This document shows positions 1 through 46,126 of a stretch of DNA of 46,126 nt, piece by piece. The notes under the pieces are model-generated. The model did no database searches, was not told the DNA's origin, and saw only the letters and a list, made by a program, of their open reading frames with translations. The DNA is from Bryobacteraceae bacterium (GTDB taxonomy: Bacteria; Acidobacteriota; Terriglobia; Bryobacterales; Bryobacteraceae): positions 1-46,126 of the forward strand of contig JASIAM010000254.1 in NCBI GenBank assembly GCA_030041985.1. The letters are read 5' to 3'. Positions within the stretch are counted from its first letter, which is position 1; each line of letters starts with the position of its first letter. A program made the position numbers and the translations under genes.

Positions 1-2
1 TG

Positions 3-155
3 ATGCATTCCGCAGTCGTGCGCTGGGGCGCGCAGCCGATGTACGCCGCCGGATGGCTGGCCGCTGGTGCCTTACTGTATTCGGCCCGCTGGTGGAGCGG
101 CGGCGTGCCACGGAAAACCGAGATGACGCAGGCAACCGGGCGAAGCGTATCATGA
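3..155 (+). CDS. C-terminal end of an unidentified, possibly membrane, protein (5' truncated)
   Basis: An open frame enters from the window edge and stops with TGA at 153-155, five bases before the next start. The visible 50 residues include an apolar stretch (MYAAGWLAAGALLYSA) followed by a basic and polar tail, as at the end of a last transmembrane helix. The ATG at position 3 may be internal, because the upstream sequence is missing. A second frame is also open here but is rich in arginine and looks like a shadow. The family cannot be named from this fragment. Confidence 0.35.
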   Translation: MHSAVVRWGAQPMYAAGWLAAGALLYSARWWSGGVPRKTEMTQATGRSVS

Positions 156-159
156 TCTC

Positions 160-693
160 ATGAGCACGACCACGCTGCTGACTCTGGAGCAGTTTGAACG
201 GATCGAAGGCGACGATCACCTGGAGCTGCTGAAAGGAGAATTGATCCGCTTGCCCCCGCCGCAGCGCCCGCACATGGAATCCTGTGAAGCGCTCTTCGAA
301 CGGCTGAAGAAGGCAGTCAGCCAGTTGCGAAGTGCGCACCCTGAGATCAGGATTGGCAAGGTGCACATTGAAATGGGCTACCTCCTTCCGGGCGACCCAC
401 CTACCTGGTTGCGTCCGGACGTGAGCATCACCTATTTCGACCAACCCGGGGAACGCTATTATGAGGGATCTCCTCTCATGGTCTTCGAAGTGGTCTCCGA
501 ATACGACACCGCCAGGCAGATCGCGGAGAAGGTCGCGCTCTTTCTCGCCAACGGCGCTAAAGAGGTCTGGATGATTTATCCGGACACGCGCCGCGCCTGG
601 GTGTACGATGGCTCCGGCATCGCCCGCGAAATGCAGTCCATTCGCACGCCTCCACTGCCAGGCGTGGAAATTCCGCTGGAAGAAATTTTGTAG
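160..693 (+). CDS. Uma2-family PD-(D/E)XK nuclease-like protein (DUF820)
   Basis: The 177-residue product has the usual Uma2 layout. The N-terminal LTLEQFERIE and HLELLKGELI strands are followed by a helix, then the core motifs RPDVSITY (putative catalytic Asp), VFEVVSE (Glu) and the EK pair in RQIAEKVALFLANGAKEVW, ending with the DTRRAWVY strand. The fold belongs to the restriction-endonuclease-like superfamily. These proteins are abundant in Cyanobacteria and Acidobacteria, and their biological role is largely unknown. The gene ends two bases before the convergent receiver-domain gene. No clear Shine-Dalgarno sequence precedes the ATG. The family call is firm; nuclease activity is only inferred. 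Confidence 0.85.
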   Translation: MSTTTLLTLEQFERIEGDDHLELLKGELIRLPPPQRPHMESCEALFERLKKAVSQLRSAHPEIRIGKVHIEMGYLLPGDPPTWLRPDVSITYFDQPGERYYEGSPLMVFEVVSEYDTARQIAEKVALFLANGAKEVWMIYPDTRRAWVYDGSGIAREMQSIRTPPLPGVEIPLEEIL

Positions 694-694
694 C

Positions 695-1102
695 TCAGGC
701 CGTCCGGACCATGGGCTTTTCGGTGGCTTCCAGAATGCTGGCCAGCAGGTGCGAGCGGCGAAACGGGCGCCGCAGTTGCGCACCGATCTGAGAAGCATAC
801 TCGGGCACGCCAACGGCCCTCTCGTTTTCTTCCTCACAGAGGCACAGCACGCGAACGTCAGGATCCGTGTCATGCAGCCTCCGCAATAACTGCCGAAAAT
901 CCAGGCCCGGCGTAGCCGGGTCGGCCACCACCAGGCGCAAGGACGGTTCCTCCCTCGTTAACAGCGCCGAAATTTCACTGCCCGTCTCCGAGCTCACTAC
1001 TCGAAAGCCAACCTTCTTCAATGTCGATCGGATCAGTTTTTGGTCCGCGTCGTCTTGGGGCATAACGACGACCGCTGTCCGTGACTGATTGTCTCCTTGC
1101 AT
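695..1102 (-). CDS. Stand-alone receiver (REC) domain, degenerate, at the end of the pst operon
   Basis: The 135 residues form one receiver domain with no output domain. The acidic pair is D17-D18 and the phospho-acceptor is D61, in VVADPATPG. The conserved Ser/Thr after strand 4 is replaced by cysteine (VLCLC). The conserved Lys before Pro is Arg (R112 in RRPF). Phosphorylation may therefore be weak or absent, or the domain may act as a pseudo-receiver. It lies 45 bases downstream of phoU in the same direction, so it is probably the last gene of the phosphate cluster. The start is uncertain: AAAGG sits only one base from this ATG, and an AAGGAGA sequence lies just inside the frame without a useful start behind it. 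Confidence 0.75.
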   Translation of the reverse strand: MQGDNQSRTAVVVMPQDDADQKLIRSTLKKVGFRVVSSETGSEISALLTREEPSLRLVVADPATPGLDFRQLLRRLHDTDPDVRVLCLCEEENERAVGVPEYASQIGAQLRRPFRRSHLLASILEATEKPMVRTA

Positions 1103-1107
1103 ACCTT

Positions 1108-1131
1108 TATGATAATGCCTATGATAATGCC
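1108..1131. repeat. Perfect 12-bp tandem repeat between phoU and the receiver gene
   Basis: TATGATAATGCC occurs twice head to tail (1108-1119 and 1120-1131), directly upstream of the receiver start codon on the minus strand. It could be a direct-repeat binding site or a slippage product. The 12-bp period is close to, but not equal to, the 11-bp period of Pho boxes. Confidence 0.7.
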
Positions 1132-1147
1132 CCGGGCTGGCAGAAGT

Positions 1148-1816
1148 TCACACATTTTCCGTCTGCTGTGCATGATGGCGCACATCAATGCCCTTGACGA
1201 GGAACACCACATCTTCGGCGATGTTGGTAGCGTGATCTCCGATACGTTCCAGGTTGCGCGCGATGAAGAGGAGGTCGATTGCGGCAGTTAACACTGTAGG
1301 ATCGCGCTGCATCACGTCGAGCAGCTCCGCGTGCACCGTATCGCGCAACTCGTCCACTTCGTCATCGGCCAGCAGCACGCTGTGGGCCAGCTCGGCATCG
1401 CCATTCACGAAGGCATCCAGGCACTTGAGCAGCATGGATTGCACCAGCGAAGCCATCTTCGGAATGTCTGTCATGGGCTTCACCAGCGGATGGTTCATAA
1501 GGGAAAGCGAGCGTTCGGCAATGTGCATCGCCAGGTCGCCAATCCGCTCCAGGTCGGTGTTGATCTTCAGAGCAGCGGTCAAAAGGCGCAAATCGCGCGC
1601 TACTGGCTGCCGCAGGGCGAGGAGGCGAGTGGCCAATCCGTCGATTTCCATCTCCATCCGGTTGACTCGCGGCTCATCCCGGATCACCTCTTCCGCCAAT
1701 TCCCGATTCTGATCGATCAGCGACCGCACGGCGCGATGGATGCCCGACTCTACCAGGCCCGCCATCTGCAGCAACTTCTGATTCAACTCTTCCAATTCGA
1801 CGCTGAAATGCCGCAC
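1148..1816 (-). CDS. phoU: Phosphate signalling protein PhoU
   Basis: The 222-residue, all-helical protein has two PhoU repeats. Each carries the metal-binding signature: LKINTDLERIGDLAMHIAE in the first half and LLFIARNLERIGDHATNIAED in the second. PhoU links the Pst transporter to the PhoR sensor and represses the Pho response when phosphate is plentiful. Translation starts at GTG 1816, with AGAAGG about five bases upstream. The gene follows pstB by 76 bases, the standard order. Length and motifs are normal for the family. Confidence 0.96.
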   Translation of the reverse strand: MRHFSVELEELNQKLLQMAGLVESGIHRAVRSLIDQNRELAEEVIRDEPRVNRMEMEIDGLATRLLALRQPVARDLRLLTAALKINTDLERIGDLAMHIAERSLSLMNHPLVKPMTDIPKMASLVQSMLLKCLDAFVNGDAELAHSVLLADDEVDELRDTVHAELLDVMQRDPTVLTAAIDLLFIARNLERIGDHATNIAEDVVFLVKGIDVRHHAQQTENV

Positions 1817-1892
1817 AGACCTTCTCTCCCCTCCCTACGTAGGAATGCTACGTTTCCCCTGCCGTTAGGACCAATTATTGCAAGCGGTGTGC

Positions 1893-2732
1893 CTAACCGA
1901 AACGCCCCGTTATGTAATCTTCCGTTTCCTTCTTCGAAGGGTTCTTGAAGATTACGTCCGTCCTGTCGAATTCGATGAGTTTGCCTAGCAGAAAGAAACC
2001 GGTGTTGTCCGCCACGCGCGCCGCCTGTTGCATGTTATGCGTGACGATGACCATGGTGCACTGGTCTTTCAGGGTGAACAGCAGCTCTTCGATCTTTGCC
2101 GTAGCGATGGGATCGAGCGCGGAGCATGGCTCATCGAGGAGGAGCACTTCCGGATCGACCGCCAGTGCCCGGGCAATGCACAGGCGCTGCTGCTGGCCGC
2201 CCGACAACGCGTAGGCTGATTCGTGCAGCTTATCCTTCACCTCGTCCCACAGCGCCGCGCGCCGTAAGCTCTCCTCCACCTTGTCGCGCATCTCGCCGCG
2301 CCGGGCCATTCCGTTGATCCGCAGCCCATAGGCGATGTTTTCCGCGATGGATTTGGGAAACGGATTCGGCCGCTGAAACACCATTCCCACGCGCCGCCGC
2401 AAGCTGGTCACATCCACGCCCAGCACGTCTTCGTTATCCAGCAGGATCTGGCCCTCCACCCGCGAGTGGCGAATGGTTTCGTTGATGCGGTTGAGCGTCC
2501 TCAAGAAAGTGGATTTCCCGCACCCGGAAGGCCCGATCATGGCCGTAATCCGGTTGGCGTACATATCCAGCGAGATATCGTGCAGCGCCTGGAACGAACC
2601 GTAATAGAAATTGACATGGCTGGCGCGCAGCTTGGGGCCGCTTTGTGGCACGGGTGGCCTTTCTCCTTCCGGGCGCGGAGTGGAAGTTTTGGGTGTAGGT
2701 GGTTGTGGTGCGGAAGTAGCTCTTTGGACCAT
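1893..2732 (-). CDS. pstB: Phosphate ABC transporter ATP-binding protein PstB
   Basis: This cytoplasmic ATPase energises phosphate import. Visible motifs are Walker [10 protein letters not shown], the Q-loop in [13 protein letters not shown], the signature LSGGQQQR, Walker [13 protein letters not shown] and the H-loop in [18 protein letters not shown] is characteristic of PstB. The ATG at 2732 is chosen because it lies just after the pstA stop (seven bases between). The open frame extends further upstream, but that part would overlap pstA. The chosen start leaves an unusual proline-rich N-terminal extension of about 35 residues before the ABC domain. The C-terminus [10 protein letters not shown] is typical. 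Confidence 0.97.
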
Positions 2733-2739
2733 GGCGTCT

Positions 2740-3582
2740 TTATCCCCGCGGAACCGAAATGCCCCGCGCCAGAACCATGCGCGCCGCGATATTGGCAAGC
2801 AATACCAGAGCGATCAGCGCCAGTCCGGCGGCCCATGCCTGGCGGTGCCAATCGTCATACGGGGAAATGGCGCGGTAGTAAATCATCACGGGCAGTGATG
2901 CCGATGGCTCATTGATCCCGCCCCAAAACTGGTTGTTGAAGGCGGTGAACAGTAGCGGCGCGGATTCGCCGGCAATCCGCGCCACACCGAGAATCATCCC
3001 CGTGAGGATGCCTTTGCTGCCCGCGGGCACCGCTACGGTGGCGATCATTTTCCACTTGCTGGCGCCGAGCGCCAAAGAGCCTTCCCGCAGAGCCATGGGA
3101 ACCTCGCGCAGGAACTGCTCGGTTTGCCTGGTCACGATCGGGATCAGCATGACTGCCAGCGCCACGGCTCCGGAGAACGCGGAGAAGTGCCTCATGGGGA
3201 GCACTACCAAAGTCCAGGCGAGCACGCCGACGATAATTGAAGGAACCCCGTTCAATAAATCCGCGGTATAGCGGACCAGCGATGCAAAATGCTTGTCGTC
3301 GAATTCCGAAAGATAAACTCCGGCAATGAAGCCGATCGGAATACCCATCAGCGATGCCATGCCTACGATTTCGAGGCTTCCCACGATAGCATTGGCCATG
3401 CCACCCCCCGCCTCCCCGGTGGCCTTCGGCAATTGCGTAAAGAAATTCCAGTCGAGCGATTTGCTGCCGTTATACACCAGGAACGCCAGAATGACGAACA
3501 GCGCGGAAACAGCGATTACCGCGCATACGCCGCTTGCGGAAAGCATCGCCGCGTTCACGAATTTTCGCCAGCGGAGTCGCAT
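2740..3582 (-). CDS. pstA: Phosphate ABC transporter permease PstA
   Basis: The 280-residue inner-membrane protein has about six transmembrane segments. Its BPD_transp_1 domain carries the EAA-type loop [22 protein letters not shown]. Phosphate-transporter features include the [13 protein letters not shown] segment and the C-terminal half [19 protein letters not shown], as in other PstA proteins. It starts three bases after the pstC stop and forms the channel with PstC. Nothing looks damaged. Confidence 0.95.
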
Positions 3583-3585
3583 CAG

Positions 3586-4548
3586 TTATGGCCGTTTAGA
3601 ACCCTTCGAAGTAGTGGCAATGATCAGCAGCCGCGCTATCCCATTAATGATAATCGTAAGGCAGAACAGGACCAAGCCCAGTTCGATCAGGGAGGCGATG
3701 CGGACTCCGGTGGCCGCCTCCGCAAATTCATTGGCAATTACGGAAGCGATGGAATAGCCCGGGGATAGCAAAGAAGCGTGAATTTCGGGGGCGTTGCCGA
3801 TCACCATGGTGACAGCCATGGTTTCCCCCAAAGCTCGCGCCAACCCAAGGAAAATCGATCCATAAATTCCGAGCTTGGCGTAGGGCACCACGATATGCCA
3901 GGTGGTTTCCCACTTGGTGGCGCCCAAAGCCAGCGCGGCTTCCCGCTGTTCCCGCGGAACCGCCAGCAGCGATTCGCGCGAGACGGAAATGATGAAGGGA
4001 AAAGTCATAATGGCCAGAACCAGCGACGCCGTCAGATATCCAACGCCAAATGCCGGACCGCGAAAAAACGGAAGAAACCCCAGAGTCCGTTTGAGAAACG
4101 GCTCCACGTAGGAACGCATCAGAGGAACCAACGTTAGAAACGCGAGCAGGCCGTAAATCACGCTCGGGAACGCGGCCAGCAGTTCCACCATAAAGGTGAG
4201 CGCATTCGACAGACCTGCGGGGGCCATCTCCGACAGGAAAACCGCGGCGCCCACGCCCAGCGGAATGGAAATGAGCAAGGCCACAAAGGACGTGATCACC
4301 GTCCCATAGATGAACGGCAGCGCGCCGAATTCTTCGGTGACCGGGTTCCACGCGCTTGAGGTCAGAAAGCCCCATCCGAATTTGGCGCGGGAAGGCTGGG
4401 AACCCTGCCATAGTTCAAACACCAGCACGACGACGATTAGCAGAACCAGGGCCGCGAATATGAACGCGACCCAACGGGCGACAAGGTCGCCTGTCTGCGT
4501 CGCTATCTTTGTGCTGGCTGGCCGGTCGGCTACAGCGGTAGAGGCCAT
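3586..4548 (-). CDS. pstC: Phosphate ABC transporter permease PstC
   Basis: The 320-residue inner-membrane permease has one N-terminal helix followed by the BPD_transp_1 domain. The coupling loop is REAALALGATKWETTWHIVVPYAKLGI, and the PstC-type segment GLARALGETMAVTMVIGNAP follows it. It sits 33 bases after pstS and just before pstA, the canonical order. No clear Shine-Dalgarno sequence precedes the ATG, so it may be translationally coupled to pstS. Confidence 0.95.
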   Translation of the reverse strand: MASTAVADRPASTKIATQTGDLVARWVAFIFAALVLLIVVVLVFELWQGSQPSRAKFGWGFLTSSAWNPVTEEFGALPFIYGTVITSFVALLISIPLGVGAAVFLSEMAPAGLSNALTFMVELLAAFPSVIYGLLAFLTLVPLMRSYVEPFLKRTLGFLPFFRGPAFGVGYLTASLVLAIMTFPFIISVSRESLLAVPREQREAALALGATKWETTWHIVVPYAKLGIYGSIFLGLARALGETMAVTMVIGNAPEIHASLLSPGYSIASVIANEFAEAATGVRIASLIELGLVLFCLTIIINGIARLLIIATTSKGSKRP

Positions 4549-4581
4549 AAAGGCGAAGCAATCGAGCAGGCTGTAAGCCGG

Positions 4582-5595
4582 CTACTTGATCAGCGCGAGT
4601 TGCTTCATCTCCTTAGCAACCACCTCTTTGGGCAGCGGGGCATAATCCAGTGATGCGCAATCCTTCTGTCCATCCGTCAACATCCACTGCAGAAAACCTT
4701 TGGTCGCCTTCAGCTTCGCGGCATCCGCAAGTTGTGCCGGAATCAGCATGTAGGTGAAGGTCGAGATCGGGTACGCATCTTTGCCCTTCTCATTGGTGAT
4801 CGATACGCGGAAATCGGCGGGCATGGTGTTGGCTGCGCCGGCCGCTGCGGCGGTAACGCTATCGAGCGTCGGCTTCACCCAGTTGCCGGATGCATTTTTG
4901 ATGGTGGCGTAGGGGAGCTTGTTTTGCCGGGCATACCCCAGTTCCACATAGCCGATGGAATCCGGCGTCTGCTTGACCAACCCCGTAACACCCGCGTTCC
5001 CGTTGCCGCCCAAAGTTTGGCCGGGCCAGCTTACCGAGGCGCTGTTGCCCACCTTCATTTTCCATTCCGGGCTGACTTTGGAAAGAAAATCGGTGAAGAC
5101 AAACGTGGTGCCGCTCCCGTCGGTTCTCCGGATGACTACGATATCGTCATTGGGAAACTTCACTCCAGGATTGTCTTTCGTAATCCGGGCGTCACTCCAT
5201 TTCGTAATCTTGCCCAGATAGATGTCGGCGACCACGTCGGAACTGAGTTTCAGCTCGGTAGAGACGTTGGGGATGTTATAGGTAAGCACCACTGCACCCA
5301 TAACGGTGGGGAAGTGGAGAGCCTTTACCTTTAATTTAGAGATTTGCTCATCGGTAAGCGGAAAGTCGGATGCGGCAAAATCCACAGTTCCGCCCGTGAG
5401 CTGATTGACACCCGCACCGGAGCCCACGCCCTGATAGTTAATCTCTACGCCGGAATGCAGCGTGTGGTATTCGCCGAACCATTTCTGGTAAATCGGCGCC
5501 GGAAAAGTAGCACCGGCTGCATTGATCTTTTGGGCTTGCGCCGCCGTCGCTCCAAGGCCAACCGCGACGCATACCGCCCAGGAGAAACTCTTCAT
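4582..5595 (-). CDS. pstS: Periplasmic phosphate-binding protein PstS
   Basis: The 337-residue protein begins with a Sec signal peptide ending at TAAQA. It then has the PstS core: NAAGATFPAPIYQKWF, NYQGVGSGAGVNQLTGGTVDFAASDFP and the phosphate-loop segment RRTDGSGTTFVFTDFL. It delivers phosphate to PstC/PstA. A strong ribosome-binding site (GGGAGG, about seven bases before ATG) supports the start and high expression. The porin gene lies 69 bases upstream in the same direction. Confidence 0.96.
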   Translation of the reverse strand: MKSFSWAVCVAVGLGATAAQAQKINAAGATFPAPIYQKWFGEYHTLHSGVEINYQGVGSGAGVNQLTGGTVDFAASDFPLTDEQISKLKVKALHFPTVMGAVVLTYNIPNVSTELKLSSDVVADIYLGKITKWSDARITKDNPGVKFPNDDIVVIRRTDGSGTTFVFTDFLSKVSPEWKMKVGNSASVSWPGQTLGGNGNAGVTGLVKQTPDSIGYVELGYARQNKLPYATIKNASGNWVKPTLDSVTAAAAGAANTMPADFRVSITNEKGKDAYPISTFTYMLIPAQLADAAKLKATKGFLQWMLTDGQKDCASLDYAPLPKEVVAKEMKQLALIK

Positions 5596-5664
5596 TGCGA
5601 TCCTCCCTTCGATTCTCGCACCCTTCGTTGTTACGGTTCCGTTAAGAAATCGCGAGACCGTTTG

Positions 5665-7425
5665 CTAATTTCCAATTGTCGGAGCGGAGCCTGGAAGCGT
5701 GTAGCGCAAATCAAACCACACGGCGTCCTGCTGCGCTCCAATGGGGGCGCCAGGCGCTACATACCAGGGCCGCCGGAAAAAGTAGGCGTAGTCCAAAAAG
5801 AAAGAAATCTGACCGTATCTGGGATCGCGGTACAGAGTTTGCGTGAGGCCGATGGTCAGTTCCTGCATCGTTCGGTTCTGGCTATTCGCGGATCCGTGAT
5901 ACCCGTAGCCGATCAGCGAGGTCCCATTGGCGTCGAGAGCCGTATCGCGGCCCGCATAGATACCGCCATAGTAGCCATAGAACACTGACTTGCCAAGAGT
6001 CCACTCGAAGCCATCCACGGTGGAGCCGGCATGCATCAGCGAGGGGGCGCCATTGGCGCGTAGGATGAAGTCTGGCACCTCGCCAAAGAGGTAGCGGCCG
6101 TCGCCATCGCTCCAGAAGAAGTTTTCAAACAGCCGGAGGTTGTTCACCACCTCGAAGTTGCTGTTGAACTCTCCGCCGCCGCCGGTCGCGGTGAAGAATT
6201 GCCCTGCTCCGGGGCCGGTGGCGTTGGGGTTGAACGTTTTGAACTGAGAGAGGACGCCCGCAACCTCGAAATGGACTCGCGGGCTCGGATCGAACGCAAT
6301 CTTGCTGATGATATCGGGGGCAACGTTGGAAATGTTCAAGCCGTTAGTCGCATTGGCATCGAGTTCCGTACTGGTAAGGCCGGTGAGCGCCGCAGGCAGC
6401 GTGGGAATACCACCGCCGCCCGAACCGCCGAAGTACTGATCGGAATTCTCCGCCGCGATACCCCAGGTGATCTTTTCGCTCGGGTGATAAAGAAACCGGA
6501 AACCGGGAATGCGGCCCCATGTCAAGCCGTTCAGGTAGTTCACGTCGAACTCCAGGCCGTAAAACAGGTCGCCGGGGAGGGCTGAAATCTGCCGGCGGTT
6601 GGGTGTCATCATGCTCCACGATTGTCCCGCCAGCACTTCGAACTTGCCCTTGCGGACATCAACCCAATACAGGCGCAGGCGCAAGGGGACGCTGTTACTG
6701 GTTACCTGGAGATTGTTGGCAGCGATTCCGCCCACAAAGTCGGATTCCCAGTAGCCGAGTACATGAAAGCCCTTGTAAAGGGAGTCGAAGCGGGCGCCAA
6801 TGCGCGAGTTCTGCAAGCTCATATTGTTGGCGCTCAACCGCCCGCCCGGAAGGTTGTTGTTGTAAGGGTAGCTTCCGAAGTTCGTCTGCAGTCCAGCGCC
6901 GTAGCTGGTGTTGCGCCAGGTGTCCGTGACATCAATAAAGCCTACTGGAGTGATCGCCGTGTTTCCAATGCGAAGCTGCAAAGGCGAGTCGGGGATCTCT
7001 TCCTGGGCCGTTGCCGGGGGCGGAAATACTTGAGGGGAAGCAGCGAACAGCGGGGGTAGGGCGGGCGCGACACCGGGCGGGATGATCGGCGTGGTGGAAG
7101 CTACATCGCCCAGGTTAGGCGCCTTATGCTCGGGTTCCGCCGCGGCGGTGCTAGCGGCCGAGCCCGTGCTGGCTCCCTCTGCTTTATCCGCTGTCTTGTT
7201 GTTCTCGATTGCCTTGTTCAGGAGTTTCTGCTGGCCGGCCAATGCCTGTTGCAAAGCTTCGATCTGCTTTTGCTGCTGTTCTAATTGTGCCTTCAACCGT
7301 GTCAGTTCCGTGGACTGGTCATCTGTCCCCGATGCCGGCTGCGAGCCATCTGCTCCCCAAGCTATCATCGGGCCAGACAGAACTGCGCACAGAACTGCGA
7401 TGGTGACAAATCGTAGTTGATTCAT
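5665..7425 (-). CDS. Outer-membrane porin with N-terminal coiled coil, probably phosphate-associated
   Basis: The 586 residues begin with a signal peptide (cleavage near MIAWGA). A coiled coil of about 45 residues follows (LTRLKAQLEQQQKQIEALQQ), then a proline/alanine-rich linker. The rest is a long beta-barrel region with alternating aromatic and polar strands and many loop glycines, from about LQLRIGNTAITPVGFIDVTDTW onwards. The layout resembles DcaP/OprP-type porins, in which the coiled coil helps trimerise the protein. Its place between phoR and pstS suggests outer-membrane phosphate uptake. That role comes from context only. An AAAGGA ribosome-binding site precedes the ATG. No enzyme motif is present. 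Confidence 0.8.
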   Translation of the reverse strand: MNQLRFVTIAVLCAVLSGPMIAWGADGSQPASGTDDQSTELTRLKAQLEQQQKQIEALQQALAGQQKLLNKAIENNKTADKAEGASTGSAASTAAAEPEHKAPNLGDVASTTPIIPPGVAPALPPLFAASPQVFPPPATAQEEIPDSPLQLRIGNTAITPVGFIDVTDTWRNTSYGAGLQTNFGSYPYNNNLPGGRLSANNMSLQNSRIGARFDSLYKGFHVLGYWESDFVGGIAANNLQVTSNSVPLRLRLYWVDVRKGKFEVLAGQSWSMMTPNRRQISALPGDLFYGLEFDVNYLNGLTWGRIPGFRFLYHPSEKITWGIAAENSDQYFGGSGGGGIPTLPAALTGLTSTELDANATNGLNISNVAPDIISKIAFDPSPRVHFEVAGVLSQFKTFNPNATGPGAGQFFTATGGGGEFNSNFEVVNNLRLFENFFWSDGDGRYLFGEVPDFILRANGAPSLMHAGSTVDGFEWTLGKSVFYGYYGGIYAGRDTALDANGTSLIGYGYHGSANSQNRTMQELTIGLTQTLYRDPRYGQISFFLDYAYFFRRPWYVAPGAPIGAQQDAVWFDLRYTLPGSAPTIGN

Positions 7426-7572
7426 AGGTCCTTTCGATAAAAAAACACTGCCGTGCTGCGATTACCAGTACTGCCTGTTTGCGAGTTGAAAACACCCGGT
7501 GGGATCGTGCCGCATGTAGTTTGCACGCGCACAAAACCATCCGGGAATGAAAAAACTAGGCTATAAGCCGAT

Positions 7573-7601
7573 TGTTGATTTCAGATGACGATTCGATTAA
7601 G
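7573..7601 (-). promoter_or_regulatory. Weak candidate Pho-box-like site upstream of the porin-pst operon
   Basis: On the minus strand three 7-mers occur at exact 11-bp spacing: CTTAATC, CGTCATC and ATCAACA. The spacing matches the direct-repeat architecture of PhoB boxes. Only the middle one resembles the CTGTCAT half-site. This is a suggestion, not a firm call. Confidence 0.2.
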
Positions 7602-7612
7602 AAAGCTTACGG

Positions 7613-8986
7613 CTACCTGTGGTCAGACGATAGTTGCGGCAGGGTAATCGTGAAGCAAGATCCCTTCCCGAATTCGCTGGTCACTTTGACCGAGCCTCCC
7701 ATCTGCTCGACGGCATGACGCACTATAGAAAGGCCCAAGCCAGTTCCACCTACCTGGCGTGAGCGGGCTTTGTCCACGCGATAAAACCGTTCAAATATCC
7801 GCGACTGGTCCTCGCGCGGAATGCCTATCCCCGTATCGCTCACGGAGATCTCCACATGATCATTCGAGGTTCGCACCGCCTTCACACATACTTCACCGGA
7901 AGGCTTGTTGAACTTGATGGCATTGTCGACCAGGTTTACCAGGGCCTGCTCGAAGTGAATGCGGTGACCGAGTACTTCTACATCTTCGATTTCCTGCAGC
8001 CGGAGAGTAATGCCATTGAGCCGTGCGACTGGCTCGAGTGTGCTAATCGCATTGTGAATTACTTCACCAATGTGGATCGGAGCAGGCTGGGCTTCCGGCC
8101 ATCCCGCCTCGAGTTGTGAGAGAGTGATCAGGTCCGCGGCGAGGTTGTTCAACCGCACGCTATTGGCTTGAATGACTTCGACGAACTTGCGGCGGTTCCG
8201 CTTGTCATCCAGGCCTCCGTCGAGCAGCGTCTCGGCATAACCCGTGATGGTAGCCAGAGGCGTCCGGAATTCATGAGAGACATTGGCCACGAAGTCGCGT
8301 TTCACACGCTCCAGCCGCTCGAGTGGCGTAATATCGTGGAGAATTGCCAGAGCCCCGCGCGAAGAGTGACTGGCCAGGGGAGTGGCATACACTTCGAAAG
8401 TCCGTTCCTCGCCCACGCTCATTTTGACCCGTTGGCTTAAAGTTTCGCCGGTATCGACCACCCGTTTGAGCAGTTCAAAAAGCGCCGGGTCGCGCAGAAC
8501 TTTGATGAGAGGCACTCCTTCGGAAATGCCGTGAGTGGCCACTGCGCGCGAGAAAAACTCATTGTGGAAGGAAACGCGCAATTTAGCGTCCACTGCCAGC
8601 ACGCCTTCGGTCATGGAAGCCAGAATCGCCTCGCGGCGCGCCAGTTCGGTGCTCAGGCCGTTCAGCACTTCTTCGAGGCGGGGCGCGGTGCGCGAAAGGA
8701 CGCGCGCCAGGTCGCCTAACTCGTCGTCGCCGGGGCGCAATCGCGGCCGCGGCCGGCTCAGTTCCGGCATGGTATCGGCAAACGCCGTCAGTTCGCGGAC
8801 ACGGCCGGAAAAAACCGAAGAAGCCCCCCACACGATGCCCAGACCGATTACGGCCCAAACCAATCCGGCAATTCCCAGCATCTCCCCAAGAGCGCCTCCC
8901 TCATGGGCGAACACCTCTAGCAGAACCACTAGCGGAGTTACGATCACGGCGGCCAGCGCCACCGACCGGCGCGAAATCGTATTCAT
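7613..8986 (-). CDS. phoR: Phosphate-regulon sensor histidine kinase PhoR
   Basis: The 457-residue membrane kinase has two N-terminal helices separated by a very short loop (about residues 9-27 and 34-53). These are followed by a HAMP-like segment, a PAS domain (REAILASMTEGVLAVD, about 118-220), HisKA with the phospho-acceptor His near 238 (FVANVSHEFRTPL), and HATPase_c with N box (LVNLVDNAIKFN), G1 (DTGIGIP), F (FERFYRVD) and G2 (GGTGLGLSIV). The short periplasmic loop and PAS domain fit PhoR, which senses phosphate through PstSCAB/PhoU. It is the first gene of the cluster, and no PhoB is adjacent. Its upstream region contains the AGCTATCAGC repeats. Confidence 0.9.
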   Translation of the reverse strand: MNTISRRSVALAAVIVTPLVVLLEVFAHEGGALGEMLGIAGLVWAVIGLGIVWGASSVFSGRVRELTAFADTMPELSRPRPRLRPGDDELGDLARVLSRTAPRLEEVLNGLSTELARREAILASMTEGVLAVDAKLRVSFHNEFFSRAVATHGISEGVPLIKVLRDPALFELLKRVVDTGETLSQRVKMSVGEERTFEVYATPLASHSSRGALAILHDITPLERLERVKRDFVANVSHEFRTPLATITGYAETLLDGGLDDKRNRRKFVEVIQANSVRLNNLAADLITLSQLEAGWPEAQPAPIHIGEVIHNAISTLEPVARLNGITLRLQEIEDVEVLGHRIHFEQALVNLVDNAIKFNKPSGEVCVKAVRTSNDHVEISVSDTGIGIPREDQSRIFERFYRVDKARSRQVGGTGLGLSIVRHAVEQMGGSVKVTSEFGKGSCFTITLPQLSSDHR

Positions 8987-8993
8987 GGTTTTA

Positions 8994-9171
8994 AGCTATC
9001 AGCTATCAGCGGTCAGCTATCAGCCTTTCACGGCTGATGGCTGTTTGTTCATCGTTTGAGAACCGCCCAATGTTAGCATGAGAGAGCTTTCACCTATCAA
9101 GAATCAGTTATCAGCACGCAGCACGAGGGCAGCGCCGCGGCGGAAAAGCTGAAGGCTGATAGCTGAAAGCT
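8994..9171. repeat. AGCTATCAGC tandem and inverted repeat tract in the phoR/ABC divergent promoter region
   Basis: The left tract (8994-9024) contains AGCTATCAGC iterated with a 7-bp period. The right tract (9151-9175) contains the same motif inverted. AGCTATCAGCTATCAGC at 8994-9010 matches the reverse complement of 9155-9171 at 16 of 17 positions. A further partial copy lies near 9104-9115. The tracts occupy most of the 197-bp space between two divergent genes and reach within eight bases of the phoR start codon. Confidence 0.8.
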
Positions 9172-9183
9172 GACAACTTCTTT

Positions 9184-10527
9184 ATGCCACCCATCATCGA
9201 GGCCCGAAAAGTGGAGAAGTTTTACGGCGATCCTGGCGGCACGCACATTCAGGTGGTCGCGCCTACCGACCTCGCTGTTTACCCGAACGAGATCCTCGCT
9301 GTGCTCGGCCCCTCCGGTTCGGGCAAATCCACACTACTGCGCATGCTCACCGGCCTCTCCGAGCCCTCCGCGGGAGAAATACTCTGGCATGAAAAACCGG
9401 TCCATGGGCCCAGAGCGAATGTGTCGATCGTGTTTCAGAGCTTCGCGCTATTCCCGTGGCTCACGGTGCTCGATAACGTGCAGGCGCCGCTCAAAGCGCT
9501 CGGGGTGCCCATGCCGGAGCGGATGAAGCGCAGTTTGCGCGTTCTCGATTCGGTGGGGCTCGATGGCTTCGAAGGGGCGTTTCCCAAAGAGCTGTCCGGC
9601 GGTATGAAGCAGCGCGTGGGATTCGCGCGGGCGCTGGTGGTGGAACCGGAAGTTCTGTTCATGGATGAACCCTTCTCCGCTCTGGACGTGCTTACGGCCG
9701 AGAACCTTCGCAACGAGCTGCTGGAACTTTGGGGGGACCACAAGATGCCCACCAAAGCGATCTTCCTAGTGACTCACAATATCGAAGAAGCCGTCCTGCT
9801 CGCTGACCGCGTGATCGTGCTGGGGAAAAATCCGGGACGCATCCGCGCCGACTTCAAGGTTTTCGTGCCGCGCCCGCGCGATCATAAGGATTCCCGTTTT
9901 ACACATACCGTAGACTACATCTATACCATCCTCACTCAACCGGACGTAGTTCCGGCGCCTCATCCGGGAGCAGTCGAACCCGCTATCGCCGGCGCGCCGC
10001 AGACGCGCCAGCCCTATCCCATGCTGCCACACGCCCGGCCTGGCGGCATCACCGGAATTCTCGAACTGCTGCTGGATCGCAATGGCCACGATGACATTCA
10101 CCGCCTGGCCAATGACCTGTTCTTCGAAATCGATGACCTCCTCCCCCTGCTCGAAGCCGCCGCATTGCTGGGATTCCTGGCCGTCAGGGAAGGCGATGCC
10201 GAACTCACGCCCGAGGGCCGCGAATTCGCGGAAGCCGACATCCTGCAACGCAAGGATCTGTTTCGCAAAGCCGCGCAGAACGTCCCTCTCATTCGCCAGA
10301 TCACCCGCTCGCTCGAATCCAAAGGCGACCGGTCGATTTCCGAAGAATTTTTCCACGATATGCTCGAAGAACATTTCAGCGACGATGAAGTGAAACGCCA
10401 GTTGGACACCGCTACCCATTGGGGCCGCTACGCTGAGCTTTTCGATTACGACGCCACTACGGGGCGTTTCTACATTCCCAAAGAAGCGAGCGAGGAAGTT
10501 CCTCCGCAGGAGGTCTCAATTGAATAA
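9184..10527 (+). CDS. Nitrate/sulfonate-type ABC transporter ATPase with C-terminal AAA-associated domain
   Basis: Residues 1 to about 250 form an ABC ATPase of the NrtD/SsuB/TauB class: Walker A GPSGSGKST, Q-loop FQSFALFPWLTV, signature LSGGMKQR, Walker B VLFMDEPFSALD and H-loop FLVTHNIEEAV. From about residue 290 a helical extension of roughly 130 residues follows. It matches the layout of the 'ABC transporter C-terminal/AAA-associated' domain found on some anion transporter ATPases. The product therefore probably powers uptake of an anion. The permease gene starts 28 bases later. No periplasmic binding protein is encoded nearby, so the substrate cannot be stated. Confidence 0.88.
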   Translation: MPPIIEARKVEKFYGDPGGTHIQVVAPTDLAVYPNEILAVLGPSGSGKSTLLRMLTGLSEPSAGEILWHEKPVHGPRANVSIVFQSFALFPWLTVLDNVQAPLKALGVPMPERMKRSLRVLDSVGLDGFEGAFPKELSGGMKQRVGFARALVVEPEVLFMDEPFSALDVLTAENLRNELLELWGDHKMPTKAIFLVTHNIEEAVLLADRVIVLGKNPGRIRADFKVFVPRPRDHKDSRFTHTVDYIYTILTQPDVVPAPHPGAVEPAIAGAPQTRQPYPMLPHARPGGITGILELLLDRNGHDDIHRLANDLFFEIDDLLPLLEAAALLGFLAVREGDAELTPEGREFAEADILQRKDLFRKAAQNVPLIRQITRSLESKGDRSISEEFFHDMLEEHFSDDEVKRQLDTATHWGRYAELFDYDATTGRFYIPKEASEEVPPQEVSIE

Positions 10528-10533
10528 CAGAAA

Positions 10534-10560
10534 GCCGAGTAATGGAAGCTGAGTAATGGA
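10534..10560. repeat. 14-bp tandem repeat spanning the permease start codon
   Basis: GCYGAGTAATGGA occurs at 10534-10546 and 10548-10560, a 14-bp period with one base difference. The second copy supplies the permease ATG at 10556. The equivalent ATG of the first copy (10542) reads only four codons before a stop. Confidence 0.75.
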
Positions 10561-12298
10561 GCTTGCCCTTTCGCGATCTGTAATTCGGGAGCGCACCTGG
10601 CCGGTGGTGGTGGATGGGCTGGTGTTCCTGGTAGTGGGGGCTGGCATCTATGCCATGCTCACCATTGCCCGTACCTGGCTCGGCGCCGTTCATCCCCAAG
10701 CGCAGATCTCCCAATCGCCTTCCGCCCTGCCCCTCTATGCGTTTTATTCGCTGGTCCGCATCGGCTGGGCCTACATTCTGAGCCTGCTGTTCGCGATCGG
10801 TTACGGATATGTAGCGGCTTGGGGCTCGATGCATGCCCCGCGTGTCGAAACCGTGATGATCGCCATACTGGATATCCTCCAATCCATTCCCGTTCTCAGT
10901 TTTCTGCCGGGGGTCATGCTGGCCATGGTGTCGGTGTTCCCCAACCGCGAGTTGGGAGTGGAACTGGGATCGATTGTGCTCATTTTTACGGGCCAGGTGT
11001 GGAATATGGCGTTCAGTTTTTATTCCTCGTTGAAGTCCATTCCGCGGGAATTGCGGGAGGCCGCCGCGATCTACGGGTTCAGCCCGTGGCAGCGCTTCAT
11101 TGAACTGGAATTGCCGTTCGGCGTGATCGGTCTGGTGTGGAACTCGATGGTGTCGGTTGCGGGGGGCTGGTTTTTTCTGATGGCCTGCGAGATGTTCGTG
11201 CTGGGCAAAAACGATTTCCGGCTGCCCGGACTCGGATCTTTCCTCCAGACCGCGGCCGGCAATGGCGACATGCGCGCTGTTCTATGGGGGCTCGGAGCCA
11301 TGATCGCGGTGATTGTGCTGCTCGATCAGCTCGTGTGGCGCCCCGCCATTGCCTGGAGCGACCGCTTCAAGTTCGAGCAGGTGGAAACATCCAAGCGCGC
11401 CGCTTCTCCCATCCTGCACCTGTTCCGCCAATCGAGTGCCTTTGCCTGGTTGCGCCGCCGCGCGCTGACACCTCTTTGGGAGCGCGTCAGCACGTCGCGC
11501 GGACTAAGCCCCAAACCTTCTGCGAATGCTGTGCCGAAAGGTGGCGCGGCGCGGCGCCTATTGCCGGTGCTGGCTGTCATCGTTGTTTTATTGGTGGCCG
11601 CGTATGCCGTTTTCCGCGCCGCTTTGGTGCTCGGCGGGCTCACCAAACCCGAATTGATGTCCACGCTGAAAGCAGCCGGCGCGACCTTTCTACGGGTAAT
11701 GGTTTCGCTCTCCATCGCTGCCTTGTGGACCATACCCGCCGGCGTGGCCATCGGCTTTAATGCCAAACTGGCGCGCATCGCGCAGCCGCTCGCGCAGGTA
11801 GCGGCGTCGGTACCGGCAACGGCTCTCTTCCCGGTGGTATTGCTGGCGCTGCTCCGCATCGGCGGCGGCATGGGAATCGCCTCCATTATCCTCATGCTGT
11901 TGGGCACGCAATGGTACATCCTGTTCAACGTGATCGCGGGAGCCATGGCTATTCCGACTGAGCTCCGCGAGGCCTCTTCCGTCTATCGCTTCCCTCGCCG
12001 CCAGCAGTGGACTACGCTCATCCTTCCCGGCATTTTTCCTTACCTGATTACGGGCCTCATCACCGCTTCCGGCGGGGCCTGGAATGCCAGTATTGTGGCC
12101 GAATATTTCCACTTTCAGGGCAAGACCCTCACCGCTTTCGGCCTCGGAGCGCAAATCAGCTCAGCCTCCGACTCCGGCAATTTCGACTTGCTGTTGCTTT
12201 CCACCATCGTTATGGCCGTGCTGGTAGTGTGCATCAACCGCACCGTTTGGCGCCCGCTCTACCGCCACGCCGAAACCAGATTCCGGCTGGAAGTGTAG
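10556..12298 (+). CDS. ABC transporter permease, two fused permease domains (nitrate/sulfonate type)
   Basis: The 580-residue membrane protein contains two BPD_transp_1 domains in tandem. Each has the coupling (EAA) loop: LREAAAIYGFSPWQRFIELELP in the first half and LREASSVYRFPRRQQWTTLILP in the second. A charged cytoplasmic linker (about residues 275-335) joins the halves, and about 12 transmembrane segments are expected. Because both halves are fused, one copy can serve as the whole channel for the upstream ATPase. The start at 10556 is the only ATG in the tandem repeat that gives a long product. The substrate is probably an inorganic or organic anion, judged from the ATPase family only. 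Confidence 0.87.
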   Translation: MELALSRSVIRERTWPVVVDGLVFLVVGAGIYAMLTIARTWLGAVHPQAQISQSPSALPLYAFYSLVRIGWAYILSLLFAIGYGYVAAWGSMHAPRVETVMIAILDILQSIPVLSFLPGVMLAMVSVFPNRELGVELGSIVLIFTGQVWNMAFSFYSSLKSIPRELREAAAIYGFSPWQRFIELELPFGVIGLVWNSMVSVAGGWFFLMACEMFVLGKNDFRLPGLGSFLQTAAGNGDMRAVLWGLGAMIAVIVLLDQLVWRPAIAWSDRFKFEQVETSKRAASPILHLFRQSSAFAWLRRRALTPLWERVSTSRGLSPKPSANAVPKGGAARRLLPVLAVIVVLLVAAYAVFRAALVLGGLTKPELMSTLKAAGATFLRVMVSLSIAALWTIPAGVAIGFNAKLARIAQPLAQVAASVPATALFPVVLLALLRIGGGMGIASIILMLLGTQWYILFNVIAGAMAIPTELREASSVYRFPRRQQWTTLILPGIFPYLITGLITASGGAWNASIVAEYFHFQGKTLTAFGLGAQISSASDSGNFDLLLLSTIVMAVLVVCINRTVWRPLYRHAETRFRLEV

Positions 12299-12535
12299 CT
12301 ACTTCCCGCTTAATTCGGCACTCCGGGTGGCAAGACTCGCCAGGAGCCTGCATCCAAGGCCGTGTGAAACCCGACAGTTTTTATAACGGAAACACTTGCA
12401 TCAAACGGCTGTGCTTTTTCCTTTCCTGGAACGAGTCCGCCATCGAGCGGACATCATCGAAGTAAGCGGACGCCAAGCTGCTTTGGTGGCCGATAGGATG
12501 TCCCCACTCGAGAATGCCCGAAAGGAACAATCGTG
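12299..12535. other. Intergenic stretch with no recognisable feature
   Basis: The 237 bases between the permease and the AhpD-like gene hold no coding frame with family resemblance, no clear rho-independent terminator and no RNA gene. The only useful signal is an AAAGGAA ribosome-binding site at 12521-12527. Confidence 0.5.
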
Positions 12536-12892
12536 ATGATGCTGAATTGGAACGAGTATATGCAGGAATTAGCCACTCGGATTGGAGAGGTCGGGCGTAC
12601 CTCTCCGGAAATTATTCGAGGCTACCGCACACTGAGCGAGGCCGGCCAAAAGACGAACACACTGGACGGCAAGATTCGGGAGCTAATTGCTCTGGCGGTT
12701 GCGGTCACGTTACGATGTGACGGCTGCATCACCACGCACACGTCAGCCGCCTTGAAAAACGGAGCTAATGAGGCGGAAATCGTGGAAGCGCTCGGCGTTG
12801 CGATCAGTGTGAACGCCGGCGCAGCGCTGGTTTATTCCGCCCGCGTCCTCGATGCGTTTCACGCCAAGACCCAGCCGGCGCCAACCGTTTGA
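12536..12892 (+). CDS. Carboxymuconolactone decarboxylase / AhpD-like protein
   Basis: The 118-residue protein carries the AhpD-type active site: E49, C61-x-x-C64 and H68, in REL...CDGCITTH. Proteins with this motif act as peroxidase-linked thiol reductases or stress proteins. Plain decarboxylases of the family lack the CxxC. GTG 12533 and ATGs 12536 and 12539 are all possible starts. AAAGGAA at 12521-12527 favours 12536. The next gene, a predicted haem protein, follows after 64 bases on the same strand, so the two may work together in redox chemistry; that link is only inferred. Confidence 0.88.
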   Translation: MMLNWNEYMQELATRIGEVGRTSPEIIRGYRTLSEAGQKTNTLDGKIRELIALAVAVTLRCDGCITTHTSAALKNGANEAEIVEALGVAISVNAGAALVYSARVLDAFHAKTQPAPTV

Positions 12893-12956
12893 CGGTCAGC
12901 GCGTGGGATGAATTCGATTGGCGCCGATTGTGATACATATTTGGAGCGTGACAAGT

Positions 12957-14303
12957 ATGAACAGCCCGGCCATGGAATCTGCCTGGAAAGCCACCGCCCA
13001 AGCCACCCAGATTCCCTCAATGTATGGCCACGTGGATTTTTCGATTACACCGGAGCGCTTCACAGTCGAGATCGGCGGCCAGAGCGACCTTGCTGAGGAG
13101 TTTTCCGCATGGCGGCCGCAACTGCTCGCCAATGAAAAGCAGGTGGCTCGTATCAAAGCCTACACCATGATGGGGGACCTCGTGGCCGACGCATACGCCG
13201 CGCTAATACCGGAGTACGGATTCCAGCGGCTGGTCAAGATGCTGGAACAGGCCTGCGATCACGGGATGGAGAGCGTGCCTTCCGCTCCGCCGGCATTGGT
13301 CCGGTTCATCCAGGAAATGGAACGGCTTCCCGCATGGCTGGATCCGAAACTGATCGCGCAAGGCGCACGGCTCGAGCGCAACGCTTACGTCCACTCGGCG
13401 CCCTTCGTCATCCGCGGCGGCATTATCGGCACATTCCTGAACAAGTATGCCGCTTTGCCGATGGTTTTGACCGGCGCGCTATCGAGTAAGGCGGCAGCAC
13501 GCCGCATCAACGAGACGGCGTTCTTTTTCGCGAGCATGGTTATGCCCGGCGCGCTTGATCGTCACAGCGCCGCCTTCAAATCCGCGGCCATGGTGCGCCT
13601 GATGCATTCGATGGTAAGGTTCAACCTTTTGACGCGCGGTGACCGTTGGGACGTGAAGACGTATGGCATCCCGATTCCCCAGATTGACCAGATGCCGGCA
13701 GGTCTTCTGTGGGTTCCCCAGCTTGCTCTAAGGGCGTTTCGCCAAGGCCGTAGCTTTACGCCCGCCGAACGCGCGCACGTGGAACTGGCACGCTACCGGT
13801 GCTTCCTGCTGGGGCTGCCCGAGGAATTGCTCGCAGAGACGCCGCAAGGCATTGCCGGTCTCTACTTAACACGCCACGCTACGCTGCGCAAAGGATTCGA
13901 CGAGACATCGAGCGGCCTGGTCCGCGCGACGATGGCGGCGGATCTTACGCCGGACCGTTCCCTGGCCGGCCGCCTCCACGCATGGCTGGAGCGCGGGTTT
14001 TCCAAGATTCATATCGTCCGGAACGTCATGCGGGGAAACAAACACGCAGCCGCCGAGGCCGGGATCCAGGTTGGCCCGGCCGACCACATCAGCGCCGCAG
14101 CGGCAAGTATCCTGATCGCCGCCAGGATGACACTTTACGGGATCGCCGCTCGCATTCCCATGATCCGCGATGCGGCAGACCGCTCGCTGGTCCGCAAATT
14201 AACCAGACAACTGGCGCAGTATGGGCACGCTGAATTCACAACCAATGCGGACACATACCGCCCTGCGCATGCTTCGCAGATAAATGAAAATGGCCACAGA
14301 TGA
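12957..14303 (+). CDS. DUF2236 (Lcp/MpaB-like) b-type haem oxygenase family protein
   Basis: The 448-residue product belongs to the latex-clearing-protein/MpaB superfamily. The helical core holds RRINETAFF and, 30 residues later, VRLMHSMVRFNLL. Residues R183, T187 and H217 reproduce the spacing reported for LcpK30 (R164, T168 and haem ligand H198), so a bound haem is likely. No signal peptide is evident, unlike secreted rubber oxygenases, so an intracellular substrate is more likely than polyisoprene. The ATG at 12957 is chosen because GGAG lies 10 bases upstream; a TTG at 12918 is also in frame. The last residues and the stop codon lie inside an intergenic repeat (14293-14362). Confidence 0.8.
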   Translation: MNSPAMESAWKATAQATQIPSMYGHVDFSITPERFTVEIGGQSDLAEEFSAWRPQLLANEKQVARIKAYTMMGDLVADAYAALIPEYGFQRLVKMLEQACDHGMESVPSAPPALVRFIQEMERLPAWLDPKLIAQGARLERNAYVHSAPFVIRGGIIGTFLNKYAALPMVLTGALSSKAAARRINETAFFFASMVMPGALDRHSAAFKSAAMVRLMHSMVRFNLLTRGDRWDVKTYGIPIPQIDQMPAGLLWVPQLALRAFRQGRSFTPAERAHVELARYRCFLLGLPEELLAETPQGIAGLYLTRHATLRKGFDETSSGLVRATMAADLTPDRSLAGRLHAWLERGFSKIHIVRNVMRGNKHAAAEAGIQVGPADHISAAAASILIAARMTLYGIAARIPMIRDAADRSLVRKLTRQLAQYGHAEFTTNADTYRPAHASQINENGHR

Positions 14304-14362
14304 ACATGGATGAACACAGATGGAAAAAGAATTATCCGCGTTCCTCTGTGTTCATCTGCGGC
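14293..14362. repeat. Imperfect inverted repeat of the 'CACAGATGAACACAGAT' type
   Basis: GCCACAGATGAACATGG (14293-14309) is repeated directly as GGATGAACACAGATGG and then inverted at 14346-14362, with 14 of 17 positions pairing. It overlaps the stop codon of the DUF2236 gene. The sequence resembles an intergenic repeat that recurs in many environmental genomes. No transposase is nearby. Confidence 0.7.
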
Positions 14363-14391
14363 TCAAATCGAGTTTTTAGTATCCTGTGGAC

Positions 14392-14437
14392 TTGACGCCC
14401 TACTATACATAGATTATCTTTGTAAAGAATATCTATG
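14392..14437 (+). promoter_or_regulatory. padR promoter with PadR-type operator overlapping -10 and start codon
   Basis: TTGACG (14392-14397), a 17-bp spacer and TATCTT (14415-14420) form a good sigma-70-like promoter. An inverted repeat with 14-bp arms and a 2-bp centre (14408-14421 and 14424-14437, 12 of 14 pairing) covers the -10 box, the predicted transcript start and the padR ATG. A dimeric PadR repressor bound here would shut off its own operon. The predicted transcript would have only a few bases before the ATG. Confidence 0.65.
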
Positions 14438-14773
14438 CCAACGGCCACCAGGGATCTGCTTCCGGGAACGCTCGAGATGCTGATCCTACAGACGCTGCGC
14501 GGTGGCGCTCTGCACGGCTATGCCATCGCCCAACACATCCAGCAAACCTCGCAAGATGTCTTGCAAGTGGAAGAGGGGTCGCTTTATCCTGCCTTGCAGC
14601 GCCTTCTCCGCGAGCGCTGGGTAACCGCCAATTGGGGCATTTCCGCGCGCAACCGCAAAGTGCGGACATACAAACTCACGCCGGCCGGACGTAAACAGCT
14701 CGGTCGCGAAATCGCCGGCTTCGCGCGGCTTTTGGAAGGCATCGGCCGGGTGATGAGGCCGGCGGAATCATGA
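14435..14773 (+). CDS. PadR-family transcriptional repressor
   Basis: The 112-residue winged-helix protein has the PadR signature: LLPGTLEMLILQTL, GYAIAQHIQQTS, EEGSLYPALQRLLRERWV and a wing ending RTYKLTPAGRKQL. It is the short form, with only a brief C-terminal helix. Its stop overlaps the start of the downstream permease (ATGA), so the two are translationally coupled. PadR genes next to such permeases are a hallmark of Acidobacteria. It probably represses its own promoter at 14392-14437. The inducing signal is unknown. Confidence 0.93.
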   Translation: MPTATRDLLPGTLEMLILQTLRGGALHGYAIAQHIQQTSQDVLQVEEGSLYPALQRLLRERWVTANWGISARNRKVRTYKLTPAGRKQLGREIAGFARLLEGIGRVMRPAES

Positions 14774-17532
14774 ACCCGCTATCGCGCTGGTGGCAAAGGC
14801 GGCGTGTCGAGCGGGAGTTGGCCGCCGAAATGGCGGAGCACCTTGCCGAAAAAATCGGCCAGCTCCGGGAAGAGGGCTATAGCGAGGACGAAGCCGGTGC
14901 GCTTGCTCGCCGCCAATTCGGCAATTTGACGTTGCTCCAGGAAGACAGCCGCGCGGCATGGGGATGGAATAGCGTCGAGCAGTTCGGGCAGGACATCCGC
15001 TTCGGTTGGCGCGTCCTGAAGAAGACTCCGGCCTTCACCGCGACGGCAATCGCCGTTCTCGCGCTGGGCATCGGAATGAACACGGCCATGTTCAGCGCTG
15101 TAAAAGCCGTGCTGCTGAGTGCGCTTCCCTACCCGGAGCCGGAGCGCATGGTGCAACTCAATCAGGTCGCCGAAAATGGCCATCTGATGAACGTCTCCGC
15201 TCTCGACTTTCGCGATTGGCGGGCGCAAAGCCGAGCCATCGAATCTATGGCCGCATACGGCATCAGCGGCGTAACCATCTCCGGAGATTTCGCCGCGCGG
15301 CGGGCCCGCATGGCTGCAGTGGGCAGCGGGTTTTTCTCCGTCATGGCGACTGAAGCAGCCATCGGCCGCACATTCAGTGATGAGGAACAGAAACCGGGCG
15401 GGCCGGCGGCCCTGGTTCTCGGATACGAACTGGCGCAATCGGTGTTCGGCACTGCCGGCGCCGCGATCCAAAAGAGGATACGTCTGAATGGGATGGTATT
15501 TACGGTGATCGGCGTCGTGCCTCCGAAGTTCGATTTTCCCCAGAACACGCAGGTGTGGCTGCCCAATGATCTGTCCCCAGACAACTCCGGCAGATCGGCG
15601 CACAATTATCGAATTGTGGGCCGGCTGAAGCCGGGTGTCACAGTGAGGCAGGCGCAAGCTGACATGAATATCGTCGCCGCGCGCCTGGCTAAGGAATATG
15701 TCGACGATCAACGCGAAGGTATTCGTGTTACGTCCCTGTACGATGCGTTGGTCGGCCGGGTCCGGCCGGCGCTCCTGGTTCTACTGGGTGCGGTTACCCT
15801 CGTGCTGCTGATCGCCTGCGTAAACGTCTCCAGCCTGCTGCTGGTGCGGTCTGCGGCGCGGCGCAAGGAAATGGTAATGCGCCGTGCGCTCGGCGCTGCC
15901 GGCGGGCGTCTGGTTCGCCAACTGCTCACGGAAAGCGTCCTGCTTGCGGCGGCAGGCTGGTTAGCGGGACTCACACTCGCGGCGTTCGCCGTGAGAATAC
16001 TCCGCGCCACCGCACCCGCAGATATTCCACGCCTCCGGACTCTCGCCATCGACGGCGGTGTGCTCAGCTTTTCGGCGGGCCTGTCGTTGTTGGCGGGGAT
16101 TTTATTTGGCGTGCTGCCTTCGCTTCACAGCTCCCGAGCCAACGCCAACGACGCGCTGAAGCAGGCTGCCGGGAGAGGCGAAGGGCATTCGCAACGGCGC
16201 TGGAGTCAGCTTCTGGTGGTAGGACAAATGGCTCTCGCTGTGATCTTGCTGAGCGGCGCCTGTCTCCTTATCAAGAGCTATTGGCGGCTGGCACATGTGG
16301 AAACGGGCCTTGCCTCCGCCGGTGTCTATATCGCCGACCTGACTTGGCCCGCTGCCGCAGACGGCAATTCGGTGGATGGCGCTTACGTGCGCCGGGCCGG
16401 CTCGCAGATCCTGACGCAAATCGAACAATTGCCGGGAGTGCAGGAGGCTGCATTGGTTCACGGCTTGCCTTTCGAAGGTGCTCCCGACGGAGCTTTCGAA
16501 ATTGAGGGGCGCGCGTTACCCGCCGATCCGCATTTGTATCCGGATGCTGACTATTCCATGGTCACGGCAGGATTTTTCCGCGCTTTCGGCTTGCCCATTC
16601 TCAAGGGCCGTGGCTTCACTGACGAAGACCAGAGATCTTCCGAGCAGGCCGCCATCGTGAATACGGCCTTCGAAAAAGCATTTTTCCCCAATGGAAACGC
16701 GGTGGGCGAACGCATCCGATTCTTCGGCTTCGATCGTAAACCTCCATTCCTGACCATCGTAGGAATCGTGCCGGATGTGCGCAATGAAGGTCTAAAGCGG
16801 CCGGTGTTTCCGCAAGTCTACGCCAACTACTTCCAGCATGCCGGAACCGCAATGGACGCTTCGCTGGTTGTGCGCGGACCTGCCAGCTTGCAACCGCGTA
16901 TCAAGCAGATCGTCACGTTTTTAGATCGGGACACGGCCGTCAATTTCGAAAGTATGGACAGCTTAATCTCGGGAAGTGTTACGCGCGAGCGCTTCCAGAC
17001 GGCGCTGTTCGCCCTATTTGCCGCCTGCGCTCTGCTGCTTGCAGTGGTTGGCATCTATGGGTTGCTCTCCTATACGGTCACACGGCGCACCAGCGAAATC
17101 GGCATCCGGATGGCTCTTGGAGCGAACGGTGGAACCATCGCACGCTACCTGTTGCGGCAAGGAAGCGTGCTGGTGGCGGCAGGCATGGCACTTGGGCTAA
17201 CCGGCTCACTGCTGGTGACGCGCGTTCTCGAGTCCATGCTCTTTGAAGTCAGCGCCACGGATGCTTCCGCGCTGCTCGCTGTTACGGGCGGTTTTGCCCT
17301 CGCGGCCCTGGCCGGATGCTATCTGCCCGCCGGGCGTCGGCCATTGATCCATCAGAAGCGCTACGCGCTGAATGAGAGGGAGAACCCCACGTCAGCCCAG
17401 CACGCGCGCAATCTCCGCCGGATCATTCGGTACAACCAGGGGCTGATTGCCGTAGTTGGAATGGATGTGCTCGCCGCCCGGCCCCTCGAGCACGCCGGTG
17501 TGATAGCGGTAGATGTAATCGGGGTCCTTTAA
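14770..17532 (+). CDS. Acidobacterial duplicated orphan permease (ADOP), MacB/FtsX-type, 3' frameshifted
   Basis: The 920-residue reading frame starts with the ADOP N-terminus (ERELAAEMAEHLAEK... ALARRQFGN). It then has two MacB/FtsX units, each with a periplasmic MacB_PCD domain and helices; the first ends near EMVMRRALGAAGGRLVRQLLTES, the second near TSEIGIRMALGANGGTIARYLLR. No ATPase is encoded beside it, hence 'orphan'. Around 17329-17340 the frame shifts. In another frame the usual ending (ARRASAIDPSEALRAE, stop 17373-17375) is intact, whereas the long frame runs on about 50 codons into the antisense of thrC. Loss of one CCCG unit from a CCCGCCCG run would explain it. The last 65 residues are therefore not authentic. 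Confidence 0.88.
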   Translation: MNPLSRWWQRRRVERELAAEMAEHLAEKIGQLREEGYSEDEAGALARRQFGNLTLLQEDSRAAWGWNSVEQFGQDIRFGWRVLKKTPAFTATAIAVLALGIGMNTAMFSAVKAVLLSALPYPEPERMVQLNQVAENGHLMNVSALDFRDWRAQSRAIESMAAYGISGVTISGDFAARRARMAAVGSGFFSVMATEAAIGRTFSDEEQKPGGPAALVLGYELAQSVFGTAGAAIQKRIRLNGMVFTVIGVVPPKFDFPQNTQVWLPNDLSPDNSGRSAHNYRIVGRLKPGVTVRQAQADMNIVAARLAKEYVDDQREGIRVTSLYDALVGRVRPALLVLLGAVTLVLLIACVNVSSLLLVRSAARRKEMVMRRALGAAGGRLVRQLLTESVLLAAAGWLAGLTLAAFAVRILRATAPADIPRLRTLAIDGGVLSFSAGLSLLAGILFGVLPSLHSSRANANDALKQAAGRGEGHSQRRWSQLLVVGQMALAVILLSGACLLIKSYWRLAHVETGLASAGVYIADLTWPAAADGNSVDGAYVRRAGSQILTQIEQLPGVQEAALVHGLPFEGAPDGAFEIEGRALPADPHLYPDADYSMVTAGFFRAFGLPILKGRGFTDEDQRSSEQAAIVNTAFEKAFFPNGNAVGERIRFFGFDRKPPFLTIVGIVPDVRNEGLKRPVFPQVYANYFQHAGTAMDASLVVRGPASLQPRIKQIVTFLDRDTAVNFESMDSLISGSVTRERFQTALFALFAACALLLAVVGIYGLLSYTVTRRTSEIGIRMALGANGGTIARYLLRQGSVLVAAGMALGLTGSLLVTRVLESMLFEVSATDASALLAVTGGFALAALAGCYLPAGRRPLIHQKRYALNERENPTSAQHARNLRRIIRYNQGLIAVVGMDVLAARPLEHAGVIAVDVIGVL

Positions 17533-18711
17533 GACATGGCCGGTGAGCACGGCGACCACGTCGGCATCAGCCGGGATAATGCCGGCTGCGATTAGTTTCT
17601 TGAGACCGGCGAGAGTCGCGGCCGACGCCGGTTCGCAACCGATTCCACAGCGGCCGATCACCGCCTTGGCATCGGCAATCTCCTGCTCGGTCACTTTCTC
17701 CGCCACTCCCTGCGAGGTGGTCACTTCGTAAAGGGCTTTGGGCCAAGAAACGGGGTCGCCGATCTTGATCGCCGTGGCAAGCGTTTCCGGGTGCTCGACC
17801 GCCTGGAGTTGCGGCTTTTTGGCCCGCGATTTTTGCGTCTTGTGCACCAATTCATAGAATGGCGCAGCGCCTTCCGCCTGAATAACGGCCAGACGCGGCA
17901 AGCGGCTGATCAACCCCAACTCCTTCATCTCGCGCAGCGCCTTGCCGAATGCCGCCGTATTCCCCAGGTTCCCTCCCGGCAGTACCACCCAATCCGGCGC
18001 CTGCCAATCCCGCTGGTCGAGCATTTCGGCCATGATGGTTTTCTGTCCCTCAATGCGGAAAGGATTAATTGAGTTCAGCAGATAAATACCGAGCTGCTCC
18101 GCTATCTGCCGGACCAACGCCAGAATCTGATCGAAGTTTGCTTCCACCTGTAGCGTGCGCGCGCCGTACTCCAGCGCCTGGGCCAGCTTGCCATAGGAAA
18201 TATTGCCGTGGGGAATGAAAATGATCGGCTGCAGGCCGGCCGCGCTGGCGTAGGCGGCCATGGAGGCCGAGGTATTGCCCGTGGAAACGCAGGCCACGCG
18301 CGTCCTGCCCAACCGCAAGGCCTGGGCCGTGCCACAAGTCATGCCGTTGTCTTTGAAAGAACCGGTCGGATTGAAGCCTTGATGCTTGAACACCAGCCGG
18401 TCCAGCCCGGCATATTGTGCCGCCTGCCGAGCCTCGAGTAGCGGCGTGTTCCCTTCCCGCAGAGTGACCACGCAGTTGTAGGACGCGAGAAACGGGATCA
18501 ATTCCCGGAATCGCCACACCCCACTTTGATCGAGCGGCGCATTGGAGGTTCGCCGCTCCCGCCACACGCGTTTCAACATCAGAGCGGACTGTTCCAGCGG
18601 CTCGTAGATCGCTTCGAGCAAGCTCCCGCATTTGGGGCAGTTGTACAGCAACTCCGTGATGGGAAACCGCGTGCGGCATGTTGGGGCAAAGCAGACCAGT
18701 TCGGCGGCCAT
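17392..18711 (-). CDS. thrC: Threonine synthase
   Basis: This 439-residue PLP enzyme converts O-phosphohomoserine to threonine. The N-terminal zinc-ribbon-like region has C7, C12 and C25-x-x-C28. The PLP lysine is K120 in GFNPTGSFKDNGM. The phosphate-binding and active-site stretches STGNTSASMAAYA, FIPHGNISYGKL and VLPGGNLGNTAAFGKA follow. GGAGGG lies five bases before the ATG. It is monocistronic as far as can be seen. Its 3' end is overlapped only by the spurious tail of the frameshifted permease on the other strand. Confidence 0.94.
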   Translation of the reverse strand: MAAELVCFAPTCRTRFPITELLYNCPKCGSLLEAIYEPLEQSALMLKRVWRERRTSNAPLDQSGVWRFRELIPFLASYNCVVTLREGNTPLLEARQAAQYAGLDRLVFKHQGFNPTGSFKDNGMTCGTAQALRLGRTRVACVSTGNTSASMAAYASAAGLQPIIFIPHGNISYGKLAQALEYGARTLQVEANFDQILALVRQIAEQLGIYLLNSINPFRIEGQKTIMAEMLDQRDWQAPDWVVLPGGNLGNTAAFGKALREMKELGLISRLPRLAVIQAEGAAPFYELVHKTQKSRAKKPQLQAVEHPETLATAIKIGDPVSWPKALYEVTTSQGVAEKVTEQEIADAKAVIGRCGIGCEPASAATLAGLKKLIAAGIIPADADVVAVLTGHVLKDPDYIYRYHTGVLEGPGGEHIHSNYGNQPLVVPNDPAEIARVLG

Positions 18712-19078
18712 GGACCCTCCATTATAAGTAACCCTCGTCCGAGAAATTCGTGGGTGAGTTGGCTGGGTTAGCGAGCTAGCTCGGTGAGGAACCGGGACAG
18801 CTTCCGGAAGGTGGAATCAAACGAGCGCTGTCGTTCCTCCGAAGCTATGCCAGAGAGCAGTGGACCGCCCTCTTCATCGATGGCGGTCGCCTGGCGAAGG
18901 CCAGCGGCCGATGCAGGCTTGAGGGCAGCCGCTTCAAGAAGAGGTGGCGCAGCCGGTTGTTGTTCATTACGGCCAGTACAATTCGAGGCGATTGAAGGCG
19001 GAAAAATCAGCCAAATCGGACGGTTCCGTTGTAAAATCTCTCTTCCGGAAGTCTGCTCAAAAGATGCGGAGACTCAAA
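18712..19078. other. Intergenic region with a possible gene remnant
   Basis: The 367 bases between thrC and the PEP-CTERM gene contain a minus-strand frame of about 100 codons ending near 18775 (…STFRKLSRFLTELAR). It has protein-like composition but no ATG, GTG or TTG start. It could be the tail of a decayed gene. A 13-bp motif at 18745-18757 recurs inverted at 20314-20326. No RNA gene or clear terminator is seen. GGAG at 19068-19071 is the ribosome-binding site of the next gene. Confidence 0.4.
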
Positions 19079-20179
19079 ATGGAAATTAAAAAAATCTACA
19101 AGTTGTCCGGAATCGTTGTCTGGGCGGGGTTGTGCCTGGTTCCCATGGCGGCGCATGCCGACATCATGGTGACAGTATCTTGCGGGTCTATTTCTGCTTC
19201 TGGTTCAGGATTCGGAGGTTCAGGATTGGGAGGCGGTCCGTCTGGAACCGTCACCTGTCTAGGCCTGTCGAGTTTGAGCAGCGCTACCTTGAACTACTCC
19301 ACCTCCGTCTCGGGCGCCATGCCCGGTACGACTGGCGGTCCGTTTCCTGTAAGTATTCCGTTCGCGGCTGATATGTTCTTCACTCCCACAGGACCAAGCG
19401 GTGTAACCTGGCCGAACACCGGGCCTGCTGTGTCCCCGAGCTTACTCACTGTGGTGGTTCCGGGTTCTAACACCGATACAGCGATGGCGGGAGTGACAGA
19501 CGCCAATTTCAGTTCGGGATTCAATGTCGGGGTCTCTACGGATATCTTCGACGGTTCGGCCACTAGTATGACGGGGGCCGTGTCTGTGACATACGACTCT
19601 CTCCTGGCATCTTTGGGTCTGGCGCCGGCGGTGACCGCATCTTGCGGGTCCGTTACTGGTTCAGGACTTTTCGGCGGTCCGTCTGGAACCGTTACCTGCC
19701 CCGCGTACACCCCGCCCTCCTACACCACCAGTAGCTTGATGTTGAAGAGCGTTACCGTGAACGATTCCACCTCCGTTACGGGGGCCATGCCCGGTACGAC
19801 TGGCGGTCAGTTTCCTGCAAGTATTCCGTTCGCGGCTGATATGTTCTTCACTGCCACAGGATCAAACGGAGTAACCTGGTCGGGCAACTCGGTTATCCCG
19901 AACCAAAGCGTTGTGGGCGTTTCGGGTTCTGACACTCAAACAGCGACGGCGGGAGTGACGGTCGCCAATTTCAGTTCGGGATTCAATGTCGGGATCTTTA
20001 CGGATGTCTTTGACGGTTCGGCCAATAGTATGACGGGCGCCGTGTCGGTGACGTACGACTTTGGCCCAGCGGCTGCAGCAGTTCCGGAGCCGTCCAGTAT
20101 GCCTTTGCTGCTTAGCGGATTATTTGTCCTCTTCACAGCAGAAGCGATTCGAAAACGGCACCGGCGGGCGGTTGCGTAG
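19079..20179 (+). CDS. PEP-CTERM sorting-domain protein with internal duplication
   Basis: The 366-residue exported protein starts with a Sec signal peptide ending at AAHA. It ends with a PEP-CTERM signal: VPEPSS, a hydrophobic helix (MPLLLSGLFVLFTAEAI) and a basic tail (RKRHRR). Such proteins are processed by an exosortase at the inner membrane and usually relate to exopolysaccharide or cell-surface material. The mature part is two tandem copies of about 155 residues rich in Gly, Ser and Thr, each starting with SCGS and ending SMTGAVSVTYD. The copies remain very similar at DNA level (offset 468 bp, later 462 bp). Start 19079 is chosen for GGAG seven bases upstream; ATG 19064 is an alternative. 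No exosortase gene is in view. Confidence 0.85.
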   Translation: MEIKKIYKLSGIVVWAGLCLVPMAAHADIMVTVSCGSISASGSGFGGSGLGGGPSGTVTCLGLSSLSSATLNYSTSVSGAMPGTTGGPFPVSIPFAADMFFTPTGPSGVTWPNTGPAVSPSLLTVVVPGSNTDTAMAGVTDANFSSGFNVGVSTDIFDGSATSMTGAVSVTYDSLLASLGLAPAVTASCGSVTGSGLFGGPSGTVTCPAYTPPSYTTSSLMLKSVTVNDSTSVTGAMPGTTGGQFPASIPFAADMFFTATGSNGVTWSGNSVIPNQSVVGVSGSDTQTATAGVTVANFSSGFNVGIFTDVFDGSANSMTGAVSVTYDFGPAAAAVPEPSSMPLLLSGLFVLFTAEAIRKRHRRAVA

Positions 20180-20394
20180 GGTTCAGAGAGGCTATATTGT
20201 GTGTCAGGCATCGCTGCCTGTCGTTCGCCTTTCCCAGCAGCGTTTTTGAGCAGCGTGTTAGGTCAGCGCAAGCGTCCCTGCGCCAAAACGGGGAAGGCTC
20301 CCAGAATCGGGAGTCACCCACGAATTCTTCTGACGAATCAATAAGTAATGGCTTGCCGCGGCTATTGGCTTGCAGCGAGTCTGGAGTCTGGCTT
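20180..20394. other. Intergenic region after the PEP-CTERM gene
   Basis: The 215 bases hold no credible gene. They contain a 13-bp motif at 20314-20326 (TCACCCACGAATT) that is the exact inverse of 18745-18757 on the other side of the PEP-CTERM gene, preceded by a short palindrome-like GGCTCCCAGAATCGGGAGTC. No terminator with a T-tract was found. Confidence 0.45.
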
Positions 20395-21381
20395 CTACCT
20401 GAATAACTCGCCGACTTGTTCGACAGTGCGCGCCGCCACCTCCCCCGGACTGAACTCCAGCACCGACACCCGAACCTGAATGCTGGGGCGCACGGTCTTG
20501 CCGCCCTGTAGGCACGCATAAGAGCCCGACAGATGTTGCGTGACCCATTTGGCCGCGATCTTAGCCTCGTTCATGGGAGCCGGATGGATTACCAGAAACT
20601 CTTCTTTGGACCAATAGCCGAGGATGGCTTCGGGCAGCAGATTCTTGCGCAAACGCTTCACGAAGGCCGCGGCAAGCTGCTGTGATACTTCGCGGCTGAA
20701 CTGAGTTGCCGCGCGCTCCAGCCCTTGCACGCTCAACAGCAGAAGTGATCCGCCGGACTGCGCCGCGCGTATGCGGGCTTCCATGTCGGACCGGCTGAAA
20801 AGCTTGGTCAGGCTGTCGGAGGAGACTGCGGACTCGAGCGCGTCAATCCGCTTGTGCAGAAGGTTAATTTCCGCCAGGAACTGGGAAACCGTCAACTGGT
20901 TTTGCTGGCGAAACTCCGCGATAGCCTGTTCGATGGCATCCCCGCTGGAACGGATGAATGGGGCAATGCCCGCCGCCCTGGAGTCCTCCGCCAGTGTCCG
21001 CAAGCACCCGAGCGCGCTGCGCAGCTTGGTCTCGTGGTCCCCATCATTTTCCGTGAGGCTCTCCACCAGGCGCTGCAGCCCGTTCGCCGTTTGGCTCAGC
21101 TCTTCCCGCAATTGATTCAGGTAAGCGTTAGCCTTATCGCGAAACTCCCGAAGCACGGCGCGCAGCGTCGAGCGGGTTTCCGAAATCGCCTCTGGGGAAC
21201 AGCTTTCCGCTTCGCGCGCCAGTTCAGCCAGGTGATTCCGCAGCTCACCAGTGATGCCCTCGTCCAGCTCGACGGCGTATTGAGCGAAGTTTTGAATAGC
21301 AGACAGGTAGCACTCCTGGACAAGCATCCGGAGCCGTTCGCATTTTTCCAGTTCACTCATGGATGAACGGATGGAGATCAT
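20395..21381 (-). CDS. Degenerate GGDEF-domain protein with helical N-terminal region
   Basis: The 328-residue product has a long helical and coiled-coil N-terminal part (about 1-190) and a C-terminal GGDEF-like fold. The fold is marked by SDSLTKLFSRSDMEARI, the equivalent of the DxLTxLxNR entry motif. The catalytic GG[D/E]EF loop reads WSKEEF, so diguanylate cyclase activity is doubtful. No transmembrane segment is seen. The ATG at 21381 is chosen because AAGGAGG lies six bases upstream; the longer frame would contain this site inside the coding region. It is divergent from lexA with about 95 bases between them. A regulatory or c-di-GMP-binding role is possible but not shown. Confidence 0.75.
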   Translation of the reverse strand: MISIRSSMSELEKCERLRMLVQECYLSAIQNFAQYAVELDEGITGELRNHLAELAREAESCSPEAISETRSTLRAVLREFRDKANAYLNQLREELSQTANGLQRLVESLTENDGDHETKLRSALGCLRTLAEDSRAAGIAPFIRSSGDAIEQAIAEFRQQNQLTVSQFLAEINLLHKRIDALESAVSSDSLTKLFSRSDMEARIRAAQSGGSLLLLSVQGLERAATQFSREVSQQLAAAFVKRLRKNLLPEAILGYWSKEEFLVIHPAPMNEAKIAAKWVTQHLSGSYACLQGGKTVRPSIQVRVSVLEFSPGEVAARTVEQVGELFR

Positions 21382-21475
21382 ATTCACCCTCCTTGAAGAC
21401 AAGATCGGATGGGGCGGTCCAAAACTTTAGGCTTGCCTTTCCCCTTTTATTCGCCCAAAATGGCAACAGGTGTCT

Positions 21476-22096
21476 ATGCCGCTTACCAGGAGACAAAAGC
21501 AGGTGCTCGATTTCATCGCCCGTTTTCAGGACGATAACGGCTATTGCCCCAGTTATGAGGAAATCGCGCGGGGGCTCGATCTGGCCTCCCTCGCCACCGT
21601 TCACAAGCACATCTCGGCGCTCGCAACCAAGAACTATCTGAAGCGCGGGGTCAACCAGAGCCGCTCTCTGGAGCTTGCGCCCAAATATCTCCAGGAGCAG
21701 CGCCGGTTGAAACCGCAGTGGGAGGTGCCGCTGCTGGGCCGGATCGCTGCCGGATCGCCCGTGGAATCGATCGAGCAGCGGGAGACCCTGAATTTCGGCG
21801 ATTTCACATCGGGCGGTAACACCTTTGCGCTCGAAGTGCGCGGCAACTCCATGATCGAGGACCACATCTGCGATGGGGACCTGATTCTGTTAGAGAAGGT
21901 GCAGCAGGTTCGCGACGGCGATATCGTGGTTGCCCTGGTGGCCGGAACCGAGACCACGCTGAAACGTCTCTACCGGGAGCCGGGCGATCAGGTGCGGCTG
22001 CAGCCCGCCAATGCCGCCATGAAGCCGATCATCCTCCCGGCCCGCGATGTCCAGATTCAGGGCCGCCTCATCGCGGTGCTGCGCAAGTACAAATAA
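21476..22096 (+). CDS. lexA: SOS repressor LexA
   Basis: The 206-residue protein has an N-terminal winged helix (MPLTRRQKQVLDFIARF... GYCPSYEEIARGLDLASLATVHKHISAL) and a C-terminal S24 self-cleaving domain. The cleavage bond Ala-Gly is in GRIAAGSP (about 92-93). The catalytic Ser is S125 in RGNSMI and the Lys is K163 in TTLKRLY. RecA filaments would trigger cleavage and derepress DNA-repair genes. ATG 21476 gives the standard N-terminus; a GTG six bases earlier is also in frame. No known LexA box type (CTGT-N8-ACAG or GAAC-N4-GTTC) is obvious upstream. Confidence 0.95.
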   Translation: MPLTRRQKQVLDFIARFQDDNGYCPSYEEIARGLDLASLATVHKHISALATKNYLKRGVNQSRSLELAPKYLQEQRRLKPQWEVPLLGRIAAGSPVESIEQRETLNFGDFTSGGNTFALEVRGNSMIEDHICDGDLILLEKVQQVRDGDIVVALVAGTETTLKRLYREPGDQVRLQPANAAMKPIILPARDVQIQGRLIAVLRKYK

Positions 22097-22103
22097 GAAG
22101 CGC

Positions 22104-22553
22104 TTACACCATTTCGGCTGTCTTTTGCCGTGGCCGCAATTGCCGATCGCGTATTGCCAGCAGTGCTGCGCGCAAAGGTTCGGCAGCGTCCATGGAATGA
22201 GCGAGGCTCGCGAGGGTGTTCACCGACTGCGAGCGCCAGGATTCCGCCTCGGCGGCGCAGCCCTGGCGGAGCGACAGTTCGGCGGCGGTTTCGTGCACAC
22301 GCCACGCGGCCAAAGGCGTGTCCGCACCCGAAAGCGCTGCCAGCGCCTGTCCCGAATGCGCCGCTGCTTCGTCGAGATTATTTTCGGCAAGCGCAATCCG
22401 CGCGGGCAGGTTTCTGCCAAGAGCAAGAAACGTCCGCTTCCCCGGCAAAGCTGCCAGAGCGCACAGGCGAGCGGCCGCGGAGCGCGCATTCGCCACATCG
22501 CCGCGATCGAACGCCAACTCGCCCAGCGAGCGATAAAGCGACGCCGGAACCAT
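22104..22553 (-). pseudogene. TPR-like helical fragment, probably the C-terminal remnant of a larger protein
   Basis: The 149 residues read as four helix-turn-helix repeats of TPR type (LYRSLGELAFDRGDVANARSAA, ARIALAENNLDEAAAHSGQAL, VHETAAELSLRQGCAAEAESW). Nothing precedes the first repeat: there is no signal peptide, no N-terminal domain and no ribosome-binding site before the ATG. Just upstream lies a 15-bp tandem repeat tract (22561-22590). The gene converges on lexA, ending seven bases after it. The simplest reading is a truncated gene whose 5' part has been lost. A short free-standing TPR protein is the alternative. Confidence 0.5.
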
Positions 22554-22560
22554 CGTTTTT

Positions 22561-22590
22561 CGGACTTCTCGCTTTCGGCTCTCTCGTTAT
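22561..22590. repeat. 15-bp imperfect tandem repeat upstream of the TPR fragment
   Basis: CGGACTTCTCGCTTT and CGGCTCTCTCGTTAT follow each other and a third CGG begins a partial copy. The tract ends eight bases before the fragment's ATG (minus strand). It is unlike any coding sequence around it. Confidence 0.6.
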
Positions 22591-22622
22591 CGGCGCCACT
22601 TGCCTGTGGCGGCGGATGGTTT

Positions 22623-22688
22623 CTAAAAAATCTCCCGTTTCATAAGAGGAGAGTCGAAGATAGCTTCCGGATCGGAGGCCGGTTGCAT
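22623..22688 (-). CDS. Possible 21-residue leader-like small ORF
   Basis: A purine-rich ribosome-binding site (GAGGAAGGAAACGG) lies directly before an ATG that opens a 21-codon frame (MQPASDPEAIF… ending KREIF). The frame stops 70 bases before the TPR fragment. It may be the surviving 5' end of the gene whose 3' end is the TPR fragment. Evidence is limited to the ribosome-binding site. Confidence 0.2.
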   Translation of the reverse strand: MQPASDPEAIFDSPLMKREIF

Positions 22689-22760
22689 CCGTTTCCTTCC
22701 TCAGTGCGGGGCGGAAGTCATGCACGTGTCCGCCCCGCCGCTTTGGCAGGCGTGCCCAGA

Positions 22761-24020
22761 TCAGCGGGCTAAGAACATAGCGCGTTGGAATGAGATTGCG
22801 TCGGCGGGAGTGGGAAATGCGAGGCTGAGAAACGCCAGGCCCATCTCATTCGTGGTTTGCTCACCGTAAGTGACACGGACTGGGGGATGGGCTGGATTAT
22901 GCGGGTTACCTTCCGAGTTATCGTAAGTATACTCCAGTTCTACTCTTGTTCCTTTGGGTAGCTTCACCGGAGTGGCGTAGGTGTAAGCGCCCTGCCAGTT
23001 GAAGTCCCAGTCCTTAATCCAGATGAGCGGCTTAACCGAGCCATCAGGCAGGTAAGCATTAACCTTCATATCCTTACAAAGATAGTGAGCATGAGGAGTG
23101 ATACCGATTACTTGGGCATCGGCGGCCAGCGTACGGGAAACTTTAACCACGTAATGAGAATCGCCGGGAGGGATGTCAATATCCCGCGTGGCTACGAGGA
23201 CAAGGGCGCGCCCGTGTGTGGGCGGATCGCTATAAAAAAGTCCGAGTGATGACTGATCCTCGGCTGGAGCGCCCGAAGGATGGTAGTGAATCTGCACGAC
23301 CAGATCGGTGCCTTTTTCGAGAGTGGTGGCAAAACCGGCGACCGGTTTGCGCGGTGTGATTCCGGGCGCCCAACCGCCGATCAGGCCGCCGGCGAAACCC
23401 GGGCTGCCGAAACAGGTATAGCCTCCATCCGGTGAGCCGGCCGCCAGTTTGCGTCCCTGTCCACGCGGGTCGGCGAAGACCAGCGCGTGATGCACTGTGC
23501 GCCGGCTACCGGCGCGGAACTCCATCGCGCCGATGTAAGTGTCCTTATCCAGATTGAGCGGGATGACGAAACAGCGATAGACATCCGGCCCTCCGGCAGG
23601 AACAGAAAATTTGGTCGGAATCGTAACGATCCTGTCTGGCTGGCCAAGCTGCCAGCCATCGGTGAAATGTGGCGGTGTGGGTTTGGGGCCGGCGCCTTCG
23701 GGCGCGCCGCTCGAGGCCCACTGCTGAATCAGGGCGATCTGCTCATCGGTCAAGCGGCGGACATCGCGGAAATCGCCATAGCCAGGCTCGGCCTTCCAGG
23801 GTGGCATCACGCGGGCTTTGGTCACGCTGGCAATGAGGGCGGCGCGCTTGCCAGTGTCCTGGTAACTCAACAGCGGAAAGGGAGCCACTTCACCGGGGCG
23901 ATGGCAGCCGGCGCAGTTCTGATAGAGGATGGGTGCAATGTCTTTGTTATAAGTAGGCGCGGCCGGAGCTGTAAGCGCGAACATGGCGGCCAGAACAGCG
24001 AGCAGGGCGAGTGGCTTCAT
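22761..24020 (-). CDS. Exported cytochrome c / copper type II monooxygenase-like fusion protein
   Basis: The 419-residue protein has a signal peptide (to about residue 22), a cytochrome c domain with haem motif C36-A-G-C39-H40, and a peptidylglycine-monooxygenase-like copper fold. All six copper ligands of that fold can be matched: H177, H178 and H245 (VQIHY) for the first site, and H310-x-H312 plus M393 (TNEMGLAF) for the second. The haem may deliver electrons to copper in place of ascorbate; this is inference. ATG 24020 overlaps the stop of the redoxin gene (ATGA) and has GAGGAAAC before it. The substrate is unknown. Similar fusions are common in Acidobacteria and Planctomycetes. Confidence 0.85.
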   Translation of the reverse strand: MKPLALLAVLAAMFALTAPAAPTYNKDIAPILYQNCAGCHRPGEVAPFPLLSYQDTGKRAALIASVTKARVMPPWKAEPGYGDFRDVRRLTDEQIALIQQWASSGAPEGAGPKPTPPHFTDGWQLGQPDRIVTIPTKFSVPAGGPDVYRCFVIPLNLDKDTYIGAMEFRAGSRRTVHHALVFADPRGQGRKLAAGSPDGGYTCFGSPGFAGGLIGGWAPGITPRKPVAGFATTLEKGTDLVVQIHYHPSGAPAEDQSSLGLFYSDPPTHGRALVLVATRDIDIPPGDSHYVVKVSRTLAADAQVIGITPHAHYLCKDMKVNAYLPDGSVKPLIWIKDWDFNWQGAYTYATPVKLPKGTRVELEYTYDNSEGNPHNPAHPPVRVTYGEQTTNEMGLAFLSLAFPTPADAISFQRAMFLAR

Positions 24021-24586
24021 TGTTTCCTCGTGATGGCGCAACCGAGCGCTTTCGTCCGGGGATGGGGAACGGGCTTTCCCGCGAGGACGGCATCGAGTGC
24101 GTCGCGTAAATCGAACTGAGTGACTTGCACGCGTTCCTTGCCGTAGTCTTCGAGGCGGTTATCGATCCGGCCCAGGTAGAGCAGCTCACCACCCGGAGCG
24201 AGCACGGCTGCTTCCGGTGTAGCGGTAGCGCCGGTGTACGCGGCCAGCGATTCCGCGGGGTCCAACAAGTAAGGGAAGGTGTAACCGAACTCTTTGACAT
24301 GCTCCTGCACCTGACTGAGCGGCACAGTGGCATCGCCCTGGACAGCATAAAAGACCACCCCGCGGGGCGCATATGCGCTTACCATGCGATTCATCTCAGG
24401 CACATAGCGGTTACTCAGGGGACAATCCGTACTGACAAACAGTAAAACAAGGGCGTGTTTTCCGGCCCATTCCGCGCGTGTATGGACGCGGCCGGCGGTA
24501 TCGGAGAAAGAAAAGCGAGGCAATGTGCCCGCGCATGCTGCCATGGAGGACAGGAGCAGCAGAGTGTTGACTCTTGCTCGAAGCAT
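24017..24586 (-). CDS. Exported redoxin (thioredoxin-fold) protein
   Basis: The 189-residue protein begins with a hydrophobic leader ending MAAC, which could be a weak lipobox (C18) or a Sec signal. A thioredoxin-like AhpC/TSA fold follows: FSFSDTAGRVHTRAEWAGKHALVLLFVSTDCPLSNRYVPEMNRM, with C55 in the active-site position but no CxxC. A second conserved Cys lies near the C-terminus (LGCAITRK, C183) and may pair with it. The gene lies between prxQ and the cytochrome c/copper monooxygenase and overlaps the latter by four bases. A role in copper loading or thiol redox of that enzyme is plausible from context. The start may be the GTG one codon earlier. Confidence 0.82.
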   Translation of the reverse strand: MLRARVNTLLLLSSMAACAGTLPRFSFSDTAGRVHTRAEWAGKHALVLLFVSTDCPLSNRYVPEMNRMVSAYAPRGVVFYAVQGDATVPLSQVQEHVKEFGYTFPYLLDPAESLAAYTGATATPEAAVLAPGGELLYLGRIDNRLEDYGKERVQVTQFDLRDALDAVLAGKPVPHPRTKALGCAITRKQ

Positions 24587-24590
24587 CACC

Positions 24591-25043
24591 TTATTTTATC
24601 GTTGGTGAGGCAGCCGCCAGCACCTCGGATGGCGGAGGCATACCGCGGCGCGCGAAACGAATCACGCCATCCGGGCCGATCAGGTATACTGTGCGCTTCA
24701 CGATGATACCGCTCGCTTGATAGAGCTTGGCTACCTGACGGCCCTCATCCACCAGCAGTGGAAATGGGAACTGGAACTTGCCGCGGAAGCGCGTATGGGA
24801 TGCAGCGCTCTGCGGATTGACGCCAAACACTTCGACACCGCGCTCGCGGGCCGCCTCCCAGGAATCGCGGAACTGGCAGAGCTGCCGTGTACAGCCGGGG
24901 GTGTCGTCACCGGGATAAAAAACCAGCACCACATTTTTGCCCTTCAGCGCGGAGAGAGCGACGGCCCGGCCGGATTCATCGGGAAGGGAGAAATCGGGGG
25001 CAGGTGTGCCGGCGGGGAGCGGGTCAGAGGAAAACCAGGACAT
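24591..25043 (-). CDS. Thiol peroxidase of the BCP/PrxQ type
   Basis: The 150-residue peroxiredoxin reduces hydroperoxides. The core is VVLVFYPGDDTPGCTRQLCQFRD, with peroxidatic C51 and a second cysteine five residues on (C56), the atypical two-cysteine PrxQ arrangement. FYPGDDTPGC is the family signature. The longer open frame upstream is discarded because it runs antisense to the YkgJ-type gene. No clear Shine-Dalgarno sequence precedes ATG 25043. It is the first gene of the three-gene redox unit. There is no leader peptide, so it is probably cytoplasmic, unlike its two partners. Confidence 0.9.
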   Translation of the reverse strand: MSWFSSDPLPAGTPAPDFSLPDESGRAVALSALKGKNVVLVFYPGDDTPGCTRQLCQFRDSWEAARERGVEVFGVNPQSAASHTRFRGKFQFPFPLLVDEGRQVAKLYQASGIIVKRTVYLIGPDGVIRFARRGMPPPSEVLAAASPTIK

Positions 25044-25172
25044 CGGAGAAGCTTTATTTTGGCACAAAGCGCACAGGAGCCGCGGCGTCCTCAACGGGAT
25101 CAAAAAACGCCACGCCTCGCGTTCGTTGTGGGCGTTAGGGGGCGCGCGCGCAGGTATACTGCGGGAGAGGCG

Positions 25173-25772
25173 ATGAGAGGCACGGATCAGGACCTGGTGC
25201 AGATCGTAGATGCTGCGATGGTTGAGGCGGCGCGCAGAAGCGGCTCCTGGCTGGCGTGCCGGCCGGGCTGCTACCAGTGTTGCCTCGGCCCTTTCCCGAT
25301 TACACAGCTTGATCGAATCCGATTGCGGGAAGGCCTGGCGGCACTGGAGGCCCGCGATCGGCCAAGAGCCGGCCGTGTGCGGCAGCGGGCGATGGCTTGG
25401 GTAGAGCGGGCCAGGCGCATGTATCCGCGCGATCCTCTCGGCAGCGTGCTCGCCATCGAAGACGCCTTCGCAGAGGAACCGTGCCCGGCGCTCGATCCGC
25501 ATACAGGCACCTGCGATCTGTACGCGGCCCGCCCGATCACCTGCCGCACATTTGGTCCGGCCGTGCGGCTCGGCGCAGAGTCAGTGGCGGTTTGCGAGTT
25601 GTGTTATCAAGGGGCGGTGGACAGCCAGATTGCGGCTTGTGAAGTGGCAGTAGATCCGGAAGGTCTGGAAGCGGAGTTGTTGCAGGAACTGGAAGCGCTG
25701 GGAATGTCGGGTGATACCACCGTGGCATTCGCGCTGGCGGAGTTGAACGATGAAGGCTTACATTCTGAGTGA
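25173..25772 (+). CDS. YkgJ-type cysteine-cluster protein
   Basis: The 199-residue protein carries the CxCC-type zinc/iron-binding signature near the N-terminus (C-R-P-G-C-Y-Q-C-C, about residues 29-37). Further metal-ligand cysteines follow: PCPALDPHTGTCDLYAARPITCRTFG and CELC. The family is widespread and its function is unproven. The ATG has a strong GGGAGAGG ribosome-binding site and a TATACT -10 box at 25155-25160, so the longer upstream frame antisense to prxQ is rejected. It overlaps the next gene by 23 bases, suggesting coupled translation. Confidence 0.87.
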   Translation: MRGTDQDLVQIVDAAMVEAARRSGSWLACRPGCYQCCLGPFPITQLDRIRLREGLAALEARDRPRAGRVRQRAMAWVERARRMYPRDPLGSVLAIEDAFAEEPCPALDPHTGTCDLYAARPITCRTFGPAVRLGAESVAVCELCYQGAVDSQIAACEVAVDPEGLEAELLQELEALGMSGDTTVAFALAELNDEGLHSE

Positions 25773-26766
25773 GCCGGGAAAAGGTCCGGGTGCGTGGGAG
25801 ATGGTGGACCGTCCCGAGCCGGTGCCCGGACCGGGAGAAGCTGTGGTGGCGGTGCGCGCGGCTTCGCTCAATTACCGCGACCTGATGATTGCGCGCGGCC
25901 AGTATTTTCGCGGCGTGCGCGCGGGAGTGATTCCGCTTTCCGATGGCGCGGGAGAAGTGCTCTCGGTGGGCGGCATGGTTTCCAAAGTACAGCCGGGCGA
26001 CCGCGTAATGAACGCGTTTTTCCCAAGTTGGGAATCGGGGCCGATTTATCCGGGGGCAATCCGCCTCAACCTGGGCGCTGGAAATTTGGATGGCATGCTG
26101 GCTGAGAGAGTGGCGTTTCCGGCATCCGCGCTGGTGCGCATTCCGGATTATCTTTCCTACGAAGAGGCCGCCACTCTGCCCTGCGCCGCCGTGACCGCGT
26201 GGAACGCGCTGTTTGAGTCCTCGCCGCCTCTGGCCACCGGATCGACAATACTCACCCTGGGCACGGGCGGCGTTTCCATGTTCGCGTTCCAATTTGCCAA
26301 AGCTAGCGGTCTGCGCGTGATTGGCACGACCGGCAGCGCCGCCAAGCTGGAGCGTATGCGGGCGCTGGGGTTTGTCCATGCCATCAACTACAGGATGGTC
26401 CTTGAATGGCAGGAGGAGGTGCGGCGGGTGACGGCCGGTCTGGGCGTGGATCATGCCATTGAAGTAGCGGGCGGAACGCTACCACGCACGCTGCGCGCCA
26501 CGCGGCTCGGCGGAATTGTGAGTTTCATCGGCGGACTCACCGGGTTTTCGCAGCAGGTGAGTCTCGAACTGCTGCTGCAGGCGGGCGCGCGCTTGCAGCC
26601 CATTGTGGTGGGATCGGTCGCGATGTTCGAGAACATGACCCGCGCGATGGAAGCGCACCAGATCCGGCCCATGGTGGATGAGATTTTTTCTTTCGGCTTG
26701 GCCAATCAGGCTCTGGCCAAACTGGAGAGCGGCGCGCATTTCGGCAAAATCGTGATTCGCGTATAG
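25750..26766 (+). CDS. MDR-superfamily NAD(P)-dependent alcohol dehydrogenase / quinone oxidoreductase
   Basis: The 338-residue enzyme has a GroES-like N-terminal domain (VRAASLNYRDLMIARGQY... PLSDGAGEVLSVGG) and a Rossmann domain (TILTLGTGGVSMFAFQFAKASG). LNYRDLMI and the lack of the usual zinc-binding cysteine and histidine near residue 40 point to the zinc-free, quinone-reductase-like branch. The substrate is not predictable. It overlaps the YkgJ-type gene and is followed by a small exported TPR protein, but the three do not form an obvious pathway. Confidence 0.88.
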   Translation: MKAYILSEPGKGPGAWEMVDRPEPVPGPGEAVVAVRAASLNYRDLMIARGQYFRGVRAGVIPLSDGAGEVLSVGGMVSKVQPGDRVMNAFFPSWESGPIYPGAIRLNLGAGNLDGMLAERVAFPASALVRIPDYLSYEEAATLPCAAVTAWNALFESSPPLATGSTILTLGTGGVSMFAFQFAKASGLRVIGTTGSAAKLERMRALGFVHAINYRMVLEWQEEVRRVTAGLGVDHAIEVAGGTLPRTLRATRLGGIVSFIGGLTGFSQQVSLELLLQAGARLQPIVVGSVAMFENMTRAMEAHQIRPMVDEIFSFGLANQALAKLESGAHFGKIVIRV

Positions 26767-26829
26767 AAATCGAGCGTGGAAACCGGGAAGCCGCGGGGAG
26801 CGTCTACTGGGCGCAAGGAGGCCCGGCCG

Positions 26830-27222
26830 ATGAGACTCTTAGCCGTAGGTATACTGTTGGCCGCATCGATCGCGTTTGGCCAGGAAAGCGCTGGCGATTG
26901 CGATACCCTCGAGAAATGCCAGGAAGCGCTCAAGAGCCACCGGTCGAGTTCGCTGATTCATTTCCGAATCGCCGAGTTCTACTTTCGCGACCGCGATCTG
27001 CAATCAGCGGCCAACGAATTCCGCGAATCGCTGAACGGCAATCTGAACCCGAAGTGGACCGAGGTGTGGGCGCACATCAACCTGGGAAAGATCTTCGACC
27101 TCACTGGCCAACGCGAGCGCGCCTTGAACGAATACCGGTTGGCGCGGCGTACGGGCGACAACACCCGCGGCGCGCAGGACGAAGCGGCGAAGTATAGTAA
27201 AGAGCCGTACACAGGGGAATAA
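26830..27222 (+). CDS. Small exported TPR-repeat protein
   Basis: The 130-residue protein has a signal peptide (MRLLAVGILLAASIAFG, cleavage before QES). Two to three TPR-like helical pairs follow (LIHFRIAEFYFRDRDLQSAANEFRESL and VWAHINLGKIFDLTGQRERALNEYRLA). An AAGGAGG sequence lies eight bases before ATG 26830, which is why this start is preferred to one 54 bases upstream. It would act in the periplasm as a scaffold. No partner is evident. Fumarylacetoacetase follows after 15 bases. Confidence 0.8.
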   Translation: MRLLAVGILLAASIAFGQESAGDCDTLEKCQEALKSHRSSSLIHFRIAEFYFRDRDLQSAANEFRESLNGNLNPKWTEVWAHINLGKIFDLTGQRERALNEYRLARRTGDNTRGAQDEAAKYSKEPYTGE

Positions 27223-27237
27223 AAGGCCCTGACGATT

Positions 27238-28479
27238 ATGCCCACCGACGCGACTCACGATCCGAGTCTCACAAGCTGGGTAACGCCGGCCAATGATCCG
27301 GCCTCGGATTTCCCGATTCAGAATCTTCCCTATTGCCGGTTTCGCAAACCGGCGGATGATAAGGCGCGCGCGGGAGTGAGGATTGGTGACGAGATTCTGG
27401 ATATCACAGCGGCTTTTGCCATCGAATCTGTAGCCGCGGTGATGGCTTTGCCAGGGGCGGCGCGCGTCGATCTGCGGAGGCGGATCAGCGGCTTGCTTTC
27501 CGGGAAAGCCAAACCGGCGCCCGAACTGCTGACGCCGGTGCGCGATGCCGAAATTTTGCTGCCGTGCGAGATTGGCGACTACACTGATTTCTTCGCCTCG
27601 CTTCCTCATGCGATGAATGTCGGCTCGCTGTTCCGGCCGGACCGCCCATTGCAACCGAATTATAAGTGGGTGCCCGTCGCCTATCACGGCAGGGCCTCAT
27701 CGATCGTATTGAGTGGCACACCCGTGCGGCGCCCCTGGGGGCAGATCGCAGAGATTCGAGAAGGACCACCGGTCTTCTCTCCCAGCAGGCGTTTGGATTA
27801 TGAAGTGGAACTAGGCGCATTTCTCGGCCCCGGCAACCAGTTGGGCGAGCCGATTCCGGTGGCGGAAGCTTTGGACCATGTTGTGGGCGTGTGCCTGCTG
27901 AATGACTGGTCGGCACGCGATATACAGACATGGGAATATCAACCGCTCGGGCCATTTCTGGCCAAGAGCTTTGCCACTTCGATTTCGCCGTGGGTGGTCA
28001 CCATCGAGGCGCTCGTGCCGTTCCGCCGCGCGCCTGAGGCCCGGCCTGCTTCAGATCCGCAGCCTCTGCCTTACTTGCGTGATGCAAACGATGTCTCCTT
28101 CGATATCACGCTGGAGGTTTGGCTACGTACGCCGGGCTTAGAACAGCCGGCGCCAGTGAGCCGCGCGCGATTTGCTTCTCTGTACTGGACCCTGGCCCAA
28201 ATGGTGGCGCACCACACATCCAACGGATGCCCCATTCGGCCCGGCGATCTGATCGGCAGCGGGACCGTGTCGGGACCTGAGAAGCAGAATCGCGGCTGTC
28301 TGCTGGAGATGACGTTGGGGGGAGCCGAACCACTGGTGTTGCCTTCGGGCGAAACCCGCACCTTTCTCGACGACGGTGACGAAGTGATTCTCCGCGGATG
28401 GTGCGCGGCGCCGGGCTATCGCCGCATCGGCCTGGGCGAATGCCGCGGCCAGATTGTATCGGCACGGCCGGATCGGTGA
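27238..28479 (+). CDS. fahA: Fumarylacetoacetase
   Basis: The 413-residue enzyme performs the last step of tyrosine and homogentisate breakdown, cleaving fumarylacetoacetate to fumarate and acetoacetate. It has the N-terminal SH3-like domain (LPYCRFRK... RAGVRIGDEILDIT). The catalytic FAH domain includes DYTDFFASLPHAMNVGSLFRP, VAYHGRASSIVLSGTPVRRPWGQ, DYEVELGAFLG, NDWSARDIQTWEYQPLGPFLAKSF and GTVSGPEKQNRGCLLEM. The metal-binding acidic residues (D and E in DYTDF and YEVELG) are present. Length fits the family. No other tyrosine-degradation gene is next to it. Confidence 0.95.
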   Translation: MPTDATHDPSLTSWVTPANDPASDFPIQNLPYCRFRKPADDKARAGVRIGDEILDITAAFAIESVAAVMALPGAARVDLRRRISGLLSGKAKPAPELLTPVRDAEILLPCEIGDYTDFFASLPHAMNVGSLFRPDRPLQPNYKWVPVAYHGRASSIVLSGTPVRRPWGQIAEIREGPPVFSPSRRLDYEVELGAFLGPGNQLGEPIPVAEALDHVVGVCLLNDWSARDIQTWEYQPLGPFLAKSFATSISPWVVTIEALVPFRRAPEARPASDPQPLPYLRDANDVSFDITLEVWLRTPGLEQPAPVSRARFASLYWTLAQMVAHHTSNGCPIRPGDLIGSGTVSGPEKQNRGCLLEMTLGGAEPLVLPSGETRTFLDDGDEVILRGWCAAPGYRRIGLGECRGQIVSARPDR

Positions 28480-28551
28480 GGGCGGTGTAACCGGACTAAT
28501 CTAAAACATACACAGCAGGGTCGATTATGAGTTTGAAAAACAAGTCCTCGA

Positions 28552-29655
28552 ATGAGCGGATTCCAGACCATCTTTAGCCAAACGGTCCTTTTCCGGCTGA
28601 CCATTCTTCTATCCCTAGCGATAGCCATTGCTTGTTTGTGGCCGTTTCTGCCTCCAAGGAACACTGCATCTTGGGTCGCCGGCCGTCGCGGTGTTGCCTT
28701 CGGCAAGCACGGTGTATTGCTTGGCCCCGGACCGCTTCAGCCGCCTAATGCGGCAGTGTCCGGTTGCACGCTGGACCTCTGGGTTGAACCCGACAAGGCT
28801 GACACCACGGGGGTTATCCTTGCGGCGTACTCTCGCGCGAACCCCCGGCTATTACAGGTCGAGCAGTTACGCGACGGCTTGGCGGTGCGTAGAGCGGAAC
28901 CAGTCGACCCTCTCCGGACTGGAGGCGCTCAATTATACGCGGATGGCGTATTTGCTTCAGGCAAGCCGGTCTTGTTGACGATCACATCCGACGGCCGGGG
29001 GACGAAAGCTTTCGTGAACGGGACTTTCCGCAAGGCGGCGCCTGATTTTCAAATATGTAACGGTATGCTCACTGGCAAATTCGTGGCGGGCACGGGTGCC
29101 GCTTCCGACTACGGCTGGCAAGGCCGATTAGCGGGCATTGCGATCTTCAGCCGTCCTTTGAGTCCCGGAGAACTTCGGGAAGACTACAATATCTCCCCGG
29201 GCTATCCTAGCCCAGTCTTTGGCAACAGACGGGGACTAGTCGCGCTGTATCGGTTCGATGAAGGCAGTGGAATCCGAGTACGAGATGAAGTTTCAGGCGA
29301 TAACAGTTTCTCTATGCCCGCTCGCTATATCGTCGTTGCCAAATCGCTTCTCTCGCCGCCGTCCTTCGACAACCCCACGGACATTGTGTCCAACGTTATA
29401 GGTTTTATCCCACTCGGTTTTGCGCTTTACGGGCACCTGTCTTTCCGCGGGCGGAAAGGGCCGAGAGTTGTCGCTGCCGTCTTACTCTGTGGACTTTTCA
29501 GTTTGCTGATCGAGACGCTTCAGTGGTTCTTGCCGACACGGGATTCGGACATGACTGACGTCATCACGAACACTGTCGGTGCTGCCTGCGGCGTGCTCCT
29601 GTATGTGCTCCTCGATAGGTTAAACCGCAGGCCACCCTCTGCGATGAAGTCCTAG
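28552..29655 (+). CDS. LamG-like domain fused to a VanZ-family membrane domain
   Basis: The 367-residue protein starts with a membrane helix ([21 protein letters not shown]). A concanavalin/LamG-like jelly roll follows (about 45-245: [57 protein letters not shown]). The C-terminal VanZ domain has three helices and the typical [17 protein letters not shown] and [27 protein letters not shown] motifs. VanZ-like domains occur in surface and envelope proteins of unclear role. LamG may bind carbohydrate outside the inner membrane. The stop codon shares a CTAG palindrome with the opposite-strand MoaD-like gene. Confidence 0.85.
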
Positions 29656-29951
29656 CCGCCCGCCACCGCCCCCACTACCAGAAATGGCTCCGCGCCTGTG
29701 CAGACGGCTTCGGGCAGCGGGGTGTCCGGCGGCGCATTAGACCAATCCTCCTGGCACGCGAAGAATCGGATGAAGGGCCGCCGCACGTGTGTTACCTGGT
29801 CGCGCAGCGTCCCACGTAGCATCGGATAGCGGGCCTCGAGCGCATCCAGTACGGTGCCCTGAGTCACCGGCCCGTCTACCTCCAGTTGCACCTCGCCGCT
29901 ACCAATGCGTGCCAGTGTCCGTAAGTGCGCCGGCAGCACCACCCGGATCAT
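29652..29951 (-). CDS. MoaD/ThiS-like ubiquitin-fold protein with C-terminal Gly-Gly
   Basis: The 99-residue protein has the beta-grasp pattern of sulfur carriers ([41 protein letters not shown]). It ends in AVAGG, the Gly-Gly tail that is adenylated and thiocarboxylated in MoaD and ThiS. It is longer than ThiS (about 66 residues) and carries an unusual insertion ([14 protein letters not shown]). The start overlaps the stop of the beta-propeller gene (ATGA), so the two are coupled. It might serve molybdopterin synthesis, thiazole synthesis (thiG is 1.7 kb away) or a protein-modification role with the propeller. None of these is proven. Confidence 0.85.
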
Positions 29952-31063
29952 CCGAGCGTTTGCACCTCAACCGAGAACACCGCGGGAAGATCGTGCACAA
30001 TAGCAGACCACGTATCGCCGGAATCGGCCGAAGCGTATACTTGCCCGCCCGTGGTGCCAAAATAAATACCGCACTCATCGAGTGAATCCACCGCCATGGC
30101 GTCGCGCAGCACGTTTACATAGCAGTTGCTCTGCGGCAACCCCTTCGACAGAGGCTCCCACTCGTTGCCGCCCGTGCGGCTGCGGAACACGCGCAACTTT
30201 CCTTCCGGGGGAAAGTGCTCCCCATCGCTTTTGATCGGCACCACGTAAATGGTTTCCGGATCATGCGAGTGAACATCAATCACGAAGCCGAAGTCGGTCG
30301 GCAGATTCCCGCTCACTTCATGCCAGGAATCACCGCCATCGCCGCTGCGCATGACGTCCCAGTGCTTCTGCATGTACAAAACATTCGGCCGCGAGCGGTG
30401 CATGGCGATGCGATGCACACAGTGGCCCACTTCGGCCGCCGGATCGGGAAGGAAGGCGGAGTGCAGCCCGCGGTTAATGGGCCGCCAGGTCTCGCCGCAA
30501 TCATCGCTGCGGAAAGCGCCCGCTGAGGAGATGGCGATGTACATCCGGCTGGAATTGCTGGGATCCATCAAGATGGTATGAAGGCACATCCCGCCGCTAC
30601 CGGGATGCCATCCCGGCCCGGTCTCGTGGCCGCGCATCCCCGGCAACTCCTGCCATGTTTGTCCGCCATCAAGAGTGCGAAACAGGGCGGCATCCTCAAC
30701 TCCCGCGTAGACCATGTTCGGATCGGTAGTGGAAGGCTCCAGGTGCCAGACCCGTTTGAACTCCCAGGGGTGGGGCGTATTGTCGTACCACAGGTGCGTA
30801 CCTGGAACTCCATCGTATACAAACTTATTCCCGACAGGCTCCCACGTTTGGCCTCCGTCATTCGAGCGTTGAATCAGTTGCCCGAACCAGCCGGTCGATT
30901 GGGACGCGTACAGGCGATCCGGATCGGCCGGCGATCCCTTCATGTGGTAGATCTCCCATCCGCCAAAATGCGGTCCACTCACCTCCCAGTGTTGGCGCTT
31001 GCCGTCCGCCGTCAAAATAAATGCACCCTTGCGCGTTCCCACGAGTACTCTTACTTTGCTCAT
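29948..31063 (-). CDS. BNR/Asp-box beta-propeller protein (sialidase-like fold, no known activity)
   Basis: The 371-residue protein is a beta-propeller with six Asp-box motifs: [55 protein letters not shown] and [11 protein letters not shown]. It begins [21 protein letters not shown] without a signal peptide, so it is probably cytoplasmic, unlike true sialidases. The arginine triad of sialidases is not evident. ATG 31063 has GAGGAG upstream and overlaps the stop of the HxlR gene; the longer frame upstream is antisense to that gene and is rejected. It is coupled at both ends, to hxlR and to the MoaD-like gene. Confidence 0.85.
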
Positions 31064-31536
31064 TGCTGGCTCCTCTTTTTTTGTTTTTGGCCCGCGAAAG
31101 GCGGCAGGACGGGAGTCAAATCCCGGTCCTCCCATCGCCGCCGGACTTCCGCCAGAATGGCTGCGCGATTCTTGTCCAGTTGATCGATCAAAGTGCAGGG
31201 CGCTGCTGTCTTTTGGTGGCGCGCTCCCCAAACGAGCAACTCCAGCAGCACCGGCGCGAGATCGATGCCCTTTTCCGTCAACCGGTAGTTCACCCTTCGT
31301 CCGTCCGTGCCTTCCCGTTCCGCGACGATGATCCCCCCCGCCGCCAACTTGCGCAGGCGATCTGCCAGCATGTTGGTGGCGATCCCCTCGCCCGATTCCA
31401 GAAACTGCTTGAAGGTGTGATACCCGCGGACCATCAGGTCCCGCACAATCAATAGCGACCAGCGGTCTCCGAATACCTCCAGCGAAATACTGACCGGACA
31501 GCCGGATCTGCGTGGGGATTTCGCGTTCCCAAACAC
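31060..31536 (-). CDS. HxlR-family transcriptional regulator
   Basis: The product is a winged-helix regulator of about 158 residues: [55 protein letters not shown], then the wing [15 protein letters not shown]. The single N-terminal cysteine (SGCPV) is the residue used for thiol or aldehyde sensing in characterised HxlR proteins. The frame is open to 31578, but that start would put the palindromic operator at 31554-31574 inside the gene. GTG 31536 lies just after a predicted promoter and is preferred, giving a nearly leaderless message. It overlaps the propeller gene by four bases. A basic tail (QKQKKRSQQ) ends the protein. Confidence 0.88.
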
Positions 31537-31553
31537 GATCCACAATAACCGGA

Positions 31554-31574
31554 TTACTTGCAAAATGCAAGCAA
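31554..31574. promoter_or_regulatory. Palindromic operator between hxlR and thiG
   Basis: CTTGCAAAATGCAAG (31557-31571) is a perfect inverted repeat with a 3-bp centre. It extends to 8-bp arms with one mismatch at 31554-31574. It overlaps a minus-strand promoter candidate (TTGCAT, 17 bp, TATTGT) for hxlR. The ACTTGC...GCAAG form resembles operators found upstream of other HxlR genes (recalled, not checked). Because thiG is transcribed the other way from the same 100-bp region, it may be affected too. Confidence 0.6.
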
Positions 31575-31634
31575 TCATTGCCGGATTTTAGGGCAACAGG
31601 TATTGGATTTCCGCGCGAAGCGTACAATCAAAGC

Positions 31635-32435
31635 ATGTCGGAATATTTGCAGATTGCCGGGCGGCAGTTCCGCTCGCGGCTGGTTGTGGGCACGGGCAAG
31701 TACCGCACGTTTCGCGAGATGCAGCGCTGCCATGAAGCCTCCGGAGCGGAGATGGTCACAGTGGCGGTGCGCCGCGTCAATGTTACGGACCGCTCCCGGG
31801 AGTCGCTGCTCGATTATATCGATACGTCGCGGCTGTTCATCCTCCCCAATACCGCCGGCTGCTATTCGGCAGATGATGCCATCCGCACGGCCATGCTCGC
31901 GCGTGAAGTAGGCCTTTCGAACTGGATCAAGCTGGAAGTGATCGGCGATGAGAAAACCTTGTTCCCGGATAATGCAGGCTTGCTCGAAGCCACGCGCGCA
32001 CTGGTGAAGGAAGGTTTCGTGGTCCTGCCGTATACCAATGACGATATCGTAAATGCGCGCCGCTTAATCGACGCCGGCGCGGCCGCCGTAATGCCTCTCG
32101 CGGCGCCCATCGGTTCCGGCCTGGGCGTGCAGAACCAGTACAATTTACGCATTCTTCGGGAAGTGATCACTGAAGTGCCGCTCATCGTGGATGCCGGCGT
32201 GGGCACGGCTTCCGACGCCGCTATCGCCATGGAGTTAGGCGCGGATGGTGTGCTGATGAACACCGCTATCGCCGCCGCCGAAGACGCGGAGCGCATGGCC
32301 CGGGCCATGAAGCTGGCAATTGAAGCGGGACGCTTGGCCTATGAAGCCGGCCGTATGCCCAGAAAACTCTACGCCTCGGCCAGCAGCCCGCTCGAAGGCG
32401 TAGTGAGCGGAGCGCGTCAAGGCGCGGGTGTATAG
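31635..32435 (+). CDS. thiG: Thiazole synthase ThiG
   Basis: The 266-residue TIM-barrel enzyme builds the thiazole phosphate of thiamin from deoxyxylulose phosphate, dehydroglycine and ThiS-thiocarboxylate. Motifs are [60 protein letters not shown] (Schiff-base Lys), [19 protein letters not shown] and [32 protein letters not shown] 31635 gives the standard N-terminus; the frame upstream runs into the operator. No thiS or thiH/thiO lies beside it, and no TPP riboswitch was recognised in the 60-base leader. Confidence 0.95.
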
Positions 32436-32456
32436 TAAGCAATACCGGAGGCTCTC

Positions 32457-32924
32457 ATGCCTGCATTCGGTTTCCAGTTAAACGGCCGGCCGGTAACCGT
32501 CGATTCCTGGGACCCGGCACAGCCGCTGCTCTACGTGTTGCGGAACACGCTCGGCCAGCATGGACCGAAATTCGGATGCGGTCTCGGCCAGTGTGGCGCC
32601 TGTACCGTGCTGCTCGATGGCCAGGCTACCCGCTCCTGTCTACTGCCGGTGAAATCGGCTGCCGGCCACGCGGTCACTACCCTCGAAGGACTCGGCACAC
32701 CGGAGAAGCCCGATGTGGTGCAAGCCGCGTTCATCGCCGAGCAGGCCGCGCAGTGCGGCTATTGCACGAACGGCATGATCATGGCGGCCAAGGCCCTGCT
32801 CGCCAAAACACCGCACCCCTCGCTCGATCAGGCCAAGCAGGCTCTGGCGGGCAATCTCTGCCGGTGTGGCACGCACACGCGAATATTGCGGGCTGTCATG
32901 CGCGCAGCCGAAGGAAGGGCTTAA
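32457..32924 (+). CDS. Molybdenum hydroxylase small subunit, 2x[2Fe-2S] (IorA/CoxS type)
   Basis: The 155-residue electron-transfer subunit has both iron-sulfur motifs of the xanthine-dehydrogenase family. The plant-ferredoxin-like cluster is C41, C46, C49 and C61 (FGCGLGQCGACTVLLDG). The all-helical cluster is C100-x-x-C103 and C135-x-C137 (CGYCTNGM and NLCRCGTH). GGAGG lies six bases before ATG. The large subunit follows after three bases. It passes electrons from the molybdenum site to an acceptor, perhaps a cytochrome, because no FAD subunit is present. Confidence 0.94.
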   Translation: MPAFGFQLNGRPVTVDSWDPAQPLLYVLRNTLGQHGPKFGCGLGQCGACTVLLDGQATRSCLLPVKSAAGHAVTTLEGLGTPEKPDVVQAAFIAEQAAQCGYCTNGMIMAAKALLAKTPHPSLDQAKQALAGNLCRCGTHTRILRAVMRAAEGRA

Positions 32925-32927
32925 GCG

Positions 32928-35087
32928 ATGCCCGCCGCACTTTCCCGCCGCGAACTTTTCCAAACCGGCGGCGCGCTGGTCATCGGCTTTTCGCTGCGCG
33001 TCAAACTCAGCCGCGCGCAAGCCACACACGGCGACGGCGGCGCTGCTTTGACGAAACCGCTCGACCCTTCGGAAGTCGATAGTTTCCTGGCCATTCACGC
33101 GGATGGCTCCGTTACGGTGTACACCGGCAAGGTGGATGTCGGCACGGGCCTGCGCATCGCGGTGCGCCAGATGGCGGCTGAAGAATTGGGCATCCCTGTG
33201 GAGCGCATCGCTTTGGTGGAAGGCGATACGGGCCTTTCACCCGATCAGGGCGGCACCGGCGGCAGCACCGGTCTCACGCGCGGCGGCGCGGAAGTGCGCC
33301 AGGCGGCGGCTACGGCGCGCCAGGCTTTGGAAAAACTTGGCTATCGTCCCGGCGGTGACATCGGCTCCCTGATAGGCGGGCGCCGCTTCAACCTCAAGGT
33401 CGATCCGAAAGCGCCTTTGCAGGACCCGGCCAACTACCAGGTGGTCGGCAAACCGCTGCCGCGCCCCGATATCCCGGGTAAATGCACCGCCAAGGGAAAT
33501 TACATCCAGGATTTTTCGCTGCCCGGCATGTTGCATGGGCGCGTGGTCCGCCCGCCGGCCGCCGGCGCGAAGCTGCTCTCGGTGGATGAGTCTTCGATTC
33601 GCGCAATCCCCGACGTGCGCGTGGTGCGCGTGGCGAATTTTCTGGGCGTGACCGCTCCCGATGAGTGGGCAGCAGTGCGCGCGGCCCGCGAACTCAAAGC
33701 CAGTTGGAGTGATTGGCAAGGGCTTCCCGGAAGCGAAGATCTGGAACGCCATGTGCGCGAAAGCCCCGTCGAGCGTGATCAGGTGCTCACCAAAGCGGAC
33801 GCCGATGTTGTGGCTCCAGCGGCAGCCAAACAACTCTCCGCTACGTATTTTTGGCCCAACCAGAGCCACGCGTCATTGGGACCCTCTTGCGCTTTGGCTG
33901 ACATGCGTCCGGATGGTCTCACTGTTTGGAGTTCTTCGCAGGGCACGCACGGTTTGCGGGTCTCTCTCGCGAAAATTTTCGGCTTGCCTGAAGCCAAAGT
34001 GCGCGTTATCTATTTGGAGGGCGCGGGCTCTTACGGCGGCAACGGCAATGATGATGCGGCCGCCGATGCGGTGCTGCTTTCGCAAGCAGTGAGCCGGCCG
34101 GTGCGGGTCCAATGGATGCGGCAGGATGAGCATGGTTGGGACCCCAAAGGCCCGCAGCAACTCCTCGACCTGAAAGCCGGGATCACGGAAGATGGCCGCA
34201 TCGTCAATTGGGAAACGCAAATGTGGCTGCCGGCAGCGACGGCGGGCACGCGGCCTTTTCTGGGCATCGATGCCGCCGGCCTCGCGCAACCTCACGGACA
34301 AAACGCCGGCCAGATTGCGCAGAATGGTGATCCGCCCTACGCCGCCACGCCGTCCCCCAAAGTGACCGTCCATTGGATAAAGCAAACGCCTTTGCGCATT
34401 TCGAACTTGCGCGCTCCCGGTAAGATTGCCAATATCTTCGCGGTGGAAAGCTTCACGGATGAACTCGCCGCCGCGGCGGGCGTGGATCCCGTGGCCTTCC
34501 GTCTGCGCGGCCTGCGGGAGCGTGGCAATGATCCGCGTGCCCTCGCCGCCGTCGAGCGCGCCGCCCAAATGATCGGCTGGCAGCCGCGCCCTTCGCCGAA
34601 TCCCAAAGCTGCGCAGGGTGGCTTACTCGTGGGACGCGGCTTCGCGTATATGCGCTACAAGCAGGCGGAAAATTACGTTGCCATGGCGATGGAAGTGGCG
34701 GTGGACCGCGCTGCCGGCTCGGTGATGGTGCGGCGCGTCGCCTGCGCGCATGATTGCGCCCTGGTGGTGAATCCGGATGCGCTTCGCAACCAGATCGAAG
34801 GCTGCATCCTGCAAACCCTCAGCCGCACGCTGCATGAAGAAGTGAAGTTCGATCACTCGCGCGTGACCAGCGTGGATTGGGGCGGCTACCCGATCCTGCG
34901 CTTCCCGGAGGCGCCGTCCATCGAAGTGGCCCTGCTGAATCACCCCGAACTGCCGCTTTTAGGCGCAGGCGAAGCCGCCACCGCCCCGGTGGCCGCAGCA
35001 TTAGGCAATGCTATTTTCGACGCGACGGGGGTAAGGCTGCGCAGAGTGCCGTTCACAGTGCAGCGGGTGAAAGCGGCGCTGGCGTAG
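32928..35087 (+). CDS. Molybdenum hydroxylase large subunit (isoquinoline 1-oxidoreductase beta type)
   Basis: The 719-residue subunit binds molybdenum cofactor (IorB-type aldehyde or N-heterocycle oxidase). It begins with a twin-arginine signal (SRRELFQTGGALVIGF), so the folded complex is probably exported with its small subunit. Cofactor-binding landmarks are GTGLRIAVRQMAAEELG, DQGGTGGSTG, WSSSQGTHGLR and GAGSYGGNG (about 365). The catalytic Glu is in LLGAGEAATAPVAAALGNAI (GAGE near 680). The substrate cannot be predicted. No FAD subunit or XdhC-type maturation gene is adjacent. It is convergent with mutS2, four bases apart. Confidence 0.92.
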   Translation: MPAALSRRELFQTGGALVIGFSLRVKLSRAQATHGDGGAALTKPLDPSEVDSFLAIHADGSVTVYTGKVDVGTGLRIAVRQMAAEELGIPVERIALVEGDTGLSPDQGGTGGSTGLTRGGAEVRQAAATARQALEKLGYRPGGDIGSLIGGRRFNLKVDPKAPLQDPANYQVVGKPLPRPDIPGKCTAKGNYIQDFSLPGMLHGRVVRPPAAGAKLLSVDESSIRAIPDVRVVRVANFLGVTAPDEWAAVRAARELKASWSDWQGLPGSEDLERHVRESPVERDQVLTKADADVVAPAAAKQLSATYFWPNQSHASLGPSCALADMRPDGLTVWSSSQGTHGLRVSLAKIFGLPEAKVRVIYLEGAGSYGGNGNDDAAADAVLLSQAVSRPVRVQWMRQDEHGWDPKGPQQLLDLKAGITEDGRIVNWETQMWLPAATAGTRPFLGIDAAGLAQPHGQNAGQIAQNGDPPYAATPSPKVTVHWIKQTPLRISNLRAPGKIANIFAVESFTDELAAAAGVDPVAFRLRGLRERGNDPRALAAVERAAQMIGWQPRPSPNPKAAQGGLLVGRGFAYMRYKQAENYVAMAMEVAVDRAAGSVMVRRVACAHDCALVVNPDALRNQIEGCILQTLSRTLHEEVKFDHSRVTSVDWGGYPILRFPEAPSIEVALLNHPELPLLGAGEAATAPVAAALGNAIFDATGVRLRRVPFTVQRVKAALA

Positions 35088-35091
35088 GCCG

Positions 35092-37500
35092 TCAGTCCTT
35101 CAGCTCTACGATGGTTGCTCCCGCGCCGCCTTCCTGTTGCGGGGCCGGATAAAAGCGCGAGACGTGCGGGTGATGCCGCAGCAGTTCGTGAATGGTGTTG
35201 CGCAGAATGCCCATACCGAAGCCGTGCACAATGCGCACACGGCTGGCAGTTGCCATCACTGCCCGGTCCAGAAATTCATCCACTGCATCGCGGGCCTCTT
35301 CCGCGCGGCTGCCGATCAGGTTGATCTCCTGATACACGGGCGTGAGCGCAGGAGCTGGTTTGTAAGTGACACCCTGCGGTAATTTGGCGGAGCGCTCCGC
35401 GGTCTCCGGCAAGACCTCGATCACATCATCCAGCGAAACCTGCATCTTCAAAAAGCCGGCCTCCACTTCCAGCCGTCCGCCATTGAGCTTGCGGCGTACG
35501 CGCGCGGGCTCGCGCACATCGCGCAGGCGCACGCGCGCACCCTCTTCCACGCGCAGCGGCCGAATTTCTCCCTGGCGCGCATCTTCGCGCGTGGCGGCCA
35601 CCGTGGTTTCAAACTCCTCCCGCAGCTCGCGCTTGGTTTTGGCCACGCGGCGCTGCGCTTCCTGGGCGCTCTTCCGCTGCTCGGCACTGCGGGCGATCTG
35701 CTCGATGGTTTGCTGCGCCTGCTCTTCAAAGCGGGCCAGCGCCTGGCCGGTGCGGCGCTCGAGTTCTTTCAGCTTGGCGGTCTCTTTCTGCTCCCATTGG
35801 CGCGCCACTTCCTGTTCCCGTTTCTCCGCGGCGGCCAGTTTTTCCCGCAGGCTTGCTTCGAGCGCCTGGTTCTCTTCAATCCGGCGATGCAGCTCGCTCA
35901 GGAACCGCTCCATGTCGCGCTCCCGGTCGCCCATCGCTTGCCGCGCCCGCCGGATGATGTCGCCAGGCATGCCCAATTTCGTGGCTATCTCCAGGCCGGC
36001 CGATTTGCCGGGCAAGCCAAGACGAAGCTGATAAGTCGGCTCCAGCGTTTCTTCGTCGAAGCCCATTGAGCCATTCACCACGCCCGCCGTTTTCGCGGCG
36101 TAGAGTTTTAACGCCAGCAGGTGCGTTGAAACCACCGTGAACGCGCCCGCTGCGCGGAAGTGTTCCACAATCGCCATGCCCAGCGCTCCGCCTTCCTCCG
36201 GATCGGTGGTCGTGCCCAATTCATCCAGCAGCACCAGGGAATCGGGCGTCACATCCAGCGCCATCTCGCGGATATTGGAAACATGCGCCGAAAACGTGCT
36301 GAGGTTTTCCTGGATCGATTGGTAATCGCCGATATCCGCCAGCACATGCTCAAATAGCGGCAATTCCGCTTCCGCGGCCGGCACGGGCAATGCCGATTGC
36401 GCCATCAGGCTGAGCAGGCCCACGGTTTTCAAAGCCACCGTTTTTCCGCCGGTATTGGGGCCGCTGATGACCAGCGTGCGGCCAGTGCGCGTCAATTCCA
36501 GATTCATCGGTACGGCTGATTTGTGCCCCCGCCGCAGCACATCCTCGAGCAGCGGGTGCCGGGCTTGCTTGAGCAGAAGCCGCTCGCCAAATCTTGGGAT
36601 CACGCAATCGAACTCCACCGCAAAGCGCGCTTTGGCGAAGATCAGCTCCAGTTCCGCCATGATCACCAGCGTCTGGCGGATCGAATCGGCGTAGCCTCCG
36701 ATGCGCGCGGTGATTTCGAGCAGAATGCGATGCACCTCGCGGGCTTCTTCTTCCGCCAGCCGCACCAGTTCGTTATTCAGGCCGATGGTCTCCAGAGGCT
36801 CGATGAAGAGCGTGTGGCCGCTGGAGCTGGCGCCGTGAATGACACCATCGAGCTTGCGTTTCTGGCCCGCGATCACCGGCACCACGAACCGCTCGTTGCG
36901 GATCGTGACGAACTCCTCCTGCAGGACACCTTCTTCGCGATGGACGCGCAGAAAGCGCTCGAGCGATTCCTGAATGGCCTTCCTCTGCCGCTCGATATCG
37001 CGCCGCAAGCGCGCCAGGGCGACACTGGCGTTATCGGCCACCGTGCCGTCCGGAAGGATCTTGCCTTCGAGATCCCGCAGCAGCGCACGGAAATCGCCGA
37101 TATTCTGCGCGCGCGTGCCCAATCGCGGGAAGCGCTCCGCCGCGGCTGTCAACACGGACTTCGCATCGGCCGCGCGGTCGAGCAGCGTGAAAACATCGAA
37201 AATCTCCTTCGGCTCGAGGCTCGCGCCTTCGATGCGCAGCTTGTGTACCGGGCTCTCGAGCTCCGGCAAACCGTTAAAGTCGATGCGAATGGCAGCGCCG
37301 CGCGCGGCCGGTTGCGGGCGTGCCGCCAGGCGCAGATAAGCGATGGCTTCGCCGGCTTCGGCGAGATCCGCGATGAGACGTTCCCGGCCGGCGTGCGGCT
37401 CCAGCTTTTCCAGTTCCCGCCGGCCGAGCGGGCTCGTGATGTAGCGCCCCACCAATTGCCGGAGCGGCTCGTATTCCAGTGCTGCGGCGGAGGTCTTCAA
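35092..37500 (-). CDS. mutS2: MutS2 family ATPase/endonuclease
   Basis: The 802-residue protein has the MutS core without the mismatch-binding domain. ATPase motifs are GPNTGGKTVALKTVG (Walker A), a DELGTTTDPEEGGALGMA Walker B/signature region and STHLLALKLYA. A long coiled coil follows (about 520-640). The C-terminal Smr nuclease domain has VHGFGMGILRNTIHELLRHHPHV. MutS2 suppresses recombination and, in Bacillus, also acts on collided ribosomes. The most likely start is TTG 37500; no ATG in frame fits. It starts four bases after the Nudix stop and ends the minus-strand chain. Confidence 0.94.
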   Translation of the reverse strand: MKTSAAALEYEPLRQLVGRYITSPLGRRELEKLEPHAGRERLIADLAEAGEAIAYLRLAARPQPAARGAAIRIDFNGLPELESPVHKLRIEGASLEPKEIFDVFTLLDRAADAKSVLTAAAERFPRLGTRAQNIGDFRALLRDLEGKILPDGTVADNASVALARLRRDIERQRKAIQESLERFLRVHREEGVLQEEFVTIRNERFVVPVIAGQKRKLDGVIHGASSSGHTLFIEPLETIGLNNELVRLAEEEAREVHRILLEITARIGGYADSIRQTLVIMAELELIFAKARFAVEFDCVIPRFGERLLLKQARHPLLEDVLRRGHKSAVPMNLELTRTGRTLVISGPNTGGKTVALKTVGLLSLMAQSALPVPAAEAELPLFEHVLADIGDYQSIQENLSTFSAHVSNIREMALDVTPDSLVLLDELGTTTDPEEGGALGMAIVEHFRAAGAFTVVSTHLLALKLYAAKTAGVVNGSMGFDEETLEPTYQLRLGLPGKSAGLEIATKLGMPGDIIRRARQAMGDRERDMERFLSELHRRIEENQALEASLREKLAAAEKREQEVARQWEQKETAKLKELERRTGQALARFEEQAQQTIEQIARSAEQRKSAQEAQRRVAKTKRELREEFETTVAATREDARQGEIRPLRVEEGARVRLRDVREPARVRRKLNGGRLEVEAGFLKMQVSLDDVIEVLPETAERSAKLPQGVTYKPAPALTPVYQEINLIGSRAEEARDAVDEFLDRAVMATASRVRIVHGFGMGILRNTIHELLRHHPHVSRFYPAPQQEGGAGATIVELKD

Positions 37501-37504
37501 GCGA

Positions 37505-37978
37505 TCATCTATATTTTCGCCGGTTGCGAAATCCTTTTTCGATTACCCCGAGCGTGCCCTCGGTGATGTCGAGGGCCGCCAGATCGCGCCGCCGTACCCA
37601 TTCCACGCCGCACGCATCGTCGCCGGCCGCAAGGGCTCCGCCAGCCACGCGGCAGATGTAATCGATCAACACATAATGATACTCAGCCGTGCCCTCGGCA
37701 TTGCGCATGATGCGTTCGAAAATTTCGAGCACGCCCAGCGGTTCGATTTCGAGGCCGGTTTCTTCCCGCACTTCGCGGCGCACCGCCTCGGCCAGCGACT
37801 CCCCGGTTTCCACCAGTCCGCCCGGCAGCGACCATTGCCCCATCAGCGGCGGTTTGCCCCGCTGCGCCATCAGAATGCGGTCCCGTTCGAAAATCAGCGC
37901 GCCCACGCCGAGCAGCGGATAGCGCGGATAGCGCCGGCTATCGGCTCCTTGCAACGCGGTATCAGGCGGGCCTGTCAT
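37505..37978 (-). CDS. Nudix hydrolase
   Basis: The 157-residue protein has a complete Nudix box, G-x5-E-x7-REVREETG (GGLVETGESLAEAVRREVREETGL). It is preceded by LGVGALIFERDRILMAQRGKPPLMGQWSLPGG. This form resembles ADP-ribose and nucleotide-sugar pyrophosphatases of the general Nudix group, but specificity cannot be read from sequence. Its ATG overlaps the stop of the SMP-30-like gene, and mutS2 follows after four bases, so the genes are co-transcribed. Confidence 0.93.
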   Translation of the reverse strand: MTGPPDTALQGADSRRYPRYPLLGVGALIFERDRILMAQRGKPPLMGQWSLPGGLVETGESLAEAVRREVREETGLEIEPLGVLEIFERIMRNAEGTAEYHYVLIDYICRVAGGALAAGDDACGVEWVRRRDLAALDITEGTLGVIEKGFRNRRKYR

Positions 37979-38826
37979 TTTTCCTGTGGCCGCAGGCGGT
38001 ACACCGTGCCCCGGGCAGTCGCGAATATCGATTTCATATCCGCGTCGCCAAACACGGCGCTGGACACCTGCTCGTTCATTGGGATGGTGTGCAGCAGGCG
38101 CCCTTCCGGGCTGTAAATCGCAATGCCCTTCGCCGCAACATACAAATTGCCGCTGTCATCCACCGAGAGACCCGCCGGCACACCGCTAATCCCGGAGATC
38201 AATACGCGCTCGCCGGAGGCTTCGCCATTGTGATCCAGGCCGTAAGCGCGCACCGCGTGATCGTCCGCCATCGAAACATACAGAACGCGTCCGTTGGGGG
38301 AGACTGCCACGCCATGCGGCCGGCTGGCCAACCTGGCTGCAAGCGTGACCGTGCCCTTCGGCGCGATGTGATAGACACCATAAAAATCCAATTCACGCCG
38401 GTCCTCCTGGGACCCGAATGCCGGATCGGTAAAATACGCATGGCCGGACTTGCTCACGGCAATACCGGCCGGGCCGTTGAGCCGCTTGCCTTCCCAACGT
38501 TCTGCCAATACTTCAATCTTTCCATTGTGGTCCGCCCTAACTACGCGGCGCGCCCGCGATTCGCACGTGTACAACCTCCCCTGCGCATCGAAGGCATTGC
38601 CCACCGGCCCTTCATCATTCTCGCGGATTACTTCGGGCATATTACGTCCGGGAGCCCACTTCAGAATGCGATCGTTGGGCGTATCGCTGAAAATCAGGTA
38701 GCCGTCCTTGGACCATGCAGCCCCTTCCGTGAAGCGGAACCCGGTAGCAATCCTGGCAATCGTGGTAGTGCCGAACTCCTGCGCGCAGGCACAAGCGCAT
38801 ACGACGGCAAACACGGCCAGCTTCAT
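37975..38826 (-). CDS. Exported SMP-30/gluconolactonase-like beta-propeller protein
   Basis: The 283-residue protein has a short signal peptide (MKLAVFAVVCACACA, cleavage near AQ). A six-bladed SGL-type propeller follows: FTEGAAWSKDGYLIFSDTPNDRILKW, GPVGNAFDAQGRLYTCESRARRVVR, LNGPAGIAVSKSGHAYFTDPAFG, RPHGVAVSPNGRVLYVSMAD and VPAGLSVDDSGNLYVAAKG. The acidic and Asn residues that bind calcium in the family (E in FTEG, N in LNGP, D in VSMAD/SVDD) are present, so lactonase activity in the periplasm is possible. It overlaps both neighbours by four bases (ATGA). Confidence 0.9.
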   Translation of the reverse strand: MKLAVFAVVCACACAQEFGTTTIARIATGFRFTEGAAWSKDGYLIFSDTPNDRILKWAPGRNMPEVIRENDEGPVGNAFDAQGRLYTCESRARRVVRADHNGKIEVLAERWEGKRLNGPAGIAVSKSGHAYFTDPAFGSQEDRRELDFYGVYHIAPKGTVTLAARLASRPHGVAVSPNGRVLYVSMADDHAVRAYGLDHNGEASGERVLISGISGVPAGLSVDDSGNLYVAAKGIAIYSPEGRLLHTIPMNEQVSSAVFGDADMKSIFATARGTVYRLRPQEK

Positions 38827-39107
38827 TTACTGGTAAGTTTGTTGATCACCTGTTTGACGCCTTTGACTTTCTTGGCCAGTTTCTCGGCGCGCTCTTTGGC
38901 TTTAGGCTCATCCACCATGCCGGTCAAAGTGACGACGCCATCTTTTACATCTACTCCCAAAGCGCCCCCCTTGACGAGCTGGTCCTCCGAAAGTTTGATC
39001 CGCACCTGGTCGGTGATCGTGTCATCGGTGATCGGTTCCTGTTTGGCAATGATGGTGGTCGCCATCACAAGACCAGCAAGTATCAGCGCTATGATTTTTG
39101 ATTTCAT
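38823..39107 (-). CDS. Exported single BON-domain protein
   Basis: The 94-residue protein has a signal peptide or membrane anchor (MKSKIIALILAGLVMATTIIA). One BON domain follows (DDTITDQVRIKLSEDQLVKGGALGVDVKDGVVTLTGMVDEPKAKERAEKLAKKVKGVKQVINKL), with the conserved central DGVVTLTG. BON domains bind phospholipids or outer-membrane components and help envelope stability (OsmY, DolP). It stands between tamB and the SMP-30-like gene and overlaps the latter by four bases. Confidence 0.9.
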   Translation of the reverse strand: MKSKIIALILAGLVMATTIIAKQEPITDDTITDQVRIKLSEDQLVKGGALGVDVKDGVVTLTGMVDEPKAKERAEKLAKKVKGVKQVINKLTSK

Positions 39108-39145
39108 CGTTCACGGCCATTGTACGCCAGTTCTGCGGGAATCAG

Positions 39146-39164
39146 GAATCAGGATTGCTGATTC
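39146..39164 (-). other. Hairpin and 7-bp tandem repeat between tamB and the BON gene
   Basis: GAATCAG (39146-39152), a 5-base loop and CTGATTC (39158-39164) form a perfect 7-bp stem. GGAATCA is also repeated in tandem (39138-39151). There is no T-tract on either strand, so a strong intrinsic terminator is unlikely. It may be a processing or stability element, or just a repeat relic, in the 60-bp space after the tamB stop. Confidence 0.5.
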
Positions 39165-39167
39165 TCA

Positions 39168-42100
39168 CTACTTGAACCGCTTCTTAAAGAAAAAGTCTAA
39201 CCCGATTAATCCGTTTTCCTCGCGCTCAGTGACTACCGACCATTGTTTGTTGACGGCCCATTCCACGCTCACTACCTGCGGGTTCGCCTGAGTCACGTTG
39301 GCGATGTAGGTAAACGTGATATCGGGTGTCACCTGCTGCTGCAAAGTGAGGCGCGCCTGGGCGTTGTACTCTACGCCCGGCAAGGTAGGATCGATGCGGA
39401 TGCCGCTGACGCCGAAGAAGCGCTGCAAGCGGCCCGTCACGGGGCTCGCAATCACCGAACCGAGCAACGCGCTCGCCGAGGATTGCGTCGCGGTTTGGGG
39501 AAGCGCGCCCTGCTGGAATCGGAACGCGGCATCAGAGGGATACGAGCCGGTGGCGAGAACGGAAACGATCTCGTTGAATTCGAGCGGCGGGTCGGAACGC
39601 GGCGTAACGGTCAACTTGTCGAGCGGTCCCGCGACTTCCAGAGTGATATCAATCCCGCGCGCCTTGGTTTGCAGATCGACATTCAGCACCGGCTCGATCT
39701 TCACCGGATTCGAAAACGAAACCGACCCCTGACTGATGGTGTACTTGGTGCCGAAGAAGAGCACCTGGCCCTGCAGAACGTTGATGCGCCCCTGCAACGC
39801 GGGATTGGAGGCTGTGCCGCGCAGACGCAGAGTGGCTTCCGCCTGGATGCCCTGGGTGACCGTGCTCTCAATTTGCACATCCGGGGCGGTTTGAATTTGG
39901 ACGTCTATAGTCATGCCGCCCAGAAAGCCAGTATTGGCGGAGGGCGTGCGCACGGGCTCCTCGGATTTGGCCAGAAGGGAGCCAAAATCGGACTGCAAAT
40001 TGAAGGCGGAACGTAACACCAGAACGTTTCCCGAGAGTATGCTGCGATCGCTCGTTCCGGTAAAGTTCAGCTTGGCATTGGCAACCGTGCTGATGCCTTC
40101 GGGATAGCGGATGCGGACCCCGGTTGTCTCGGCCTGCAAACCGAAAACCGGGCGCCCGGCCGCGTAGCTGGCAAAGCCCGTGATGCGAATTTGGCCGCCG
40201 CCGGTCTCCCCCTCCAGGTTCTGTATCGTCGCGCGGTCTCCTGCGAAAACCACCACTCCGTGCGCGTTGGTAAGCCCGTTCGGAAAATCTGTCAGGTTGA
40301 GGGATGCATTCCCGATTTCGACGCGCCCGTTGATCTGTGGCTTCTCCATCGATCCGCGCAAGCCCGCCTCGAAGGTTGCGGTCCCGGAGGACGCGATATC
40401 GGAGTCGAATGTCTGGAGAAGGGCGAGATCCATGCGCCCGTTGGCGCGCAGGTCGAACGGCTCCTTCTGATTGACCAGCACACGCCCGCTGATCGAGAGG
40501 TCCGTGGAACGTGCTGTGAGCCGCGCGCTCTCAATGGTGACCACGGAGCTGGTAGCGGTGGCCACGATGGGGCCGGAGTTGCGCAGAGTAAGCGCGGCAG
40601 TTGCGGCATTTTTTGTAGCGGCGTTGATTGCGGGACCAAGTTCAAAACTCTCGACGCGCAGTTCGCCTTTCATCAGTTCCGGCTTGCGCGCCGGTCCGCT
40701 GATGCGAATCTCGCCTTCGGCAAAACCGTGAAAGGGCGGAGGCGTAGATGCCGGCGCCAGCCAGTCGCGCAAGTCCGCCAGATCGAGCCGCGAGAAGCGA
40801 ACGTTGGCCGTGCCCGGATAATCGCCTTCCAGTCGCCACTCGCCCTGGCCTTGCAAACTGCTATTGGCGAAACCGGATTCGAGTGTGGCCCGCAGAGTGG
40901 GAGCCTGGCGGGGCGCCGTTTCGGTCTGTGCGGTGATGTGCACGTCGCGCAGAGGGGTTCCGGGCAACTGCAAGCCGCGGACAGTCAGATCCCCATTCAA
41001 TGCTGCAATCCGCACGTCGCCCGCGGCGACGTCGAGCTGGCCTTTTGCCGAAACCTGAGCCAAGCCTTTGAGGCCGGTGCGGACGTTGGCCAGCATGGCG
41101 ATTTGTTCCACGGGCAAGCTGTTGGTCGAGACATCGAAATGCAGGCTGCCCGTTTCCAGACTAGCTGCCGCGTGGTCAAACGTGATTGCGAAGCTGGCCT
41201 GTTTCGCTCCGGCGGTTATGTTGCCCGATTTGGCTTCGATCCTGCGTGAATCGTAAGCGACGCTGGCGGTCAGATGGTCGAAAGGCTCGCTGCGGAATGC
41301 GCCTTTCGCGATGTCGATTTGTCCGCTGGCCCGCGGTTCGCCAACGGTTCCGGACACTTCGGCCGCCACGCCCAATGTCCCGCTGAGGCGAAGATCGCTC
41401 CGGCCGAATCGCGCCAGGAGATCGGCCACAGCGGCGTTGCGCAGGGTGACATGCGCGGTGAGGGGGCTGGCCGCGGCGGCCTCCCAGTTCTCCAGGCCAA
41501 CACTTGCATCGAAACGGGCGCGGAGCGATCCCTGCTCAGCCGATGCATCCGCGAGCTGGACACCTTGTGGCGATGCGCTTACGGTGGCTTCGAACGCGTC
41601 TATTCGCTGGCCGGACCAGGAAAACCGGCCCAGATTCACGTGCCCGGCAATGCGTGGGTCCTCCAGCTTGCCCGTGATCGCGCCATCAAAAACCAGGGAG
41701 CCATCAAGTTTCAGCGGTAGCGGCCGGACCTGATCACCGAGTACCGGCGCAAAATCGGCAAGGTTGTGAGTTTCCAGATGAGCTTTAATCTCGCGGCCAA
41801 TCGATCCCGAAACCGCAAGGCGCGAAGAGGGCAGATTCAGCACGGAATGGCCGAGATCGAGCGTGCCCGCGCGGGCATCGTAAGCGGCGTTGAGTTGTCC
41901 GGTAACCGCGGTTCCTCCGGGCGCCGGAGCGAGTGTGAGGTTCGCTCCAACTCTAAGATCGCTGTTTTTAGATTCAAGGCCGCGCGCGAGCGATCCATCA
42001 ACCGAAAGCGATCCCGAAAGCAGGCTATTCCAAGGCAGCGGTTCGCGCGAATTGTAGAGCGCTAGCGCGCGCCGGGCTTCGAACCCGCGAATATCACCAT

Positions 42101-43337
42101 GCACGCTGAATTGCTTCCCGGCTTCGAGCGTGCCCTCGCCTTCGAAAGCGCCGCCGAGCAGTTGCACCGCGAGGCCGCGCACATCGACTCGATTTCCACG
42201 AAGTGTCAGGGCGGACGCCTGACCTTCGGCGGGAATGGCAGTCCCGGCATAAGCGGCATCCGCGGACCATCGCAGCGCGCTCAGATCTGCGCCCCGGTTA
42301 TCGGCAAGCAGTTTTCCTGTGGCGCGCAGATTGCGGACCCGAAGCACCTTACCGGCCTGGACAGGCCACGCGGCTTGGCCTGTAGCGCGCCAATCGCCGG
42401 TTACGCGAAAATCACCAGTTTGGTAAGACGCATCGCCCGCGGCATTCACCGTTCCCTGCTCAATGCCAGAATGCTGCAGGAAAGGCAACAGGCCGGGCTT
42501 CACATCGGCTAGCGACCCGGCAGTTTCGTAGTGCACCGACCCACGCGGCACAACCAGATTCTCGATGGCCCCGGAAAGAGCCACATGCGACGATCCCATT
42601 TGCAACCGCGCCGATTCGATCGTAATGCGGTTACTCTCCAGAGCGAGCGACGTGTTCAGGCCGATGGGCAGGGTTTGCCCGTTCCAGACGACTTCGAGCG
42701 GCTGGATGGCGATATCGCCGCGGTATCTCTGGGCGGCGCGTTCATATTGAAATTTCGCATTAAGCTTTTGCCCGCTAGCCGCGAACGGGATTTTGCTTCC
42801 TGACTCCACCTGGAACGTCCCGTTTTCGATGCGGAATCGGCCGATGGCGAGATTCACCAACGCGCCCAGTGGCGCCGGGCCGCCTTCGCGCTTCATTTTC
42901 GGTTCGGGCAGATTGGTGCGCCCGCCGGGATAAACAATCAGGTAGATTTCGGGCGCCGTGGCCTCGAGATATTGGAGGTTCACGTCATAATGCCGCAGCG
43001 ATACCACTTTCAGGCTCAGGGTCACGGAGGCGACCCGGAGCAGCGGCGGTTTGCCGGCCGGCTCGGTGCCATGCAGGACAAACTGATCGACCCCAACGCG
43101 CATATGCTTCCAATCGAAGTGGAACGCGGCTGCCTCCGCGCGCCCGCCAGTCGCGTCATCGATTACGGATAGCAGTTGCTCACGCACTTTTTGTGCGAAC
43201 CACTGGCTACGCAGCAGCGCCACCGCGCCAACCGCCAATGCCGCCACCGAGACGAGCGCCAGGACAAGGAATTTGCGCCAGCCGCTGACCGGAAGGCGTC
43301 GCCGCGAGAGACGATCTTGGTCCGTTTGCGGGCTCAC
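39168..43337 (-). CDS. tamB: Translocation and assembly module protein TamB
   Basis: The 1389-residue protein has one N-terminal membrane anchor (FLVLALVSVAALAVGAVALL). A very long periplasmic beta-rich region of AsmA/TamB type follows. The C-terminal TamB (DUF490) domain spans about the last 350 residues: TIDVQIQTAPDVQIES, LRGTASNPALQGRINVLQGQVLFFGTKYTISQGSVSFSNPVKIEPVLNVDLQT, RSDPPLEFNEIVSVLATG. TamB-like bridges are thought to carry phospholipids across the periplasm and to assist outer-membrane protein insertion with an Omp85 partner. Translation starts at GTG 43337, overlapping the stop of the SurA-like gene. The Omp85 gene stands two genes upstream, matching the functional pair. Confidence 0.93.
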   Translation of the reverse strand: MSPQTDQDRLSRRRLPVSGWRKFLVLALVSVAALAVGAVALLRSQWFAQKVREQLLSVIDDATGGRAEAAAFHFDWKHMRVGVDQFVLHGTEPAGKPPLLRVASVTLSLKVVSLRHYDVNLQYLEATAPEIYLIVYPGGRTNLPEPKMKREGGPAPLGALVNLAIGRFRIENGTFQVESGSKIPFAASGQKLNAKFQYERAAQRYRGDIAIQPLEVVWNGQTLPIGLNTSLALESNRITIESARLQMGSSHVALSGAIENLVVPRGSVHYETAGSLADVKPGLLPFLQHSGIEQGTVNAAGDASYQTGDFRVTGDWRATGQAAWPVQAGKVLRVRNLRATGKLLADNRGADLSALRWSADAAYAGTAIPAEGQASALTLRGNRVDVRGLAVQLLGGAFEGEGTLEAGKQFSVHGDIRGFEARRALALYNSREPLPWNSLLSGSLSVDGSLARGLESKNSDLRVGANLTLAPAPGGTAVTGQLNAAYDARAGTLDLGHSVLNLPSSRLAVSGSIGREIKAHLETHNLADFAPVLGDQVRPLPLKLDGSLVFDGAITGKLEDPRIAGHVNLGRFSWSGQRIDAFEATVSASPQGVQLADASAEQGSLRARFDASVGLENWEAAAASPLTAHVTLRNAAVADLLARFGRSDLRLSGTLGVAAEVSGTVGEPRASGQIDIAKGAFRSEPFDHLTASVAYDSRRIEAKSGNITAGAKQASFAITFDHAAASLETGSLHFDVSTNSLPVEQIAMLANVRTGLKGLAQVSAKGQLDVAAGDVRIAALNGDLTVRGLQLPGTPLRDVHITAQTETAPRQAPTLRATLESGFANSSLQGQGEWRLEGDYPGTANVRFSRLDLADLRDWLAPASTPPPFHGFAEGEIRISGPARKPELMKGELRVESFELGPAINAATKNAATAALTLRNSGPIVATATSSVVTIESARLTARSTDLSISGRVLVNQKEPFDLRANGRMDLALLQTFDSDIASSGTATFEAGLRGSMEKPQINGRVEIGNASLNLTDFPNGLTNAHGVVVFAGDRATIQNLEGETGGGQIRITGFASYAAGRPVFGLQAETTGVRIRYPEGISTVANAKLNFTGTSDRSILSGNVLVLRSAFNLQSDFGSLLAKSEEPVRTPSANTGFLGGMTIDVQIQTAPDVQIESTVTQGIQAEATLRLRGTASNPALQGRINVLQGQVLFFGTKYTISQGSVSFSNPVKIEPVLNVDLQTKARGIDITLEVAGPLDKLTVTPRSDPPLEFNEIVSVLATGSYPSDAAFRFQQGALPQTATQSSASALLGSVIASPVTGRLQRFFGVSGIRIDPTLPGVEYNAQARLTLQQQVTPDITFTYIANVTQANPQVVSVEWAVNKQWSVVTEREENGLIGLDFFFKKRFK

Positions 43338-44029
43338 TGGAACGCCTCATCGTGAAAGACAATTTCGGTACGCTTGTGAGCGTCCTGGAGCCAGGTATCG
43401 ACCTCTTTATCGGTTTGCTGCTCGGCCAGGCGGTTCTCGATCTGATTGCGGTAATCGTCGAGAGAGACGGGCTGGTTCGGGTGCGCGGCACTAGCGGCCG
43501 GTTTGACTTGCTTGTCGAAGTAATCCTGAATCTCCTGGTCGCTCACGCGGACACCAGGCCGGAAGCGCACTTCGATGAACCGCAGCAGAGTGAGCTGCCA
43601 GAGTAACTCGTCGCGCACATCCTGTTCCGTAATGCTGTACTTGGCGAGGGCCTGTTGGTACTCAGCATCCGTGGAATAGCGGCTCATGCGCAGTTGCTCG
43701 ATCAGGAAATCGGCCTCCGTGGAAGCGGGCAGCGGGTAGTGGCTCTGCTCCATTTCCCGCCGGATCAGTTTCTGCTCCACCATGCGCTGCGCGGTGGAGC
43801 GGCGGTTCGCCGGGCTCAAGTCGGGCTGCGCGCCGCTTTGAAACGCAGTCACGCGAATTTCGCGATCCACGTCGCTGGTGGTGATCACACTGTTGCCTAC
43901 CGACACAGCGATGCGGTCAATGATCTCAGCAGAGGCACAGCAAGCCAGAAGCGCCAAAACGGCGGAAAGCCGGAATCCGCGCCAGACCCCCGGCCCCCGA
44001 CTCCCGGCTCCTGGCGCATTGCTTCTCAA
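43334..44029 (-). CDS. Periplasmic SurA-like chaperone without a parvulin domain
   Basis: The product, about 231 residues, has a hydrophobic leader (FRLSAVLALLACCASA). A SurA N-terminal-like helical domain follows (EIIDRIAVSVGNSVITTSDVDREIRVTAFQSG... RMVEQKLIRREMEQS... YQQALAKYSITEQDVRDELLWQLTLLRFIEVRF). It ends with the helix pair VSDQEIQDYF and IENRLAEQQTDKEVDTWLQ. No peptidyl-prolyl isomerase domain is present. No ATG fits: TTG 44029, overlapping the stop of the Omp85 gene (TTGA) with AGGA upstream, is the best start. The stretch before the leader contains G-rich repeats (43982-44016). It overlaps tamB by four bases. Confidence 0.82.
   Translation of the reverse strand: MRSNAPGAGSRGPGVWRGFRLSAVLALLACCASAEIIDRIAVSVGNSVITTSDVDREIRVTAFQSGAQPDLSPANRRSTAQRMVEQKLIRREMEQSHYPLPASTEADFLIEQLRMSRYSTDAEYQQALAKYSITEQDVRDELLWQLTLLRFIEVRFRPGVRVSDQEIQDYFDKQVKPAASAAHPNQPVSLDDYRNQIENRLAEQQTDKEVDTWLQDAHKRTEIVFHDEAFQ
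43982..44016. repeat. G-rich degenerate repeat near the 5' end of the SurA-like gene
   Basis: On the minus strand GGAGCCGGGAGTCGGGGGCC is followed by a further GGGGGTC, iterations of a 6-7-bp CGGGAGT-like unit. The tract separates the Omp85 stop codon from the signal peptide of the next gene. It would encode a low-complexity Pro/Gly/Ser/Arg stretch. Confidence 0.5.
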
Positions 44030-46126
44030 AACGTTTGTCCTATGGAAAAAAAGAATTGGAAATGGCTGACGCTGGTTACCGAGCACTCGCTGGGGACGTC
44101 CTGGCAGGGGTTCACTCCGGCGTTTGCCAAGTCCTGCTCGCTGCCTTTCCAACCGAAAAAATGCGGGGGGTTGATGCTGTAGGCCAGATCGAGACGCACC
44201 GGCCCGATGGGGGTGCGGTAGCGCAGGCCGAATCCGACAGCATGCACCATGTAGTCAAAATCCTGCAGGCCATGCTGGTCGGTGCGAAAGTCGAGGTTGT
44301 TTAACAGCGAATACACGTTACCGGCATCATGAAACAGGACACCTCCTATATTGTCACCGATTAGTGGGAAGCGCAGTTCGGTCTGGTTGAACAGAAGCGC
44401 GGTGCCGCCCAGAGGGAATCCTGTGGAGGTATCGCGCGGACCGGCCTGAAAATCGGGGAAACCGCGGTTGGAAGTATCGCCGCCCGCGAAGAAGCGTTCC
44501 GCCAGAGGAACCGCTTCTGCCGCCAGCCCCGTGTACTGGAAGGAATAAATATCGCCAAATTCGGTGCTGCGCGCCAGCACGATCCCCTTGCCAAGAGGAT
44601 AGTAGCTGGAGTTGCGGGCCAGGAAACGGAGGAAATTGGGTTGCGAGGCGAAAGCATGGTAGGCCAAGCCCAGATCAACGGTGGTGTACATGCCGCGGTG
44701 CGGATCAAGCGGGTCGTCTCGATGGTCCTGAATGAAGCTGGTGGAAGCCATGCCCACGCGCACCGGCTGTGACAGCAGAGGAACGAGAAGAGGGGAGATT
44801 TTCAGAGTGTTTTCGTCGATGGTGACATAGCGGAACGTATAGCGGTACAGCAGAGTGGTGGCTTTCGAGAGGCGCTGGGATAACTGGGCCGAACCCTCCT
44901 CGCGCTTATAGGAGAAGGTGCGCACGTCGCGCGAGGCCTCATAGAGGGCGGTGAAGGAGACGGCAAGTTTGTCGTTATCCATAAAACGCGGCCAGGCGTA
45001 ATTGAGAACGACCTGATTTTCGAGAGTGGAAATACGGGTCCTGAGGCTGAGACTGTGGCCCACGCCCCACATGTTATTGCGGGTAATGGAGAAGGAAACG
45101 CGCGGGGAAAAACCGGTCGCTCCGGCGGGAGCATCGAGGCAGGTCTGGCATCCGCCGATGCGCGCGAATTCCGCGCCGAGGCCGACGGCCATGGTGTACC
45201 GGCCCGCTTCCTCCAGCTCGTAGAGCACGTATTTGCTCGGTTCATCACCATCGGGATTCTGAATCGCTGCATCGACCCGCTGGAAAATGCCCAGGTCGTA
45301 GAGGCGGCGCTGCGCGTCAGTGATTGCCGTGGGAGAGAGCGGATCGCCATCCTCCAGTTTGATGGTCCGGCCGACCAGGCCCTGGCGTGTGGCTTTCAGG
45401 CCGCTGATGAGCACGCCCCGGATAGTTTCGCGCCGGCCCTCGCTGATGACATACCGAAGGTCCACGCGGTGCGGTTCGGAGCCCGGCTCGGAACTCCACT
45501 CGAAGGTAGTATTGGGAAATCCGTTGCGGAAATATTCCGCCAGAATGGTGTCGCGATCGACAGCCACGTTGAATTCACTGAAAGGCTGCCCGGCGATGGA
45601 GCTGAGCTTGGAGATCAGGGTGGCCTTATCCAGTTGCGAGGCGCCTTCCACTGTTAAGGTGTGGACGAAATATTGCGGGCCTTCGTCGATGTCAATATAT
45701 ACCGCCAGGTCTCCGGGCTTCCCGCGATAGTTTTCCGCGATCCGATGCTTGGTTTTGACGTCGCGGAAGCCGTTCGATTGATATAGCCCGGCGATCGAGT
45801 CTTCGTCGCGGCGGAGAAACGATTCGCTATACCGCCCGTGCGGAAACGAAAGCAGGGATGCCTGCTGGAGCACCATGCGCTGGCGAATGGTGGCGGTGGT
45901 GAAGTAATGGTTTCCGGAGATTTCGATGTGCACCAGCTTGTGGCGCTGGCCGGTGTTCACCAGGTAATCGATGGAAGCGCGGTCGTTGGTGACGCGCTGC
46001 TCTTTGAATTCCACCTGCGCCTCAAAGTAGCCCTCGGACTGCAGATAATCGCGCAGGTTGCGGGCGCCTTCCGCGAGCAGATCCTGGTCCACGGTGTGTT
46101 CCTCGAAAACGGGCACGTAGCGCCGG
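44026..46126 (-). CDS. Omp85-family outer-membrane assembly protein (BamA/TamA type), 5' truncated by window edge
   Basis: About 700 residues are visible and the frame is open to the window end (…RRYVPVFEEHTVDQDLL), so the N-terminus is missing. At least three POTRA domains are seen: HKLVHIEISGNHYFTTATIRQRM, YFVHTLTVEGASQLDKATLISKL and RETIRGVLISGLKATRQGLVGRTI. A 16-strand Omp85 barrel follows, with the FFAGGDTSNRGF loop and a final strand ending in Phe (FQFFFSIGQTF). It inserts proteins into the outer membrane. Co-transcription with a SurA-like chaperone and tamB suggests a TamA-like role, but BamA itself cannot be excluded. Confidence 0.92.
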   Translation of the reverse strand, partial: RRYVPVFEEHTVDQDLLAEGARNLRDYLQSEGYFEAQVEFKEQRVTNDRASIDYLVNTGQRHKLVHIEISGNHYFTTATIRQRMVLQQASLLSFPHGRYSESFLRRDEDSIAGLYQSNGFRDVKTKHRIAENYRGKPGDLAVYIDIDEGPQYFVHTLTVEGASQLDKATLISKLSSIAGQPFSEFNVAVDRDTILAEYFRNGFPNTTFEWSSEPGSEPHRVDLRYVISEGRRETIRGVLISGLKATRQGLVGRTIKLEDGDPLSPTAITDAQRRLYDLGIFQRVDAAIQNPDGDEPSKYVLYELEEAGRYTMAVGLGAEFARIGGCQTCLDAPAGATGFSPRVSFSITRNNMWGVGHSLSLRTRISTLENQVVLNYAWPRFMDNDKLAVSFTALYEASRDVRTFSYKREEGSAQLSQRLSKATTLLYRYTFRYVTIDENTLKISPLLVPLLSQPVRVGMASTSFIQDHRDDPLDPHRGMYTTVDLGLAYHAFASQPNFLRFLARNSSYYPLGKGIVLARSTEFGDIYSFQYTGLAAEAVPLAERFFAGGDTSNRGFPDFQAGPRDTSTGFPLGGTALLFNQTELRFPLIGDNIGGVLFHDAGNVYSLLNNLDFRTDQHGLQDFDYMVHAVGFGLRYRTPIGPVRLDLAYSINPPHFFGWKGSEQDLANAGVNPCQDVPSECSVTSVSHFQFFFSIGQTF

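Follow-up and report, generated by a model that had tools for sequence, protein, structure and literature searches.

Organization of the locus

The window analyzed here, a stretch of 46,126 nucleotides from a soil bacterium, contains three genes arranged in tandem; these, and every other feature described below, lie on the minus strand. In order they encode PrxQ (24591 to 25043; 150 residues), an exported redoxin with a thioredoxin fold (24017 to 24589 if translation starts at a GTG codon, or to 24586 if it starts at an ATG), and a 419-residue protein that joins a cytochrome c domain to a two-copper monooxygenase fold (22761 to 24020), referred to as the copper protein. The PrxQ stop codon is separated from the redoxin start by 1 bp (GTG) or 4 bp (ATG). 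At the second junction the genes overlap in an ATGA (24017 to 24020), where the ATG of the copper protein (24020-24018) shares bases with the TGA of the redoxin (24019-24017). A sequence-only reading of this DNA had treated the three genes as one redox unit. Its gene coordinates and the four-base overlap were all reproduced on the sequence, the haem motif it noted lies at C36-A-G-C39-H40, the residue numbers it gave for the copper ligands (H177, H178, H245, H310, H312 and M393) proved exact, and its identification of PrxQ and the redoxin is backed by Pfam matches.

The copper protein has a PHM/DBH fold with invariant copper-site residues

Peptidylglycine alpha-hydroxylating monooxygenase (PHM) and dopamine beta-hydroxylase (DBH) are classical copper enzymes with which animals complete peptide hormones and make noradrenaline, and electron delivery to their two distant coppers has long been debated. 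The copper protein was modeled with AlphaFold2 from an alignment of 34 relatives (pLDDT 90.5, pTM 0.82). The top 31 matches returned for this model by Foldseek against the PDB are all PHM or DBH, with PHM first. Superposition using VIA-align gave a Z-score of 22.6 for rat PHM, with 263 residues aligned at an rmsd of 2.7, and 21.9 for DBH; the best other fold scored 8.1. The fold shared with PHM (1phm, 5wja) and DBH (4zel) covers residues 126-416 of the copper protein and includes the six copper ligands and the EM motif. Identity to these enzymes is 14-19%, and the copper protein differs from them in being bacterial, in its N-terminal c-haem domain and in having a redoxin partner. A profile built from the family alone also finds PHM by sequence (E 2e-9) and aligns the HH pair, the HY histidine and the HxH motif, while the EM motif is picked up by the second, weak segment of this match. 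On the predicted structure and the sequence-profile homology together, the copper protein is a PHM/DBH-fold protein, as had been supposed.

The putative ligands of the CuH site are H177 and H178 (23487 to 23492), aligned with the HH of PHM, and H245 (23286 to 23288), aligned with the histidine of PHM LQVHY. Those of the CuM site are the two histidines of H310-A-H312 (23085 to 23093), aligned with PHM HTH, and the methionine of E392-M393 (22842 to 22847), which falls on PHM SSDEM in the weak second segment. We take the PHM counterparts to be H107/H108 for H177/H178, H172 for H245, H242/H244 for H310/H312, and M314 for M393. From the structure and profile alignments we infer that these residues adopt the ligand geometry of the two PHM copper sites.

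Conservation was assessed in two sets: 39 homologues retrieved from near relatives by a similarity search, and 118 distinct proteins that include those of the best 80 of 506 loci. Residues C36, C39, H40, M72, H177, H178, H245, H310, H312, E392 and M393 are constant in 39/39 near-relative homologues. In the wider set each of the five ligand histidines is present in 118/118, jointly with the haem motif, and E392-M393 in all 116 sequences with letters at these positions. Invariance in both sets places this conservation far from chance. The sequence-only reading had held that the six copper ligands and the haem motif are kept, and had named ligands that vary among orthologues as evidence against itself; the ligands are constant.

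The N-terminal domain resembles a c-type cytochrome

The copper protein begins with an apparent Sec-type signal peptide (residues 1 to about 20, by inspection), followed by the c-type haem attachment motif C36-A-G-C39-H40 (23901 to 23915) and by M72-P-P-W75 (23796 to 23807). C36, C39 and H40 are kept in 118/118 homologues of the wider alignment. The search patterns that found the loci included CH[RH][PA]G...AP and contained no copper ligands; the presence of CH in them means that CxxCH conservation is partly forced in the named loci, and the set of 39 homologues, which was not selected by the haem motif and keeps all three residues in 39/39, is free of this bias. M72, P73 and W75 are constant in 118/118 and P74 in 117, and M72 is the likely axial (distal) haem ligand, judging from this conservation. 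All 118 proteins therefore combine a CxxCH with a distal-ligand candidate, as a c-type cytochrome should.

Domain databases barely register either half of the protein. The best Pfam scores fall below threshold, at 20.3 against a cut-off of 27 bits for Cytochrome_CBB3 (E 7e-4) and 13.8 against a gathering score of 23 bits for Cu2_monoox_C (E 0.042); the copper protein does not reach the gathering scores of Cu2_monooxygen or Cu2_monoox_C, which bear on detection and not on biochemistry. An NCBIfam search of the copper protein gave no relevant match. At E <= 0.01, Cu2_monoox_C matches 7/34 relatives and Cu2_monooxygen 6/34. Given these sub-threshold scores, a domain search by itself would leave the copper protein unannotated.

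Cysteines and substrate site of the copper protein

Beyond the CxxCH motif, the window copper protein contains Cys150, Cys203 and Cys315. The family profile aligns Cys150 and Cys203 with cysteines of PHM, which we take to be those of the C81-C126 disulfide, so that one disulfide position is common to the two proteins. C203 occurs in 39 of 118 proteins, each time together with C150 (39/39). These features could suggest that the redoxin forms or repairs disulfides in the copper domain: the cysteines are there, two of them align with PHM, and Cys203 is never found without Cys150. Redoxin presence does not, however, track the Cys150-Cys203 pair, which occurs in 17/63 redoxin-linked and 18/47 unlinked copper proteins with no trend in independent pairs, and 11/63 redoxin-linked copper proteins have no cysteine other than those of CxxCH. 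A disulfide role is largely refuted as a general function, and we regard it as very improbable. The same 11 proteins speak against the earlier suggestion that the redoxin maintains copper-domain thiols, taken as a general role. The CxxCH cysteines are the sole thiols common to all linked partners, which directs attention to haem attachment or haem reduction as the place where the redoxin may act.

In PHM, we take R240, N316 and Y318 to be the residues that bind the substrate carboxylate. The matching positions of the window protein are T308, L395 and F397, and they vary across the 118 proteins; the copper protein thus differs from peptidylglycine-specific PHM in not keeping these residues. Since the positions are both changed and variable, a peptidylglycine is probably not what the enzyme acts on, and paralogues probably have different substrates.

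The altered substrate site would also suit a haem/copper protein that is no oxygenase and in which the PHM fold has been turned to electron transfer or to the sensing or storage of copper or oxygen, as would the presence of about ten loci in the genome and the TPR and TIG fusions described below, which fit many binding roles. Both copper sites, one of three His and one of two His plus Met, are nevertheless constant together with the adjacent Glu, and a protein for storage or sensing would have little use for the two; we consider such a role unlikely. A peroxide-using enzyme is a further alternative for the copper protein.

The redoxin is thioredoxin-like and carries a conserved cysteine pair

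The redoxin has a cysteine at the nucleophile position, C56 (GTG numbering; 24422 to 24424), in the motif D-C-P-L-S-N, and another, C184 (24038 to 24040), in G-C-A-I near the C-terminus. Among sequences with letters at these positions, the first is Cys in 59/60 and the second in 60/61. The lone exception at C184, the fused redoxin of locus L079, also lacks C56, so that both cysteines are gone together; the haem and copper motifs of this protein are kept. C56 and C184 look like one working redox pair.

Pfam assigns the redoxin to AhpC-TSA/Redoxin. A structure search with its model (pLDDT 92.2) returned the uncharacterized thioredoxin-like proteins 2ywi, 3u5r and 2cvb/2ywo as the closest solved relatives (Z about 20; profile E 3e-32), followed by ResA-type proteins (about 15) and PrxQ (about 14). 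We know of no link between 2ywi, 2cvb/2ywo or 3u5r and a copper enzyme. The two thioredoxin-like structures included in our alignment share the C-terminal G-C-x-I cysteine with the redoxin and have an extra cysteine three residues before it, which is absent from the window redoxin.

The motifs of better-known relatives are missing. PxxxT/SxxC, the active-site motif of peroxiredoxins, is absent, and the family reads F-x-x-x-D-C-P-x-S-N, so the redoxin was rejected as a peroxiredoxin. It was also rejected as a Sco copper chaperone: the copper site of Sco consists of CxxxC plus a His, and the redoxin has a single Cys at the CxxxC place, followed by P-x-S-N. The earlier proposal that the redoxin loads copper finds no footing in a protein without a Sco-type CxxxC whose partner has His and Met as its putative copper ligands. 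By motif it is not a ResA/CcmG/TlpA thiol reductase either, as C-P-L-S stands in place of WCxxC and the second Cys lies near the C-terminus. With ResA and CcmG, which are apocytochrome c thiol reductases, the redoxin shares its fold class, export and a putative action on CxxCH thiols; they differ from the redoxin in using CxxC where it has C-P-x-S and a distant second cysteine.

The source genome has its own machinery for cytochrome c maturation, a ccm operon with CcmE, CcmF, CcmH and CcmC-type genes (CcmH and CcmC recognized by reading their sequences). ResB, of maturation system II, was searched for in the source genome and not found, and inspection of the 13 kb surrounding CcmE/CcmF turned up no WCxxC protein. 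With ccm genes in the genome, a dedicated apocytochrome helper is not strictly needed.

The redoxin is a frequent but non-obligatory partner of the copper protein

At the best 80 of 506 confirmed loci, spread over at least five phyla, 52/83 copper proteins have a redoxin adjacent or fused: N-terminally fused in 24, C-terminally fused in 1, directly upstream in 23 and downstream in 4. A further 27 have no redoxin, and in 4 the upstream region is cut off. L047 and L105 are natural fusions, the redoxin gene of Lacipirellula limnantheis I41 (L126) lies upstream, and Bryobacterales F-183 (L081) has no redoxin there. These loci were selected by the copper protein, with a query alignment that held redoxin-linked members, so the linkage rates describe near relatives of the window protein and not the whole family. 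Copper-protein matches below 150 bits and redoxin matches below 55 bits were left out of the counts. The duplicates L036/L075 and L047/L115 were removed from the tree set, as were copper proteins with fewer than 330 matched residues, and the duplicates are still included in the 52/83; the first copper ORF of L080 was scored as linked through a redoxin fused to its neighbour. Among 30 copper proteins from near relatives, the redoxin is fused in 2, upstream in 8, downstream in 3 and absent in 14, with 3 cut off.

In a tree of the 118 proteins, a quick tree in which 29 of 115 inner branches are weak, the window protein falls in a clade of 16 members (support 100), 12 with a redoxin directly upstream, 3 without and 1 cut off. 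Across the tree the redoxin changes between fused and separate at least 12 times and between linked and unlinked at least 25 times, which implies that fusion and loss both recur. Upstream DNA of seven other full-length paralogues of the source genome contains no redoxin, and an eighth is cut off by a contig end. A reverse search of 60 genomes of the phylum, using a redoxin profile built from copper-protein-linked redoxins, gave 12 strong matches (at least 130 bits); a copper protein is adjacent or fused in 5 and neither in 7. The copper protein occurs anywhere in the genome in 7/12 genomes with a redoxin match versus 5/48 others, a comparison biased by the profile toward linked redoxins. The 87 co-directional neighbour ORFs at 48 redoxin-linked loci, many of them mechanical calls that may not be genes, were scanned by eye and revealed no third conserved neighbour that would name a substrate.

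The absence of a redoxin beside 27/83 copper proteins (best 80 of 506 loci) and beside seven paralogues means that the enzyme class does not require it. The redoxin is a true but non-obligatory partner, and the partnership proposed from the sequence alone is borne out by the 52/83.

The arrangement of the fusions raises the idea that the redoxin dithiol is a direct electron source, in which a membrane thiol-transfer protein would reduce C56/C184 and electrons would pass on to the haem and then CuH, making the monooxygenase thiol-driven instead of respiratory. The redoxin is N-terminal in 24/25 fusions (best 80 of 506 loci), where a short linker separates its C-terminal cysteine, kept except in L079, from the haem motif, and its two cysteines are kept as a pair. 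Against this, the 4 redoxins encoded downstream and the 1 fused to the C-terminus among the same loci indicate that the order is not fixed, L079 lacks both redoxin cysteines, and many copper proteins have no redoxin. A direct feed therefore appears a rather improbable route.

PrxQ lies outside the unit

The upstream gene encodes an ordinary member of the PrxQ (bacterioferritin comigratory protein) family, with the expected fold (Pfam AhpC-TSA, E 1.6e-36) and C51-x4-C56 motif (C51-T-R-Q-L-C56). No PrxQ was found in flanks of up to 6 kb at the best 80 of 506 loci, where the sole separate thioredoxin-like match is a WCPPC TlpA-like protein (L057). Of six close orthologue regions, only that of the same-genus genome G004 has a PrxQ nearby (79% identical), and there it is found 1.7 kb upstream, beyond a 526-aa ORF. 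In three regions (G053, G038 and G028) the redoxin is present and PrxQ is not; both are missing from G097 and from G050, a short contig. No signal peptide is apparent in PrxQ, and the redoxin and copper protein are exported as read from their sequences; without a signal sequence PrxQ would sit across the membrane from both. PrxQ, which had been counted as part of the redox unit, is a co-located housekeeping gene outside it, and was rejected as a third member. A survey of whether redoxin and PrxQ always accompany the copper protein thus has a divided outcome: the redoxin does so often but not always, and PrxQ is not linked.

Copper oxygenases can leak H2O2, and the redoxin might, with or without PrxQ, guard the copper enzyme against peroxide from uncoupled turnover. 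Its AhpC-TSA/Redoxin matches and the adjoining PrxQ gene in the source genome are in keeping with this. The redoxin nevertheless lacks the peroxiredoxin motif, its nearest structures are thioredoxin-like rather than PrxQ (Z about 20 and about 14), and PrxQ is unlinked elsewhere and looks cytoplasmic; peroxide defence accordingly strikes us as quite unlikely.

A proposed haem-fed copper monooxygenase

We consider it probable, with some reserve, that the copper protein works in the periplasm as a two-copper monooxygenase and receives electrons through a c-haem of its own instead of from ascorbate, with the redoxin servicing the haem centre. In this scheme the c-type haem, with M72 as its likely distal ligand, would draw electrons from the pool of respiratory cytochromes in the periplasm and hand them to CuH and from there to CuM. 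O2 would be activated at CuM and a small exported or extracellular substrate hydroxylated, with no need for ascorbate. The substitution of haem for ascorbate as electron donor is plausible. The redoxin would be a dedicated thiol-redox partner acting through the C56/C184 pair, most likely at the haem centre, where it may keep the CxxCH cysteines reduced for attachment or channel reducing equivalents into the haem. Maintenance of the apocytochrome or haem centre is a role we propose tentatively, with well under even confidence; the rest of our expectation, beyond maintenance, electron feed and peroxide defence, goes to other roles.

Relation to known enzymes and distribution of the family

PHM-type enzymes are known and their bacterial members already carry database domain names, which makes the haem-linked family a variant and no new enzyme type. 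To a specialist, the new elements would be that the haem and copper sites are invariant together and that redoxin fusions recur in several phyla. A search of the open-access literature found no description of a haem/copper/redoxin family within that literature, and a search of the same literature by Pfam family names found no bacterial family by title. The terms Acidobacteria and peptidylglycine returned a single open-access paper, on human NHLRC2, which is unrelated to the copper-protein family (PMC6107167).

With a haem in the same chain as PHM-type coppers, electron entry can be measured by spectroscopic and kinetic methods. The family has many members in phyla that dominate soil and freshwater, is barely detected by Pfam, and is a candidate for unrecognized O2-dependent chemistry outside the cytoplasm. 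More broadly, and as a possibility that we hold to be on balance doubtful, the family may be a multi-phylum PHM-fold class that dispenses with ascorbate, in which the c-haem and the dithiol redoxin form a private chain for electron delivery or maturation, periplasmic thiols or electrons from respiration power the hydroxylation, at copper, of metabolites or peptides that the cell exports, and lineage expansions to at least ten paralogues serve different substrates.

The source genome contains 9 full-length copies of the copper protein, the window's included, and three partial matches. At least one match was found in 70/101 genomes (its own and 100 relatives) and, at E <= 1e-40, in 12/60 genomes drawn across the phylum. 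According to database records the best 80 of 506 loci come from Acidobacteriota, Planctomycetota, Verrucomicrobiota, Armatimonadota, Poribacteria and a few others, which places a PHM-type copper protein in at least five phyla. One contig recorded as Acidimicrobiia is probably misbinned, because a genome from the family to which the window belongs carries the same fused protein. Relatives of the copper protein are also found fused to TPR and TIG domains.

Fusions and arrays of the copper protein

The locus L079 encodes a natural redoxin-cytochrome-copper fusion (L079:5152-7197). Its redoxin portion lacks both of the invariant cysteines, with SEG and GAA found in their places, while the haem and copper motifs are kept in the same fusion; this is a natural double loss of the redoxin cysteines.

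TPR repeats extend the copper proteins at L044:820-2781 and L118:5734-8205, and the latter combines a cytochrome, a copper domain, TPR repeats and a redoxin in a single chain. Downstream of the copper gene in the window lies a C-terminal remnant (22104-22553, reverse strand) that appears TPR-like when its sequence is read directly. A Pfam search with this stretch returned no match, and it is possibly a decayed gene.

Copper-protein homologues also occur in arrays. An acidobacterial genome, G108, carries a tandem of six (C5:261242-274801), which gave seven matches, with one gene in two pieces. No redoxin match was found in this genome at E ≤ 1e-20, compared to 17 copper-protein matches genome-wide. 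At L114:2684-8695, copper-protein domains occur in two long ORFs, which form one run with a redoxin and with a third copper protein.

Genes surrounding redoxin and PrxQ

In the close relative G053, the redoxin orthologue is broken across two frames (L136:4189-5498), through either a frameshift or an assembly error, and the adjoining copper protein is intact. In a same-genus genome, PrxQ and redoxin are separated by a 526-residue ORF (L135:3452-5032) whose sequence reads as sulfotransferase-like.

Divergent from PrxQ in the window is an ORF (24717-25772, forward strand) with a CxxCxxCC zinc/iron-chelating domain (Pfam PF03692). Its true start is probably, judging from inspection, near 25185, in which case a promoter region shared with PrxQ would remain. 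The window also encodes a repeat protein (18944-20179, forward strand) that is putatively exported and whose tail resembles PEP-CTERM.
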